From: an uncultured Verrucomicrobiota bacterium
GTDB taxonomy: Bacteria > Verrucomicrobiota > Verrucomicrobiia > Limisphaerales > UBA9464
Direction: 5' to 3'
Assembly (NCBI GenBank): GCA_903821635.1
Contig: CAIJLV010000088.1
Span: forward strand, 1 to 64,000
Length of the DNA stretch: 64,000 nucleotides
Shown: piece after piece, positions 1-64,000 of the stretch
How positions within the stretch are numbered: position 1 is the stretch's first letter
How the letters are laid out: each line of letters begins with the position of its first letter
Notes under the pieces: generated by a model
The model's input: only the letters and a program-made list of their open reading frames with translations
Database searches by the model: none
What the model was told of the DNA's origin: nothing
Made by a program: the position numbers and the translations under genes

Positions 1-2
1 CC

Positions 3-1370
<1,368 letters not shown>

Positions 1371-1451
1371 AGCGCAGCGGTCCCCCGCGACGGGAGCGAA
1401 CCGGCCTCCGAAAACAATTTGGAACGCGACCGCTCAAGGTGCTTGCCTACT

Positions 1452-1829
1452 TTACAGCAGGCCGCGTTCTTCGAGTTCCTCTTCGTCCAAGCCGAGGTAG
1501 TGGCCGAATTCGTGGATGTAGGTGATCCAGACTTCCTCGCGATAGAGCTCCTCTTCCTCTTCGGCAAAAGCCCACAAGTTTTCCAAAAACAGGATGATTT
1601 GCCGCGGAGTGGGGCTGGTTTCCTGAAATCCGACTGCCAGCGGGTCACCGACGAAGAGCCCCAACAGGTCTTGGTCCAGCCCTTCGTTGAGGAGGTCTTC
1701 GGCTGGCTCGGCCTCGAAGGTCACGGCCAGTGTTTCGGCGTGTTGGCGCAGGTCGTCGGGCAGCCGATGGCGGGCGGCGGCGACCTCTTCCTGGGCGATC
1801 CGGAGCAGGGTGGGCCAGAGTTCGGACAT
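1452..1829 (-). CDS. Metallopeptidase family protein (zincin-like, PF06262 type)
   Basis: This small 125-residue cytosolic protein ends with the motif HEFGHYLGLDEEELEERGL. That is the HExxH metal-binding helix plus a downstream acidic residue, typical of the short zincin_1 family. Length and motif position near the C-terminus match the family. The substrate is unknown in the family as far as I know. It is convergent with the upstream U32 gene and divergent from the pseudopilin gene at 2040. ATG start, TAA stop. Confidence 0.8.
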   Translation of the reverse strand: MSELWPTLLRIAQEEVAAARHRLPDDLRQHAETLAVTFEAEPAEDLLNEGLDQDLLGLFVGDPLAVGFQETSPTPRQIILFLENLWAFAEEEEELYREEVWITYIHEFGHYLGLDEEELEERGLL

Positions 1830-2039
1830 CCCGACGGGTCTGGCACAAACGGCGGCCCAAGGGCGAGCGGGAACTCAGCGGCAAACCCTACGCACCTGAC
1901 TCCGGCGGTGAAAAACCTAACCCGCTTCGCGTGCGACTTCATGGACGCTTGGGCGATTCCATGCTTTTTTATCTTCCAGCTCCCGGTTTCGACGCGCCTG
2001 CACTGGGCTGCGTTGCGTCCAGCCGTGGCCGACTAGAAC

Positions 2040-2789
2040 ATGAATGCCTTTTCAAACGTCCGCCGCGCCGGCTTCACTTTGATCGAACTGCTGGTGGTGA
2101 TCGCCATCATCGCGATCCTCGCCGGCATGTTGCTGCCCGCGCTGGGCAAGGCCAAATCCAAGGCCATCCAGGTGAAGTGCAACAGCAACCTCCGGCAGCT
2201 CGGCATCGCCATCCGGATGTATGCTGACGACAACAAGGACAAGTTTCCCGACTGCACCGGCGCGGCTTGGCCGTGGGACCTGCCGGCCCGGGCGGCCAAC
2301 GCCTTCGTGAAGAACGGCGGCACGCGCTCGATCCTTTACTGCCCGTCGTTCTCGAAGCAGAACAACAACGAGCTTTGGTCCTTCACTACCGGGGTCACCA
2401 ATGAAGTCATCAACAACGACAACGCCACCGGCTACCGCGTGATCGGCTACGCCGTGGCTTTCCAGGGCTCCGGCCGTATCCGGGCGACCAACCTCACGGA
2501 AGGCTACAATCCCAAGCCTTGGCGGATCGCGGGCGTGGATGTCGATCCCGGCCCCAGCGAACGAACCGTCGTGGCGGATGGCACCATTTCCATCGGCACG
2601 AACGAGGCGGACCGATCCAAAAACCGTTACACCAAGATCGATGGTGGCTGGAAGGGGCATCAGGCCCCGCATCTGGAGGGTAAAATCGCTTCGGGCGGTA
2701 ATCGGTTGCTGCTGGATGGCCATTCTGAGTGGACCAAATTTGCCAAGATGAAGGTCCGCACCGATGGCGAGCCCAGTTTCTGGTGGTGA
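2040..2789 (+). CDS. Type II secretion/prepilin-like protein (prepilin N-terminal cleavage/methylation domain)
   Basis: Residues 8-33 form a class III signal: positively charged leader (NVRRAG), the cleavage/methylation motif [13 protein letters not shown], and a hydrophobic helix. Then comes the [22 protein letters not shown] segment seen in the expanded pseudopilin families of Verrucomicrobia and Planctomycetes. The C-terminus has the family's usual H...[13 protein letters not shown] motif. At 249 residues it is the normal size. The family's role is unclear; membership of a type II secretion-like or surface structure is inference. A GC-rich hairpin without a T-run follows the gene. Confidence 0.85.
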
Positions 2790-2814
2790 GCCTAGTTGGA
2801 ACCCTTTTTGCCCC

Positions 2815-2848
2815 AGCCCCGGTGAGTCGTGAATTGACCGCCGGGGCT
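2815..2848 (+). other. GC-rich hairpin between pseudopilin and PVC heme-protein genes
   Basis: Arms AGCCCCGG (2815-2822) and CCGGGGCT (2841-2848) are perfectly complementary around an 18-base loop. There is no T-tract, so it may only slow RNA polymerase or protect the mRNA 3' end. It is not a clear intrinsic terminator. Confidence 0.35.
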
Positions 2849-2876
2849 TCGTCGTCAACGTCACGCACACGCTTCC

Positions 2877-5800
2877 ATGAATCGCCCCCTGTCGCTCGCC
2901 GCTGTTCTCGGTCTGGCGGTCCCCGCGTTCGCGGCGGTGCCGCTGCACCCCCAATTCGGGTTCCCCGTTTACACCAATGCCGCCTCGGGCAAACAACTCG
3001 CTGGCCAGCACCAGCCCGCGAGCAACGAGGCGTATTCGCCGACCGACGCGCAGAAGGCGTTCCACGTGCCGCCGGGCTTTGAAGTCCGCCTCTTCGCCAG
3101 CGAACCGGAGGTGGTGAATCCCGTAGCGATGAGCTTCGACGAACGCGGCCGGCTCTGGGTCGTGGAACTCTACGAATACCCGTCGGGCAAACCCGGCGAG
3201 AAGGGGCGCGATCGCATCAAGATCTTGGAAGACACCGACGCGGACGGCGTGGCGGACAAGGTGAGCGTGTTCGCCGACGGCATGACGCTCGCCACCGGCA
3301 TCCTGGTAGCCAACGGCGGCGTGTATGTCGGTGAGACACCGAACCTGTGGTTCATGGAAGACACCGACGGCGACGGCCGGGCGGACAAGAAGACGGCGGT
3401 GCTCACCGGCTTTGGCCAAGAAGACCGGCACGAGTTGCTCAACGGCTTCACCTGGGGACCGGACGGCCAGCTCTACATGACCCACGGGGTCTTCACGGTT
3501 TCGAAGGCCAAGGACCCGAACAATCCCAACGCCGAACCGGTCGTCCTTACCGCAGGTGTTGCCCGGCTGAATCCGCAGACAAAGCGGTTCGAGGTCTTCG
3601 CCGAGGGCACCAGTAATCCCTGGGGCGTGGACTTCGATGCGAAAGGCAACGCCTTCGTCAGCGCGTGTGTCATTGACCACCTGTTCCACCTCGCGCCCGG
3701 TGGCCTCTATAATCGTCAAGCTGGCCAGCCGCCCTTCCCGTATGCCTACGCCGAATTGCCGAGCATCGTGGACCACAAGCACCACATGGCCGCCTACGCG
3801 GGCATCAACCTCTACCAGGGCCACCAGTGGCCCTCGGAATGGCAGGGCGCGGCGCTGCACGGCAATATCCACCAGAACGCGCTGAATATCGACCGGATCG
3901 CGCCCAGTGGTTCGACATTCAAAGCGTCGAAGTGGAACGCCTCGGGCGACTTCCTCACGACGAAGGACGGCTGGTTCATGCCGGTGAATTTTCAGACCGG
4001 TCCCGACGGCGCGCTGTGGGTGATGGACTGGTATGACAAGTATCCCTGCTACCAGAACGCCAACGCCGACCCTGCCGGTGTGGACCGCGAACGCGGCCGC
4101 ATCTGGCGCGTGGTGTGGACCGGCGACCAGCCGGGCAAACCCGTGGCGTCGCGGCCCGAAGTGAACTTGGATTTGGCGAAGCTGCCTTCGGCCGACCTCG
4201 CGAAGCTGCTTGCGCATCCCAACGTGTGGCAGCGCCGCATGGCCCAGCGGATCCTGAGCGGACGGGGCATTGCCGCCTTCGGCCCCCGCGAACTGCACGC
4301 CTCCACGCCGCTGCATACCCTGCTGAAATCGGGCCCGACCGTGGAGTCGCGGTTGGCAGCTCTGTGGACGCTGCACAGCACGGGGTTGCTGGATGACGGC
4401 TGGCTGGAAACGGCGGCGGAGGACAAGGAACCCGCCGTCCGGGCGTGGGTGGCGCGGTTGATCGGCGAACGCGGCTTCCTGCTGAAGGATTCGTTCGAGC
4501 TGCTCTACAAGCTGTCCAAGGACCCCGACCTGACGGTGCGATTGGGGGTGGCGGTTGCGGCGCGGCAGTTTGTTTCTGGGTCCTTGACGGTAGATACGCA
4601 GCCTAGGGTGCCGATCCACGAGGTCGTCACCGGCGGCGTCCTGAGCGGGCTGTTCCTGAATGCCGCGACGCTGGGAACCGATCCGACCTTCGACTTCCTG
4701 TTCTGGATGGCGCTCGAACCGATCATTGCCTTTGACCCGGTTCACGCGATCGGTTTTTACAAGCAAGACGGCGCCAAGGGGTCGCAACCGTTCTCCGACG
4801 GGGTGCTCCGCAAGATCATGCGCCGCACCTGCGACCTGCGCGACGAGGTGATGCTCAGCCGCGCCGTGCTGGAGTTCGGCAAGATCCCGGCGGAAGCCAC
4901 CGCGGCCATCGTCGCCGGTCTTCAGGGCCTGATCGAAGGTCAGCGCGGCAAGGCGCTGGTGCCCAATCCCGATGCTGTGGCGGTGATTTCCAAGCTGGTG
5001 ACTTCAACCGACAAGGGCGTCGCCAACGCTGCCCAGCAGCTCGGCACGCTCTGGGGTGACGCCTCGTCGTTGAAGGCGATGCTCGCGCGCATCAACGACG
5101 CCTCCGTGCCCGAAGCCGACCGCCTAGCCGCGATCAAGGCCTCCGTGCAGCAAAAGAGCGATGACTCGCGGCTCGCGCTGCTCACGGCCTTGGGCGGTGC
5201 CAACTCCGACCGGCTCAAGGTCGAGGCCGTGCGCGCGTTGCAGCAGGTCGGTAAGGATGACACCGGCCCGGCCCTGCTGGAGCGCTGGGATTCGCTCACT
5301 CCCGCCGTGAAGGCCGCGGTGGCTGAACTCAGCACCACGCGTTGGCAATGGCGCCATGCGCTGCTTCGGGCATTGCAGGCCGGTAAAATCAAGCGCGGCG
5401 ACCTGCCGCCGACCGTCGTGCGCACCTTGGCCACCACGAAGGACGACGGCGAACGCGCCGTGGCGGTGCAGATCTTCGGCAAAGTGCAGGCCTCCAACGC
5501 GGAGAAGCTCAAGCTCATCGCCGAGAAGCGAAAGGTGGTCGCCACTGGTCCGGTGGACTTGGCCAAGGGGCACGAGGTCGCCAAGAAGTCCTGCTTCATC
5601 TGCCACAAACTGCACGGCGAAGGCGCGGACATCGGGCCCGACCTGACGGGCGTAGGCCGCAGTTCCCTCGACGCGCTGCTCCACAACGTCATCAACCCGA
5701 ACGAGATCATCGGCGCGGGCTACGAGAACGTGGAGATCGAGACCAAGGACGAACGCACGCTGAGCGGCCGCATGGTCGAGAACACCGACAGCATCGTGAA

Positions 5801-6473
5801 GTTGGTCATGGCCGGCCCGGCGGAAGTCGTTGTGGCAAAATCCGACATCAAGTCCCAGCGGGTGACCGAGAATTCGGCCATGCCCGAAGGCTTGGAACAA
5901 TTGCCGGACGACGATTTTCGGAACCTGATCTGGTTCATCCTCGCCCCGCCGCAGGACGGCAAGCCGCTCAACGACGAACGCCGCAAGGAGCTCATTGGTG
6001 CGAATCCTGACCAAGCCGCCGTCAAAGTGCCCGCCCGCGATGGCGAAAGCCTTGCGTTGTGGGCGCCCGGTTGGCAGATCGACGCGCCGGACTTCGAGGG
6101 CGCGCCCGCAAAACTACCCGAGTTCGCCGGTCGCCGAAACGTGCTGCTGACGCATCCCTACGACGAAAAGAAGCCCGCCGCGCTCGTGCGTTCGCTGGTG
6201 TTGCCGCCGGACAGCAAGGCGACGCTCCGCTTCTCCGTGGCCGCACACGAACAGGGCGACTGGGAACTCCGCGTGCAGGCCGACGGCGAACTGCTCCATA
6301 AGCAGACCGTGACACACGACGGCCCGCGCTGGCAGGACGTGAAGCTCAACCTCAGCGCCCTCGCCGGCCGCCGCGTGGTGTTGCGCCTCGAAAACGCGGC
6401 GAACAATTGGTCGTGGGAATTTGGCTACTGGGCCGACCTCACGCTGGAGTCGGGTGAAGTCGCACAGAAGTGA
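2877..6473 (+). CDS. PVC-type heme-binding CxxCH protein (beta-propeller + HEAT-like + cytochrome c)
   Basis: A 1198-residue exported protein with an N-terminal signal peptide (about residues 1-20). A sorbosone/glucose-dehydrogenase-like beta-propeller follows at about 60-420, with repeated DTDGDGxADK-type loops. Next is a helical HEAT-like region at about 430-880. A c-type heme motif C906-F-I-C909-H910 is followed by GADIGPDLTGVGR. The C-terminal beta-sandwich at about 1040-1190 resembles a carbohydrate-binding module. This order is the hallmark of membrane-bound dehydrogenase-like proteins that are expanded in Planctomycetes and Verrucomicrobia. The likely role is periplasmic oxidation of a sugar-like substrate with electron transfer to heme; the substrate is unknown. 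Confidence 0.9.
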   Translation: MNRPLSLAAVLGLAVPAFAAVPLHPQFGFPVYTNAASGKQLAGQHQPASNEAYSPTDAQKAFHVPPGFEVRLFASEPEVVNPVAMSFDERGRLWVVELYEYPSGKPGEKGRDRIKILEDTDADGVADKVSVFADGMTLATGILVANGGVYVGETPNLWFMEDTDGDGRADKKTAVLTGFGQEDRHELLNGFTWGPDGQLYMTHGVFTVSKAKDPNNPNAEPVVLTAGVARLNPQTKRFEVFAEGTSNPWGVDFDAKGNAFVSACVIDHLFHLAPGGLYNRQAGQPPFPYAYAELPSIVDHKHHMAAYAGINLYQGHQWPSEWQGAALHGNIHQNALNIDRIAPSGSTFKASKWNASGDFLTTKDGWFMPVNFQTGPDGALWVMDWYDKYPCYQNANADPAGVDRERGRIWRVVWTGDQPGKPVASRPEVNLDLAKLPSADLAKLLAHPNVWQRRMAQRILSGRGIAAFGPRELHASTPLHTLLKSGPTVESRLAALWTLHSTGLLDDGWLETAAEDKEPAVRAWVARLIGERGFLLKDSFELLYKLSKDPDLTVRLGVAVAARQFVSGSLTVDTQPRVPIHEVVTGGVLSGLFLNAATLGTDPTFDFLFWMALEPIIAFDPVHAIGFYKQDGAKGSQPFSDGVLRKIMRRTCDLRDEVMLSRAVLEFGKIPAEATAAIVAGLQGLIEGQRGKALVPNPDAVAVISKLVTSTDKGVANAAQQLGTLWGDASSLKAMLARINDASVPEADRLAAIKASVQQKSDDSRLALLTALGGANSDRLKVEAVRALQQVGKDDTGPALLERWDSLTPAVKAAVAELSTTRWQWRHALLRALQAGKIKRGDLPPTVVRTLATTKDDGERAVAVQIFGKVQASNAEKLKLIAEKRKVVATGPVDLAKGHEVAKKSCFICHKLHGEGADIGPDLTGVGRSSLDALLHNVINPNEIIGAGYENVEIETKDERTLSGRMVENTDSIVKLVMAGPAEVVVAKSDIKSQRVTENSAMPEGLEQLPDDDFRNLIWFILAPPQDGKPLNDERRKELIGANPDQAAVKVPARDGESLALWAPGWQIDAPDFEGAPAKLPEFAGRRNVLLTHPYDEKKPAALVRSLVLPPDSKATLRFSVAAHEQGDWELRVQADGELLHKQTVTHDGPRWQDVKLNLSALAGRRVVLRLENAANNWSWEFGYWADLTLESGEVAQK

Positions 6474-6587
6474 ATTGCCGGCTCGTTTGTTCCGCGTTGA
6501 TTCCCGCGGGAGCGGAAATCAGGGCTCCGCGGCAGTGCCGCTCATGCTTCCGTCAGGATCTACGCAGCGAATTCCTGCCGGCGGCGG

Positions 6588-8504
6588 TCATCGGCTCAAC
6601 CGGTAGAAGCGCGGCCCCGCAGTGTCGGTGACGGGAAATAGTCCGCCGGTTACTGGGCCGGGCACGTGGGTCCACGGGCCGGCGGGCGAGTCCGCCTGCT
6701 CAAGTGTGACGTTGCCGTCGGTCCAGTTCAGCACGGGTTGGCCGTTGTTGAGCGTGATGCCGAGCGTGGGCGCCGTGCTGGGGATGAGCTGCTCCAGGGT
6801 CACCGCGAAGCCGAATGTGATGTCCGGGCTACGGGGGGTGTAATTGTGGACCTCGACCGCCAGCACGTTGTCTCCGACCACAAGGTGTTCGCTCACGCCA
6901 TCCTGCACGGTGAAGGTATCTAGGCAGTCCGCGTCGCCGCCGCACGGAAAGCCGTTGGCAATCGTCGTGGGAGCGATTTCCTCGGGCGCCGCCGGCACGC
7001 GGAGGCGGTAGAGTTCGTGGCCGTTCAAATAGAACACCGCGCCGTCGTCGAGATAACCGCTGAAGGCGAGAGCCGTGCCAGTGCCGGTGGTCGTTGCGGT
7101 GAAGTGGGTGCGGAAGTAATAGGTCACGTAGGGAAAGCTGGTAGCAGGGTCGCCCGCCAACCGTTCGCCCAAAAGGCCAAGATCCAGCGGCGGATCGCCG
7201 GCGCGGGTGTAGGCCCAGAGCACACCGGCGCCGGGGCCATTCCAACCGGTGTCGTTGAAGGTGGGGGCAGTCCAAGTGCTGCCACTCACGGTGGCGGCGG
7301 GGGTGTAGCGCCAGCGGCCATTGAGCGGGATGACTTCGGCGGCGGTGACCGTGCGAGTCGTGGTGAAAAACTGGAGCGTGGATTCGTGCCGTTGGCCGTT
7401 CTCTTCGGACACGGCGCGAAAATAATAGCCGGTGCCGGGCGTCAGGCTGGTGAGGCGGACGGAATGGCTGGTGGTGGGTGGGGCGTTGATCGCGCTGGTT
7501 TGGTCGAGGGTTTCGGTGAAACCGAATTCGATGGACGCGGTGGCGGGCGTCGGGGTGTTCCAAGTCACCGTGGCGGCTTCGTCCTCGGGGCTCACCGCGA
7601 GGTTGCGGACGAAGGTTTCCAACGGCTTGGCGAAAACCCCGAAATGGCTGCCGACGGTGCGTTCTTTGCCGGAATCTGCGACGGCACTGGAGTAGTTGAG
7701 ACGCCGCGTTGTGCCAGTGCTGGTGAGCGTGGCCATGGTGGTGGAACCACCGCCGTCGAGGTTCACGGCGTCATGGGCGCCGACCAGCAGCAGCCAGGCG
7801 CCGGTCTCATAATCGTAGGCGCCGCTGCTGTGCGACTGCCGCCCATCGATGCACATGAGGAACAGGGTTTTCCCATCCTGCGAAAGGCCGAGCGCGGTGC
7901 GGGGGTGGTTGCCATGGATGCCGCTGAAGCCGTAGCTGCGGCCGATATTCACCCCCCGAACCAAGAGGGGATAATCACCGGCCACGGCATTGAGGACGCC
8001 GTTGGTGGCGGCCGCGGGCCAGTTCGTGTGAATGATCTGGCCGACGTTGGCGGAGTCGAACAACACGCAGGCTGCTTCGGCGAAATTGGCGGGTGAAACC
8101 GGATTACCTTCACTGATGGCGAGTCCGTCGAGGCGCATGGCGGTGCCTTCGGGCAGGTAGTATTCCTGCGGCGAGAAAAAATTGGCGTTTACCGCTACCT
8201 GAACGCTGTAGGCTTTTACAAACTGGCTGACAGTCCGGCCTTGGGTTTCGGCCGAGTTGGCCACGTAGTTGGTGTGCCGCGGCGTGGGGAACAGGCGGAT
8301 ATCGGGATCGGCGAGATTGATGCGCAGCACGTGGGCAACCATTCGGCTGTTGAAGTCGCCGCCGGACTGGCTGTTGGTGCCAGTAAGATAGTCGATTCCC
8401 TTGAACAGTGGTTGCCACGCCGTGACCACGGGGGTGGCCAGCAGCGGGCTGATGGCGAGCACGCACAGCAGGGTGCGAAGCGCAAAGTGCACAGGGGCAA
8501 ACAT
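6588..8504 (-). CDS. Phosphodiester glycosidase family protein (NAGPA domain) with fibronectin III-like domain
   Basis: I chose the ATG at 8504 because it gives a signal peptide (MFAPVHFALRTLLCVLAI...) and lies 14 bases after the upstream pseudopilin gene; extending to 8675 would add sequence overlapping that gene. The NAGPA core shows VNANFFSPQEYYLPEG, a CIDGRQSH stretch and the catalytic-region motif NLDGGGSTTMAT. After it come a fibronectin III-like segment, a lectin-like beta region (YYFRTHFTATT...), and a C-terminal motif (DSPAGPWTHVPGPV...FYRL) common at the ends of secreted verrucomicrobial proteins. Family enzymes cleave sugar-phosphodiester bonds; the actual polymer is unknown. Last gene of a five-gene minus-strand run. 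Confidence 0.8.
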   Translation of the reverse strand: MFAPVHFALRTLLCVLAISPLLATPVVTAWQPLFKGIDYLTGTNSQSGGDFNSRMVAHVLRINLADPDIRLFPTPRHTNYVANSAETQGRTVSQFVKAYSVQVAVNANFFSPQEYYLPEGTAMRLDGLAISEGNPVSPANFAEAACVLFDSANVGQIIHTNWPAAATNGVLNAVAGDYPLLVRGVNIGRSYGFSGIHGNHPRTALGLSQDGKTLFLMCIDGRQSHSSGAYDYETGAWLLLVGAHDAVNLDGGGSTTMATLTSTGTTRRLNYSSAVADSGKERTVGSHFGVFAKPLETFVRNLAVSPEDEAATVTWNTPTPATASIEFGFTETLDQTSAINAPPTTSHSVRLTSLTPGTGYYFRAVSEENGQRHESTLQFFTTTRTVTAAEVIPLNGRWRYTPAATVSGSTWTAPTFNDTGWNGPGAGVLWAYTRAGDPPLDLGLLGERLAGDPATSFPYVTYYFRTHFTATTTGTGTALAFSGYLDDGAVFYLNGHELYRLRVPAAPEEIAPTTIANGFPCGGDADCLDTFTVQDGVSEHLVVGDNVLAVEVHNYTPRSPDITFGFAVTLEQLIPSTAPTLGITLNNGQPVLNWTDGNVTLEQADSPAGPWTHVPGPVTGGLFPVTDTAGPRFYRLSR

Positions 8505-8518
8505 GGCCAAAAGGACGG

Positions 8519-9208
8519 TTATAGGACGCCGCGGGGCTTGGAGAAAACAACGTTGGTCAGGCCGGTGGCAATGGCTTGGCTGATGGCGGCTCGGAGCGTG
8601 GGCGTCTTGGTATTCTGCACGCTGCCGTCGGCGAACAGCAGGTTGCCGTTGCGGACGTGGAAGGTCTTTTCCCAAGCGGCGTCAATCGAGGTGCCGAGGA
8701 AGACGCTCCACTGGGCGTCTAAGCCGCCGCCGCCGCCGGCGACATTGGCATCGCCGGCCACCATCGTGAGCGGTTTGCTCTCTTCTGCCCGGGTGCCGAC
8801 GAAATAGGTCACGTTGGCCAAGCCATCTAGGTTCACCCAGTTCGTGCCGGGCTTCAGGGTCATGGTGTTGGCGCCCAGCTTCACCTTGGTTTCGGTCGGG
8901 CACAGCAGGATCTTGGGGGAAGCCAGTTCGTTCGAGCAGACGCGGAAATGATCCGTCCAATCCCCGGAATCTTGGCTGCCGCCCTGCGCGACCGTGAGTT
9001 GCCAGGGGAACTTGTCCCGGTTGTCGCCGGACCAGAGCCGGAAGCCGAGTCCAACTTGGCGCAAGTTGTTGAGGCAGAGGGTTTGTTTGGCCTTCGCTTT
9101 GGCCTTGGCCAACGCGGGCAGGAGCATGCCGGCAAGGATCGCGATGATGGCGATCACCACCAGCAGTTCGATCAGCGTAAAGGCGCGTTGTGTCGGAGCG
9201 GTGCTCAT
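8519..9208 (-). CDS. Prepilin N-terminal cleavage/methylation domain protein
   Basis: A 229-residue pseudopilin with leader MSTAPTQRA, the [12 protein letters not shown] cleavage/methylation segment, a helix rich in Ala/Lys ([12 protein letters not shown]) and the [23 protein letters not shown] motif. The C-terminal part has [16 protein letters not shown], the degenerate version of the family's HxxGxxNxLFxDGHV motif. It sits between a CotH-like gene and a NAGPA-domain gene, so it may belong to the same surface-associated operon. It shares only its N-terminal region with the pseudopilin at 2040. Confidence 0.85.
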
Positions 9209-9305
9209 TGATTTGCCGCGCTAGTGGGGACGTGCACCCAAACACACGCGAACAAGCGACAGGGTAGCAACATGGTTCCGGTTAGTAAGCAGGAGTTGAG
9301 CCGGT

Positions 9306-10928
9306 TTAGCGGAGGCGTTGAAGCCGGAAGTCGTCGCGGGCAAACCAAGCCGTGCCGCCGCGGGCGCGGAGTTCGGCGTTGAGTTGCGTCGTTTCGTCCG
9401 TGGGCGAGACCTCGAATTCGAGTTCCAATACCCGCCAAGCCGAGTCACCCGTCAACTCGACGGAGCGGGGCGTTCCGCCCGCGAGTCGCAAGGCGGCCCC
9501 TTGATTGCGGCCAAACGGCAAAGGAATGACGCCGCGCGTCAGGGCTTGCGTTGCCAAGCGGTAACGCCCCGGGGCCAGTTGCACCCGGCAGCGCCATGCG
9601 GCCGCCGTCGCCGGGCCGGCCACGATCCGCAGCGTGGCCCGACCCGCGACTGCCGGAGTGTCCAGCGTGGTCTTGGCGGGCGCCAATTCTGGCTCCCAAG
9701 CGCTCAGGGTGGCCGTTTCACCCGCCGCCAACTGGAGGCACAGCGGTTCCTTGAGTTGGGCTCCCAACGCCACCAAGCGCCGTTCAAGCTGAGCCTTCAA
9801 GTCGTCGACCCCGGCGCTCACCTCCGCCCATTCGCCCGAGGTCAAAGCGGGTCGAAGTCGGCCGCTGACGTCATCAATTCGGCGGGTCAACTTCGGTCCG
9901 GAAAGCAATTGGGGCAGAAGTTCCCGGAACCGGGTTTCGTAGCGGCGCCGGCCCTCCGGCACGCTCATCCAAGCCGCGGCGGTGGCGCCTGCGAGTTGGG
10001 GTTGCCATGGCGTTTGTGGGGCGCTGAAAAGTGAGTCCAAGCCGTGGGGCAGGAACTGAATGCGGCCGGATTGGGTGGCTCGGAAGACGCGATAATTGTT
10101 GCGGGCGAGCGCATATCCGTCCCGGTGGGCGAGCAAGACTTCGACGGCGAGAAAGGTGCAGAAACGGTTCCCGTCGAGCACTTCGTCCAGCCGTTGCCAG
10201 CGGTGTTCCAGATCGGTTTCGGCCGTCGCTTCGGCAAGTGCGCGCAGCCCCGGATTGTCGTCGGCGTGGGCCGTGTGGGCGTCTAGCCGGAAGTGGCCGG
10301 ACACATCGGCGCCGGGCTCTGGTTCCCACAGGCTGCCCGGGGTTTGGGGAAATTCCCGCCGCAGGAACTCGTCGGTGAAGCCTTCCTTGAGCACGTAGAG
10401 GCCGAGGTCTCGGTCGTTCAGCCAGACCCGCGCATGATCGACCCGCGGACTCGGCAAACCTGCTTGGCGAAACAACTCGTGGCCGAGCCATTCGCGCAGC
10501 CGGCTAGGGTCTTCGGCGGAGTTGTTGAGGTGCAGTTTGGTGAGTCCGCCGACGTTTTGTCCTGGCACGAAGCGGTCGAAATCAAGCGTCAGGCTGGGCC
10601 GGTCGTCGAACGGCCGGAAGCTACCCGTGGAGCCCTTCAGGTGGACGCCGAGTTCGACGTGGCGGACGTCGTCCAGTCGCAGCTCAGCGCGGACATAGGT
10701 CCGGGGTTCGGTGCGTAATGACGCGGCGGCGGCCGGGGAAAGTTGCAGCCGAAACTCGTGAACGGTCGGGCTGTTGGGGGCGAAGAGCGGGGCGGCTCCG
10801 GTCACCGTGAGGCGGGTGAGCAACCCAAGGAGCGCGAGTGCCAGGCGGAGAGCCTGGCTGAAACGTCGCCGCTCCTCGGACTCCCGGTTGACCGAGTGCG
10901 GGAAAAAATGTTGGCCCGAAGCGGTCAC
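9306..10928 (-). CDS. CotH kinase family protein
   Basis: The reading frame runs much further 5', but that extension lies inside the next gene. The GTG at 10928 overlaps the TGA of that gene as GTGA, so translational coupling is likely; this gives 540 residues with an N-terminal hydrophobic segment (LRLALALLGLLTRLTVTGA). CotH-type features are HLKGSTGSFRPFDDRPSLTLDFDRF, LHLNNSAEDPSRLREWLGHELF, and the catalytic-type segment DLGLYVLKEG plus FLPHGLDSLF. Bacillus CotH is a protein kinase acting on spore coat proteins. Here a secreted or periplasmic kinase acting on surface protein or polymer is inference. A beta-rich C-terminal domain follows the kinase region. Confidence 0.8.
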   Translation of the reverse strand: MTASGQHFFPHSVNRESEERRRFSQALRLALALLGLLTRLTVTGAAPLFAPNSPTVHEFRLQLSPAAAASLRTEPRTYVRAELRLDDVRHVELGVHLKGSTGSFRPFDDRPSLTLDFDRFVPGQNVGGLTKLHLNNSAEDPSRLREWLGHELFRQAGLPSPRVDHARVWLNDRDLGLYVLKEGFTDEFLRREFPQTPGSLWEPEPGADVSGHFRLDAHTAHADDNPGLRALAEATAETDLEHRWQRLDEVLDGNRFCTFLAVEVLLAHRDGYALARNNYRVFRATQSGRIQFLPHGLDSLFSAPQTPWQPQLAGATAAAWMSVPEGRRRYETRFRELLPQLLSGPKLTRRIDDVSGRLRPALTSGEWAEVSAGVDDLKAQLERRLVALGAQLKEPLCLQLAAGETATLSAWEPELAPAKTTLDTPAVAGRATLRIVAGPATAAAWRCRVQLAPGRYRLATQALTRGVIPLPFGRNQGAALRLAGGTPRSVELTGDSAWRVLELEFEVSPTDETTQLNAELRARGGTAWFARDDFRLQRLR

Positions 10929-12211
10929 GGCGGCGGCTGGCTGGTTTCCGCGCTGGGCCGCCGGAAGAGCACGAGTGAATTGGCGCCTGGTCGTTCCTGA
11001 CCTTCCGAAGGTTGGTTTACCACTTGGCCCAGCAACCACATCGTGGTGGAACCGCCGCCGTCGAAGTTGAGCGCTTCTTCGCAGCCCAGCTTCACCAGGT
11101 AGGCGGCCAATTCGGGGAAGGTCATGCCCGCTGAGGTGCTCTGGCGGCCATCGACGACCACAAGAAAGATGTCGTCCCGGTTCCAGCCGATCGCCGACCG
11201 CGGGTGGCGAAATTGCAGTCCGGACCAGGTCCACGCTTTGCCGCCCGTGACCAGCTTCGGGCCGCCACCCAAGGCCGTCGTTACGCCGGCCAAGTCGGGC
11301 AACGTGGCGGTGCTGAGGGTGAGTTCCGCGCCGACGCTTGGGCTGGGAGTGCGCGCGGCGAGTTTGTAGCCGAGGGACAGCACCAGCGAATCCCGACTGA
11401 GCGGGGTGTTCCCGGTTTCCCGGACCTCGCGGATGCGGGCGCGAAAAGTCTGGCCGATGCGCAAGGGCAGCCACGGCTGGCCAGCGACCGGTTCGAGGAC
11501 AATTTCGCGGCCGCCCTTGGTGCGGGTCGCGGTGCCGTTGGCGGCGGAATAGAGCACTGCGCCGTCATGCGGCCGGAGCTCGTTGAGTCCAAACGCGGCC
11601 GCCTCGCCGCTGGGAAGCGTCACTTGGAACTGGCCCGTGACGTTCGTGGCGTGGGGATTGCCCGCTGCATCAAACCACAGGCAGGCATGGCCGGTTGGGC
11701 CGCTGAGGAGCTCGCCGCGGTGGATTTGGAGGTCACGCGGGTCGCCCACGTAGTTGCGTTCGTCGTTGTAGAAATCGGCGTTCAACGCCGCGACTGGCGT
11801 GCCCCAGTCGGTCGGGAGCGCCTTGAGTTGGTCCGACAGGGTGTTCAGGCCGATGACGTCGCCGCCGCCGAGGGTGGAGCCAAAGGCGAAATTTCGCCGC
11901 GCGCGGTCTAGCTTCACGACATGCACCGAGCGTGGGGGCTCAATGGCAGTGTCATGTCCATAGCTCAGACCGCGCTCGGGGCGGGCTGGGGAATTTGTTT
12001 CCGCTTGAGCGCCGGCGCTGCCAGCCAACACGAAGGCGAACAAAATCCCTGTTAGGCGCCCGGAATTGGCCGGGGCGCCGCTGGTGAAAGCGGGGGCCGG
12101 CGGGGTCATTCCGACGAGGGGCATCTGGCGCACGCTAAGCAGGCGCCGAGCCACGGCAATCACGGAGGCGAGGGGCGAGGGGATTGGGCGGGTGGAAATG
12201 AGCACGGGCAC
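10925..12211 (-). CDS. Phosphodiester glycosidase family protein (NAGPA domain)
   Basis: The 428-residue frame begins at ATG 12211. An internal ATG at about residue 30 would still include the signal-like segment RLTGILFAFVLAGSAGAQA, so the start is uncertain. The NAGPA domain has SVHVVKLDR, AALNADFYNDERNYVGDPRDLQI, VVDGRQSTSAGMTFPELAAYL and NFDGGGSTTMW. It is closely similar in layout to the lipoprotein encoded just upstream (12267-13472), suggesting a tandem duplication followed by divergence. Its stop overlaps the CotH-like start by four bases. Confidence 0.8.
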   Translation of the reverse strand: MPVLISTRPIPSPLASVIAVARRLLSVRQMPLVGMTPPAPAFTSGAPANSGRLTGILFAFVLAGSAGAQAETNSPARPERGLSYGHDTAIEPPRSVHVVKLDRARRNFAFGSTLGGGDVIGLNTLSDQLKALPTDWGTPVAALNADFYNDERNYVGDPRDLQIHRGELLSGPTGHACLWFDAAGNPHATNVTGQFQVTLPSGEAAAFGLNELRPHDGAVLYSAANGTATRTKGGREIVLEPVAGQPWLPLRIGQTFRARIREVRETGNTPLSRDSLVLSLGYKLAARTPSPSVGAELTLSTATLPDLAGVTTALGGGPKLVTGGKAWTWSGLQFRHPRSAIGWNRDDIFLVVVDGRQSTSAGMTFPELAAYLVKLGCEEALNFDGGGSTTMWLLGQVVNQPSEGQERPGANSLVLFRRPSAETSQPPP

Positions 12212-12266
12212 GTTCGTAGACTTGACCCGTTGCGGAGCGTTCGAGTTTCGGGATTTTCCCCGCCGG

Positions 12267-13472
12267 TTATTTCCCGGAATCGGCTTTACGCAGGATCACC
12301 AGCGAATTGGCGATGGGGCGTTCCCGGCCATCGCAAGGCTGGTTGCGGGTTTGGCCGTGGCACCAGAGCGTCGCCGAACCGCCACCGTCGAGGTTCATCG
12401 CCTCGTCGCAGCCGAGCTGAATGAGATAGGTGGAAAGCTCTTCCAAGGTCATGCCAATCGAGCCGCGCTGGCGGCCGTCCACAGTCACGAGGAACAGGTG
12501 GTCGTGGTTCCAGCCCACGGCCGAGCGCGGGTGCTGTTCCAGCATGGAACTCGTCTGATAATTTTCGTCGTCTGGCACCTCAATCTGGATCGGCCGCCGG
12601 CCCCGCACCAACACCGGGCCGCCGCCGATGCCCGTCGCCACGTCACGGAGCTTAGCTGAAGTCGTGGTCGAGAGGGTTACCTGAGCGCCCACGGTCAGGG
12701 TCGGTGCGCGTTTGGCGAACGTGCCGCCGAGGGACAGCACCCAAGTGCCTGGGCTTAGCGGCGCGTTGCCGCCGTCGTGGACCGCTTTGACGCGGACCTT
12801 GAAAGTAGTGTCCAGCACCAGCGTGGGCAGGCCGCCCTCCGCGGACGCTTCGAGCACATACTCTCGGCCGCCTTCTGTGCGGGTCGAAAAGCCGATCGCG
12901 GGCGTATAAAGCACGGCGGTATTCGGTCGGCGCTCTTCGTTGAGGCCGAACGGAGTCTGGGCGCCGTCGGGCCACTTCAGTTCAAAGCGGGCGAGCACGT
13001 TCGTGAGGTGAGCTTGGCCGGCAGCATCCAGCCAGAAGCTGATGCCATTCGGGGCGCTGATCAGCTCCCCTGCGGTGACTTGGAGGCCACGCGTGTCGCC
13101 GGCGAAAGCTCGGTCGCGTTGGTAGAAGTCACCGTTCACCGCCGCCACGGGCGAACCCCAGGCCCGGGGCGCTTCCCGCAGGTGTGCCGACAGCGGGGCA
13201 AGGCCCACGGCCACGTTCCGGGCGTGGACAGCCCGGACTGTCAGCGAGGGATCATGGCGGTCGATGCGCACGACGTGGATCGACCAAGGTTCCTGCGGGA
13301 TTTGGTGATTGGTGTAGGCGAGTCCGGGCGCGACGATCGCCAAGCCCGGGGCCGCCGGCACCTTCGGTTTACAACCGACCACCAACAGCCCGGAAGTTGC
13401 CAACACGGTTAAGGCCAAAAAACGCCCCCCCAAACGACGGACGCGAGCAAAGGCTTGAGTGAGGGAGCGCAT
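12267..13472 (-). CDS. Phosphodiester glycosidase family lipoprotein (NAGPA domain)
   Basis: A 401-residue protein with a lipobox-type signal (ATSGLLVVGC, Cys34), so probably lipid-anchored. The NAGPA domain has SIHVVRIDRHDPSL, AAVNGDFYQRDRAFAGDTRGLQV, TVDGRQRGSIGMTLEELSTYL and NLDGGGSATLWC. The Asp-Gly-Gly motif is intact. It is the first gene of the minus-strand NAGPA/CotH/pseudopilin run and is divergent from the DedA gene, so the run's promoter should lie in 13473-13717. Confidence 0.8.
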   Translation of the reverse strand: MRSLTQAFARVRRLGGRFLALTVLATSGLLVVGCKPKVPAAPGLAIVAPGLAYTNHQIPQEPWSIHVVRIDRHDPSLTVRAVHARNVAVGLAPLSAHLREAPRAWGSPVAAVNGDFYQRDRAFAGDTRGLQVTAGELISAPNGISFWLDAAGQAHLTNVLARFELKWPDGAQTPFGLNEERRPNTAVLYTPAIGFSTRTEGGREYVLEASAEGGLPTLVLDTTFKVRVKAVHDGGNAPLSPGTWVLSLGGTFAKRAPTLTVGAQVTLSTTTSAKLRDVATGIGGGPVLVRGRRPIQIEVPDDENYQTSSMLEQHPRSAVGWNHDHLFLVTVDGRQRGSIGMTLEELSTYLIQLGCDEAMNLDGGGSATLWCHGQTRNQPCDGRERPIANSLVILRKADSGK

Positions 13473-13717
13473 GGTGACGACGGCGGGCGGACCTTAGCGG
13501 GGCCGGACCGGGGCTGGCAAATGTGGGCGCGGCCGGGGTGGTATTTGCGCCTGAATCCCCGCGCCACTTTACGGCCGGCCCCCGCTCAATCATGCGGGAG
13601 GGGGCGCTAATTTCAGCCGCGCGTCCGGCCCAACCGCCCACCTGCATGCGTCCCCACACCGTGCCCGGGGACCGCGGGCTTGCCCGGTCGCGGTCGCTCC
13701 CGCACCGTTCCGACCCA
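13473..13717. promoter_or_regulatory. Divergent intergenic region between NAGPA lipoprotein and DedA genes
   Basis: These 245 bases separate two divergently read genes and should hold both promoters. The sequence is GC-rich. I saw no convincing -35/-10 pair, operator palindrome or small gene. An open frame extending the DedA gene to 13523 is not supported by any homologous N-terminus. Confidence 0.3.
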
Positions 13718-14383
13718 ATGGAGCTGTTGAAACAAGCGCTCGACGTGATCCTGCACCTGCAGGACCACCTCTTCCAACTGACGCAAGACTATGGCGGCTG
13801 GGTTTACGGCCTCCTGTTCCTGATCATTTTTTGCGAAACCGGCTTGGTGGTGACCCCGTTTCTGCCGGGAGATTCGCTGCTGTTCGCCGTGGGCGCGCTG
13901 GCCGCCGACCCGAAAAGCGGGCTCAACTTCTGGTTGGCCGGGGGGCTCATGGTCGGGGCAGCTATTTTGGGCGACACAGTGAACTATTGGATCGGCCGGT
14001 TTGCGGGGGAACAACTGACGCGGCGCTTTCCCCGAGTGATCAAGCCGATCTATTTGGCCAAGACGAACGAGTTTTTCCGACGTTATGGGGGTAAGACGAT
14101 TGTGCTCGCTCGGTTTGTGCCGATCGTCCGGACTTTTGCTCCATTTGTGGCCGGCTCGGGGGCGATGAATTACTCCCGCTTCATGTTGGTCAACGTGGCG
14201 GGCGCGCTGCTGTGGGTGGTGCTGATTCTCCCGGCGGGCTGGTTTTTTGGGAACATCCCCGTGGTGAAGAAGAATTTCGAACTGGTTGTGTTGGGTATTA
14301 TTTTCATCTCGGTGCTGCCGATGGTGATCGAAGTCTGGAAAGCCCGGCAGGCTCATCGGGGGGCGGGCAGCGGCGGCGAATAA
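13718..14383 (+). CDS. DedA family protein
   Basis: Starting at ATG 13718 (MELLKQALDVILHLQD) the protein has 221 residues and several membrane helices. The DedA/SNARE-associated (VTT) core is clear: FCETGLVVTPFLPGDSLLFAVGAL, the GDTVNYWIGRFAG motif, FFRRYGGKTIVLARFVPIVRTFAPFVAGSGAM with its conserved arginines, and NVAGALLWV. Members act as lipid scramblases or undecaprenyl-phosphate flippases in some bacteria. Its position 70 bases before an undecaprenyl-phosphate-dependent sugar-polymer operon fits a lipid-carrier recycling role, which is inference. Confidence 0.88.
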   Translation: MELLKQALDVILHLQDHLFQLTQDYGGWVYGLLFLIIFCETGLVVTPFLPGDSLLFAVGALAADPKSGLNFWLAGGLMVGAAILGDTVNYWIGRFAGEQLTRRFPRVIKPIYLAKTNEFFRRYGGKTIVLARFVPIVRTFAPFVAGSGAMNYSRFMLVNVAGALLWVVLILPAGWFFGNIPVVKKNFELVVLGIIFISVLPMVIEVWKARQAHRGAGSGGE

Positions 14384-14453
14384 TCGGGGTAGAATCGGTT
14401 CCGCGACTTGTTTGCCGCCCTATGGGCTGCTAGCAACCGCGGACGGTCATACG

Positions 14454-15662
14454 ATGCGTTTCGTTTTCCTAACCCTCGGCTACACGCCCGACTTGGATGG
14501 CGGCGGCTACCGCTACGCTACCGAAGTCGCCGAGTTGTTAGCGGCGCGCGGTCACGAGGTGCATGCCCTCTATCCCAATCCAGATGAAAAACTGCCTACC
14601 CGTGAACGGCGGCGCGGCGTTGAACTGCACCGGCTATCCCGCGGTAAAGGTGGGTTTCTGAGTCGCTGGCGGGCCGCTAATCGGGCCGCCCGGACGAGGG
14701 TGAATGAACTGCTGCGTGTCGGCTCGCAGTCGACCCTGCTGTTCTCCCACCACGCCTATCTTGAGCCGGCGCTGCGGGGCTTGCCCTACGTGATGATGTT
14801 GCATGGGCCGTGGGCGTTGGAGCATCGGTTTGCCTGCCGGGCTACCCCTCGCAGTTGGGTTCAACGGTGGGTAGATCGCTGGGCGTGCGGTTTGATGGCG
14901 CGCACGGAACGGCGCAGTTGCGCCGGCGCCCGACAAGTCTTGGTCGCGAGCGAGTATTCGCGGCTCAAACTGCGGGATTGGCACCCGGGATTGCGGGTGC
15001 AGGCCGAGGTGATTGGGGGCGGCGCTGACCTCGTTCGCTTTCGTCCGGCTGTGGATCGAGGCTCGGTTCGGGCGAGTTTGGGTTTGGCTCCGGGAGATTT
15101 CCTTTTTCTCACCGTGCGCCGATTGGACCCACGCATGGGCTTAAAACTGGTGCTCGAGGCCTTTGCCGAAATGACGGCGGAATTTCCCTCGGCTCGACTG
15201 TGGTTGGCGGGGCGGGGGCGGCAGCAGCAAGAATTGGAGGCTCAGATCAACGCTCACCAGTTGGGCGAACGGGTTCGGTTACTCGGTTTTGTGCCGGAGG
15301 AGCGACTCGCCGAGCTTTACGCGGCGGCGGATTGTGTGCTGATGCCGTCCTTGGATCTGGAAGGATTTGGTTTGGTCACCGCTGAAGCCTTGGCCTGCGG
15401 CACGCCGGTAGCCGCCTCCCGGGCGGGAGCCAATGCAGAAGTGATCGAGGGGCTTTCGGCAGACCTGCTTTTTCCCGCCGGCGACGTGGCGGCGTTGGCG
15501 ACAAAACTCCGACAAATTCTGCGCGAACCGCAGTCGCTCCCGAGTCGGGATCGTTGTGCGGCCTACGCCCGGGAACAATTTCGGTGGGAGCGACCGGCCG
15601 ACGCGTGTGACCGGGCGGGCACACGCTGGGCGATTCCCCCGGCCGAGAGGCGGGCCCTATGA
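14454..15662 (+). CDS. Glycosyltransferase family 4 protein
   Basis: I chose ATG 14454, giving the GT-B N-terminal strand MRFVFLTLGYTPDLDGGGYRYA. Family 4 motifs are the glycine-rich N-terminal loop, FLTVRRLDPRMGLKLVLEAF, and the C-terminal nucleotide-sugar site EGFGLVTAEALACGTPVAAS. The usual second Glu of EX7E is present (E...E). The C-terminal 20 residues are Arg/Ala-rich and may be unstructured. The stop overlaps the next start as ATGA, so the two glycosyltransferases are translationally coupled. Expected to add a sugar to a lipid-linked oligosaccharide on the cytosolic face. Confidence 0.85.
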   Translation: MRFVFLTLGYTPDLDGGGYRYATEVAELLAARGHEVHALYPNPDEKLPTRERRRGVELHRLSRGKGGFLSRWRAANRAARTRVNELLRVGSQSTLLFSHHAYLEPALRGLPYVMMLHGPWALEHRFACRATPRSWVQRWVDRWACGLMARTERRSCAGARQVLVASEYSRLKLRDWHPGLRVQAEVIGGGADLVRFRPAVDRGSVRASLGLAPGDFLFLTVRRLDPRMGLKLVLEAFAEMTAEFPSARLWLAGRGRQQQELEAQINAHQLGERVRLLGFVPEERLAELYAAADCVLMPSLDLEGFGLVTAEALACGTPVAASRAGANAEVIEGLSADLLFPAGDVAALATKLRQILREPQSLPSRDRCAAYAREQFRWERPADACDRAGTRWAIPPAERRAL

Positions 15663-16804
15663 AAATCTTGGAGCTCGGTAAATTCTACGCCCCGGAGCGC
15701 GGGGGCATCGAGACGCTCCTGAAATCGTGGTCGGAGGGTTTTGTTCGGCGGGGTGCGGAGGTGGATTGTGTTGTGGCTCACGGGCCCCAGACGCCGGCGT
15801 CGCGGTGGCGCACCCAGCGAGAAACCCAGGCGGGGGTTCGGGTGCATCGCCTGCCGAGTCCGCGGGAGCTCTTTGGGGTCTCGCTGTGTCCGGCTTACCT
15901 TGGGGCTTCGCGGCGGTTTAAGCCGGACGTGGTGCATGCCCATTTCCCGAACCCGTTGGCCGACTTGGCCTGTGTGTTGACGCCGGCCCACATCCCAGTC
16001 GTTCTTAGTTGGCACAGCGACATCGTTCGGCAAAAGGCGCTGATGTGGGCCTACAATCCGCTACAGCAGGCGCTGCTCCGGCGGGCGACCAAGATCGTCG
16101 TCGCCACGCCCTTCCACTTTGAATACTCCGCGTGGCTGGGGCCCTATCGCGACAAGATCGAGGTGATTCCCTTTGGGTTGGATTTGGATCGGTTTTTGGC
16201 CATTGATCCGGCGTCTGCCGCGGTGCAAGCGTTGCGGGCTCGGGCGGGTGGCCGGGCCATCTTGCTCAATGTCGGCCGGTTGGTCGGTTACAAGGGCCAA
16301 AAACACGCGGTGGCGGCGTTGGCGTCATTGCCCGACGCGGAGCTTTGGTTGGTCGGAAAAGGGCCGCTGGAGGCGGCATTGCGGCACCAAGCGGCGACCT
16401 TAGGCGTCTCGGATCGGCTTAGGTTTTTCGGCGATGTCGCCGATAGCGAGTTGCCGGTATTTTACCAGGCGTGCGATGTGTTTGTGTTTCCTTCCGAGAC
16501 CCCGAACGAGGCCTTCGGGTTGGTGCAGGTCGAGGCGATGGCCTGCGGCAAACCGGTCGTGGCTTGCAACCTAAGGTCCGGCGTGCCATATGTTTGCCGG
16601 GAGGGCGAGACGGGGCTGATCGTTCCTCCGGGGGATAGCGTTCGCTTGGCGGCAGCCATTCGGCGTCTCTTGTCCGACAAGGAGTTAGCGCGAACTTTGG
16701 GCGAACAGGCACGGCTCCGAGCCCGGCAAGAATTTGCCGAATCCGTGATGGTGGACCGCTATCTGAAACTGTTTGGCCAACTACTGGGCCGGGGCGGCGC
16801 ATGA
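15659..16804 (+). CDS. Glycosyltransferase family 4 protein
   Basis: A 381-residue GT-B enzyme: N-terminal LELGKFYAPERGGIETLLK, acceptor-domain segment VVLSWHSDIVRQK, donor-domain start ILLNVGRLVGYKGQKHAVAAL, and the C-terminal site EAFGLVQVEAMACGKPVVACN with the EX7E spacing. It resembles mannosyl- or GlcNAc-transferases of exopolysaccharide clusters, but specificity cannot be read from sequence. It overlaps both neighbours by four bases (ATGA at each end), part of one tight operon. Confidence 0.88.
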   Translation: MKILELGKFYAPERGGIETLLKSWSEGFVRRGAEVDCVVAHGPQTPASRWRTQRETQAGVRVHRLPSPRELFGVSLCPAYLGASRRFKPDVVHAHFPNPLADLACVLTPAHIPVVLSWHSDIVRQKALMWAYNPLQQALLRRATKIVVATPFHFEYSAWLGPYRDKIEVIPFGLDLDRFLAIDPASAAVQALRARAGGRAILLNVGRLVGYKGQKHAVAALASLPDAELWLVGKGPLEAALRHQAATLGVSDRLRFFGDVADSELPVFYQACDVFVFPSETPNEAFGLVQVEAMACGKPVVACNLRSGVPYVCREGETGLIVPPGDSVRLAAAIRRLLSDKELARTLGEQARLRARQEFAESVMVDRYLKLFGQLLGRGGA

Positions 16805-17892
16805 CGAGTTACAAAACATACCTGTTGGTGCTGTTCATTGCCGCGATGGGAGCCTTTTGGCTCACCCCGTTTGCCGCGTGGCTAGCTTACCGCATCGGGG
16901 CGATTGATCTTCCCAATGCCCGCAAAGTCCATGCCCGCCCGACGCCTCGCCTCGGAGGCGTGGCCGTCGTCCTCGGATTTTGCCTGCCTTGGATCGCGCT
17001 TTATCTGCTGCGCAACCCCGTTTCGCTGGCGTTTCAAAACTACGAACGCCTTTTCGGCACACTCCTGTTGGGAGTTTTTGCCATGTTGGCGCTGGGCGTT
17101 TACGACGATTGTAAAGGTGCCGATGCCTCGAAAAAATTTATCGCCCAAATCGTCATCGCCCTCGGACTTTGGATCGGGGGCTTCAGAATTGAGGCGATCG
17201 ACAATCCGTGGGGGCTCGAGGCGATTGAGGTTGGTGTTTTCAGTCTGCCCGTGACCGTGCTTTGGATCGTCGGGGTAACGAACGCAATCAACCTGCTCGA
17301 CGGCATTGACGGCTTGGTCGCCGGTGTTACGGCGTGCATTGCGCTTTCTTTGGCCGTCATCAACGCCCTTTCCGGCAACATTGTGGTCACGCTGCTGACC
17401 TTGGCGCTCGCGGGCGCCTGCCTCGGCTTCCTCGCCCACAACCACGCCCCGGCCCACATCTTTCTGGGCGATTCCGGCAGCCTTTGCATTGGTCTCGTGT
17501 TGGCCTGCATCGGGGTGATTTCCATTTTCAACCAAGGCCGGGGCGCCGCCAGCTCGATTCTGACGGTGCCGCTGATCCTCTTTAGTCTGCCGCTATTTGA
17601 TACTCTGAGGGTGATGGTTATCCGGTTGTCCCGAGGGGTTTCAATTTTTCAGGCCGACCGCAGCCATGTGCATCACCGGTTGCTGGACTTGGGGATGAAT
17701 CATCGCCAAGCCGCTTGGACCCTTTACGGCGTCGCGGGCTCGACTGGGTTGCTGGCCATCGTGCTGTCGTTATTGGACGGAGTTCAGCAGATCATCGTCA
17801 GTGCTATCTTCGGGGCGCTTGCGGTGGGAGCTTATGGTTTGTGGCGCATCCGGGTTCGACGCCTCGCTGAAGAGGACATTGAATCCAGCTAG
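16801..17892 (+). CDS. MraY/WecA-family undecaprenyl-phosphate glycosyl-1-phosphate transferase
   Basis: A polytopic membrane protein of 363 residues. Motifs of the WecA/TagO branch are present: HARPTPRLGG, GVYDDCKGADASKKF (the DD Mg-binding pair), NAINLLDGIDGLVAG, HNHAPAHIFLGDSGSL and the His-rich DRSHVHHRLLDLGM. Family members start polymer synthesis by moving a HexNAc-1-phosphate onto undecaprenyl phosphate. In this operon it is the likely initiating enzyme for the polymer extended by the two GT4 proteins and the WecG-like protein. TAG stop. Confidence 0.92.
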   Translation: MTSYKTYLLVLFIAAMGAFWLTPFAAWLAYRIGAIDLPNARKVHARPTPRLGGVAVVLGFCLPWIALYLLRNPVSLAFQNYERLFGTLLLGVFAMLALGVYDDCKGADASKKFIAQIVIALGLWIGGFRIEAIDNPWGLEAIEVGVFSLPVTVLWIVGVTNAINLLDGIDGLVAGVTACIALSLAVINALSGNIVVTLLTLALAGACLGFLAHNHAPAHIFLGDSGSLCIGLVLACIGVISIFNQGRGAASSILTVPLILFSLPLFDTLRVMVIRLSRGVSIFQADRSHVHHRLLDLGMNHRQAAWTLYGVAGSTGLLAIVLSLLDGVQQIIVSAIFGALAVGAYGLWRIRVRRLAEEDIESS

Positions 17893-17895
17893 GAG
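17891..17895 (+). promoter_or_regulatory. Shine-Dalgarno site for moeA
   Basis: AGGAG overlaps the stop codon of the WecA-like gene and sits seven bases before ATG 17903. It is one of the few clear ribosome sites in the window and decides the moeA start against the longer frame from 17801. Confidence 0.7.
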
Positions 17896-17902
17896 CTGCC
17901 CG

Positions 17903-19087
17903 ATGATGACGCTCGAAACTGGCGTCGACCTGCTCTTGGGAGCGGTAACGACCTTGCCCTCCGAAACCATCCCATTAACCGAGGCCGGAGGTCGGTTTTT
18001 GGCTGTCGCCGCAACTGCGCAGCTTGATCTGCCGCCATTCGATAACTCCGCGATGGATGGTTATGCCGTTCGAACCGCTGAGGCTCAAACGGGCTCACGG
18101 TTGGAAGTGATCGGGACTGCCCCGGCAGGACGGCCTTTTGTGGGCAACGTATCGGAGGGAACCTGTGTTCGGGTCTTTACCGGCTCGCCCCTGCCGGACG
18201 GGGCCGATGCGGTCGTCATGCAGGAAGATACCCGGATCTCGACGCCCCCGGGTTTCGTCGAAATCGCCGACGGCGTAACCCCTTGGGAAAATATCAGGTT
18301 TGCTGGCGAAGACGTTCGTCGCGGAACCGTGCTCGCGCCGCCAGGGACCGCTTTGACGCCACAATTGCTGGGGTTGTTGGCGGCCCAAGGAATGGAGCGG
18401 GTAAGTGTGATTACCCGCCCCCGGGTGATATTAATTCCCAATGGGTCGGAACTGGTCCAGCTAGGTGCGGAGCTGTCTTTTGGCCGGATTTACGAGAGCA
18501 ACACGTTGGCGTTGCGGGAATTGTTCACGCAAGCGGGCTGTCTCGTGGACTGTCTTTCACCGCCACCCGATGAGGCCGCCTGGGTGGAGCGTAGTCTCCG
18601 CGAAGGATTTGAACGGGCCGAAGTGGTGATCACGATCGGGGGCGCTTCGGTCGGTGAGCATGATTTGATCCGCCCAACTTTCGAGAAACTGGGCGGGCGA
18701 CTCGACTTCTGGAAGCTGGCCTTGAAGCCCGGGAAACCGTTTTTCTTCGGAACCTTGGAAGGCAAGTTCCTTTTCGGCCTGCCTGGAAATCCGGTCTCTG
18801 CATTTGTGACTGGAGTGCTGTTGGTGTTGCCGGCATTACGCAAACTTCAGGGCAATTCTCATCCGGCGCTGCGAACGATGCCCGGAGTTCTGGCGGAAAC
18901 GATCACCAACTCCGACCGGCGGCGGCACTTTATGCGAGTGGCGACAGATCCGACGGGCTCGGTCAGGCTGAGCGGTCCGCAGGCGTCGCACCTGATAGGT
19001 TCGTTGGCGATGGCCGACGGGTTGGTTGATGTCCCGCCTGAAACCACGCTTGAGGCCGGTAAAGTTGTGCCCGTGATTCGCTGGTGA
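17903..19087 (+). CDS. moeA: Molybdopterin molybdenumtransferase MoeA
   Basis: Starts at ATG 17903 behind an AGGAG; an ATG at 17906 is the alternative. The 394-residue protein has the full MoeA layout: PPFDNSAMDGYAVR, FTGSPLPDGADAVVMQED, RPRVILIPNGSEL, TIGGASVGEHDLIRP, ALKPGKPFFFG and GLPGNPVSAFVTG. MoeA inserts molybdate into adenylylated molybdopterin. The window encodes one probable Moco enzyme, the SorA-like protein at 62256. Its place between a WecA-like and a WecG-like gene is unusual, as no other Moco gene is nearby. Confidence 0.93.
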   Translation: MMTLETGVDLLLGAVTTLPSETIPLTEAGGRFLAVAATAQLDLPPFDNSAMDGYAVRTAEAQTGSRLEVIGTAPAGRPFVGNVSEGTCVRVFTGSPLPDGADAVVMQEDTRISTPPGFVEIADGVTPWENIRFAGEDVRRGTVLAPPGTALTPQLLGLLAAQGMERVSVITRPRVILIPNGSELVQLGAELSFGRIYESNTLALRELFTQAGCLVDCLSPPPDEAAWVERSLREGFERAEVVITIGGASVGEHDLIRPTFEKLGGRLDFWKLALKPGKPFFFGTLEGKFLFGLPGNPVSAFVTGVLLVLPALRKLQGNSHPALRTMPGVLAETITNSDRRRHFMRVATDPTGSVRLSGPQASHLIGSLAMADGLVDVPPETTLEAGKVVPVIRW

Positions 19088-19902
19088 CTTCCGTCCCCGA
19101 CCGGGTCGGGTTAAACTTCGGCATGTCGTCGTTCACGCCACCGCCCCGCACGAACGTGCTCGGGGTTGGGATTTCCGCCCTGAATCTCGATTCAGCCTTG
19201 GCCACGCTCGCCGCCGCGCTCGCGGCCGGAAAACGGGGATACGTTACCGTTACCGGTGTGCATGGCGTGATCGAATCGCAGGCCGATGAGGCGTTGCGGC
19301 AGATCCACAATCGTTCCCTGCTGAGCACCCCTGACGGCATGCCGATGGTCTGGTTGGGGCGATTGGCGGGCCACCGAACGATGGGGCGGGTCTACGGTCC
19401 GGAGTTGATGGAACGCGTCTTTGCTTGGACTCAAAACAGCGGCCACACGCATTACTTGTTTGGCGGGGCAGACGGCGTGGCGGAACAACTCAAAGCCCGC
19501 TTGGAAGCTCGATTCCCCGGGGTGCGCATTGTGGGGACTCATACGCCGCCGTTTCGCCCCTTGAATTCAGGGGAATTAGCCGCGCTGAGGGGGGAAGTGA
19601 GTCAGGTAAAGCCGGATTTTTTCTGGGTCGGACTCAGCACTCCCAAACAAGAACGGTTCATGGCGGCGCACCTAGAATTGTTGGACACCAAGATAATGAT
19701 GGGGGTCGGGGCGGCGTTCGACTTTCACGCGGGTCGGGTTAAGCAGGCCCCGCGTTGGGTGCAGCGCAGCGGCTTTGAATGGCTTTATCGCCTCTGCCAA
19801 GAACCTCGTCGCCTCTGGAAACGTTACCTACGAAACAATCCCCTGTTTGTCTGGAAAGTTGCCGGCCAAGGCTTGCGCTTGCGGCGCTATTCCCTCGACT
19901 GA
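19084..19902 (+). CDS. WecG/TagA/CpsF family glycosyltransferase
   Basis: GTG 19084 overlaps the moeA stop as GTGA; ATG 19123 is an alternative that begins nearer the conserved core. Family motifs include NVLGVGISALNLDSAL, the catalytic-region TPDGMPMVWLGR, RVYGPELM, LFGGADGVAEQLKARL, FFWVGLSTPKQERFM and GVGAAFDFHAGRVKQAPRW. These enzymes add ManNAc(A) to undecaprenyl-PP-GlcNAc, so it would act right after the WecA-like step. The C-terminal amphipathic stretch (EWLYRLCQEPRRLWKRYL) is the family's membrane-binding tail. Confidence 0.9.
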   Translation: MTSVPDRVGLNFGMSSFTPPPRTNVLGVGISALNLDSALATLAAALAAGKRGYVTVTGVHGVIESQADEALRQIHNRSLLSTPDGMPMVWLGRLAGHRTMGRVYGPELMERVFAWTQNSGHTHYLFGGADGVAEQLKARLEARFPGVRIVGTHTPPFRPLNSGELAALRGEVSQVKPDFFWVGLSTPKQERFMAAHLELLDTKIMMGVGAAFDFHAGRVKQAPRWVQRSGFEWLYRLCQEPRRLWKRYLRNNPLFVWKVAGQGLRLRRYSLD

Positions 19903-19932
19903 TCGGGGACTAGTTGCCCGTCACTGGTGGGG

Positions 19933-21651
19933 CTATTCCCGAAGCGCCCTGACCAAATCCAATTCTTCGGGTCGAAGTTTGGTCGGATCCAAGGTCCGCG
20001 CCACCCGGCGAGCGGCTTCACGTTGGTCATTTGCGGCCAAGATGGCGGCGTAAACGGCGGAGCGTCGGGGGGCTGCTTGGAGCCATTCGGCTGGCACGCC
20101 TTCGATCCGCGACAAAGCCGTCGCGTTTTCTCCAAGCCGATACTCGACCAAGGCCAAGGTCAGGGAAGCTTCGAAATCTTTGGCGTCTTCGTTCAAAAAA
20201 CGCTGCAAATCAGTCTTTGCCCGCACGCTTGTATCGTTCAACAGCGCCGCCAAGTAGGCATTCAGCGTCGCAACCCCGCGATCCCCGGGCAGATAGCCGG
20301 CCAATTGGCTGATCGCTTCGCGAAGGGTTCGAGTATCGTTCATCGCAGTGGCCAAGCGGAGGATGCTTTGGGCCGCTTCCACTGTCGCCGGCGGCCAAGT
20401 CATCAATCGTCGATACGCGGAGACGGCGGCAGCCGGTTGATCGATGCGTTCGGCGTAACCCGCGACGAACCGCAGCCGGGATGGGTTGTTGCCAGCGGCC
20501 GCCAACGCGTTCTCAAAGTGGCCGGCCATCAGTTGTGGCTTGTTTTCGGATTTGGCCGCGTAAGCCCGCAGGCAATGCAGCATGAAGGCCTCCACCTTCG
20601 ATGTGTCCAGCTCCAGAAAACGTTTAACTTCGGTGATTTCCCCAAGTTCCAGCAGGGCCTGCAAGCGGCCAGTCATCAGCACGGGTTCCTTCTCTGCGAG
20701 CTTGGCCGGCAAGACATCAAGCACGCGCCTGACTTCTCGGTTGTCGGCCAGCCACATTGCCGCCAGCGCCAGTTGTTTGGCTGTGCCATCTTCCGTGGCC
20801 GCTTTGATCATTGCGTCGATCAATTCGGCTCGTTGAGCCGGCCGGAGTTTGATTCGCAGTGCGTAGGCCGTAACCAGTTGATCGGGCTGATTTTCCACCT
20901 GTTTGAAGAGCACCAAATTTTCGCCCTGACTCAGTTCAGCGCTGGCAGCCAGCGATTGAATCGCCTCCCACCGGTATTTGCTCGTGCCCAGAGCCAAGCC
21001 CCACAACAGGCCCCGGCCTTCCCGCCGTCCGGTTTCACCCACCCCACCGAACAACAGGGTGCCGAGGGCGAATTCTGCATCTTCATCGCCGGGAGCCTCT
21101 GAGACCCACCGACGGGCGGCGGCAACCGCCTCCGCTTGGCTGCCGATCGCTTTGGAATGCAGGACCACCAACCGGAGCACTTTGGGGGCGATATTGTTGG
21201 TGGCGATGAGTTGCTGCAGCAGTTGCTCGGAGAGGTCAGTGCGACCCAAATCCACCGCGAGGCGAGCGTAGTCATACTGATCATCCAGCGTGAGACCGAC
21301 CTTGGCTTGAGTGGATTGCCAGTAGTTGAAGCCCGCCGGAGTGCGAGTTTCCGTGCAATAGCGGGCGGCCAAGCGCAGCACGCGCGCTTCCTCCGGAGCC
21401 AAGCGCAGAGTCGTTTGCACCACTCGGCCCACTTGATCCCAGTCGTTCGTCGCCGCCGCGGCTTCGCCTTTGGTGACCATGGATAGTGCTCGCTGGATCT
21501 TGAACCAGCGGTAGGCCGGGCGGGCGCCCAAGAGGCCCACCAAGGCGAGCACGCCCAAAGCGACCAGCAGAATAAAAAATCGCCGCGACGTTTCCCGAAT
21601 GTCCGCGAACTGGGGGGCTGGCTGGTCGTCCTTGGGATTGATGAATTTCAT
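19933..21651 (-). CDS. TPR-like repeat membrane protein
   Basis: A 572-residue protein with a charged N-terminus, one membrane helix at about residues 25-44 (FFILLVALGVLALVGLLG) and a long alpha-helical domain of degenerate tetratricopeptide repeats. No enzyme motif is seen. It has the topology of TPR proteins in exopolysaccharide/PEP-CTERM loci, and it lies between such an operon and a PEP-CTERM gene. A role in polymer export or surface assembly is inference only. TAG stop. Confidence 0.65.
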   Translation of the reverse strand: MKFINPKDDQPAPQFADIRETSRRFFILLVALGVLALVGLLGARPAYRWFKIQRALSMVTKGEAAAATNDWDQVGRVVQTTLRLAPEEARVLRLAARYCTETRTPAGFNYWQSTQAKVGLTLDDQYDYARLAVDLGRTDLSEQLLQQLIATNNIAPKVLRLVVLHSKAIGSQAEAVAAARRWVSEAPGDEDAEFALGTLLFGGVGETGRREGRGLLWGLALGTSKYRWEAIQSLAASAELSQGENLVLFKQVENQPDQLVTAYALRIKLRPAQRAELIDAMIKAATEDGTAKQLALAAMWLADNREVRRVLDVLPAKLAEKEPVLMTGRLQALLELGEITEVKRFLELDTSKVEAFMLHCLRAYAAKSENKPQLMAGHFENALAAAGNNPSRLRFVAGYAERIDQPAAAVSAYRRLMTWPPATVEAAQSILRLATAMNDTRTLREAISQLAGYLPGDRGVATLNAYLAALLNDTSVRAKTDLQRFLNEDAKDFEASLTLALVEYRLGENATALSRIEGVPAEWLQAAPRRSAVYAAILAANDQREAARRVARTLDPTKLRPEELDLVRALRE

Positions 21652-21747
21652 GGGGCCACGCGTGATGGGTTACCGCCTCGAAAGTTAGGGTTTTGCTCGC
21701 CGGCCGGCAAGGCGCAGCAAACCGAACAGATCCTAGCCTAGGGATAC

Positions 21748-21776
21748 AAAAAAAGCGACCACCTAGGTGGTCGCTT
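21748..21776 (-). terminator. Intrinsic terminator after the PEP-CTERM gene
   Basis: A 24-base perfect palindrome (21753-21776; core GCGACCACCTAGGTGGTCGC) followed, reading on the minus strand, by seven T residues (A-run 21748-21754 on the plus strand). It lies 19 bases after the PEP-CTERM stop and separates it from the TPR gene. Confidence 0.88.
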
Positions 21777-21794
21777 GCTCAAAATCGTCTAAAA

Positions 21795-22466
21795 TTACTT
21801 CCGTGCGCGGCGATATCCGGCAAAGGCGAGCAAAGCCACAAAGCCACCGGCAGCATAGGTGCTGGGCTCAGGAACTTCGGGAAGGTTGATGCCGAACGCA
21901 TCAATCGAGACATCGGCGCCGGCCGTTTCCGCCGTAAGCGTGAAACTAATTGCCTTCACGGCCGAAAAGCTTGCTCCGCCGGTGAAATCAGCAAAGAGAA
22001 TGTTAAAAATGCCAGGGGCGATCGGAATCGTCCCTGTTTCGTTGGAAACATTATCCGAGCTGTCCGTCACCGAGAAGGCATAACTTACCGTGGCAGAATC
22101 GGTGTTCACCAACTGGAAACTGAAGGCAGTCCCGCTGGAAAGGTCCTGAGCATCGAAGGTGTAGGAAAAGGTAGTGAAGCTTTTGATACCGTCGTCGTTG
22201 CTGTAAGAAATCCTCGCTAGGTTGTTTTTAACGTTTGCGGCATCTCCGTCTGCGTCAATTGCGACGGTGCGCATCACCGTGCCAGTCAACGTGGTGTCGG
22301 TGCCGGGAACGGCTACAGCCGATCCAGTGTTCAAAGCACCCGTTGACTCGAGATTGAATTCAGGCGTGTTGTAGTTGTCGATGACGATGGTGGCCGGGAG
22401 GGCCGCTTGGACGACTCCTAACGAGCCTGCGAGAACAGATAATGCGAGATAGTTTTTGAAATTCAT
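21795..22466 (-). CDS. PEP-CTERM sorting domain-containing protein
   Basis: A 223-residue exported protein: signal peptide (NYLALSVLAGSLGVVQAA), a beta-rich, Ser/Thr-rich domain without Cys, and a C-terminal PEP-CTERM tail made of VPEPST, a hydrophobic helix (YAAGGFVALLAFAGY) and basic RRARK. Such proteins are processed by an exosortase and usually end up on the surface or in biofilm matrix; no exosortase gene is in the window. A strong AAGGAGG ribosome site sits about 10 bases upstream, rare in this window, suggesting high expression. Confidence 0.9.
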   Translation of the reverse strand: MNFKNYLALSVLAGSLGVVQAALPATIVIDNYNTPEFNLESTGALNTGSAVAVPGTDTTLTGTVMRTVAIDADGDAANVKNNLARISYSNDDGIKSFTTFSYTFDAQDLSSGTAFSFQLVNTDSATVSYAFSVTDSSDNVSNETGTIPIAPGIFNILFADFTGGASFSAVKAISFTLTAETAGADVSIDAFGINLPEVPEPSTYAAGGFVALLAFAGYRRARK

Positions 22467-22503
22467 TTGTTTGAGCTCCTCCTTACCGCAGGGAAAGGAT
22501 TAC

Positions 22504-22522
22504 CTAAAATTGGCTATTTTAG
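22504..22522. promoter_or_regulatory. AT-rich palindrome upstream of the PEP-CTERM gene (candidate operator)
   Basis: CTAAAAT-TGGCT-ATTTTAG is a perfect 7+5+7 inverted repeat about 38-56 bases upstream of the start, in an otherwise AT-richer stretch of a GC-rich genome. A TTGACT hexamer on the minus strand partly overlaps it. This fits an operator or core promoter but no regulator can be named. Confidence 0.35.
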
Positions 22523-22690
22523 TCAAAGAGTTTCCTGAGAAATAGCGGCGGACCCTGAAATTTGGGCGCGGTTTTGAGGTATGGCTGGAGGGCTTAGACA
22601 AGGGCAATTATGAGTCGCCGAGGTGCCCTCGAAGCGTCGAAACGCGGCAAGCGGCAAACTTCGACTTGGACTCGCTGGGTTACCAGTTCG

Positions 22691-23443
22691 CTAGTTTTTC
22701 TTCTTAAACAGCGAATCCAGACCTTGGGTGGCGTTTTTGAGAGCTCCACCTGCTTTGTCGAGGACGCCTTGGGGCAGATTCCCCGCTTGAGCGGCCACCG
22801 CGGGAATTACTTGGGTCACGATTTCGTTGATCATTTGCTGGGTCAGCTCACCCGGGGTGATGCCTTCGTTGCCGGAGCCGAGGTGAGTCAACCGGATCTC
22901 GGGCAGGGTCAGCGGCGGAATAGCCGCGCCTAGGCCGGGCAGGTTCAGCTTCACGTTCACCTTGGTGCCGCTCAGGACGAATTCGTCCACTTGGAGCTTT
23001 TTCTGGGCGCCGGTTTCCTCGGCAGGCTTCGACTTCTCGGCGGCGGTGAAGTTCTGGAGGTTCGCAAGCAGTTGCTTGAGATTGTTGTCCTTTAGGCCGC
23101 CTTCGAGGGTGACCTCGGTGTTTATGACCCGCACCGACTTCACGACGATCTTATCGGACATCAGCGAACCGGGATCGACCGTAAGGCTGGCCTCGCCCAA
23201 GCGGATCGCGAAGGGCGCGGTGTAAGGTGGGGGATTGGCGATCACGAGGCCTTTGACCGTGCCGGTGCCGGTGCTGGGGGAGAGTTCCACGGACTCCACC
23301 GTGACCGCGGTTTGGGTGAACTTGGGGCCGAAGGTCTCGATGCCGGCCTTGATCACTTTGCCCAAGTTTGACCCCAGCAAGATCACGCCAACGATCAAGG
23401 CAAGCACCACGACAACCGTCACCAGCAACGCCGCTTTCTTCAT
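22691..23443 (-). CDS. AsmA-like domain protein, single N-terminal membrane anchor
   Basis: ATG 23443 gives MKKAALLVTVVVVLALIVGVILLG, a typical membrane anchor, and 250 residues in all. The segment GKVIKAGIETFGPKFTQTAVTVESVELSPSTGTGTVKGLVIANPPPY followed by repeated beta strands resembles the first part of AsmA-family proteins, which bridge the periplasm and influence outer-membrane lipids. The protein is much shorter than full AsmA and ends in a low-complexity amphipathic tail (GGALKNATQGLDSLFKKKN). TAG stop. Divergent from the PSD1 gene. Confidence 0.65.
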   Translation of the reverse strand: MKKAALLVTVVVVLALIVGVILLGSNLGKVIKAGIETFGPKFTQTAVTVESVELSPSTGTGTVKGLVIANPPPYTAPFAIRLGEASLTVDPGSLMSDKIVVKSVRVINTEVTLEGGLKDNNLKQLLANLQNFTAAEKSKPAEETGAQKKLQVDEFVLSGTKVNVKLNLPGLGAAIPPLTLPEIRLTHLGSGNEGITPGELTQQMINEIVTQVIPAVAAQAGNLPQGVLDKAGGALKNATQGLDSLFKKKN

Positions 23444-23736
23444 GGTGGCGAGTTCACCCCGCTTGGGGGTGGGAAGCAAGCCGCAGTGCGATGGTGTGGG
23501 CGCCGGGCGGGATGGAGCTGACCTCGGTGGGCGTTATCCGGGCTACCGCGACCCGTTCGGGCGAACGCGTCAAATTGTGCGTGCCTGAGCTCAAGCCAAC
23601 GCGGGGCGCGGGAAGTGCCCCTGCATTTGTCCCGGACGCTTTCCGGCCAGAGCGCCAGAGAAAGATAAAGCCGCCCGAATCAGACCACCCCAATTGAAGG
23701 CTCGCCGGGTGGAATCGTCCTTGGAAAGCTGACGCC

Positions 23737-26700
23737 ATGAAATCCCGCTTCACTCTTCTGCCGCTGACCGGGCTGACCGGGCTGCTCGGCCTGCTCGGCC
23801 TGCTCGGCGGCCCGACTGCCGCTTGGGCTGCGAACGTAGATTTCGCGAAGGAGATCCGCCCGTTGCTGGCCGACCGGTGTTTTTCCTGCCACGGCGAGAA
23901 GAAGCAGGAATCGGGACTCCGGCTTGATCGCAAGGCTGACGCGCTGAAGGGCGGCGACCACGGTGCGGCCATCGTCCCCGGAAAGGCGCCCGAATCGGTG
24001 CTGCTCCAGGCGGTTGCGGGCACTCACGCCGAGGTGGCGAAGATGCCGAAGAAGGGGGAAGCACTGACTCCGGAGCAAATTGCGTTGCTACACACGTGGA
24101 TCGAACAGGGCGCCCCGTGGCCTGAAACGCAAACGCAGCCGGTAGACCTCAAGAATCCGGCCCAACACTGGGCATTTCAGCCGGTTCGCCGGCCCGAGCC
24201 GCCGAAGCTGAATTCCAAGAACCGTAAGTTGGCCCGCAGCCCGATTGACCAGTTCGTGTTCCACAAGCTGGAGCAGGAAAAGCTCGCGCCGTCGCCCGAA
24301 GCGGACCGCGTCGCGTTGATCCGCCGGGTTTCGCTGGATTTGACCGGCCTGCCGCCATCGCCGGAAGAGGTGGATGCGTTCGTGGCCGACAAGGCGTCCG
24401 ACGCTTACGCCAAGGTCGTCGAGCGACTGCTGGCTTCGCCGCATTACGGCGAAAAGTGGGCGCGGCATTGGCTGGATGCGGCGCGTTACGCCGACTCGAA
24501 CGGCTTCGAAAAGGATCGCACTCGTTCCATCTGGCCGTGGCGCGACTGGGTCATCCGGGCCTTCAACACGGACCTGCCGTTTGATCAATTCACCGTCGAG
24601 CAGTTGGCGGGCGACCTCCTAGCCCAGTCGGAAGTCGGCAGCCGGAAGGCCGAGTTGGAAATCGCCACCGGTTTCCTGCGCAACTCGATGGTGAACATGG
24701 AAGGCGGCATCGAGCCGGAGAAATTCCGTGTGGAAACGATCATCGACCGCGTGGATGCCGTGGGCCGCACCTGGCTGGGCCTGACGATCGCCTGCGCTCA
24801 GTGTCACAATCACAAATACGACCCGGTTTCGCAGAAGGAGTATTTCCAGTTCTACGACTTCCTGAATCAGGACGTGGAACCCAAGCTCGATGTGCTTTCC
24901 CCGTCCACGCGGGCGAAGCGCGGCGCCATCATGGCCACAGCCCGGGCGCTGGAGGCCCAACTGCTCGCCGATCCGGCCGTGAGCGGAAAGTTTACCGCGT
25001 GGTTGGGCGCGGTGGCGAAGATCCCGGTGGCTTGGCAGCCCATCGCGGCCAAGGAGTGGCACTCGACGCCGATGAAGTTCGAGCAACAAGAAGACCTGTC
25101 CCTACTCGGCGGTGGTGATGTCCATAACAGCTCCATCATCCGCGTCTGGGTGGATCTGCCGCAGACCAACATCACCGGCTTTCGCCTAGAGGCGTTGAAT
25201 CATGGCAACCTGCCCAACCAGGGGCCTGGCCTCGACGGCAACGGCGACTTTTTGGTGAACGAATTCACCGTCGAACTCACCCCGCTCCAGGAGCTCGCCG
25301 CACCCAACGCCGGCGCCACCGGGTTTGTGGCGACGACGAATCGAGTCAAATTCATTCGGGCGTTGGCGGACGTCGAACCCACGGGTTTGCCGGCCAACTT
25401 GATGATCGATGGCATGATCACCAACGGCGGTTGGGGCGCGGCCTTTACCCAGGGACGCAAGAATCAGGAACGCCGCGCGGTGTTCCAGGCGGAGCAACCG
25501 GTCGGCTTCGAAGGCGGTTCCCGCCTGTTGATCACCGTGAACTCCAAACCCGGCGGCGGCCTGAACAACTCCAGCGACAAAGTTTCCAGTTTTGTGCTCG
25601 GTCGGTTGCGGCTGAGTTTTACGACGCATTCCGGCGCCCTAGCGGTGGATCCGCTGAGCGAGCGACAGCGGGCGCTGTTGGTCGCCGCCCAGCAGGGCAA
25701 TGCCGCTGCCCGGCAGGAATTGTTCCGTGTCTTCTTGTTCCAGGAACCCAGCTTGGCCAACGCCGCGAAGCAGTGGGACGAGGCGTGGCAGGATTGGCCG
25801 CGGGCAGAGAACACCACCCTAGCGCTGCAACTGCGCGAACCACGGCGCGATACCAAGATCTTCAAGCGCGGCGACTGGCAAAAGCCCACGACCTCCGTCA
25901 CCGCCGCCGTGCCGGCCTCGCTGAGCCCGCTACCCGAGGCCGCGCCCCGCAATCGTCTGGGCCTCGCGCGCTGGTTGGTGAGCCGGGATAATCCGCTGAC
26001 GGCGCGGGTGCTCGTGAACCGCGTGTGGATGCACTACTTCGGCGCGGGCTTGGTGACGACGCCCGAGGACTTCGGCGTGCGCAGCGATCCGCCGTCGCAT
26101 CCTGAATTGCTGGACTGGCTGGCGGGCGAATTCATGGCTCCCACCAGCAGGCCCCAGCCGCTCGCGAGCAAAGCTTCAGCGTGGTCCTTCAAACACCTGC
26201 ATCGGCTCATCGTGAACTCGGCGACCTACCGACAAAGCTCGCGGGTGACGCCGGAATTGCTGGAGCAGGATCCCTACAATCGATTGCTCGCCCGGGGGCC
26301 GCGCGTCCGGGTGGAAAGCGAAGTGGTGCAGGATATTGCCTTCAAAGCAGCAGGCTTGCTGTCGCCGAAGATTGGCGGACCGAGCGTATTCCCCCCCTTG
26401 CCCGACGGAGTGATGTCCCTCGCCTATGGGCCGATCCCGTGGAATGTGAGTGAAGGCGACGACCGTTACCGACGCGCGATGTATACGTTCTGGAAACGCA
26501 GCGTGCCGCATCCGGCGATGCTCACCTTTGACGCGCCGACGGCGGAACAAAGCTGCGTGCGGCGGATGCGCTCGAACACCCCACTGCAGGCGCTCGTGAC
26601 CCTGAATGACCCCAACTTCAATCAAGCCGCCCGCTGGCTCGCGTGGCGGGCGTTGGGCGCGGCCAACGGCGACGTGGAACGAGCCCGGTGGGCCTTTCGG

Positions 26701-26931
26701 CAATGCGTCAGTCGCCCACCGAGCCCTCAAGAAGTCTCCGTGTTGCTGAAGTTGCTCGGGGAAGCCCGCGCTGAATTTGCCAGCCGAGCCCAGGACGCCC
26801 CGCAATTCGCCTTCGCCGATCCAAAGAATCCGCCGCCACTGCCTCCGGGCGCAACCGCCACCGATGTCGCTGCGTGGAGCACCGTCACGCGCGCCATTCT
26901 CAACCTCGACGAAACCATCACGAAGGAATGA
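23737..26931 (+). CDS. PSD1 and planctomycete cytochrome C domain-containing protein (DUF1549/DUF1553)
   Basis: A 1064-residue exported protein. The signal peptide has a repetitive core (LTG twice, LLG three times). A cytochrome-like domain with C48-F-S-C51-H52 is followed by [21 protein letters not shown] and the conserved [11 protein letters not shown]1549 begins around [24 protein letters not shown] and contains [25 protein letters not shown], a second CxxCH. A beta-rich insert precedes DUF1553 ([30 protein letters not shown] to the C-terminus). The gene is four bases from a DUF1501 gene, the classic PVC pair. Biochemical function is unestablished; periplasmic redox or degradative roles are inference. 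Confidence 0.93.
23764..23808 (+). repeat. Five 9-base tandem units in the PSD1 signal-peptide coding region
   Basis: Two copies of CTGACCGGG are followed directly by three copies of CTGCTCGGC. They encode (Leu-Thr-Gly)2(Leu-Leu-Gly)3 in the hydrophobic core of the signal peptide. Unit gain or loss would keep the frame and change core length. Confidence 0.8.
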
Positions 26932-26935
26932 ACCC

Positions 26936-28390
26936 ATGAACCTCCCCCTCGAACTTGATCTTGAACGGAAGCGTTTCCTGTCCCGCCGATGGTTCTTCCG
27001 CGAATGCGGCCTGGGTTTAGGTTCGATCGCCTTGGCGTCGCTGCTCGGAGATAAAACGCTGGCCGCGGCGAGTGCCGCGGCCAAGGTCACCCATCCCCTC
27101 GCGCCCAAACAGGGCCACTTCGCCGGCAAGGCCAAGTCGGTGATCTATCTGTTCATGGCAGGGGCGCCGAGCCAGTTGGAACTGTTCGACTACAAACCCA
27201 CGCTCGCGAAATACAACGGCCAGCCCGTGCCCAAGGACGTGCTTGGCGGCCAGACCTACGCCTTCATCAAGCCGGATTCGGCGATCTACGCGCCGGAGTT
27301 CAAGTTCGCCCAGCACGGCCAGTCCGGGGCGTGGATCAGCGAAGCGTTTCCGCAACTCACGACGGTCGCGGATGAACTCACGATCATCCGCTCCATGAAC
27401 ACCGACGCGTTTAACCACGCGCCGGGGCAGATTTTCATGAACACCGGCTCCCAACAGTTTGGCCGGCCGAGTCTGGGGGCTTGGGCCACCTATGGACTGG
27501 GGAGCAATTCGCAGGAGTTACCCGGTTTTGTAGTGATGAATTCCGCCGGCGGCTTGAGCGGCGGCGCCGGCAACTATGGTTCTGGTTTCCTGCCCACGTC
27601 GTATCAGGGCGTGTTGTTTCGCAAGGGAGCCGACCCGGTGCTGTATTTGTCCAATCCGGCCGGCATGAGTTCGTCACTCCAGCGCAAGACGCTTGATGCG
27701 GTGAAGGAGTTGAATGAACAGCGGCTCGGCGTGATGGGGGATCCGGAAATCGCCACGCGGATCAACTCATTCGAAATGGCCTACCGGATGCAGTCCAGCG
27801 CGCCCGAGTTGATGGACATCTCCAAGGAGTCGAAGGAGACGCTGGAACTGTATGGCGCGGAACCCGGCAAAGCGTCCTTTGCCAACAACTGTTTGCTGGC
27901 CCGGCGGTTGGTGGAACGCGGGGTGCGCTTTGTGCAGCTTTACCACGAAGCGTGGGATCATCACAGCGACGTGAAGGGCGGCGTGAAGGCGCAGGCCGGC
28001 AACACCGACAAGGCGTGCGCGGCACTGCTCAAAGACCTGAAGGCGCGCGGTTTGCTGGAGGACACCTTGGTGGTCTGGGGCGGCGAATTCGGTCGCACGC
28101 CGCAGGTCGAAGCCAGCACGGAGCTGGGCCGCTCACTCGGGCGCGATCATCATCCGCAAGCCTTCACCATGTGGCTGGCCGGGGGCGGCACCAAGCCGGG
28201 TATCACGGTGGGCGAGACGGACGACTTCGGCTTCAACATCGTGAAGGACAAGGTCCACGTGCACGACTTGCACGCCACGATCATGCACCTGCTCGGCTTC
28301 GATCACGAGAAGCTCACTTTCCGCTTTCAGGGGCGCGACTACCGGCTCACGGATGTGCATGGGGAGGTCGTGCAGAAGCTGCTGGTTTGA
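26936..28390 (+). CDS. DUF1501 domain-containing protein (Tat-type signal)
   Basis: ATG 26936, four bases after the PSD1 stop; the frame from 26777 overlaps that gene and is not needed. The N-terminus has a twin-arginine-like signal ([25 protein letters not shown]). DUF1501 features: [56 protein letters not shown], the arylsulfatase-like [10 protein letters not shown], and [17 protein letters not shown]. The fold is related to alkaline phosphatase/sulfatase enzymes. At 484 residues it is full length. Probably acts with the upstream PSD1 protein. Confidence 0.92.
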
Positions 28391-28473
28391 CAGCCCAGCG
28401 AAGGTGGCCGCCAGACCCGGTGATTGGAATAGGAGCACGCCGCCGCCGTTAGGGGCTGCAAGCAGGCAGGGCG

Positions 28474-28785
28474 TCAGTGCCTCCACCGCTTCGGTGACGC
28501 CAAATAGGCGGACAGCAAGCACACGAGCACGATGCTCGCAGCGCCGGTAAGTAGGATGGCAACACTCCCGCCTCCGTTTGCTGTAACCAGCATGATGGGG
28601 ACGGCGAGTAGAGCTACGAGACACGTCAGCACCGGAATCGCGCTCGGCCGGGCTGCGTTGACTGTCCACCCCATCCATTTGAAACGCCGCGGCACGATTA
28701 CTCGGGGGTCAGCCTTGCAGTAGTAAACACCCCACCTTCGATTGCTGGGGTCTCTCCAACAGTTTTTCATTTCCTCTGGGGTCAT
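28474..28785 (-). CDS. Small membrane protein resembling DUF5808
   Basis: The frame opens at 28839, but ATG 28785 (MTPEEMKNCWRDP) fits better and gives 103 residues. The central motif WGVYYCKADPRVIVPRRFKWMG followed by WTVNAARPSA closely matches the WxxGxFYYNPDDPRxFVPKR-GWTxNFARP pattern of DUF5808 proteins. Two membrane helices follow (PVLTCLVALLAVPIMLVTA and VAILLTGAASIVLVCLLSAYL). The stretch is poorer in GC than its neighbours. Function unknown. The family call is from memory of the motif. Confidence 0.6.
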   Translation of the reverse strand: MTPEEMKNCWRDPSNRRWGVYYCKADPRVIVPRRFKWMGWTVNAARPSAIPVLTCLVALLAVPIMLVTANGGGSVAILLTGAASIVLVCLLSAYLASPKRWRH

Positions 28786-28965
28786 ACATCCTGCTGCCCA
28801 ACACTGAGCGGAGTATCCGCCGCCGTCTGTTGGCGACAAGGAATGAACGGCGGTTGGTTAACCGGCAAACCGAGGGTTGTAGGTCACACCGCGATGTCCG
28901 GCGGCCATTGCCCAAGGGGGGAAACTGCTTGGTCGCCGACGGGGTTTGCCTAACGTGCCCGCATC

Positions 28966-31347
28966 ATGTTCTACCGGATTCTCTCGTGGCGGTGGGCCTT
29001 GGCTGGGTTGTGCCTGCTGCGCGCTGGAGCGCAGACCAACGCGCCGGCCGCGCCCGACGACAAACCACCCGCCGCTCTGGCACCCGGGCATTCCGCGCAT
29101 GGTCAGGCCTTCAACGAAGGTCCGCGTCAACCCGCCTACCTGATGGCTGGAATGCCTCGGATCGAATTTCCGGTGACGACCACGAACGAACTGGCGCAGA
29201 AATTCTTCACGCAGGGCGTGGGGCAGTGGCACGGCTTCTGGTTCTTCGAAGCCGAGCGCTCGTTCCGCCAAGCCGCTGTCCACGATCCCAATTGCGCGAT
29301 GGCGTATTGGGGCATGGCGATGGCGAACTTCCCCACCACCAATCGGGCGCCGGAATTCATTGCCGAAGCGGTCAAACTCAAGGGCCAGACCAGCCGGCGC
29401 GAGCAACTGCGGATCGAAGCCTTGGCGGAGTTCTTCAAGGACCCCAAGCGCGACGAGAAGGAACGCCGGCGCGACTACGTGCGGGCGCTGGAGCACCTCG
29501 TCTTCGAGTTCCCCGATGACATCGAGGCCAAGGCCTTCCTCGCCTTTCACATCTGGGACAACGGCTACAAGGGGCATCCCCTTTCCAGTGCGCAGGCGGT
29601 GGAATCGCTCCTGAAGGAGATCTTTGCCGCGCAGCCGATGCATCCGGCCCACCACTATCGCGTGCATCTCTGGGACGGTGAGCCGGATCCCGTGGCCGTC
29701 CGGGCACTGCCGTCGGCGGCGCTCTGCGGCCCAAGCGGACCCGGCATCGCGCACCTGTGGCACATGCCCGGGCACACGTTCAACAAGCTGAAGCGCTACG
29801 AGGACATGGCTTGGCAGCAGGAGGCCAGCGTGCGCGTGGATAACGCGCAGATCATGCGCGATCGCGTGATGCCCGACCAGATCCACAACTACTCGCACAA
29901 CAGTGAATGGCTGGTGCAGACACTGAACTACGTCGGCCGAGTCAAGGACGCGCTCGCCCTCGCGCGCAACCTGATCGAGATGCCGCGGCACCCGAAGTTC
30001 AACACCTTGAATCTCCAGACCAACGGAGTGCCCTACGAACACTCCGGCGGCACCGCAACCGATGGTCGCCAACGGTTGGTCGAGACACTCCTGCGCTACG
30101 AACTTTGGGACGAAGCCCTGCGGTTGGCCGACACCCCGTATCTCCCACCAACAGAGCTGGGCGAAGAGCAGTCCCGGCGCGCCCGGTTGCTGGGGGTGGC
30201 GAATTTCTCCCTCGGTAAGGTCAGTGAAGGCCGCGCCCAGATCGCCATTCTCGAGCAGGCAGCGAAACAGTTGCGGGCCGAACGCGCCGCCCGGGTGGAT
30301 TTCGCGGAGGCGAAGGCCAAGGCGGAGAAAATGGGCGCGGACGAACAGTCCAAGGCGATGGCTGAGGCGTTGCGTGGGGCGCAGTCCCCGCTGAATAAAG
30401 TCGATGAATTCTTGGCCGAACTCCGCCTGCTGGAGGCCCTCGCCCAACCCGATACGGCCGATCTGACCCATCGGTTGGAAGCGCTTAAAAGCGTCTCCAA
30501 AGAACGGCTTTCACTGCTGTGGCTACAAGTGGGCGACACCAACCGGGCCGCAAAGCTTGCCCAAGAAGCCGTCGAAGGCGGCACCAATCAGGTTCAATTG
30601 TTGGCCAACCAAGCCGACGTCCTGTGGCGCTTGGGCAAAACCAATGAGGCCACGGCGGCCTTCACGAAGCTGCGGGAGCGTTCCGCGTTTCTGGATTTGG
30701 ATCTGCCCGTGTTTCAGCGGCTCCGACCGTTGGCGACCGAACTGGGTTGGCCCGCCGACTGGCGGGCGCAGCCGGAGCCGCGAGCCGATGTCGGAATCCG
30801 CCCGGAGTTGAGTTCCCTCGGGCCCTTGCTTTGGCAACCGTCCCCGGCGCCAGAATTTGCGCTACCCACCGCGGCCGGCCAACCGGTGTCGCTAAGTGAC
30901 TACCGCGGCCAGCCGGTGCTCGTGCTCTTCTACCTCGGCCACGGGTGTGTTCATTGTTTAGAGCAGCTCAAGGTCTTTGCCCCGGTCGCCCAAGATTTTC
31001 AGGCGGCGGGAATCAAGCTACTGGCGGTCAGCGCCGATTCCCCGTCGGCCCTCGGCAAAACGGTCGAAAAAGCGAAGGTGAGCGGGGGCTTTCCCTTTCC
31101 GCTCGTCGCTGATGGCGGGCGAGCGGTCTTCCGCGCCTACCGCGCCTACGACGGGTTTGAGCGGGAGCCATTGCACGGCGTGTTTCTCGTGGATGGCGCC
31201 GGTATGATTCGCTGGCAGGACATCAGCCATGAGCCGTTTACCGATGTGAAATTCCTACTCGCCGAGGCGAAGCGGCAACTGCAATGGCCGTCGCCGGTCG
31301 CTCCCGGTGCGACCCGAGCGGGGGCCGGTGCCGGCGGGCCGCGCTGA
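28966..31347 (+). CDS. Secreted TPR protein with C-terminal redoxin (AhpC/TSA) domain
   Basis: A 793-residue protein. The N-terminal signal segment (ILSWRWALAGLCLLRAGA) is followed by a long alpha-helical region with TPR-like pairs, for example AERSFRQAAVHDPNCAMAYW. Histidine-rich motifs lie at HPAHHYRVHLWD and HLWHMPGHTFNKL. A thioredoxin-fold domain at about 625-775 starts APEFALPTAAGQPVSLSDYRG and has C661-V-H-C664, an active-site-like CxxC. Similar proteins are annotated as redoxin or tetratricopeptide proteins in Verrucomicrobia and Acidobacteria. The role is unknown; periplasmic thiol chemistry is inference. Confidence 0.75.
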   Translation: MFYRILSWRWALAGLCLLRAGAQTNAPAAPDDKPPAALAPGHSAHGQAFNEGPRQPAYLMAGMPRIEFPVTTTNELAQKFFTQGVGQWHGFWFFEAERSFRQAAVHDPNCAMAYWGMAMANFPTTNRAPEFIAEAVKLKGQTSRREQLRIEALAEFFKDPKRDEKERRRDYVRALEHLVFEFPDDIEAKAFLAFHIWDNGYKGHPLSSAQAVESLLKEIFAAQPMHPAHHYRVHLWDGEPDPVAVRALPSAALCGPSGPGIAHLWHMPGHTFNKLKRYEDMAWQQEASVRVDNAQIMRDRVMPDQIHNYSHNSEWLVQTLNYVGRVKDALALARNLIEMPRHPKFNTLNLQTNGVPYEHSGGTATDGRQRLVETLLRYELWDEALRLADTPYLPPTELGEEQSRRARLLGVANFSLGKVSEGRAQIAILEQAAKQLRAERAARVDFAEAKAKAEKMGADEQSKAMAEALRGAQSPLNKVDEFLAELRLLEALAQPDTADLTHRLEALKSVSKERLSLLWLQVGDTNRAAKLAQEAVEGGTNQVQLLANQADVLWRLGKTNEATAAFTKLRERSAFLDLDLPVFQRLRPLATELGWPADWRAQPEPRADVGIRPELSSLGPLLWQPSPAPEFALPTAAGQPVSLSDYRGQPVLVLFYLGHGCVHCLEQLKVFAPVAQDFQAAGIKLLAVSADSPSALGKTVEKAKVSGGFPFPLVADGGRAVFRAYRAYDGFEREPLHGVFLVDGAGMIRWQDISHEPFTDVKFLLAEAKRQLQWPSPVAPGATRAGAGAGGPR

Positions 31348-31431
31348 CGAATGCCACCGGTTTAAGCCGGTTTCATTTTCCACCGATACGCCTTTGGGCT
31401 GGAAGCCATTCGGGTATCCGTCCGCTGGTTT

Positions 31432-33279
31432 ATGATTTTCTCGGCAACTGCACTTTCGGTGGGCACACAAAGCGGGTGGAACGACGCCATTTTTGGCGCC
31501 TTGCCGCTGTTGGGCGAGGCGAGTGGCGTGCTCACGATGGCGGTGGCCATCGCGGTGCCGACCCTCTTGGCCGGGGCCGGCTTGGGCTGGCGACTGCGCG
31601 AGAATCGAGCCCGCCAGAAGGAATTGCGCCTGCGGCAAGAATTTCAGTCGGAGCGCGATCGCATCACCTCCGAAGTCGGTAACGAAGTAAAACGGGCGCA
31701 AGAATCGGTGGCGGCCTCGCGCGAGGAGTTGGTCGGGGTGGTGAATCAGGAAATCCGCACACCGCTCCACAGCCTGATGGGTTACCTCGACATGTTGCTG
31801 GAGACGCCGCTGGCCTTTGATCAGCGCGAGTTGGCGCTCGCCGGCGGCCGTTCGGCCGAAGTGCTGCTCCTCAGCCTGAATGACTTGTTCGACTACACCC
31901 GATTGGAAGCGGGGCAGTTGCAATTGTCCCCGGCCGTGTTCGATCTCGGGGAGCACGTGGTGGATGTTTTGGAACTGCTTTCCGGGCACGCGGCGGAGAA
32001 GGGGATCGAACTGGGGTTTGAATCGAACCAAGCGCGGGCGGTGATGGTGGAGGCGGACCCCGTGCGGAGCCGCCAAGTGTTGGTCAGCCTGATTGCTTCC
32101 CTGATCAAACTCAGCACCGATGGGCATCTCTCCATCCGCTTGGAACCAGTCGAAGAAGCGAGCCGTTTCCGGGTTCGTTGCCTCATTCATCGCAGCGGCG
32201 AAGGCGCCACCCGGCAGACCCTGGCCCGCCTGTTGGGGCTCGATCCGAGCCCGGCCGCGGTTAAAGGCCGCGAAGAACCGTCCCTGAGCCTGCTGATTAC
32301 GCGCAAGATCGTGGAGCGGATGGGGGGGGAAGTGGGCGTGGGAGACGGCGATAATGACGCGAGTGAAGTTTGGTTTACGCTCCCGTTGGCCGATGAGGGC
32401 ACCGTGCGGATGACCGCCAAATTGCCGCTGGTGGGCACGGGCTTTCGCGTGCTCGTCATTGAACCCTCTTCCGCCAGCCGGCAGTTGGTGGTGCGGCATC
32501 TTGAGGCTGGCGGATTCACTGTCGAAACGATCACGTCGGTGATCGGGGTGACGGATCGCCTGCGCGCGGTGTCGGCGGGTCGGCCGCCCGTGAATGCGGT
32601 CGTTTTTTCGGAAGCACTGGCCGATGCCAGTGGGCGGACGTTTGCCCAGTCGGTGCGTTCGGAAGCGGCGTTTGGCCGGGTTGCCCTGATTTGCCTCCGC
32701 CGGCAGGGACTGACTGCCAATGGCGCCGTCTTGGCGACGCTCGGGGTCGTGGAAGTCACGAAGCCGGTGCTGCGCGCCGCGCCGTTTCTCAACACGGTCA
32801 TCGGGGTGATTCACAGCCAAGAGGCGACTTGGGCCGCCGGGAAAGTGCCCACCGCGATCGTCGAACCGCCGAAGCAGGCGATCTGGGTGCCCAAGGGGTT
32901 TGTCCTGCTCGCGGAAGACAACGACGTGAATCGGCGGGTGATGGTGGAACTGCTCCGCCGCCTCGGCTGGGCGTGCGACGTGGTCAACGACGGGGCCGCG
33001 GCGGTCGCGGCGGCCACGAACAAAAATTACTCGCTCGTCCTCATGGACTGCCACATGCCGAACATGAGCGGCTTTGAATCCACCCGGCAGATCCGCACGG
33101 AGGAGAAGAACAACCGGCGCAAGCGCACCCCGATTGTCGGCGTCACGGCGGACACTCTGCCAACGATTCGGGAACGGTGTCGGCAGGTCGGCATGGACGA
33201 TTGCTTCTTTAAGCCGGTCCGCCGCTCCGAACTGGAGGAATGTCTCTGCCGCTGGGCGCGCCCATTGAGCGGTAACTAA
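31432..33279 (+). CDS. Hybrid histidine kinase-like protein with degenerate kinase core and two receiver domains
   Basis: A 615-residue protein: N-terminal membrane segment (about 30-55), coiled-coil linker, HisKA-like helix pair (about 95-160), HATPase-like region (about 205-330), REC1 (about 337-460) and REC2 (about 490-612). The expected H-box His is Gln106 (NQEIRTPL). The N-box asparagines are replaced (SLIASLIKLST), and the DxGxG and GLGL boxes are missing or altered (EPSLSLLITRKIVERMGG). REC1 lacks the acceptor Asp (AVVFSEAL). REC2 is intact, with acidic pair AEDND, acceptor Asp539 (LVLMDCHMP) and Lys in FFKPV. Probably a phosphorylation sink or scaffold rather than an active kinase. 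Confidence 0.82.
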   Translation: MIFSATALSVGTQSGWNDAIFGALPLLGEASGVLTMAVAIAVPTLLAGAGLGWRLRENRARQKELRLRQEFQSERDRITSEVGNEVKRAQESVAASREELVGVVNQEIRTPLHSLMGYLDMLLETPLAFDQRELALAGGRSAEVLLLSLNDLFDYTRLEAGQLQLSPAVFDLGEHVVDVLELLSGHAAEKGIELGFESNQARAVMVEADPVRSRQVLVSLIASLIKLSTDGHLSIRLEPVEEASRFRVRCLIHRSGEGATRQTLARLLGLDPSPAAVKGREEPSLSLLITRKIVERMGGEVGVGDGDNDASEVWFTLPLADEGTVRMTAKLPLVGTGFRVLVIEPSSASRQLVVRHLEAGGFTVETITSVIGVTDRLRAVSAGRPPVNAVVFSEALADASGRTFAQSVRSEAAFGRVALICLRRQGLTANGAVLATLGVVEVTKPVLRAAPFLNTVIGVIHSQEATWAAGKVPTAIVEPPKQAIWVPKGFVLLAEDNDVNRRVMVELLRRLGWACDVVNDGAAAVAAATNKNYSLVLMDCHMPNMSGFESTRQIRTEEKNNRRKRTPIVGVTADTLPTIRERCRQVGMDDCFFKPVRRSELEECLCRWARPLSGN

Positions 33280-33298
33280 AGCCAGCTGGCCCAGTGGC

Positions 33299-34741
33299 TC
33301 AGAGAACGTTCGCGGCGACTTCCGCGAGTTCGCTGCGTTCGCCTTGAGAAAGCTCCACATGGGCTGCAATCGCTTGGTCGCGAAAACGGTTCACCACGTA
33401 GGTAAAGCCATTGCTGGCAGCATCCACGTAGGGGTTGTCGATCTGGTATGGGTCGCCGGTCAGGATGATCTTCGTGCCATTGCCCGCGCGGGTGAGAATG
33501 GTTTTGGCTTCGAGCGGGGTCAGATTTTGGGCCTCGTCCACAATCATGAACTGATTGGCGATGCTGCGTCCGCGGATGTAGCTGAGTGCTTCGACCACAA
33601 TGGTGCCGTTGCGCAACAGGTCCGAACTGCGGCGGGACTCGTGCCCCATGTTGAGGTCGCCCAGCATTTCCAAGGCGTCGTGGATCGGTTGCATCCAAGG
33701 ACCGAGTTTTTCTTCGAGTGAACCGGGCAGAAAGCCCAACTCTTTGCCCATGGAGATGGTGGGGCGCGCCACGATGAGGCGGCGGAAATCCCGGTCGGTG
33801 ACCGTGCGTTTGAGGCCGGCGGCAAGGGCGATCAGCGTCTTGCCGGTGCCGGCTTTGCCCATGAGGGAAACGCACTTGATCCGTTCGTCGAGTAGGGCAT
33901 CGAGTGCGAAGTGCTGCTCTTGGTTGCGCGGTTTGATGCCCCAGACCTGGCCGCACTCGTGCAGCGGGACGAGTTTGGTGGCGGTGGAATCGACCCGACC
34001 GAGCATGACTCGTTTGGGATCGGTATCGCAGCTCAGCCGGCAATATTCGTTGGGAAATCGGCGCGGCGAGGCGGGCAGAGCCAGTTCTCCCAAGGAACGA
34101 AATTCGGCGAGTTTGGCCGACGGCAACACGAGGTCGAACCGGCCGGTGTAAAGATCCTTTAGGTTGACCCGGTCCGTCTCGTAATCCTCGGCCGCCAAGC
34201 CCCAAGCATCGGCCTTCAGTCGGAGGTTGATGTCCTTGGTGACGAGAATCGTCGGGGTCTTGCGGTCGGCGCGGCGAACGTCGAGCGCGAGGGCGAGAAT
34301 CCGGTTGTCCACCGAACCGCGCTCCAGCGTCGCGGTCTCCTTCGGGGCCTTGGCGCCTGCGCCTGCCAATTGGTGGGCGAAAATGATTCGGAGACGTCCG
34401 CCGTGGGCCAGCGGCACGCCGTCGCTGAGGGAACCTTGAGCGCGTAACTTGTCGAGCAACCGGCTGACGGTCCGGGCGTTCTGACCCCGCTCGGTGGTTT
34501 CGCGTTTGAATTTGTCGATCTCCTCGATGACCTCGATCGGCAAGAGGACGTGATTGTCCTTAAAATTCAGCAACGCATCCGGGTCGTGCAGGAGCACATT
34601 GGTGTCGAGCACGTAGTTTTTGATCCGGACGGCAGCCGAGCTTGTGGCTGCTTGGGGGACTTTTTTGGACGCTTTGGCGGGGGGATGAGCCGGCTTCTTG
34701 GAAGAAGCGGCGCCGGCGGGATCCAGCACGTTATCGAGCAC
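33299..34741 (-). CDS. PhoH family protein (PIN domain + PhoH ATPase)
   Basis: A 480-residue cytosolic protein. A low-complexity Lys/Ala N-terminus is followed by a PIN nuclease-like domain at about 41-190 (YVLDTNVLLHDPDAL, PIEVIEEIDKFK, LVTKDINLRLKADA). A PhoH ATPase follows, with NQEQHFALDALLD before Walker A GKAGTGKT (295-302) and Walker B MIVDEAQNL. The conserved LTRAGNGTKIILTGDPYQID is also present. This PIN-PhoH fusion is the common PhoH2 form, proposed to be an RNA helicase/nuclease. Divergent from no close partner; 110 bases precede it. Confidence 0.93.
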   Translation of the reverse strand: MLDNVLDPAGAASSKKPAHPPAKASKKVPQAATSSAAVRIKNYVLDTNVLLHDPDALLNFKDNHVLLPIEVIEEIDKFKRETTERGQNARTVSRLLDKLRAQGSLSDGVPLAHGGRLRIIFAHQLAGAGAKAPKETATLERGSVDNRILALALDVRRADRKTPTILVTKDINLRLKADAWGLAAEDYETDRVNLKDLYTGRFDLVLPSAKLAEFRSLGELALPASPRRFPNEYCRLSCDTDPKRVMLGRVDSTATKLVPLHECGQVWGIKPRNQEQHFALDALLDERIKCVSLMGKAGTGKTLIALAAGLKRTVTDRDFRRLIVARPTISMGKELGFLPGSLEEKLGPWMQPIHDALEMLGDLNMGHESRRSSDLLRNGTIVVEALSYIRGRSIANQFMIVDEAQNLTPLEAKTILTRAGNGTKIILTGDPYQIDNPYVDAASNGFTYVVNRFRDQAIAAHVELSQGERSELAEVAANVL

Positions 34742-34851
34742 GCGCGGACAATGCGAAGCAGGTTGGCATTCTCAAGTCGAATTCTGGCAGCACCCCTATT
34801 TGTGGTGGGTAAAGAGCTGGTAGAGCCCAATTAGCGGTCGTGTGATCGACT

Positions 34852-35787
34852 TCAGCGCGCTGGATTGTTCGTTTGGGCGAGCAGGGCGCGGCCGGACAAA
34901 TCCCAGTCCATCGGCAGCGGCGGCTGTTCGATCACCCGTTGCACCACGCGGCGCCACGCGGCGCGTTCGGCGGCGCTGAGCGACTGCCAGCGTTCGGCAT
35001 CCTGCAAGAATTCAGCCCGTTGTTCCGGGGACAGGCTGGCGAATTTCCGGAACGCATTGACGCAGTGCTGGCGCTTGGCCGGGGGCAGGGCTTCAAAGGC
35101 GGCCAGCGTCGCCGCCATCTGCGCGCGATCCGTTGCGGAAAGCTGCTGCAAGGTGCGCGTTTGCTCGGCTTCCGTCAGGTTGAAGAAGCGTTGAAAACGG
35201 GCGGTCTTGCGGGCGCGTTCCTCCGGGGATAAGGCCAACCACCGCTGGAGTTGGGTCTCGACTTCGGGGCGGGCTCCGACCGGAGCCTGCGCGACGACAT
35301 CGGCCAATTGTTTGGGATCGGTCGTTTCCAAGCGGATAAAAAACGAGAGCGACTGCTGGCTCTCCAGCAATTCAAGCCGGGCGGCGGCGGGTAACGCATC
35401 CCATGCCCGGAGCCGTTCTTCGATCATTGGCCGATCTTCTTCCGGCAGGGTGGCAAGCAGGTTCGCACGCTCGGCCAATCCACGGGTGAGCAGCGGGGAA
35501 AGAAAAAACTGCAACTGGGCAACCCGTAGGCGGAGTTCGCGCTGGGCCGGGGACAGGGTCTCAAACTCGCGCAACTTGGCTGCGATCAAGGCCCGGGCAG
35601 GCGGTGATTTTCGGGCGAGATACGCCTCCCGTTGGCTTTCCGAGGCCACCAGCAACTCCCGGAAAGTTTGCACGGGAGAGCGTTGCGGCGGCCACGGTGG
35701 GGCGGCCGGATCGAGGGGTGTCGGCGCGGTGAACGCGAGGCTGGAGCCCAAGGCCAGAAGACCAACGCTGAGACAGAAGCGACGCAT
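34852..35787 (-). CDS. DUF3106 domain-containing secreted protein
   Basis: A 311-residue protein with a signal peptide (FCLSVGLLALGSSLAFTA) and repeated helical units of the type LSPEERARK, LPPAKRQHC, LSPEQRAEF and LSAAERAAW, each followed by a helix with Phe/Trp. This repeat style is typical of DUF3106. No enzyme motif is seen. It is three bases downstream of a putative anti-sigma factor, and the three-gene unit (sigma, anti-sigma, DUF3106) is recurrent in Verrucomicrobia in my recollection. A periplasmic sensor partner for the anti-sigma factor is inference. Confidence 0.75.
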   Translation of the reverse strand: MRRFCLSVGLLALGSSLAFTAPTPLDPAAPPWPPQRSPVQTFRELLVASESQREAYLARKSPPARALIAAKLREFETLSPAQRELRLRVAQLQFFLSPLLTRGLAERANLLATLPEEDRPMIEERLRAWDALPAAARLELLESQQSLSFFIRLETTDPKQLADVVAQAPVGARPEVETQLQRWLALSPEERARKTARFQRFFNLTEAEQTRTLQQLSATDRAQMAATLAAFEALPPAKRQHCVNAFRKFASLSPEQRAEFLQDAERWQSLSAAERAAWRRVVQRVIEQPPLPMDWDLSGRALLAQTNNPAR

Positions 35788-35790
35788 GGC

Positions 35791-36285
35791 TCACTCGTTC
35801 AAGGCGGCCAATAGGGCTACATCGCCCGGTTGCGGTTCCGTGCGGAAGGATTGGATGGCTTCAAAATCCTGCAACCAAGCGACGCCGGGAATCGCCGCGA
35901 CTTGGGAGACTTCGGAGACCGTGGCGGCCAACTGGCCGCGTTTATGCAGTTGAAATTGCCACCAACCGCCCTCCAGCGCGGCGACGGCGGTGGCGTAAAT
36001 GGCGAATCGGGGCAGTCGCAGCCAAGCGAGCCGGCGGCCCGAGCGAGCCGGCGACCGAGATTCCTGGGCGACGATCTCGGCGAGCACGCGGTGAGTAAAA
36101 TTGCTGGCGGCGCGGGGGCAGGGCTGAGCGTCGAGCAATTGGTTCAGAGCCAACTCCGCCTCCAGTCGGGCGGCTTCCCGAGGACGGTTTGCGAGTTGCT
36201 GGCGAAGAGCGGACACTGCTTCGCTGCCAAGGCGGCGACGCTCCACTTCGTCGAGCCAGTCGTTGTGATCAGGCGCCGGATTCAT
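35791..36285 (-). CDS. Putative membrane-bound anti-sigma factor
   Basis: A 164-residue protein encoded 39 bases after an ECF sigma gene. The N-terminal cytosolic helical part (DWLDEVERRRLGSEAVSALRQQLANRPREAARLEAELALNQLLD) leads to one membrane helix at about 92-107. A short periplasmic tail follows. It lacks the HxxxCxxC zinc motif of ZAS-type anti-sigma factors. The call relies on gene order and topology. Confidence 0.6.
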   Translation of the reverse strand: MNPAPDHNDWLDEVERRRLGSEAVSALRQQLANRPREAARLEAELALNQLLDAQPCPRAASNFTHRVLAEIVAQESRSPARSGRRLAWLRLPRFAIYATAVAALEGGWWQFQLHKRGQLAATVSEVSQVAAIPGVAWLQDFEAIQSFRTEPQPGDVALLAALNE

Positions 36286-36324
36286 CGTGGCTGATGGGGT
36301 TAAAACCGCGGGGCGAGGAAAGTT

Positions 36325-36948
36325 TCATGCCGGCTCATTCCAAGTGCCTGAAGTTAGGTAAGGCTTCAGCCGGGCTTTCAATTGTTCGCGGCCGCGGTGA
36401 ATCAGGGATTTGGTGGCCGGAATGGAAGTTCCGAGGACTTCGGCGATTTCTTCGTAGCTCAATTCGCCTTCGCGGCAGAGCAGGATGGCAGTGCGCTGTT
36501 TTTCGGGCAGTTCGGCGAGAGCCGCGTCGACCTTGTGGAAAATCTCAGCCCGCTGGGTGGCGTCGGCCGCGGAGAGTTCGCGCCGATCTTCGAGCTGACG
36601 GTAGGGATGCGCCTCGTCGTCGGGATGCGGTTCATCCAAGGAATCGGCTGGGTGTCGGGTGCGGCGGCGGATTTCGTTCAGGCACAGATTGCGGGCGACG
36701 GTGAAGAGGAAGGTGCTGAATTTGGCCGACGGCTGATACCGTTCCGCCGTCCGCCACACTTGGACGAAGACGGCTTGGGCGAGGTCTTCGGCCTCCATTT
36801 CATCGGGCAGAGAGCGGTAAACAAAGCTGATGACCGGCTGCTGCCAGCGTTCGACCAAGGTGGCGAACGCCGCGTGCGCGGCTTGGCCGCCGCGTTTTAC
36901 GCGGAGCATCAATTCGACATCAGGATCGACGGGAGGCGCAGGCGCCAT
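36325..36948 (-). CDS. RNA polymerase sigma factor, ECF type (sigma-70 family)
   Basis: ATG 36948 gives 207 residues (an upstream in-frame start at 36987 adds only non-conserved sequence). Sigma2: FATLVERWQQPVISFVYRSLPDEMEAEDLAQAVFVQVWRTAERY, then FSTFLFTVARNLCLNEIRRRTRH. Sigma4: ALAELPEKQRTAILLCREGELSYEEIAEVLGTSIPATKSLIHRGREQLK. Cotranscribed with a putative anti-sigma factor and a DUF3106 protein; regulation by sequestration is expected. Divergent from glnD. Confidence 0.9.
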   Translation of the reverse strand: MAPAPPVDPDVELMLRVKRGGQAAHAAFATLVERWQQPVISFVYRSLPDEMEAEDLAQAVFVQVWRTAERYQPSAKFSTFLFTVARNLCLNEIRRRTRHPADSLDEPHPDDEAHPYRQLEDRRELSAADATQRAEIFHKVDAALAELPEKQRTAILLCREGELSYEEIAEVLGTSIPATKSLIHRGREQLKARLKPYLTSGTWNEPA

Positions 36949-37044
36949 GGGGATGGGCAGCTTTGCGAAACACCACGGCGGCAACAAGGTTGCGCGAAGG
37001 TAATTGCCAATTGCTAACCGGCGTCGGCACCGTCGGGGCGCGTT

Positions 37045-39819
37045 TTGAAAGCCCTGCTTGCCAAGATCGAGTCCAACGCCGCGAAACGGCTTCCGCTTCC
37101 GCCGGGACGAAAGCCGACCGAGGAACTCGCGCGTTACCGCGGCTTCCTCAAGGAAGAGTCGGCCCGGTTAAAAATCCTGCATCGCGGGGGCGAAAGCGGC
37201 TTGGTGGTTTGCCGGGCACGGGCGGCGGTTTTGGATCAACTGATCCGGCACATTTACGCCTCCACTCGGCAGGTCCTGCCTGCCAAGGGGCGAGTGCCGC
37301 GGCTCGCGCTGGTGGCTTACGGTGGCTATGGCCGGGCCGAGTTGAATCCGTGCAGCGACATCGACCTGATGTTCCTTCAGGGGGGCGGGGCTGACCTTCG
37401 AGGCGAGGCTCAAGTCACGTTTACCGAGTGGACAAGCGCGGTGCTTTATACGCTGTGGGACATCGGTCTGAAAGTCGGTAATGCGGTCCGCACCTTGGAT
37501 GATTGCCTCACGGTGGCGAATACCGACATGCAGTCGAAGACGTCGTTGCTCGAAGCCCGCTTGATCGACGGTGATGCGGCGCTGTTTGCCAACTTTCAGA
37601 AAAAGTTTCTCGCGAAGTGCGTGCGTGGGCACGAGGACGAATACATCTCCCAGCGCCTGGCCGACCAAGCCAAGCGTCGCGCCAAACACGGCAACTCGGC
37701 GGCGATGCAGGAGCCCAACATCAAGAATGGCTGCGGGGGGCTGCGGGATTTCCAAAACCTGCTGTGGATGACTTTTTTCAAGCTCGGGGTGCGGACGCTG
37801 GAGGAAATGCAGGCGGCCGACCTGATTGATAGGGCTGAGCGACGGCAGTTGGAAGCGGCCTACGATTTCCTGCTGCGGACGCGCAACGAACTGCACTACA
37901 CGGCGGGTTCGGCGATTGATGTCTTGAGCGCCAATGTCAAACCGCCGGTTTCACTGGGGTTGGATTACCCAGAGCGTTCGCCGCGGCTGCGGGTAGAGCA
38001 CTTCATGCGCGACTACTACACGCACGCTCGGAATCTCTATCTGATCACCCGGACGCTCGAACAACGGTTGGCGCTGGTCCAGACGCCGAAGCGGGGCGCC
38101 CGGTCGTTGCTCAAGGGGCGCAAGGTGGTGTCGGCGGTTGACCAGGAGATTGATGGTTTTCAAATCGTGGATAACCAGTTGGCGGCCGTCTCGCGCACTG
38201 TTTTCCGCGAGGACCCCAATCGCTTGGTCCGCTGTTTCCTTTACGCCCAGCAGCGGGGTCTTTCGCTGCATCCAGATTTGGCCCAGATGCTCCGCCAGTT
38301 GGTCGCGGGCGGGATGGTGGACGGGCGGTTCCTCCGGGACGAAGGCGTGGCGGAGACGTTCCTCGAAATCTTAAACCAGCGGGGCAATGTCGCGCCTTCG
38401 CTGAGGGCGATGCACGAGGTCGGTTTTCTCGGCCGATTGGTGCCAGAATTCGCCAAGCTCACCAATCTGGTGCAGCACGAGTTCTATCATCAATACGCGG
38501 TGGATGAACACACACTGGTGTGCCTAGAAAAGCTCGATCGGGTTTGGGATGCCACGGAATCCCCCTTCAAGCACTACGCCGAAATTTTCCAAGGCATCGA
38601 GCGTCCCTACGTGCTCTATCTTGCGCTGTTGCTGCATGATTCTGGCAAGGCGGTTCCGGGGCGACGGCATGAGATCGTTGGCGGTGAGTTGGCCCTCAAG
38701 GCGGCCAAACGGTTGCGGCTGAACGCGTCCACGACGCAGGCGCTGCGCCTGTTGATCGAGCTGCACCTGCTGTTGGTTCAAGTGTCCCAGCGGCGAGACT
38801 TGGAAGATCAGGAAGTCATCCGGCAGGTGGCTAATCAAGTGGGGCGAATCGAGACGATGGACATGCTGATGTTGCATACGTTCGCCGACTCGATGGGCAC
38901 GAGTGATACGCTATGGAACGGCTTCAAGGATTCGTTGCTGTGGCAACTTTATCGCAAAACCCGGGAAGTGCTGTTGGGCGGAACCGAGTTCATCCGGGCA
39001 GAGGTGCGCCAGCGGGAGCAACTGAAGGAGGATGTTCGCGCTATGTTGCCGAAGACGTTCGCGCCCGACGAGATTGACGCGCATTTCAACGGGATGCCGG
39101 CACGTTATTTTCAACTGCATGAAGCCCGGGCCATTGCGCGCGACCTGACGTTGGCGCATCGCTTCATGCACTTGCAGATCACGGTGGATGAACGAGCGCT
39201 GGAGCCGGCTATCTTGTGGCAGGATGCGCCCGACCGGGGCTACTCCGGCGTCCACGTCTGCACGTGGGACCGGCCGGGCCTTTTTTCCAAACTCACCGGG
39301 GCCTTTGCCGCGGCGGGGTTGAACATTCTCGCGGCTCAGATTTACACGCGTCCGGACGGGGTCGTGCTGGACGATTTTTTCGTGGTGGACGCCCGCACTG
39401 GGCAGTTACCCGAGGCCGGTGCTCGCGAGCGTTTCGAGCGCATTGTGGTCGAGGTTTTGGCCAAGGGGGTGGACCCGAAACGGTTTCTCGCCCGGTCCCC
39501 GATTTACCAACCGCTCTACCTCGCGGCGGGCGAAGAATTCATTCCGACCACGGTCCGGTTCGACAACGCCAGCGCCGACAACCGGACCATCATGGATCTG
39601 GAGGCAGAAGACCGCGTGGGGCTTTTGTTCGCCGTCACGCGGACGCTTTCAGAGCTTGGACTCGATATCGCCTTGGCCAAAATTCTGACGGAGAAGGGGG
39701 CAGCTATCGACACCTTCTACCTGAGTGATCGAAAGGGCGGCAAACTCACGGATGTCAAACGCCAAGAAGAAGTGATCCGCCGCTTGAAGGAGGCGATTGA
39801 GCAACTCGACCGGCACTGA
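37045..39819 (+). CDS. glnD: [Protein-PII] uridylyltransferase/uridylyl-removing enzyme GlnD
   Basis: TTG start at 37045; 924 residues, normal for GlnD. Order of domains: nucleotidyltransferase with GGYGRAELNPCSDIDLMFL; GlnE-type linker with NIKNGCGGLRDFQNLLW; HD hydrolase with VDEHTLVCLEKL and LLLHDSGKAVPGRRHE; two ACT domains at about 730-790 (VCTWDRPGLFSKLTGAF) and 845-915 (EAEDRVGLLFAVTRTL). It senses glutamine and modifies PII by adding or removing UMP. No PII or glutamine synthetase gene is nearby. The start could also be a downstream codon, since no ribosome site is evident. Confidence 0.93.
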   Translation: MKALLAKIESNAAKRLPLPPGRKPTEELARYRGFLKEESARLKILHRGGESGLVVCRARAAVLDQLIRHIYASTRQVLPAKGRVPRLALVAYGGYGRAELNPCSDIDLMFLQGGGADLRGEAQVTFTEWTSAVLYTLWDIGLKVGNAVRTLDDCLTVANTDMQSKTSLLEARLIDGDAALFANFQKKFLAKCVRGHEDEYISQRLADQAKRRAKHGNSAAMQEPNIKNGCGGLRDFQNLLWMTFFKLGVRTLEEMQAADLIDRAERRQLEAAYDFLLRTRNELHYTAGSAIDVLSANVKPPVSLGLDYPERSPRLRVEHFMRDYYTHARNLYLITRTLEQRLALVQTPKRGARSLLKGRKVVSAVDQEIDGFQIVDNQLAAVSRTVFREDPNRLVRCFLYAQQRGLSLHPDLAQMLRQLVAGGMVDGRFLRDEGVAETFLEILNQRGNVAPSLRAMHEVGFLGRLVPEFAKLTNLVQHEFYHQYAVDEHTLVCLEKLDRVWDATESPFKHYAEIFQGIERPYVLYLALLLHDSGKAVPGRRHEIVGGELALKAAKRLRLNASTTQALRLLIELHLLLVQVSQRRDLEDQEVIRQVANQVGRIETMDMLMLHTFADSMGTSDTLWNGFKDSLLWQLYRKTREVLLGGTEFIRAEVRQREQLKEDVRAMLPKTFAPDEIDAHFNGMPARYFQLHEARAIARDLTLAHRFMHLQITVDERALEPAILWQDAPDRGYSGVHVCTWDRPGLFSKLTGAFAAAGLNILAAQIYTRPDGVVLDDFFVVDARTGQLPEAGARERFERIVVEVLAKGVDPKRFLARSPIYQPLYLAAGEEFIPTTVRFDNASADNRTIMDLEAEDRVGLLFAVTRTLSELGLDIALAKILTEKGAAIDTFYLSDRKGGKLTDVKRQEEVIRRLKEAIEQLDRH

Positions 39820-39832
39820 CTAATCGGCGGGG

Positions 39833-40882
39833 TCAGAACTCAAACTGAATCCCCGCCGTCGCGCCTAGGCCGAAGCCAAATTCGAGCTCCCCTTGGCGGC
39901 CGGCCGCCGGAATGGTGAAGTCGGTTTGGTAACGGATCAGGCCGCCCACAAAGACGGCGATGGATTCGGTCAATTTCCAATTGCCACGGACTTCCAGATA
40001 CACGCCCTGAAGCCAGTCCGTTTTCGAGTTAATGGTGGTCGCCGTGGCGACGGACGGCATGGTCGGGCTAGCAAAGGTCAGGCTTTCCGTAAGCGTCAGC
40101 TCGCCGTCCGCAAACAGCGCGGCGTAACCGAAGCTGGCGGTGACCGATAGTTTTGTCGTAACCGGGTATTCGATCCACAGCCCGAGCCGCAGGGCATGGA
40201 AATCGACGTCAAACGAGGAATCGACTGCCCCGGTGCCCGTTCCCGTCTCCACGCTCGAGCCAATCGGGGCCAAGGGAATCACGGCCCCGGGGCCCTCGAA
40301 CGAACCGGCATAAGGCGCGTCGGGAACGATGATTCCCGCCACGTCATGCAGGGTCGTGGTGTAGGTGGCGGTGCGGGTGACGCGGCTGCTTCCCGAGCTT
40401 GAATATGGCAGGTAGCCATACCCGATTTCGACTCCGAAACGCGCTTCCCGTTTTCCCCAGTCGAACCGAAATCCCTCAAACCCCAACACTAATTCGCCGC
40501 CAAACAGGGGATTGCTGCCGTCGAGGTCGAAGTTGCCGGGCCGCGGCGAATTGTCCAAGCGGTGCAACGCCAACTGGTTGCCGGCCACTTGCGCCGCGCT
40601 CTCATAACCCCAGTTCCAAGTTAGGCCTGCGCCGGTGCCGCTGCTGCCCGCGACCACATAACCGTCGTCAAAATAACCGGTGGCCGGGTTGAGTGGAACC
40701 TGGGTGTCGAGGACGGCCGCCTTGAGGTTGAAAAGCCCGAGCCCGCCGATGCGAGCGGATACGCCTAGAGGTTCGCGTTCGTCGTCCAAATTCGGGTCGG
40801 CGGCCGCAGAAAGCGTCGCGGCCAAGCCGAGGGTCGCTAAGGAAACACACCGAAGTGAGGTAGCAGTAATTCCTGATGTCAT
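39833..40882 (-). CDS. Putative outer-membrane beta-barrel protein
   Basis: A 349-residue protein with a signal peptide (CVSLATLGLAATLSAAA) followed by alternating hydrophobic strands such as ELVLGFEGFRFDWG, FGVEIGYGYLPY, KLSVTASFGYAALFADG and GVYLEVRGNWKLTESIAVFVGGLIRYQTDF. It ends in a strand with terminal Phe (LGATAGIQFEF), as expected for BAM-inserted barrels. No family is recognised with certainty. It is 18 bases downstream of the Ig/cohesin-like gene. Confidence 0.65.
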   Translation of the reverse strand: MTSGITATSLRCVSLATLGLAATLSAAADPNLDDEREPLGVSARIGGLGLFNLKAAVLDTQVPLNPATGYFDDGYVVAGSSGTGAGLTWNWGYESAAQVAGNQLALHRLDNSPRPGNFDLDGSNPLFGGELVLGFEGFRFDWGKREARFGVEIGYGYLPYSSSGSSRVTRTATYTTTLHDVAGIIVPDAPYAGSFEGPGAVIPLAPIGSSVETGTGTGAVDSSFDVDFHALRLGLWIEYPVTTKLSVTASFGYAALFADGELTLTESLTFASPTMPSVATATTINSKTDWLQGVYLEVRGNWKLTESIAVFVGGLIRYQTDFTIPAAGRQGELEFGFGLGATAGIQFEF

Positions 40883-40900
40883 GGCTAAGAGGAGGGAAGC

Positions 40901-42382
40901 TTAGAAACCTTCAACGATCCGGTAGAAGCGGTGACCGTTGCTGGGGAGGGGATCGGTTTTGGGCGGACCGTAGTCGATCCATTGAAATTGGCTGCCGTTG
41001 CCCATGATCGAGGGGCGGGCTGTCTTGACTTCGGCCGGCGTGCCGAGGCCTTCCGCGGTGGCTGCGTATTGGATGAAATACCGGTTGGTCTTCGTCGTGC
41101 GGAAACCCAGCATCGTGTGTCCATCCACGATCCCGTTGGTGTTGAAGGCGATGGCGGTGTTACGCCGGGACACAGTAACGGTAATCGGCAAACCCAGTTG
41201 AAAGGCATACCGGGGGTGTGGCGCCGATTGCAAATCGGTCACGAAATATTCCAAAAGGAGCTCCCGGACTTCACCGGCGGCGAGATTGTCGATTGAATAC
41301 AGGGGGGCCAAGTCGATGATTCCGTCCCCGTTAATGTCCGGGTTGAATTCGCAACGACAGCCTTCAGTGCCGGCTTCGCACGGGGTGCCGTCGTTCCGGA
41401 CGCAGTCGACTCCGAACTCCAAGTCCGCATCCCCATCCAAGTCCGTGTCGACTCGTTGGGAGGCCACCGCATTGTAGACGGTGACTCCCTTGCCCAGCGA
41501 ATCAGCCTGCAACTCCAACACCAGCAAGTTGATGTTGGGAAATTCCGTGGCCGTGGCATTCGCGACTTCGACCCGTTGGTGAAACAAGCCCGTCTGGCGG
41601 GATAAAACGGGCAGGGGATCGAGCCGCCGGAGTTGGGGCCAAGCCGTGGCGGTCAGACCCAACGATGAATTGGTCGCGGTTTTGGCCCCCAAACCGACGG
41701 GGTGATTGGTTAACCCGAGCCGGCCATTCCACGGGGATTTTCCCGCCGCCAGCTTAAACCGGAAATCACCTAAAAGGGTATCGGTCGGCGCAAAGCGCGT
41801 TGCATTTGGGAGCCGGATGGTTGTGCCCACCGTGCCTTCATCGAGCGTTAGGAGGTCAGCCGAACCCAGTGCCGGCTCAAAAACAGGTTCAGACAGCACT
41901 TCCGGATCGAAACGGAGGGAAAACCCCACTGAATTTTCGACTCCATTGGGACGGAGCCGAATAGGCACTCGAACCACGTCTTCGTTGGTTGAAACCGAGC
42001 CGACGTAAATCGTGCGGGCGGGCACGTCATTTACGATCAGGGTCACGTTGGTCGAGAGCGTCCCGACCGAATTGGTGGCCGTGAGTTGATAAACTCCCGT
42101 GTTGGTGACCGAGAGATCCGTCAGCAGGAGTGAGCGATTGGTGGCGTTGAGGATTGGCACGCCGCCCACCGACCACTGGAAAAAAATGGGCTCGGCTCCG
42201 CTGACCCCGGCGCTCAACTCAAACGATTCCCCGGACGAGGCGACCCCGTCATTCGGACCGCCACTGAAAATTGGCGCTTGAGCGCGCGCCCCAGTGCCGC
42301 CTGCGAGCGCCGTCAGGAAAATCCCCAGCAGCGCCCCCTGGAAGCGGGTTCGAGGCGTTGAAACACGAATTGGCGTAGGCAT
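40901..42382 (-). CDS. Secreted Ig-like/cohesin-like domain protein with calcium-loop motifs
   Basis: A 493-residue protein with signal peptide (GALLGIFLTALAGGTGARAQA). An Ig-like domain (about 45-118: GESFELSAGVSGAEPIFFQWSV, NTGVYQLTATNSVGT) is followed by a cohesin-like domain (about 125-225: VRVPIRLRPNGVENSVGFSLRFDPEVL). Two Asp-rich loops, DTDLDGDADLEF and NPDINGDGIIDL, resemble dockerin or thrombospondin-3 calcium sites. The C-terminus carries the family-common ending SNGHRFYRIVEGF. Probably a surface or matrix protein, cotranscribed with the barrel at 39833. Confidence 0.65.
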   Translation of the reverse strand: MPTPIRVSTPRTRFQGALLGIFLTALAGGTGARAQAPIFSGGPNDGVASSGESFELSAGVSGAEPIFFQWSVGGVPILNATNRSLLLTDLSVTNTGVYQLTATNSVGTLSTNVTLIVNDVPARTIYVGSVSTNEDVVRVPIRLRPNGVENSVGFSLRFDPEVLSEPVFEPALGSADLLTLDEGTVGTTIRLPNATRFAPTDTLLGDFRFKLAAGKSPWNGRLGLTNHPVGLGAKTATNSSLGLTATAWPQLRRLDPLPVLSRQTGLFHQRVEVANATATEFPNINLLVLELQADSLGKGVTVYNAVASQRVDTDLDGDADLEFGVDCVRNDGTPCEAGTEGCRCEFNPDINGDGIIDLAPLYSIDNLAAGEVRELLLEYFVTDLQSAPHPRYAFQLGLPITVTVSRRNTAIAFNTNGIVDGHTMLGFRTTKTNRYFIQYAATAEGLGTPAEVKTARPSIMGNGSQFQWIDYGPPKTDPLPSNGHRFYRIVEGF

Positions 42383-42719
42383 GTGGATTGCGGCTGGCTT
42401 GTGCGATGATGACAGTCACGGGTGATTCCCCGTCTGCGAAGCTCCAGCGGAAATCGAAAAGGGCCCCGAGGAAAGTCAATTTTGCTGAACGGCACTGGCG
42501 AGGTCTAAGGCATGGAAAACTTCGCAGTTGCCCCCCGGTTCTCAGTTTGGCAGCTTCCGCCTCCCTTTTCCGAGAGGATAGGGAACACGGCCTCAAAGAT
42601 GCCAACTGCGAGGGCAGTCGGCGGCCACAACAACATCGAAATGAATCCGGTCCTTCCGCCGGATGACGTCGGGCCAATCGCTCGGACAACGTCAGAACCA
42701 TCGGAAGCGCATAGGCAAT
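42383..42719 (+). promoter_or_regulatory. rpsB upstream region with predicted structured leader
   Basis: This 337-base intergenic region separates the divergent Ig/cohesin-like gene from rpsB. A long-range inverted repeat (CGCAGTTG at 42523-42530 with CAACTGCG at 42603-42610) encloses a smaller stem (TCCCT/AGGGA). This would suit an autoregulatory ribosomal-protein leader. A weak TTGCTG-N16-TCTAAG (42482-42509) could be the promoter. No gene is evident in the region. Confidence 0.4.
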
Positions 42720-43505
42720 ATGATCAACGTTGGAATTAAAGAACTCCTCGAAGCAGGCGTCCACTTCGGCCACCAGACCCGGCGCTGGAACCCCAAGATG
42801 AAGAAGTTCATCTTCGAGGCCCGCAACGGCATCCATGTCATTGATCTCAGCAAAACCCTGCCCCAACTCGATGGCGCAGCCCAATTTCTGAGTCAGGTCG
42901 CAGCCAAGGGCGGCAACATCCTGTTTGTCGGCACCAAGAAGCAGGCTCAAGAAGCGGTTCGGGAATCTGCCCTCTCCTGCGGCCAGCCTTTCGTCACCGG
43001 CCGCTGGCTTGGTGGCACCCTGACCAACCTCAAGACCCTCCGCCGGTCGCTCAAGCGGATGAAGGAAATTGAGAAGATGGAGCTGGACGGTTCCATCAAC
43101 CAATACGTCAAGCAGGAGCAGTCCATGATCCGCCGCGAACACGCCCGGATGCTTAAGAACCTTGACGGTTTGCGCACGATTGATGCCCAGCCCGATGCGA
43201 TGTTCATCATCGATCTCAAGCGTGAACACAACGCGGTCGCCGAAGCTCGCCGGCTCAATATCCCCATCGCGGCCATCGTTGACACCAACTGCGATCCTGA
43301 ATTGGTGGATTACCCCATCGTCGGCAACGATGACGCGATCCGCTCAGTCAAACTCATTTTGCAGACAATCGTCGCCGCCATTGCGACCGGTAAGGCCGAG
43401 GCGGACGCCAAGAAGTCACGTCGGATCAACGCGACCGAGGCGGCTCCTGTAGCCGAAGTCAGCCCGGCGGTTGAGTCCGCCCCGGCTCCCGCTCCGGTTG
43501 CGTGA
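42720..43505 (+). CDS. rpsB: 30S ribosomal protein S2
   Basis: ATG 42720 (MINVGIKELLEAGVHFGHQTRRWNPKMKKFIF) gives 261 residues; the frame from 42663 adds 19 unrelated residues. S2 motifs: NGIHVIDLSKTLPQL, LFVGTKKQAQEAVRESA, VTGRWLGGTLTN, MFIIDLKREHNAVAEARRLNIPIAAIVDTNCDPE, VDYPIVGNDDAIRSVKLI. The C-terminal tail is Ala/Pro/Val-rich. Followed after 62 bases by tsf, the standard operon. Confidence 0.98.
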   Translation: MINVGIKELLEAGVHFGHQTRRWNPKMKKFIFEARNGIHVIDLSKTLPQLDGAAQFLSQVAAKGGNILFVGTKKQAQEAVRESALSCGQPFVTGRWLGGTLTNLKTLRRSLKRMKEIEKMELDGSINQYVKQEQSMIRREHARMLKNLDGLRTIDAQPDAMFIIDLKREHNAVAEARRLNIPIAAIVDTNCDPELVDYPIVGNDDAIRSVKLILQTIVAAIATGKAEADAKKSRRINATEAAPVAEVSPAVESAPAPAPVA

Positions 43506-43567
43506 TGCCACTCGCTACCGCCCTCGGGTGGCAGCGATTAACTTCTGTAAACAGATTTCCAAATTCC

Positions 43568-44407
43568 ATGGCTGAAATCACTCCCGCACTCGTGGGCCAG
43601 CTCCGCGCTATGACTGGCGCCGGACTGATGGCTTGCAAAAAGGCCCTTGATGAAACCAAGGGTGAACTGAACGCAGCCGTCGATCTCCTGCGCAAGCAGG
43701 GCGCCGCTGCGGCCGTCAAGAAGGCTGACCGAGCCGCCAATGAAGGGCTTATCGGCCAAGCGGTGCTCAACGGTGGCAAGGTCGGCGCCTTGATCGAAGT
43801 TAACTGCGAGACGGACTTCGTGGCTCGCAACGAAGACTTCAAGGCGTTCGTTGCTGAGCTGGCAACCAAGGTCGCTTCGACGCCCGAGGTGAATCTCGAA
43901 GCCGACCGGGTGGCGGCCGTGGCCAAGATTGGTGAAAACATCCAAGTCCGCCGTTCCCAACGGCTGGAAGTTTCCGGCGTCGGCGCGGTGGCGGCTTACA
44001 TTCACACCGGTGGCAAAGTCGGTGTGCTGGTGGAAGTGGGCGCCACGAATGAGGCGACCGTGGCTCGTGAAGAGTTTCGGCAGTTGTTGCGCGACGTCAC
44101 CCTTCAGATCGCGGCCGCGAGTCCGGTCTCGGTGAGCCGTGATGACGTCCCGGCGGCAGTCGTCGAAAAGGAGCGCGAGATCGCTGCCCAGTCGGATGCG
44201 CTCAAGGGCAAGCCGGCCGCGGCGATGGAAGGCATTCTCAAAGGCAAGCTGAACAAGTTCTTCGAAACTAACTGCCTGCTCGAACAGGGCTTCGTGAAGA
44301 ATCCCGACCTGAAACTGGAGGCGCATGTGGCCTCGGTCAGTAAGGCGCTGGGTGACACCATCACGGTGCGTCGTTTCCTCCGGTTCCAGATCGGTGAAGT
44401 GATCTGA
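43568..44407 (+). CDS. tsf: Elongation factor Ts
   Basis: ATG 43568 (MAEITPALVGQLRAMTGAGLMACKKALDET) yields 279 residues. N-terminal UBA-like domain, then the conserved IEVNCETDFVARNEDFK (the TDFV motif contacting EF-Tu), two core domains and the C-terminal EQGFVKNPDLK. It recycles EF-Tu GDP to GTP. An intrinsic terminator follows directly, so the rpsB-tsf transcript ends here; pyrH is not adjacent. Confidence 0.98.
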   Translation: MAEITPALVGQLRAMTGAGLMACKKALDETKGELNAAVDLLRKQGAAAAVKKADRAANEGLIGQAVLNGGKVGALIEVNCETDFVARNEDFKAFVAELATKVASTPEVNLEADRVAAVAKIGENIQVRRSQRLEVSGVGAVAAYIHTGGKVGVLVEVGATNEATVAREEFRQLLRDVTLQIAAASPVSVSRDDVPAAVVEKEREIAAQSDALKGKPAAAMEGILKGKLNKFFETNCLLEQGFVKNPDLKLEAHVASVSKALGDTITVRRFLRFQIGEVI

Positions 44408-44432
44408 CCAATCCCGCTCCGGCGGTAAATTC

Positions 44433-44460
44433 ACGGCGGCCCCACGGGGCCGCCGTTTTT
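44433..44460 (+). terminator. Intrinsic terminator of the rpsB-tsf operon
   Basis: A GC-rich stem (ACGGCGGCC pairing with GGCCGCCGT) with a very short loop is followed by TTTTTGTTTT. It lies 26 bases after the tsf stop. Confidence 0.88.
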
Positions 44461-44464
44461 GTTT

Positions 44465-45397
44465 TCAAGTTGCACGCGGATGAAACTGCTCGTGCACGTC
44501 GCGCAACCGTTGGCCAGCTACATGCGTGTAAATCTCCGTCGTATTGATGCTCGAATGGCCGAGCAACTCTTGGATCACCCGCAAGTCGGCGCCGTGTTCC
44601 ATCAGGTGGGTCGCAAAGCTGTGCCGCAGCATATGGGGCGTGACTTTTTTTTCGACGCCCGAGCGCCGGGCCCAGTCGGTGATGCGTTTCCACATGGTTA
44701 CATGGGCGAACGCAGTGCCGCGTTGGGTCAAAAAAACCTGGGCCGGGGAGCGCGGCCGAACTAACTCGGGACGGCCAGTGGCGAGATAATGGGTCAAAGC
44801 CTCCTTGGCTTTGGTGCCGATGGGCACGACTCGCTGTTTGTTCCCTTTTCCGATCACGCTGAGGAAGCCGGCGTCCAAGTGTAGCTGTTCGAGGCGCAGG
44901 CCGCGCAATTCCGCCAAGCGCAATCCGCTCGCATATGCCACCTCCAATACCGCGTGGGTGCAGAGTTCGGCTGCTGTCGCTGGGTTCGGCGGCAAGAGGA
45001 GGCGAACGATTTCCGCTTCGCTGAGGGCTTTGGGCAGGGTCTTCCAGCGTCGGGGCAGGGTTAAGTTTTCAGCCGGATTTCGCGGGACAAATTTTTCCTG
45101 TTCCGCGAAACGGAAGAGCGAGCGCAACGCGGCGACGTGAAGATAGAGAGTCGCGGCACTCAATTTGGTGGGCGCCGGCGAATCCTTGGCTTCGTCTTTC
45201 CGGGGACGGTTTCGTTGGTGCTCCAAATACGCCATCAAGTCGGCGAACTGGACGTCGTGCCAATGGTCCAGCTTCTTGGTCTCGGCCCAGGTCACAAACT
45301 GCTGTAAGGCGTGGGCGTAGGTTTTCTGGGTATGGTCCGCCTGTCCGCGCTCGTGGCGCAGGTGGATGAGGAATTCTTCAAGCAGCGGCGCCAGCAT
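44465..45397 (-). CDS. Tyrosine recombinase XerC/XerD-like
   Basis: A 310-residue protein with an N-terminal SAM-like core-binding domain (EEFLIHLRHERGQADHTQKTYAHAL) and a C-terminal phage-integrase domain. The catalytic set is complete: Arg160 (SGLRLAEL), Lys184 (GKGNKQR), His255 and Arg258 (PHMLRHSF), His281 (LGHSS) and Tyr290 (TEIYTHV). Length, motifs and lack of phage neighbours favour the chromosome-dimer resolvase XerD/XerC class over an integrase. A charged insert (PRKDEAKDSPAPTK) extends the N-terminal domain. It converges on tsf. Confidence 0.9.
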   Translation of the reverse strand: MLAPLLEEFLIHLRHERGQADHTQKTYAHALQQFVTWAETKKLDHWHDVQFADLMAYLEHQRNRPRKDEAKDSPAPTKLSAATLYLHVAALRSLFRFAEQEKFVPRNPAENLTLPRRWKTLPKALSEAEIVRLLLPPNPATAAELCTHAVLEVAYASGLRLAELRGLRLEQLHLDAGFLSVIGKGNKQRVVPIGTKAKEALTHYLATGRPELVRPRSPAQVFLTQRGTAFAHVTMWKRITDWARRSGVEKKVTPHMLRHSFATHLMEHGADLRVIQELLGHSSINTTEIYTHVAGQRLRDVHEQFHPRAT

Positions 45398-45412
45398 GTG
45401 GAGGGTCCGAGT

Positions 45413-46183
45413 TCAGCGGTGCTCTTCGGAAAGCAGTTCAGCCAGCAAATCTCCGTGCTTGGACTCGAGTTCCTCGCGTCCCCCGAGAGCTTGCAGCTTG
45501 CGGTCGCGCACTAGGGCGAACTGGCGGGCCAAGGGTAACCAGGGACGCAGATCGTCCGTCGCGAGCACCAGCGTGACGGGGCGGTTTTCCAGCACCGGAT
45601 GCCCCGCATTCAATTGGGAAAGGAATCCTCGCCACCAGCGAATCTGGCTGGGGTCCAATCCGGCCACCGGGTTGTCGATCAATAGCAGTTCTGGCTGGAG
45701 CGCTAGAGCGCGCGCCAAGGCGACCCGGCGGCGGTTGGCACGGCCGACGCCGCGGGTGTTCTGGGCGGCAAAGGCGGCGATACCACAGGCTTCCAGAAAG
45801 GGCATGACCCGCTCGACGGCATCCGCGAGCGAGAGGTTGTGGTGGTAGCGAAGCGGCAACGCGACGTTTTCCAAAACGGTCGATTGATCGAACAGGTGCC
45901 CTCCATCTTCGAATAACATGCCGATCCGGCGGCGGATCGAGGTTAATTCGTCCCCCATGGATTGCGTGACTGCCTGGCCAAACAACCGCAACTCGCCGCG
46001 GGCCGCTGGATTCAGAATCCCAAGCGTCATCAACAGGGCGCTTTTTCCCGAATTGGGCGGGCCGGCGAGCACCCACCAGTCTCCCCGATTAACAGTCCAC
46101 GAGACGTCGTTGACCGAAATCTCCCGGGCCAACCCAGGGGCCACGTCGGCGGCGATCAATTCGATGAGGTGTTCCACACTCAC
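45413..46183 (-). CDS. ABC transporter ATP-binding protein, MlaF-like, with degenerate catalytic motifs
   Basis: GTG 46183 overlaps the MlaE-like stop by GTGA. Walker A is good (GPPNSGKSAL, 41-50). Other landmarks deviate: Q-loop MLFED with Glu92 where Gln is expected; signature VGRANRRRVALARAL (about 146-160) instead of LSGGQ; Walker B LLLIDNPVAGLDP with Asn171 replacing the catalytic Glu; H-loop LATDDL with Asp210 replacing His. The overall fold and the ENVALPLRYH segment are MlaF-like. It should pair with the MlaE-like permease in lipid transport, but ATP hydrolysis may be very weak or absent. Confidence 0.85.
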   Translation of the reverse strand: MSVEHLIELIAADVAPGLAREISVNDVSWTVNRGDWWVLAGPPNSGKSALLMTLGILNPAARGELRLFGQAVTQSMGDELTSIRRRIGMLFEDGGHLFDQSTVLENVALPLRYHHNLSLADAVERVMPFLEACGIAAFAAQNTRGVGRANRRRVALARALALQPELLLIDNPVAGLDPSQIRWWRGFLSQLNAGHPVLENRPVTLVLATDDLRPWLPLARQFALVRDRKLQALGGREELESKHGDLLAELLSEEHR

Positions 46184-46998
46184 AGGAACAACAGGGTTAG
46201 AATGAGAAAAAAACCATCAATCAGGCCGAAGGCGACGACGCAGTGGGCGACCGTTCGCGTCGTAGCGAGGGAAACTTCCTCCAAGCGGATGGGGCGAGCC
46301 AGTCCGTGGTAGCAGACCGTCAAGGCACTCACGGCGCCGAAGGTTACCGTTTTGGCGCCCACCAACACAAAATCATGCCATTGCAGCGCCCCAGCAATAT
46401 GCCCGAGGTATTCCGAGAGCGGATAGGGCAGGTCGGCGAGCACCGCAAATATCCAACCGGAAGCCAAGGTGATGACGGTGAGGTAAACCGTTAGCGCGGC
46501 TACCGAGCACGTTAACCCGACGACCCGCGGCACGACTAGGAAATGGATGGGATCAATCCCCAGGGCTTCGAGCGTTTCGACTTCACCCAGTGCGCGCGCC
46601 GTGCCCAATTCCACGACCGTGGCGGTGCCCACTCGGGCAAGCACCACCATCGCAGCCACAAACGGCGCGACCTCCCGGATAATGACGGTCACCAGCAACT
46701 GGCCGGTGAGGGCGACCTGCCCCACTTGAGCCAAGAGGCTTAAAGTCTGGCCCACGATCACCAAACCAACGGCTACACCGATGAAGGCGATGATCGGCAG
46801 CAAACGCACCCCGGCCCGAGCCAATTGCTGCTGAGCTGCCGGCAGCATCACCCGGTGGGCCACCAACGCCTTGGTCACGGCCACGCCCAAGGTGATGAGG
46901 GAAAACGCGCCGATGCGGCGGACGTTTTCGACAAAGCGCAGCAGCGAGAGCCCGATTAAGCCGGTGGCCCACTCAAAGACTGCTACCCCGCTGCGCAT
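46180..46998 (-). CDS. MlaE-family ABC transporter permease
   Basis: ATG 46998 is preferred; a GTG at 47007 adds three residues. About 272 residues with several membrane helices. MlaE features: AHRVMLPAAQQQLARAGVRLLPIIAFIGVAVGLVI, REVAPFVAAMVVLARVGTATVVELGTARALGEVETLEALGIDP, PRVVGL, and the C-terminal SALTVCYHGLARPI with VGAKTVTFG. It moves phospholipids between membranes with an MlaF ATPase and MlaD substrate-binding protein; an MlaD-like gene is at 50846. Located 154 bases after kdsA. Confidence 0.9.
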   Translation of the reverse strand: MRSGVAVFEWATGLIGLSLLRFVENVRRIGAFSLITLGVAVTKALVAHRVMLPAAQQQLARAGVRLLPIIAFIGVAVGLVIVGQTLSLLAQVGQVALTGQLLVTVIIREVAPFVAAMVVLARVGTATVVELGTARALGEVETLEALGIDPIHFLVVPRVVGLTCSVAALTVYLTVITLASGWIFAVLADLPYPLSEYLGHIAGALQWHDFVLVGAKTVTFGAVSALTVCYHGLARPIRLEEVSLATTRTVAHCVVAFGLIDGFFLILTLLFL

Positions 46999-47152
46999 TG
47001 AGGGCACGCTAGAAACTTAGGCCGAAATGGCAATGACGCTCATGGCGTCCGAAGCGTTGGCTCGGTCCTCCCGAGCCCGGCGAGACGCCGCGCCTGCCCT
47101 GCCGGTAGCGTTCGTTCGCCAACCACGGGAACGCCGCTGAATTCGGTTGGCG

Positions 47153-48016
47153 TTACAATGCCTTTTTCAGGCGGACCAACTGCGCAAGCAGCTTCGGCAT
47201 TTCCGCGAGCGGAATCATGTTTGGACCATCACTCAGCGCTTGGTCTGGCTCGGGATGAGTCTCGATGAAAAGGCCGTTGGCGCCGGCGACCACGGCGCAA
47301 CGGGCCAGCACCGGGGCAAACTCACGCTGGCCGGCCGACTTATCGCCTGCGCCGCCGGGCAACTGCACCGAATGCGTCGCGTCAAACACCACGGGGTAGC
47401 CCAGTTCGCTCAGCAGCGGCAAGGCGCGCATGTCCACGACCAGATTGTTGTAGCCGAAAGTGGTGCCACGCTCGGTGAGGAGGAGGCGCGCCCGCCCGCT
47501 GGGAGCTGATTCAGCCGCCTTGGCGACGACGTTGCGCATCTCCAAGGGGGCTAGGAATTGTCCCTTTTTGAGATTCACAATCCGCCCGGTCGCCACGGCC
47601 GCTTGGATCAGGTCGGTCTGGCGGCAGAGAAACGCGGGGATCTGCAACATGTCGCACACCTCGCCCGCCAGTTGGGCCTGCTCTTCGGTGTGCACGTCGG
47701 TGACCACGGGGATTTGCAACTGATCCCGCACCCGCGCCAGCACCCCCAAGCCCTCGACCAAACCGGGCCCGCGAAATGATTTGCCGGAAGAACGGTTCGC
47801 TTTGTCGAAGCTGGCCTTGAAAACGAAGGTGATGCCCAAGCGGGCGCAGGTCTGCTTCAGTTTGCGGGCAATAGCTAGGCAGAGTTCTTCCGACTCGATC
47901 ACGCAGGGACCTGCGAGCAAAAATAGGCGCCGCCGGTCGTTCAAGGCGCGCCATAGTTGAGAGGTGGAGACAGGCACGGCGAAAGTTTGAGGCGGCCCAC
48001 GCGACGCTGTCAGCAA
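47153..48016 (-). CDS. kdsA: 3-deoxy-8-phosphooctulonate synthase
   Basis: A 287-residue enzyme with all KdsA landmarks: [90 protein letters not shown] and [16 protein letters not shown]. Cys38 in AGPCV, rather than Asn, marks the metal-dependent class. It condenses PEP with arabinose 5-phosphate in Kdo synthesis, so the organism should make Kdo-containing LPS. The N-terminal 20 residues are not conserved, so a later start is possible. Confidence 0.95.
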
Positions 48017-48141
48017 CGGTGTTTAGGTTCACTCGGTGCTGGCGAAGCCCCGGGGCACCGCCTCGAAATTTAGCCGCTTTGCGCGGGTGAGGGGCAAAAA
48101 CCCGTTGACCCGGCCGACAACTCCATTAGCGTCCGCGGCCG

Positions 48142-48195
48142 ATGATTCCAGTAGATTTCCTCGTAGGACTCGTAGCCCCGCCGGTGCGGGACTGA
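48142..48195 (+). CDS. Putative ilv leader peptide (17 residues)
   Basis: ATG-initiated frame encoding MIPVDFLVGLVAPPVRD followed by TGA. Seven of seventeen residues are Ile, Val or Leu, clustered in the middle. It lies upstream of a terminator-like hairpin and ilvN, the arrangement of branched-chain attenuators. There is no clear ribosome site, so this is suggestive rather than proven. Confidence 0.5.
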   Translation: MIPVDFLVGLVAPPVRD

Positions 48196-48202
48196 TGTGG
48201 CC

Positions 48203-48260
48203 TCCGGGTGGTCTGACTGGCTTCCGGATCGCCCGCGGTCCCAACCGCGGGTTTTTGATT
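48203..48260 (+). promoter_or_regulatory. Candidate transcription attenuator upstream of ilvN
   Basis: Terminator: CCCGCGGT (48232-48239) pairs with ACCGCGGG (48244-48251) followed by TTTTTGATTTT. A competing pairing of CGGGTGG (48205-48211) with TCGCCCG (48229-48235), using two wobbles, would disrupt the terminator's 5' arm and serve as antiterminator. Pairings were found by eye and not folded. Confidence 0.55.
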
Positions 48261-48280
48261 TTCCGGAAGCAGCAAGTGAA

Positions 48281-48332
48281 GCGTGAAACGAGTTCCGGAA
48301 GATCAATCGAGATCAACCTCTTCGTTTCACGC
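48281..48332 (+). other. Inverted repeat between attenuator and ilvN
   Basis: GCGTGAAACGA (48281-48291) and TCGTTTCACGC (48322-48332) are perfectly complementary, enclosing 30 bases that include the palindrome TTCCGGAA; a second TTCCGGAA lies at 48261-48268. The right arm ends 14 bases before the ilvN ATG, so it could be an operator or an mRNA structure gating translation. Confidence 0.5.
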
Positions 48333-48346
48333 GCTACCAAAAGAAC

Positions 48347-48820
48347 ATGCGCCACACCATCTCGGTCTTGGTCGAAAACAAGTTCGGCGTGCTCACGCGC
48401 GTCGCCGGCCTCTTTTCCGGCCGCGGCTACAACATCGACTCGCTCAACGTCGCCCCCACCCACGATCCCTCGCTCTCGCGGATGTCCATCGTCACCCGCG
48501 GGGATGACTCGACGGTCGAGCAGATCGTCAAGCAACTCGACAAGCTGGTGGATACCGTAAAGGTCATTGATTACCACCAAGGTGATTATATCGATCGCGA
48601 GTTGGTCCTTTTGAAAGTGAAGGCTGAGCCCCAAAACCGCGCCGAAATCTGTCAGATGGCGGAACTCTTCCGCGCCAAGGTCGTAGATGTTCAACCCGAA
48701 AGCCTGACCATCGAGATCACTGGGGCTGAAGGAAAGCTGGAGAAATTCATCACGCTGATGAAGGACTTCGGCATCCTTGACCTGACCCGGACCGGGGTCG
48801 TGGCACTGCCGCGCGCCTGA
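48347..48820 (+). CDS. ilvN: Acetolactate synthase small (regulatory) subunit
   Basis: A 157-residue protein, typical length. ACT domain: RHTISVLVENKFGVLTRVAGLFSGRGYNIDSLNVAPTHDPSLSRMSIV; C-terminal domain: DRELVLLKVKAE, VDVQPESLTIEITG, GILDLTRTGVVAL. It confers valine feedback control on the catalytic subunit, which is not encoded beside it here. It is followed by ilvC after 391 bases. Confidence 0.95.
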   Translation: MRHTISVLVENKFGVLTRVAGLFSGRGYNIDSLNVAPTHDPSLSRMSIVTRGDDSTVEQIVKQLDKLVDTVKVIDYHQGDYIDRELVLLKVKAEPQNRAEICQMAELFRAKVVDVQPESLTIEITGAEGKLEKFITLMKDFGILDLTRTGVVALPRA

Positions 48821-49116
48821 TCATTGTATGATGGCGGCACGTGACAGTGATTCTATAGCCGCCGGGGTCTTGCCAACTGTGGTGATATTTGCAGGCAGAT
48901 CTATTGTCAGCATGGGCATCTTGCTGGAGCCCCTCCCAACTTCTTACTTAGTCTGGTGGGTAAAGGCTGGAGCAATGGCCTTGCTGGGATGCGCAGTGCT
49001 CCAAGTTCCCATCTCTGGACGGGTGGCATCAAGGCGAAGAATGAGTGCTTGGTGCCTATCTCCCCGCGCCTCCCTGCTTGTAACGGGTCGCTTCGGGGTC
49101 CTTAAACGAAACCGCA

Positions 49117-50234
<1,118 letters not shown>

Positions 50235-50271
50235 AAGCCGTTTCGAGCTGCACGTTCCCAGTTTGCAGTTT

Positions 50272-50301
50272 AACCGCCGGGGCGATCGCGCCGGCGGTTT
50301 T
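50272..50301 (+). terminator. Intrinsic terminator after ilvC
   Basis: AACCGCCGG (50272-50280) pairs with CCGGCGGTT (50291-50299), followed by TTTTCTGCTTT. It lies 38 bases after the ilvC stop. Confidence 0.85.
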
Positions 50302-50370
50302 CTGCTTTAGCGGAGGAAACTTTCAGTTGGGTCTGCCGGTATTCCATGGTGAAAGTAGGTCCGCAACCGC

Positions 50371-50835
50371 ATGAATCCGGAAACACCCCCCCCCGCCCCA
50401 GCTAGCGAGTTCCACGTGCCCCGCGTAGCGCGCCTCGCCTTCTACCTCGGGATCTTCGGAGTGCCCCGGTGTTCTACCCGGCGACCGCTGCTAGGAGTCT
50501 TACAACTCATCACCCTTGGCGGACTCGGGCTCTGGGCGTTGATTGATTTCATTTTGGTGCTGTGCGGGGCCTGTCGTGACGACCGCGGGCTGCTCATCAC
50601 GCGCTGGAACTATGAACCTTCGGTAAGTAACAAGCGGTTGGCCCCGGCTTTTCTGCTGAACTCCTTGTTGGGGGTCTTCGGAGTGCACCGATTTTACGTG
50701 GGCAAGATCGGCACTGGGTTGTTGCAGCTCTTCACGTTCGGTGGCTTTGGCCTGTGGGCCATCATCGACCACTTCCTCCTCGCTTGGGGCCGGTTTACCG
50801 ACAAGGCCGGCAATCGGATCACGCAATGGGCGTGA
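50371..50835 (+). CDS. Tandem TM2 domain protein
   Basis: A 154-residue protein with two TM2 units. The second is canonical: LLNSLLGVFGVHRFYVGKIGTGLLQLFTFGGFGLWAIIDHFLL. The first keeps LGVLQLITLGGLGLWALIDFILV, but its HRFYxG motif reads PRCSTRRP, so it is degenerate. Each unit supplies two membrane helices. The family function is unknown. A Pro-rich N-terminus is cytosolic or extracellular. ATG 50371. Confidence 0.85.
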   Translation: MNPETPPPAPASEFHVPRVARLAFYLGIFGVPRCSTRRPLLGVLQLITLGGLGLWALIDFILVLCGACRDDRGLLITRWNYEPSVSNKRLAPAFLLNSLLGVFGVHRFYVGKIGTGLLQLFTFGGFGLWAIIDHFLLAWGRFTDKAGNRITQWA

Positions 50836-50845
50836 GCTGAGGCGG

Positions 50846-51928
50846 TTACTTTTTCTTCGCTACGTTCGTCTTGAACGCCGAGCGGAAGAGCCAGTGCTTG
50901 CGGAGCAAGGTCTCAACACTGCTGGCCAAGGAACCGACGTCACGCGTCAGTTGGTTGGCGTCGGCGACCAAATTGGTGTTTTGACCCAACTGCTGATTTA
51001 CATTGGTGAGCGTGATCCCGATATCAAAGAGCCGCTGATTGACGTTGCTCAACGTGGTTGCCAACGGGCCGCTGCCTGGATTCAGGTTCGAAAGGGTGAG
51101 CGTGAGCTGGGTGTTGAGGTTGGTCGGCACCAGCAGTTCACCAAGGCCACCTGGTTTTTGGAGGGCTGGACGTAAATCGCCGATCAAACTGCGGGCGTCG
51201 GCGATGGCTCCATCGATCTTGGGAATGGTCGCGGCCAGTTGAGCGGTGATGTTGGTCAGGTTGCCGAGGGCGATGTTGACCTGGTTGGTCATCGAGAGCA
51301 CGCCGGGCAGGGCGTCATTGACTTGGTTCGCGATTTCGGTGAGCCGGACCGGCAACGGTTTTTCCTGATCCGCCACCAAGTAATAACCCTTCGGCTCTTC
51401 TTTGAGAGTCACGTAGGAAAAATTCGTCTCGACGGGTTTCCAGGCATATTTGTCGGAAAGCACGCGTGCGGGTTGACCATCCTTGGTCACCACGGTGACA
51501 TTCCCAGTGCTGCCTCGAACGACTTCCAGCGAGCGAGCACCGAGGAAGTCACCCGCCCCCAATTTGACCCGCGAATCCGTCCACACATAGCCGTGGTAGG
51601 GATGCCGCATCTCGAATCCGACGAAGACGTTGTAGTTGTTTTCGCGGTGCCACTCGGTGAGGTCGGTCGGCTCAACCTTGGTGATTTCGCCCACGCTGAA
51701 ACCCATCATCACGACCGGCGAACCCACGCGCAGGCCAGTGGCATCAGCCACCATCGTCCAATAGGGCACCTTGACGGTGAACCAGCCCCGTTGCTTGGCG
51801 GTGTGGCGAATGTAGTAGGCGACGGCCACCAAAAGGACGACCAGCGTGACGAGCAGGAATAACCCCACGAGCCGCTCGACGCGGCCCAGACGGGTGCGCA
51901 ATTGAGGGGTAAGATCTTGGAGGGCCAT
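50846..51928 (-). CDS. MlaD family protein (MCE domain)
   Basis: ATG 51928 gives 360 residues with an N-terminal membrane helix (LVGLFLLVTLVVLLVAVAYYI). The frame to 52174 adds non-conserved sequence. MCE domain: FTVKVPYWTMVADATGLRVGSPVVMMGFSVGEITKVEP, then a long helical region with many Asn/Leu repeats (NQVNIALGNLTNITAQLAATIPKIDGAIADARSLIGDLRPAL). This matches the substrate-binding protein of Mla/Mce lipid transporters. It is about 4 kb from the ATPase/permease pair, with kdsA and the ilv genes between. Confidence 0.88.
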   Translation of the reverse strand: MALQDLTPQLRTRLGRVERLVGLFLLVTLVVLLVAVAYYIRHTAKQRGWFTVKVPYWTMVADATGLRVGSPVVMMGFSVGEITKVEPTDLTEWHRENNYNVFVGFEMRHPYHGYVWTDSRVKLGAGDFLGARSLEVVRGSTGNVTVVTKDGQPARVLSDKYAWKPVETNFSYVTLKEEPKGYYLVADQEKPLPVRLTEIANQVNDALPGVLSMTNQVNIALGNLTNITAQLAATIPKIDGAIADARSLIGDLRPALQKPGGLGELLVPTNLNTQLTLTLSNLNPGSGPLATTLSNVNQRLFDIGITLTNVNQQLGQNTNLVADANQLTRDVGSLASSVETLLRKHWLFRSAFKTNVAKKK

Positions 51929-52061
51929 AGCCGGCGGAATTACCGGCGGAAATTCCCCGTCACGCAAGACCGGAGGCTGGCTCGCTCCAGACGGTCGGCG
52001 TTGGGGCCTGCGGTTGAACTCCCGCTTGTCGCCAGCGCCCGCTTCGGGTAGGCCACGCCCG

Positions 52062-52934
52062 ATGCACCTACTTGCGCGGCTCCGCTTGGCCGGGATGTTG
52101 TTCGCCATCGCCCCGGCTGGAAGCGCCGAGCAGATTCCTTTGCTCAACCCTTCGTTTGAGGCTTTGACCGGCACCGACCCAATTCATTTCGATACCCAAG
52201 GCCGCCTTCGGCCGGGCCACTACAGCTCGTTTCCTAAACCGCTGACACCCGCGGGATTTCTTTCGGTGGACGCCATTCCCGGCTGGGTCGGCGACGGCAC
52301 TGCCGGAACGATGGCTCCGCTGGTTGGGGCCGTTATTGGTAGCCTGTTTGGCACTGTGCCGCATGGCCAGAACACGGCCTATTTCCTCGACGAATCAGTT
52401 CTTCAGCAGTTCCTCATTCGAACCTATCAGGCCAATACCCGGTATGTGCTGACGGCGGAAATCGGGCGGCCCAGTTCGGTAGCCCCGCCGGCGGTGTGGC
52501 ATGGCTTCGTCCTCAGTTTGGGCGCCGGATACGAATGGATCGCCGTCAATTCGGGCCCCTTGGACATTCCAGCGGGTAGTTTCCGGACGGTAGAAATTTC
52601 CTATTCCGTGGCGCCCGGAGATCCTTGGATTGGCCACCCCATCACGGCCACGTTGGCGGGCGGTGGACCTTCACCCACTCATTTTGACCACGTGCGTTTG
52701 GAAGCACAGCCTTTGACGGGCCCGCCGACGAGCATTGCGACGGCGGTCGAAGTAAAATGGCCGTCCCGGCTGAACGAGTGGTATCAGGTCCAGCGGGCCA
52801 CGCGGTTGAACAATCCCGACTGGCTGCCGATCACCGGCACCCTGCGCGGCACCGGCGAACCCATGTCGCTGTTCGAAGTCGCGGCTGAACAAGCCCGTTA
52901 TTACCGCATCATGCCCATGAGGCCGCCCCAATGA
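52062..52934 (+). CDS. Secreted beta-sandwich protein of unknown function
   Basis: ATG 52062 starts a signal peptide (LLARLRLAGMLFAIAPAGSA). The body (LLNPSFEALTGTDPIHFDT, GWVGDGTAGTMAPL, LQQFLIRTYQANTRYVLTAEIGRP, FDHVRLEAQPL) has the layout of DUF642/carbohydrate-binding-like domains. The C-terminus (WYQVQRATRLNNPDWLPITGTLRGTGEPMSLFE...YYRIM) repeats a tail found in other secreted proteins of this genome (compare 6588-8504). Divergent from the MlaD-like gene. Confidence 0.6.
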   Translation: MHLLARLRLAGMLFAIAPAGSAEQIPLLNPSFEALTGTDPIHFDTQGRLRPGHYSSFPKPLTPAGFLSVDAIPGWVGDGTAGTMAPLVGAVIGSLFGTVPHGQNTAYFLDESVLQQFLIRTYQANTRYVLTAEIGRPSSVAPPAVWHGFVLSLGAGYEWIAVNSGPLDIPAGSFRTVEISYSVAPGDPWIGHPITATLAGGGPSPTHFDHVRLEAQPLTGPPTSIATAVEVKWPSRLNEWYQVQRATRLNNPDWLPITGTLRGTGEPMSLFEVAAEQARYYRIMPMRPPQ

Positions 52935-53000
52935 GTCCGCGTTGGAGACGCCATCCCGCTCTAGGGTCCGCCCCAATTGCTGTCGGCGCGTAAGCTCGTC

Positions 53001-54137
53001 ATGCTGCTCTTACTCAGTGCTGCGGGTGATGACTCGGGTTTGACCGACGAACTCCTTCGCCACGGACTCAACGCCCAGAGCGCCGCCCCGGGCTTGCTCG
53101 CGCTGGAGCCTCCGGACGCAACGCCGCTCCCGGCGCTCGCGCTCGCGCGCCAGGCATTGCCCGGCGCCCAAGCGATCAGCGCTCCATCCATCAACGCCTG
53201 GGCGCGTCTCCTTTTGGATTCAGTGATCTCGCGACTACCGGATGAGCAGCCGTGGCAGCTCCAGATTGCTGCCCATTACGGCGTCCAAAAGGAGCAGCGA
53301 ATGGGCGCCCGTGCCTGGCACAGTGTTACCCGGCATGGTGACGACGCTCGCTTCCAAGGCGCTTCGGCGCCTTCGGCCAGTGGTCCGGACGCTGACGCTG
53401 GAGCTCACCGCTGTGACTTGATTCGGAACGCGTTGCTCGAGTTGTTGAAAGACAAGCGCCGCCGCCTCTTGAAGCAGTTGCGTTCCGAGCCGGAGCCCTT
53501 CACTCCGGCCGACAGTCTGGTTCAGTTGCTGCTGACTTCCCCCGATCAAGGGTGGCTCTCGATCGCGCCCGCTCCGGAGCCGCACGCGTTGCGCCGCCTC
53601 CTGGTTCCGTTTCCCAAAGGTGAAATTCCCGTCGCCTCCGACAAGGCGGCGCCCAGCCGCGCCTTTGCCAAACTGGTCGAAGCCGAACTCCGTTTTGGCC
53701 GCCGGATCGCTCCCGGCGAAACGTGCGTGGACCTGGGCGCCTCGCCCGGCGGCTGGACCTACGTGGCCCGCCAACGCGGTGCCCGCGTCCTCGCCGTGGA
53801 TCGCTCGCCACTGCGCGACGATCTCATGGCCGATCCCGGGGTGACCTTCGTGCGGGGCGACGCTTTCAGCTACGAGCCCGCACAGCCCGTGGACTGGCTG
53901 GTCTGCGACGTGATTGCAGCCCCCGAACGCAGCGTGGAACTTGTCCTGCGCTGGGCCCGGCAACGCTGGGCTCGCAACCTTGTCGTCACGATCAAACTCC
54001 GCGGGGGCGACCACGCCAAACTTGATCGGCTCAAACAGGAACTGCCGCCGTTCATGGACGAATGGTTTCTCACGCACCTCTGCGCTAACAAGCACGAGGC
54101 GTGTGTGTTTGGCAGTGTCCGGAGCTCGGCTCCTTGA
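53001..54137 (+). CDS. rlmM: 23S rRNA 2'-O-ribose methyltransferase, RlmM-like (FtsJ fold)
   Basis: ATG 53001 places the first beta strand at the N-terminus as in RlmM; a TTG at 52977 is the alternative. The C-terminal domain has SAM motif I (CVDLGASPGGWTYVA) and the K-D-K-E catalytic set: Lys in AFAKLVEAE, Asp in VCDVIAAP, Lys in TIKLRGGDH and Glu in KHEACVFG. The N-terminal part (about residues 1-190) matches the THUMP-like portion in position. Expected to methylate C2498 in 23S rRNA; the exact position is by family. Confidence 0.82.
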   Translation: MLLLLSAAGDDSGLTDELLRHGLNAQSAAPGLLALEPPDATPLPALALARQALPGAQAISAPSINAWARLLLDSVISRLPDEQPWQLQIAAHYGVQKEQRMGARAWHSVTRHGDDARFQGASAPSASGPDADAGAHRCDLIRNALLELLKDKRRRLLKQLRSEPEPFTPADSLVQLLLTSPDQGWLSIAPAPEPHALRRLLVPFPKGEIPVASDKAAPSRAFAKLVEAELRFGRRIAPGETCVDLGASPGGWTYVARQRGARVLAVDRSPLRDDLMADPGVTFVRGDAFSYEPAQPVDWLVCDVIAAPERSVELVLRWARQRWARNLVVTIKLRGGDHAKLDRLKQELPPFMDEWFLTHLCANKHEACVFGSVRSSAP

Positions 54138-54378
54138 TGCTGTTTCGGGAATGAAATCCGATCAAATGCTGGCGGGCCGCCCCATGTTCCGGCTCCCTCT
54201 CTCCCTCCTCGGATGAAGGGAAAAGGGACAATTCTCTCCCGGAATTGACAGGCGTCCCGCGTCACTTGGTTTCTTTCCCTTGCTGAGGCCAGACGCCCGC
54301 TTCCGCCGCTTCCCTCCCTAAAACTGAGGTGTCACCTTTCTGCGTCCGTGGGGATTTCCCGGTGTAACGCAGCGCCAC

Positions 54379-57372
54379 ATGAACGATTGGGAACTCCTAC
54401 AAGCTTGGGCCAGCAACCGCTCTGATGCCGCTTTTGAGGAACTCGTCCGCCGGTATCTTGACCTCGTCCATGCCGCCGCCCGCCGGCAAGTCGTTGACCC
54501 GGAATTGGCTCGCGACGTTAGCCAAGCCGTGTTCCTCGCCCTGTCCCAGAAGGCTGGGTCCCTGTCCCGTCGAGTGATCCTCGGCGGCTGGCTGCTCCGC
54601 ACGACCCGCTACGTCGCCGCCCGTGCCCAACGAACTGAACAACGTCGTCGGCACCGCGAAACCGCCGCCCTCATGGACTCGCTGACCTCCGACTCTCCCG
54701 CCGCTCCTGACCACTGGACGGAAGTGGAACCGCAACTCGATGCCGCGCTCGCCGCCCTGTCCACCGGCGACCGTGATCTCGTCGCGCTGCGTTTCTTCGA
54801 GCGCAAGTCCATGGCCGAAGTCGGCACCCGGCTGGGCATCGGCGAAGACACCGCCAAGAAGCGCGTCAGCCGCGCCGTCGAGCGGCTCCGTCACCAACTT
54901 ACGAAACGCGGCGTGGTTCTGACCTTGGCGAGCCTGACCGGGCTGCTGACGCAACTGCCCACCAACGCGGCGCCGGTGGGCTTGGCGACCGCGATTACGG
55001 TGAGCATGGTCGGCGGAACCAGCGCGCCGACCGTAGCGGAGTTGACCCGGTTGGCTCTGCGCGACGGCATGGTCGCCCGGATCGGGACGGTGGCTCCGTG
55101 GGCCATCGCTTTGCTGGTGCTCAGCTTGGTCGGGTTCAGGGCTGCGCTGACCGTTGGACGAGATGCCGATTCGTCGACGGCGCAGATGGAAGCGGACGCC
55201 GGCGCGACTTCGCCAGTCACCGCCGCCGTCGAGGCTTCGATTTCCGAACCTGTCGCCGCTTCCAGAATCCTGCTCAGTGTCCGGTCGGCCGAAGGCGATC
55301 AACCGGTGCAAGCCAGCGTTCGATGGTGGGACTTCCAGAAGAACGGTGGATTGATTGAAGCCCGCACTGACCCGAGTGGAGTGACCGAGGTGCCTTTTGC
55401 TCCGACACCGCGGACGCCCTTGGTCGTCAACATCTCCGCCCCTGCCCATGTGCCGGTCGAGGTTACTTGGAACCCACACGAACTGACCGGTTCAACGCTC
55501 GTTTACACCTGCCGGCTGCGCCGCGGTCATCGGTTGCGGGGCCTGGTCCAAAACGAGGCCGGCCAACCGGTGGCGGACGCCAAGATTCAGTTCACGCTCT
55601 ACCGGGACCTTGGGCGATTAGGGCGGGAACGAATTTCTCTCAGCGCATCCCAAACCTCCCTACATTCTGCGGCCAACGGCCATTTTGAAACGGACCAACT
55701 ACCCGCCCCTATTCTGCTGGCCGGTGCCCTAAAGCTGACCGCTACCCATCCTGAATACGCTCCAACCACATTGCACCAACTACAGGCGGCCGCGTGGGAC
55801 ACCTATCTGACCGTGCTGATGGTCCCCGGCATCGAAATCAGCGGGAACGTGTCGGACGAGTCCCAACTGCCAATCGCCGGTGCCCATGTCCAGCTCTCTG
55901 AAGCTGCCTCCGCGAAAACCGATGCCGACGGACAGTTTCGCCTCCCGCCTTTGCCCAGTTCCTACGCGGGGAATGCCGTCCAACTTGAAGCCGTCGCACC
56001 CGGGTATCAAAAGACTGCCCAGACTATCCCGCTCACCCATCGGACGGTGAATCTGAGCTTCACCCTGAAACCAGCTGCCCTGCTGTTACCTCCGCCTGCC
56101 AACGGCAACATGGCGGCCCCGGTCTTGGTCACGCTCAGCGGCTCGGCGGCGGATGCCGCGTCCGGCGAGCCCTTGCCCTCATTTGTGATCAGTGTCGCCA
56201 ACCGGGACAACCTCCTGCCCCGGCAGGTGGCGGAGTGGGTGGGCGAAGGCCAGGACGGCCGCTTTGAATGGCAGGTCAACCGCCGGCTCTTCGGCGCGCT
56301 CCACTCCGATTTCGTCCTGCAAGCCACTGCCGACGGCTATCAGCCGCTCATCTCCAGGACTTTCTCCCAGAACGACACCAATGTGGTCGTGGAATTTCAG
56401 CTCGTGAGGGCCCCGACCCTTACCGGCCAGGTGGTGCTGCCCGACGGCACACCTGCGGCGGAAGCGCTCGTGGCCTTGGGCGGTCCAGGATTTCAGGTGA
56501 TGGTTGCACCCAACGATTCCATCGACGTTTCAGGTCCACAGGCCCCAGTCCTGACGGATCGTCACGGCCGCTTCTCCCTGCCGCGGTGGCCGACCGCCTC
56601 CAAGGTCTTTGCCTTCAGCCGCGGACATTTCGGCCAGGCCGGAGTGGAACAACTCGGGCTGGAGCCGCTCAGGCTGTCCGCGTGGGGGCGCATCTCGGGG
56701 CAAGTCGAACGCGGTGGGCAGCCCGCAGCCTACCAGTGGGTGGAGTTGGGCCCTCGCCAACCCTTCAGGCAGGAGCGTGAAGGACTGCATTTGTATTCGG
56801 GAAGCCGCCTAACCCAAACCAGCCAGGACGGACGGTTTCAGTTCGATTCCGTCCCGATCGGGGCGACAGTCGTCGAGCTGATCGACCACCTCCAGGTCGG
56901 TCCGCGGGCTGGAACCCGTGTTGTCATTGATCGGCGAACCGTCGCCGTCGAATCAGGGAAAGTTACGGAAGTGGTCTTCACTTCGGCCGGACGAACCGTC
57001 GTAGGCCAACTGGCGCTGTCCCAACCCGTCACCGGACACCGTTGGGCCGAGGAGGTGGAACTGCTGGTGCCAATGGAGGCGACTGCCGAAGCGGAACCGG
57101 AAGCCGCCGATTTACGGCAACATGTGCTCACACTGAAACCAGACGGGACCTTCCGGGCAGACAACGTGCCCGCAGGAGAATACCTGCTGCGGCTGGCCGT
57201 CCAGATTCCCTACGACGACAACGATGAAACCGGCGCCGCCCGCGGACCCACCCGACCCAAGATCGGCCGACTGGAACTGCCGGTCAGCATCCTCGAAGCG
57301 ACGGATGGCGATACGACACCCGTGGACCTCGGCCGAATCATCATCCCGGTGAATCCCACCCAGCCGGAGTGA
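54379..57372 (+). CDS. ECF sigma factor fused to membrane span and carboxypeptidase-regulatory-like repeats
   Basis: A single 997-residue frame. Sigma2 at about 14-85 (FEELVRRYLDLVHAAARRQVVDPELARDVSQAVFLALSQKAGSL), sigma4 at about 118-172 (LSTGDRDLVALRFFERKSMAEVGTRLGIGEDTAKKRVSRAVERLR). A hydrophobic segment at about 178-212 and a clear membrane helix at about 238-255 follow. Residues 300-997 hold about six beta-sandwich units that begin RLRGLV, EISGNV, TLSGSA, TLTGQV, RISGQV and TVVGQL, each with a DGxF turn. This is the carboxypeptidase-regulatory/SpaA-like pattern. A membrane-tethered sigma factor with an external sensing domain is inferred. Confidence 0.88.
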   Translation: MNDWELLQAWASNRSDAAFEELVRRYLDLVHAAARRQVVDPELARDVSQAVFLALSQKAGSLSRRVILGGWLLRTTRYVAARAQRTEQRRRHRETAALMDSLTSDSPAAPDHWTEVEPQLDAALAALSTGDRDLVALRFFERKSMAEVGTRLGIGEDTAKKRVSRAVERLRHQLTKRGVVLTLASLTGLLTQLPTNAAPVGLATAITVSMVGGTSAPTVAELTRLALRDGMVARIGTVAPWAIALLVLSLVGFRAALTVGRDADSSTAQMEADAGATSPVTAAVEASISEPVAASRILLSVRSAEGDQPVQASVRWWDFQKNGGLIEARTDPSGVTEVPFAPTPRTPLVVNISAPAHVPVEVTWNPHELTGSTLVYTCRLRRGHRLRGLVQNEAGQPVADAKIQFTLYRDLGRLGRERISLSASQTSLHSAANGHFETDQLPAPILLAGALKLTATHPEYAPTTLHQLQAAAWDTYLTVLMVPGIEISGNVSDESQLPIAGAHVQLSEAASAKTDADGQFRLPPLPSSYAGNAVQLEAVAPGYQKTAQTIPLTHRTVNLSFTLKPAALLLPPPANGNMAAPVLVTLSGSAADAASGEPLPSFVISVANRDNLLPRQVAEWVGEGQDGRFEWQVNRRLFGALHSDFVLQATADGYQPLISRTFSQNDTNVVVEFQLVRAPTLTGQVVLPDGTPAAEALVALGGPGFQVMVAPNDSIDVSGPQAPVLTDRHGRFSLPRWPTASKVFAFSRGHFGQAGVEQLGLEPLRLSAWGRISGQVERGGQPAAYQWVELGPRQPFRQEREGLHLYSGSRLTQTSQDGRFQFDSVPIGATVVELIDHLQVGPRAGTRVVIDRRTVAVESGKVTEVVFTSAGRTVVGQLALSQPVTGHRWAEEVELLVPMEATAEAEPEAADLRQHVLTLKPDGTFRADNVPAGEYLLRLAVQIPYDDNDETGAARGPTRPKIGRLELPVSILEATDGDTTPVDLGRIIIPVNPTQPE

Positions 57373-57506
57373 CGGCCGGCGTTCCATCGTGCTGCCAGTT
57401 TGCAACTGGAGGTGCAGTGAGGCTCGCCTTGTGAAAACAGCCTAACTTTGGGCGAGCGGCCCAGTGTGGAGTCGTCACCCCTGTCGGTTGCAAACCGCCA
57501 GCACGT

Positions 57507-59600
57507 TCAGAGCGCTAGCTTCAGATGCCTTCTCACCACTTCACGGGCGACTTCGACCAACTGCCGATCGCGCACCAAGTCGCCGAAGCGGAAATCCGGC
57601 AGCCCGCTCTGACTGCGGCCGGTCAGTTCGCCGGGACCGCGCAGCTTGAGGTCCGCCTCGGCGAGCACAAAGCCGTCGTGGGTCGTGGCCATGACTTCCA
57701 GCCGCTCCCGCGCTTCGTCGGTCTTCTGCTCGGCGACGAGGATGCAGTGGGAATCATGCGCGCCTCGACCGATCCGGCCGCGCAACTGATGGAGTTGGGC
57801 GAGGCCGAACTGCTCGGCGTTCTCGATCAGCATGATGGTCGCGTTGGGCACGTCCACGCCGACCTCGATGACGCTGGTGGCGACTAGGATCCGGATGTCG
57901 CCCTGGCGGAAGGCATCCATCACGGCTTCCTTTTCCTCGCCGGGCCGCCGGCCGTGCAGCAGCCCGCCCCGGTGCGGCGCCAGTTCACGGCAGATCTTTT
58001 GAAACTCGACGGTGACCGCCTTCACGTCGTCCTCCGATTCCTCAACCCGCGGGTAGACCACGTAGGCTTGGCGGCCCTTTTCCAGTTCGCTGCGGATGAA
58101 GGTCCAGACCTTGGGCAAGGCGTCGGGGGTGCGCACATGAGTGCGAATGCGTCCACGGCCCGCGGGGAGTTCATCCAGCAGGCTGACGTCGAGGTCGCCA
58201 TAAAGTGTGAGGCCGAGCGTGCGCGGAATCGGCGTGGCGGTCATGACCAAGAGGTGGGGGGCGAGGTCGGCGCGTCGACCTTTGCGAACCAACTTCTCGC
58301 GTTGAGCGACCCCGAATTTGTGCTGTTCATCGATGATCACCAAGCCGAGTTGATCGGAACGGAAGCCGGCTTCGATCAACGCGTGCGTGCCGACGGTGAC
58401 CTTGAGTCCGGTGCCCGCGGCGGGGCGGAACAGGGCGGAATCGGTTTCGTCGGATTTGCGACTGCCCGTCCAGATGGCAACCCCGATCCCGAGCGGCTCG
58501 AACCAGCGCCGGAAATTCCGGCAAAGTTGTTCCGCCAAAATCTCCGTCGGCGCCATCACGGCCACGTCGAACCCGCTCTCCAGCGTCATCACCGCGGCGC
58601 ACGCGGCGACCAGCGTCTTGCCGGAGCCGACGTCGCCTTGGAGCAGGCGGCGCATGGGCACCTTGCCGCCAAAATCGGTGCGAATCTCGCGGAGCACGCG
58701 GTTCTGGGCGCCGGTCAGTTTGAAACCTAGGGCGGCTAGGAACGGCTTCATCAACCGGTTGTCTCCAGTGCAGGCTGCTCCTCGCAGGCTACGCTCGAAG
58801 TTCAGGCGGCGCTGTTGGATTACGAATTGGAGTTCGATGAATTCATCAAAGGCCAGTCGTTGCCGGGCCCGGTCGGCGTGGGTGAGTTCGGCCGGGAAAT
58901 GGAGCGCCCGGATCGCCTCGGGGCGGGGGAGCAGCGGCCGCGCCTCCAAAGCGAGTTGTTTGCCGCGGGCGTCGTCGGTCGGGTGCAGGCGGATCGCGGC
59001 GAGATCCAGTTCCGGATGCGGATCGAGCACCGCCGCGGCGTGCGCCTGCAACGCGCGCCAAGTCAGTCCGCGCAGCACGCGCTGGCTGAGACCTTCCGTC
59101 GCGGGATAGATCGGCACGATCCGGTTGAGGTGGACCTGTTCTTCATCGTCGGCCAAGACCTTTTCCGTCTCGGGATGATCCATCATCCGGGGCCGGAGCG
59201 AATGGAGTTTGCCGAAGACCAGCACGTCGTCGCCGACGGTGAAGAGGCGCTCCATGAACGCGAGGTTCCACCACCGGCAATGCAGGCGGGCGGTGCCGTC
59301 ATCCACGATGATTTCAAAGGCGAACTTGCCCGATTTGAAGCGGTTCGTGCCCGTCGCGACGATCTTGCCTCGGACGGTGGCGGGCGTGCCTTCGAGGAGT
59401 TCGCGGATCGGCTGAAAATTTCGGCGATCCTCATAGCGTCGCGGCCGGTGCAACAGCAGGTCGCCCACCGTCTGAATGTCGAGCCGGGCCAACTGCGCGG
59501 CGCGTTCGCTGCCCACGCCCCACACGCAGGTCACCGGCGAAACGAGTGTCGGTGCGGAACCAGGTTCCGGATGGGCGGACTCAGGGATGGGAGCGGGCAT
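57507..59600 (-). CDS. recG: ATP-dependent DNA helicase RecG
   Basis: A 697-residue protein of the usual length. The wedge/OB domain includes GVGSERAAQLARLDIQTVGDLLLHRPRRYEDRR. Helicase motifs: I GDVGSGKTLVA, Ia MAPTEILAEQ, II IIDEQHKFGVAQRE (DEQH), III VMTATPIPRTL, IV-VI including IEVGVDVPNATIMLIENAEQFGLAQLHQLRGRIGRG. The C-terminal TRG-type segment DLKLRGPGELTGRSQSGLPDFR is present. It rescues stalled replication forks. Convergent with the sigma fusion. Confidence 0.97.
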   Translation of the reverse strand: MPAPIPESAHPEPGSAPTLVSPVTCVWGVGSERAAQLARLDIQTVGDLLLHRPRRYEDRRNFQPIRELLEGTPATVRGKIVATGTNRFKSGKFAFEIIVDDGTARLHCRWWNLAFMERLFTVGDDVLVFGKLHSLRPRMMDHPETEKVLADDEEQVHLNRIVPIYPATEGLSQRVLRGLTWRALQAHAAAVLDPHPELDLAAIRLHPTDDARGKQLALEARPLLPRPEAIRALHFPAELTHADRARQRLAFDEFIELQFVIQQRRLNFERSLRGAACTGDNRLMKPFLAALGFKLTGAQNRVLREIRTDFGGKVPMRRLLQGDVGSGKTLVAACAAVMTLESGFDVAVMAPTEILAEQLCRNFRRWFEPLGIGVAIWTGSRKSDETDSALFRPAAGTGLKVTVGTHALIEAGFRSDQLGLVIIDEQHKFGVAQREKLVRKGRRADLAPHLLVMTATPIPRTLGLTLYGDLDVSLLDELPAGRGRIRTHVRTPDALPKVWTFIRSELEKGRQAYVVYPRVEESEDDVKAVTVEFQKICRELAPHRGGLLHGRRPGEEKEAVMDAFRQGDIRILVATSVIEVGVDVPNATIMLIENAEQFGLAQLHQLRGRIGRGAHDSHCILVAEQKTDEARERLEVMATTHDGFVLAEADLKLRGPGELTGRSQSGLPDFRFGDLVRDRQLVEVAREVVRRHLKLAL

Positions 59601-59754
59601 AACTGCGAAGGCTCAGTGGCCGCGCTCGCCGGCGACAATGTGGCCCCACGGCCAGCCGTCCAGTTGCCCAACCGCTTGGCGGCGGGCAGTGTGATGGCGT
59701 TCAGGTCTTGGGTTGGTGACGGGAGAATTCATCGGGGACCTTGCGGGCGGTTCG

Positions 59755-60912
59755 TCAAATGCCCAGCTCCAAGCCGAAGAGCCGCCGGTGTTCCTTGATG
59801 CAGAAGCGGTCCGTCATGCTGGCCACGTAGTCGCATACGGCGCGGTGGAGGCCATCAGTTTTCACTCGGCGTTGCGCGCCTTCGCCCAGTTCGGCCGGGT
59901 GCGCGAGGTAGCTGTTGAAGACTTCGCCCAACATGCGGATGGCCCGTTTGTTGGGCTCATCCACGGCGTGGGAATAGTAGAGGTTTTGGTAAAGATACTT
60001 CCGTAGTTCTTGGTTCTGCTTTTTCCGCTCAGGGCTGTAGCGCACGAGCGCCCGGCGGCTGGCCCGAACCGCCTCGGCCGATTTTACCTTGGCGGCGGCG
60101 ATGGCGGCTTCGGTGTTGAGCACGACGTCGGTGACCTGTTGGTCGATGATCTGGCGGATGGTGTAGTAGCGCCGGCTTTCGTCTGGCAAGTCGCCGAACT
60201 CCCGCTTCACGTGCCGGGCGGCGAGGGCCCAGACCTTGACCTCTTTGAGCAATTTCTTCTCGTCGAGCAGGCCGCAGTCGAGCCCGTCGTCGAGGTCGTG
60301 GCTGTAGTAGGTCACTTCGTCGGCAAGGTTGGCGATCTGGGCTTCGAGCGACGGCTGGTGGTGCGAAAACGATTCCCCGCCGGGCGGGGTGTCGTATTCG
60401 GTTTGGTGCTTGGCGAGGCCTTCGCGGACCTCCCAGGACAGGTTCAGACCGGCAAAGCGCGGATATTTGCGCTCCAATTCCTCGACGATGCGAAGGCTCT
60501 GGCGGTTGTGCTCGAACCCGCCGTGCTCCTTCATGAGCTGGTCGATGCGGTGTTCGCCGCGATGGCCGAAGGGTGAATGACCGAGGTCGTGCGCGAGCGC
60601 GATGGTTTCGGCGAGGTCCTCGTTGAGCCGGAGTGCGCGGGCGATATTCCGCGAAATGGCCGCGACTTCCATCGTGTGGGTGAGGCGCGTGCGCAGATGG
60701 TCGCCGGTGCCATTGAGGAAAACCTGGGTCTTGTATTCGAGTCGGCGAAAGGCGCGGCTATGAATCACGCGGTCACGATCGCGCTGGAATTGGGTGCGCC
60801 AGGTGGGCGGTTCTTCGGCGTGGACCCGCCCGCGGGTATCGCCGCTCAACTGGGCGAAGGGGGCGAGAAACTGGCGCTCGCGAGCTTCCAGTTCGGTTCG
60901 TGTGACCGGCAT
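59755..60912 (-). CDS. dgt: Deoxyguanosinetriphosphate triphosphohydrolase-like protein (dGTPase)
   Basis: A 385-residue HD-domain protein: RDRDRVIHSRAFRRLEYKTQVF, GDHLRTRLTHTMEVAAISRNIARAL, and the metal-binding ALAHDLGHSPFGHRGE with a further DEVTYYSHDLDD. The form matches the dGTPase-like class that hydrolyses dNTPs to nucleosides and triphosphate. It is read in the same direction as recG, 154 bases upstream, and diverges from the DUF58 gene with 53 bases between. Confidence 0.93.
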   Translation of the reverse strand: MPVTRTELEARERQFLAPFAQLSGDTRGRVHAEEPPTWRTQFQRDRDRVIHSRAFRRLEYKTQVFLNGTGDHLRTRLTHTMEVAAISRNIARALRLNEDLAETIALAHDLGHSPFGHRGEHRIDQLMKEHGGFEHNRQSLRIVEELERKYPRFAGLNLSWEVREGLAKHQTEYDTPPGGESFSHHQPSLEAQIANLADEVTYYSHDLDDGLDCGLLDEKKLLKEVKVWALAARHVKREFGDLPDESRRYYTIRQIIDQQVTDVVLNTEAAIAAAKVKSAEAVRASRRALVRYSPERKKQNQELRKYLYQNLYYSHAVDEPNKRAIRMLGEVFNSYLAHPAELGEGAQRRVKTDGLHRAVCDYVASMTDRFCIKEHRRLFGLELGI

Positions 60913-60965
60913 GGCGTTAGCATAGGCGACCGCCCCAACGAGGCCAGCAAACAGCGGTTATCTCG

Positions 60966-61970
60966 TTGAACTCCAAACTTGTTTGCCCGTCCGAGTCGGC
61001 GAACCTTGGCCGCGAAAGTCCGTCCGTCGCCACCGTGAGTGCCCTCCTGACCCCAGAACTTCTCCGCCGCCTTGAGCAGGTCCAGATGCTCGCGGCCCGG
61101 CGCGCCAAAAGTTCGCTCAAGGGCGAACGCCGCAGCCAGGCTCGTGGGCTGAGCGTGGAATTTGCCGACCATCGGAACTACGTGCTCGGGGACGATTTGC
61201 GTTACCTCGACTGGAACCTCTTCGGCCGCCTCGACCGGCTCTTCCTCAAGCTCTACGAGGAAGAACGCGAGTTGCCGGTGCGCATCTTCCTCGACGCCAG
61301 TGAAAGTATGAACTTCGGCGAACTCTCGAAGTTCGACTTTGCCCGCCAAGTCGCCGCCGCAGTGGGTTACGTCGCCCTGTGCGGCTTTGACCGGGTTTCC
61401 GTGGACGTCTTTCCGGGCGCGGATTCCCGGCCTGCCGCCGTCGCCGGACCGTCCGGAGGCCGAATTCCGCAAGCCGCCTTGGAAGGCGCGCTCCGCTCCG
61501 TCCGCGGCAAGAAGTCTGCGATGCAGTTCTTCCAGAACGTGACCGGCCTGACTGCCGGTGGCACCGCCGACTTCAACGGCGCCCTCCAGCGTGGCGCGCT
61601 GGCGGCCCGCCAAGCCGGTGTTGCGGTGGTGCTCAGTGATTTCCTTGATCCCGCCGGCTACGAGGCTGGGTTGACTGCGCTGGTCGGCCGCGGTTTTCAG
61701 ATCCACTGCGTGCAGATTCTCGCGCCGGAGGAGCTCGCCCCGACCACCTTCGGCGACCTGCGGTTGGTGGATGCCGAATCCGGCTTCGAGCAGGAGGTCA
61801 CCTTCGGCAAATACCGGCTCAAGGCCTACCAGCAGACCGTGGCCAACTACGTCCAGCGCCTCCGCGAATACTGCGCGGGCCGCGGCATCCGCTGCTTCAG
61901 CGTCAGCAGTGCCACCGACCTCGGCGACCTGCTGTTGAAGCAACTCCGCGCCTCGGAGGTGTGGGCGTGA
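60966..61970 (+). CDS. DUF58 domain-containing protein
   Basis: The frame starts at TTG 60966; GTG 61035 is a good alternative that removes a non-conserved N-terminus. DUF58 core: RSSLKGERRSQARGLSVEFADHRNYV-like segment, GDDLRYLDWNLFGRLDRLFLKLYEEERELPVRIFLDASESMNFG with the vWA DxSxS motif. Usually encoded next to MoxR ATPase and BatA/B genes; none is visible, so the partners are elsewhere or lost. Cytosolic, no membrane helix. Confidence 0.85.
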   Translation: MNSKLVCPSESANLGRESPSVATVSALLTPELLRRLEQVQMLAARRAKSSLKGERRSQARGLSVEFADHRNYVLGDDLRYLDWNLFGRLDRLFLKLYEEERELPVRIFLDASESMNFGELSKFDFARQVAAAVGYVALCGFDRVSVDVFPGADSRPAAVAGPSGGRIPQAALEGALRSVRGKKSAMQFFQNVTGLTAGGTADFNGALQRGALAARQAGVAVVLSDFLDPAGYEAGLTALVGRGFQIHCVQILAPEELAPTTFGDLRLVDAESGFEQEVTFGKYRLKAYQQTVANYVQRLREYCAGRGIRCFSVSSATDLGDLLLKQLRASEVWA

Positions 61971-62021
61971 AACGGGAACGAACAGCGAAGCCGCGAAGGC
62001 GCGAAAGCCGCGGAGCGGCGG

Positions 62022-62190
62022 CAGAAAGTAGCCCACGGCCTAAGCCGTGGGTGGGGCAGCTCAGCCGAATGAGCCCCGGCAGGGGCGACAGAGTAGTAAC
62101 CTGCCTACCAACGCTTGGATCTGCCGCCCCATCCTGGGCTAACCTTAGAATCCCAACTCACCCACGGCTTACGCCGTGGGCTACTTTCTG
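62022..62190. repeat. REPIN-like element: two inverted palindromic units
   Basis: The 32-base unit at 62022-62053 (starting CAGAAAGTAGCCCACGG) recurs inverted at 62159-62190 with one mismatch. Each unit is itself an imperfect palindrome (CCCACGGC/GCCGTGGG). The 105-base interior includes GAGCCCCGGCAGGGGCGACAG. It lies in the 285-base gap between the DUF58 and SorA-like genes. The paired layout is that of REP doublets. No mobilising transposase is nearby. Confidence 0.75.
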
Positions 62191-62255
62191 GCGCGCCGCC
62201 AGCGCTACCAATACCACAGCCGTGATCATGCTAACTTGCCACCCCGCTCCATCCG

Positions 62256-63488
62256 ATGGTAACGCCTGACTTCCTCACCCTCTCTCGCCGCGGCTTCCTC
62301 CGCACCGGTTCGCTGCTGGCCGCCGCGCTACCAGCTTCCCGCCTGCTGGCCGCGGACTCCGTTACGTTCCCCTTCGCCAACGGCGAACGGCCGCTGGTGA
62401 AGTATCCGCAGAAGCGTCCGCTCATCCGGCTGACCACCCGGCCGCCGCAGTTGGAGACGCCCTTCAGTGTCTTCAACGAGAGCCTGCTCACGCCGAACGA
62501 CGCCTTCTACGTCCGCTACCACCTGACCAATTCGCCGCCGAAGCCCGAGGCGCTTCAGCCGGACCAGTTCCGCCTGACTGTGAAGGGCAAGGTCGCGACG
62601 CCGCTCACGTTGTCGGTCGAGGAGTTGAAGACGCGCTTTGAGCACGCCGAGGTCGTCGCGGTGAACCAGTGTTCCGGGAACAGCCGCGGTTTCTTTCAAC
62701 CGCGCGTGCAGGGCGGCCAGCTCGGCCACGGCGCGATGGGTTGCGCCCGTTGGCGCGGCGTGCGGTTGGCCGATGTGCTCAAGGCCGCCGGCCTCGACGC
62801 CTCGGCGAAACAGGTCGTCTTCAACGGCCTCGACACGCCCTTCCTGCCCGCGACGCCAGACTTCCTGAAGGCCATCGAGGCGGACCAAGCGCTGGACCCG
62901 GAAATCCTACTGGCCTTCGAGCAGAACGGTGAGGCGCTGCCGTGGCTCAACGGCTTCCCACTGCGCCTCGTCGTGCCCGGCCACTACGGGACCTACTGGA
63001 TCAAGCACCTGCACGAGATCACGGTCACCGCTGCCGAGTTCAAGGGCTTCTTCATGAACCCCGGCTACCGCATCCCGGACGATCCGTGCGCCGCCATCGA
63101 ACCGGGCACCACGCCCAAGCGCACCGTGCCGATCTCGCGCTTCAACGTGCGCTCGTTCATCACCAGCGTGGAGGCCGGCGCGACGCTCAAGGCCGGCGTG
63201 CAGACGCTGGTCCGCGGCATTGCCTTCGACGACGGCCACGGCATCCGTGAAGTGGTCTTCTCGGCGGACGGCGGCCGCTCTTGGCGCACGGCGGAACTGG
63301 GCCAGCAGGTGGACAAATACGCCTTTCGCGAATGGACCATCGCCTTCACGCCGGAACGTGCCGCCCAACTCACTCTCCTCGCCAAGGCGACGAACCGCCT
63401 CGGCCAATCGCAGCCGCTCGAGCCGCTCTGGAACCCAGCCGGCTACATGCGCAACTGCGTCGAACCCGTCTCTGTCCATGTCGCCTAA
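62256..63488 (+). CDS. SorA-like sulfite dehydrogenase, molybdopterin subunit (Tat signal)
   Basis: A 410-residue protein with twin-arginine signal LSRRGFLRTGSLLAAALPASRLLAA. Moco domain with the molybdenum-ligand Cys139 (VVAVNQCSGNSRGFFQPRVQGGQLGHGAMGCARWRGVRLADV). Further motifs are LPWLNGFPLRLVVPGHYGTYWIKHL and PISRFNVRSFI, then a C-terminal Mo-co dimerisation domain with VRGIAFDDGHGIREVVFSADGGRSW. Its gene overlaps a SorB-like cytochrome gene by 11 bases, as in SorAB operons. Periplasmic oxidation of sulfite with electrons passed to cytochrome c is expected. Confidence 0.9.
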   Translation: MVTPDFLTLSRRGFLRTGSLLAAALPASRLLAADSVTFPFANGERPLVKYPQKRPLIRLTTRPPQLETPFSVFNESLLTPNDAFYVRYHLTNSPPKPEALQPDQFRLTVKGKVATPLTLSVEELKTRFEHAEVVAVNQCSGNSRGFFQPRVQGGQLGHGAMGCARWRGVRLADVLKAAGLDASAKQVVFNGLDTPFLPATPDFLKAIEADQALDPEILLAFEQNGEALPWLNGFPLRLVVPGHYGTYWIKHLHEITVTAAEFKGFFMNPGYRIPDDPCAAIEPGTTPKRTVPISRFNVRSFITSVEAGATLKAGVQTLVRGIAFDDGHGIREVVFSADGGRSWRTAELGQQVDKYAFREWTIAFTPERAAQLTLLAKATNRLGQSQPLEPLWNPAGYMRNCVEPVSVHVA

Positions 63489-63855
63489 GCTCAGACTGAA
63501 ACTGACCCGTTTCGCCGTGCGTCGCCTCGTCGCGACGTTCTGCGTGCTCACTGCGCCCCTTGCCGAAATTCCAGTCGAGCCCGCGAAGAATCCCTTCGCC
63601 GCCGACGCTTGGAAGCTGCCTGCCGGCCAGCCCGAGTTCCGAGCCGGCCCCGCGGCTGAGCTCGTGACGAACAACTGTCTGCTCTGTCATTCCGCGGACT
63701 ACGTCGCCACCCAACCGCCGCTGACCCGCGCCCAATGGCAGGCCGGCGTGGAAAAGATGCGCGGCAAGTTCGGCGCCCCGATCAAGACCAACGACGTGCC
63801 CGCCCTGGTGGAGTATCTGACGAACAATTACGGCAAAGAGAACCCGGCGAAGTGA
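63478..63855 (+). CDS. SorB-like cytochrome c subunit
   Basis: ATG 63478, inside the end of the SorA-like gene. The 125-residue protein has a signal segment (RRLVATFCVLTAPLA), a single heme c motif C67-L-L-C70-H71 (NNCLLCHSADYV), and the PPLTRAQWQAGVEKMRGKFGAPI region with a likely axial Met. It would accept electrons from the Mo subunit. The frame upstream to 63220 belongs to the SorA-like shadow and is rejected. Confidence 0.88.
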   Translation: MSPKLRLKLTRFAVRRLVATFCVLTAPLAEIPVEPAKNPFAADAWKLPAGQPEFRAGPAAELVTNNCLLCHSADYVATQPPLTRAQWQAGVEKMRGKFGAPIKTNDVPALVEYLTNNYGKENPAK

Positions 63856-63908
63856 TGAGCCTGGCGCGTTCAAGATCTTTGACGACGGGGAGAATGATGG
63901 CTGGCCCG

Positions 63909-63948
63909 CCCTCACCCCGGCCCTCTCCCCCGGGGAGAGGGGGAAGGT
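63909..63948. repeat. REP-like palindrome with C/G-rich arms
   Basis: CCTCTCCC and GGGAGAGG flank a CCGG centre within a larger CCCTCACCCCGGCC...GGGGAAGG context. This is a widely dispersed repeat type in PVC and gammaproteobacterial genomes (recollection). It follows the SorB-like gene by about 55 bases and might also help end its transcript. The last 50 bases of the window hold nothing recognisable. Confidence 0.55.
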
Positions 63949-64000
63949 CACGACGTGTGTTTTCATCGTCACGTCAATGTCTTCGACTCAGCGCCATTTC

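Follow-up and report, generated by a model that had tools for sequence, protein, structure and literature searches.

Positions 31432–33279 (+) of the window, the whole 64,000-nucleotide stretch of DNA analyzed here, form an exact open reading frame with an ATG start and a 615-aa product, ordered as TM, DHp, CA, pseudo-REC1, and REC2. Three Pfam matches lie above the gathering scores: HisKA (41.8 bits, residues 97–161), HATPase_c (33.5 bits, residues 209–320), and Response_reg (82.5 bits, residues 491–603). REC1 was not detected by Pfam in this protein; it is modeled as a receiver fold with block pLDDT 75–94 (whole model: mean pLDDT 79.6, pTM 0.63). An initial sequence-only reading had described the architecture as fully retained, and these matches agree with it. 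The model also keeps the CA fold, with a low-confidence ATP lid (276–280), and contains a long helix (31–123) that continues into the DHp; its nearest folds are ShkA, GacS, RetS, HK853, and DivL. The Kyte–Doolittle maximum, 2.07, falls at residue 33, and no sensor domain was recognized in the protein. The features are as follows.

31432..33279, +: pseudo-hybrid histidine kinase, 615 aa; open frame, Pfam matches, and an orthologue in genome G001 with an identical start
31528..31584, +: one transmembrane segment predicted at about residues 33–51, then coiled coil; Kyte–Doolittle
31717..31917, +: DHp domain, residues 96–162, the most conserved domain; HisKA match, 96% identity, dN/dS 0.024
31747..31749, +: Gln106 codon CAG, aligned with the phospho-acceptor His that 38/38 comparison kinases have; CAG in G001 too
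31750..31761, +: Glu107-Ile-Arg-Thr110, retained E-x-x-T transmitter-phosphatase motif; Glu and Thr in 6/6 aligned clade sequences
32044..32391, +: CA (HATPase_c), the domain with the lowest conservation among the four and predicted to lack catalytic activity; 61% identity, modeled fold preserved
32086..32100, +: remnant of the N-box, Ser219 and Ser223 each replacing an Asn present in 38/38 comparison kinases
32191..32205, +: remnant of the G1 box, Arg254 replacing an Asp present in 38/38 comparison kinases
32272..32289, +: remnant of the G2 box, Glu281, Ser284, and Ser286 each replacing a Gly present in 38/38 comparison kinases
32437..32811, +: REC1 pseudo-receiver, about residues 336–460, with Ser393 (32608–32610) at the Asp site; modeled REC fold, Asp absent in 6/6 aligned clade sequences
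32899..33261, +: REC2 receiver, about residues 490–610, phosphorylation site intact; 82.5 bits, 87% identity, dN/dS 0.056
33046..33048, +: Asp539 codon GAC, predicted phosphate acceptor; Asp in 38/38 comparison kinases and all clade members

The gene lies 84 bp downstream of a same-strand gene (28966–31347) encoding a TPR-like N-terminal part fused to an AhpC/TSA (redoxin) domain, and it faces a PIN-PhoH gene; no two-component gene adjoins it in the window. Further along, 34852–36987 (−) carries an ECF-type sigma factor gene, then a small protein, then a DUF3106 protein, an arrangement resembling a sigma/anti-sigma operon. A 704-aa antisense ORF (31255–33369, −) spans the whole pseudo-kinase gene; we rejected it as a real gene because it is a G+C-rich shadow whose counterpart in G001 is much shorter (440 aa).

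For the signature residues, the reference set was 38 further hybrid kinases taken from the named genome collection. In the kinase part, each residue that binds ATP-Mg or accepts phosphate is replaced: Gln106 stands where 38/38 have His, Ser219 and Ser223 where 38/38 have the N-box Asn at either position, Arg254 where 38/38 have the G1 Asp, and Glu281, Ser284, and Ser286 where 38/38 have the G2 Gly. The H-box Glu107 (H+1) and Thr110 (H+4) survive, and the REC2 residues E495, D496, D539, T572, and K594 agree with the consensus. The substituted H-box His, the eroded ATP-binding boxes, and the intact surround of Asp539, all claimed from the sequence alone, are thereby confirmed. By descent the protein belongs to the HisKA-type hybrid histidine kinases, with HisKA, HATPase_c, and receiver in order; as an enzyme it would not, judging from the replaced phospho-acceptor His and N, G1, and G2 boxes. 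A histidine-kinase fold that lacks the catalytic residues and is maintained by selection makes it a pseudo-histidine kinase.

The gene is present in only five genomes of its family: that of the window (G000), G001, G019, G022, and G030. Further orthologues were found neither among 320 genomes of the order nor in the named genome collection, where the other matches are general hybrid kinases. The G001 orthologue, from a separate MAG of the same genus (LaPlata_bin-1618), is 75% identical to the window protein and repeats both the Gln and the N, G1, and G2 losses. The other three come from three species of a second genus: G019 and G022 retain a normal His with intact N and G1 boxes, and G030 (L042:14113–15912) has an Arg codon, CGG, at the phospho-His site with intact N, G1, and G2 boxes. 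Chance or sequencing error as the source of the His loss is ruled out, since two separate MAGs agree on Gln and the CGG codon of G030 is two changes away from a His codon. Among readable HisKA matches in G000 and G001, 29/29 have His (one further match is out of register), so that no other His-less HisKA domain was found in these two genomes. The Gln form itself is known from two genomes only, both incomplete MAGs.

A tree unites the five orthologues (support 99/97), with the tandem propeller kinases of G019 and G022 as the next branch (100/100) and a very long stem branch, 1.4 changes per site, leading to the window's genus. Parsimony requires two changes of His state on this tree, which implies that His was lost in two separate events, giving Gln and Arg; H+1 Glu and H+4 Thr are retained at each loss. 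Single letters of the ATP lid should not be over-read: its residues appear altered in the short His-bearing forms too, where the alignment is gapped. For REC1, the missing Asp reported by the sequence-only reading stands (Ser393 vs. Asp in 35/38), but it does not belong to the loss of kinase function in this protein: the Asp is absent in all aligned clade members, including the intact G022 propeller kinase, so the defect is older, ancestral to the clade, and can coexist with a complete kinase core. The same reading held that orthologues with a normal His would mark this copy as merely damaged. Two more distant orthologues do have His, but mere damage is ruled out by the Gln common to both genomes of the genus, by constraint, and by the second, independent loss to Arg in G030.

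Between the G000 and G001 genes, dN/dS is 0.129 overall, with 0.024 for DHp, 0.160 for CA, 0.116 for REC1, and 0.056 for REC2, values that are approximate because dS is about 1.35. Identity is 96% in DHp, 87% in REC2, and 61% in CA. CA is 98% identical in the His-bearing pair G022/G019. In two control pairs of intact kinases at the same species split, CA is slightly the better conserved (76% vs. 72% for REC2 in C106/C252; 82% vs. 80% in C77/C277), and the balance in the pseudo-kinase is reversed. The CA share of changes, relative to REC2, is higher in the pseudo-kinase than in each of three pairs of control kinases, of which two span the G000/G001 split (Fisher P 0.003–0.005; three related tests, uncorrected). 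The reversal indicates that catalytic constraint is gone from CA, whereas DHp and REC2 are conserved at least as strongly as in working kinases. The gene is under purifying selection, and decay is not the explanation. Read from the sequences, then, all catalytic elements are gone, their losses common to both genomes of the genus, with the strongest constraint on DHp and REC2 and a relaxed CA.

G000 and G001 have a common block of DUF1553, DUF1501, one variable gene, and the pseudo-kinase; the variable gene, next upstream, encodes an M48-like peptidase in G001 and the TPR-AhpC/TSA protein in the window. A small PIN-like ORF between the DUF1553 and DUF1501 genes of G001 (L040:1168–1662) is absent from the window. 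The sequence-only reading had pointed to relatives for a nearby cognate kinase, and a candidate adjoins the orthologue in two of them: in G019 and G022, an intact propeller hybrid kinase (1366–1373 aa) is the direct neighbor on the same strand, 107–128 bp away. In these tandems (L041:8479–14501 and L043:5477–11487), the short sensorless hybrid kinase and the propeller kinase both have a pseudo-REC1, which suggests an old duplication. G030, where His is lost, retains the flanking methyltransferase and metallo-hydrolase genes without the big propeller kinase. In the sister genus, the tandem propeller kinase is likely the original partner. Its N-terminal part is unmatched in G000 and G001, so the adjacent partner is not conserved. 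As no kinase adjoins the gene in the window, in the covered part of G001, or beside the G030 copy, the partner kinase is a guess; the closest DHp within G000, that of the kinase on contig C106 (26/67 identical), is a weak hint that this kinase could be the partner there. HPt domains occur in all five gene-bearing genomes, and G000 encodes a REC-HPt protein whose REC is 45% identical to REC2.

The reading we favor, at a probability of roughly one-half, is that the protein is a pseudo-kinase anchored in the membrane and paired in trans with an active kinase, with REC2 taking phosphate and/or E107-x-x-T110 dephosphorylating the partner. The protein would be unable to form phospho-His on its own. 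Through its retained four-helix DHp it would pair with, or dock onto, an active hybrid kinase, the intact REC2 (Asp539) would receive phosphate from the partner's His, and E107-x-x-T110 might remove phosphate from the partner's receiver; the outcome would be a phosphate sink or brake, or phosphate passed to HPt. We infer the partner, the pairing, the phosphate acceptance, and the phosphatase activity, and the scaffold or phosphate-accepting role proposed earlier is likewise inferred. The loss of all parts needed for kinase action, beside a pairing domain and a receiver that have hardly changed, suggests that the protein was remodeled to restrain another kinase or to drain phosphate from it. 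Prior reports describe compatible behavior: HisKA phosphatase action does not require the conserved His (PMC12632262), and RocA is a pseudo-kinase that acts via a partner kinase in the membrane (PMC7028121). Counting against the favored reading, the retained REC2 may be limited to shaping the DHp–REC surface, and CA, still under some purifying selection, may hold a binding role outside it.

Other uses of the retained domains have to be weighed against this pairing. The DHp might instead dock a phosphorylated response regulator, leave its phosphorylation unchanged, and inform another kinase, with REC2 as part of the reader module, as in a DivL-like sensor. The docking surface is indeed the most conserved domain, and DivL too has a non-His residue at the phospho-site and functions without kinase activity (PMC4211667), but the REC2 phosphorylation residues are all kept under strong constraint, and the ATP-binding boxes, all kept in DivL, are none of them kept here; we regard this account as possible but doubtful. 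Somewhat less probable is a passive scaffold or stand-alone regulator, in which small donors or an unlinked HPt would phosphorylate REC2 and the DHp would only homodimerize. The intact REC2, the HPt proteins encoded in the genome, and a TM, coiled coil, and DHp sufficient for a dimer all fit it; 96% DHp identity including E-x-x-T is not obviously needed for a mere dimer, however, and the protein has no output domain. More speculative still is the possibility that a hybrid kinase duplicate, lying in tandem and lacking a sensor, became a His-less regulator of its parent pathway, at least twice independently, and that in the window's genus the Gln106 amide is itself catalytic, placing water to dephosphorylate the partner receiver without ATP. 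Gln places water for dephosphorylation in HisKA_3 kinases and CheZ.

Two further accounts fare worse. In a ligand-gated, ShkA-like protein, pseudo-REC1 would bind c-di-GMP and govern REC2 exposure. Although no solved structure is closer than ShkA in sequence and fold, and its DHp-CA-REC1-REC2 order is identical, no GGDEF protein was found in the five family-carrying MAGs (87–95% completeness; control genomes positive), Glu441 and Leu427 occupy the positions of ShkA Tyr338 and Arg324 (PMC7010744), the DDR linker motif is absent from residues 461–487, and no kinase remains to be switched. This makes c-di-GMP gating very improbable; pseudo-REC1 may bind another ligand. A decaying gene whose frame is not yet lost would account for the eroded CA and the very long stem branch, but it is hardly tenable: the frame is open in both genomes of the genus despite the high dS, both carry Gln106, and dN/dS stands at 0.13 for the whole gene and 0.024 for its DHp. 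That the protein is kept rather than decaying, as the sequence-only reading held, is upheld.

His is absent from about 0.9% of HisKA domains (PMC12632262). Few His-less HisKA domains have a series showing the conversion of a working kinase. Here the steps can be followed: REC1 became a pseudo-receiver first, His disappeared twice, and one branch lost its ATP boxes, with DHp and REC2 retained all along. The clade offers a natural test of which functions outlast catalysis, with the tandem active kinase of the relatives as a candidate partner to test.

Among known systems, RetS of Pseudomonas, which inhibits GacS, is likewise a membrane-anchored DHp-CA-REC1-REC2 protein with a degenerate ATP-binding domain, no autokinase activity, and an intact REC2 Asp and H-box Thr. 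The pseudo-kinase resembles it in its degenerate CA, whose boxes are lost, and in the retained T110 and D539; it departs in its H-box, where His is replaced by Gln106, in a REC1 without Asp, and in having no recognized sensor, and the partner of RetS is known. RetS retains its His and has a periplasmic sensor. Unable to autophosphorylate, RetS siphons through its REC2, acts as a phosphatase by way of HExxT, and blocks autophosphorylation (PMC5992135), and it is the experimental precedent for pairing in trans, phosphate acceptance by REC2, and an E-x-x-T phosphatase. Subfamily 2 ethylene receptors (ETR2 and monocot relatives) have a diverged kinase domain without His and a canonical receiver, and are proposed to receive phosphate from kinase-active subfamily 1 receptors (PMC3611092). 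These His-less receptors with canonical receivers offer an analogous precedent for the combination; being plant proteins with ethylene-binding and GAF domains and one receiver, they are alike in logic, not in membership. DivL of Caulobacter is also a pseudo-kinase with a non-His phospho-site, but it has Tyr rather than Gln, all ATP boxes intact, and no receiver, traits the pseudo-kinase does not share. ShkA, also of Caulobacter, is the best sequence and fold match and likewise has a pseudo-REC1 followed by a true REC2; it differs in being an active kinase, with c-di-GMP site residues and a DDR motif that are missing here. Pseudo-histidine kinases are already known, and what stands out most in this one is that His was lost twice independently and that constraint has measurably moved from CA to DHp and REC2.
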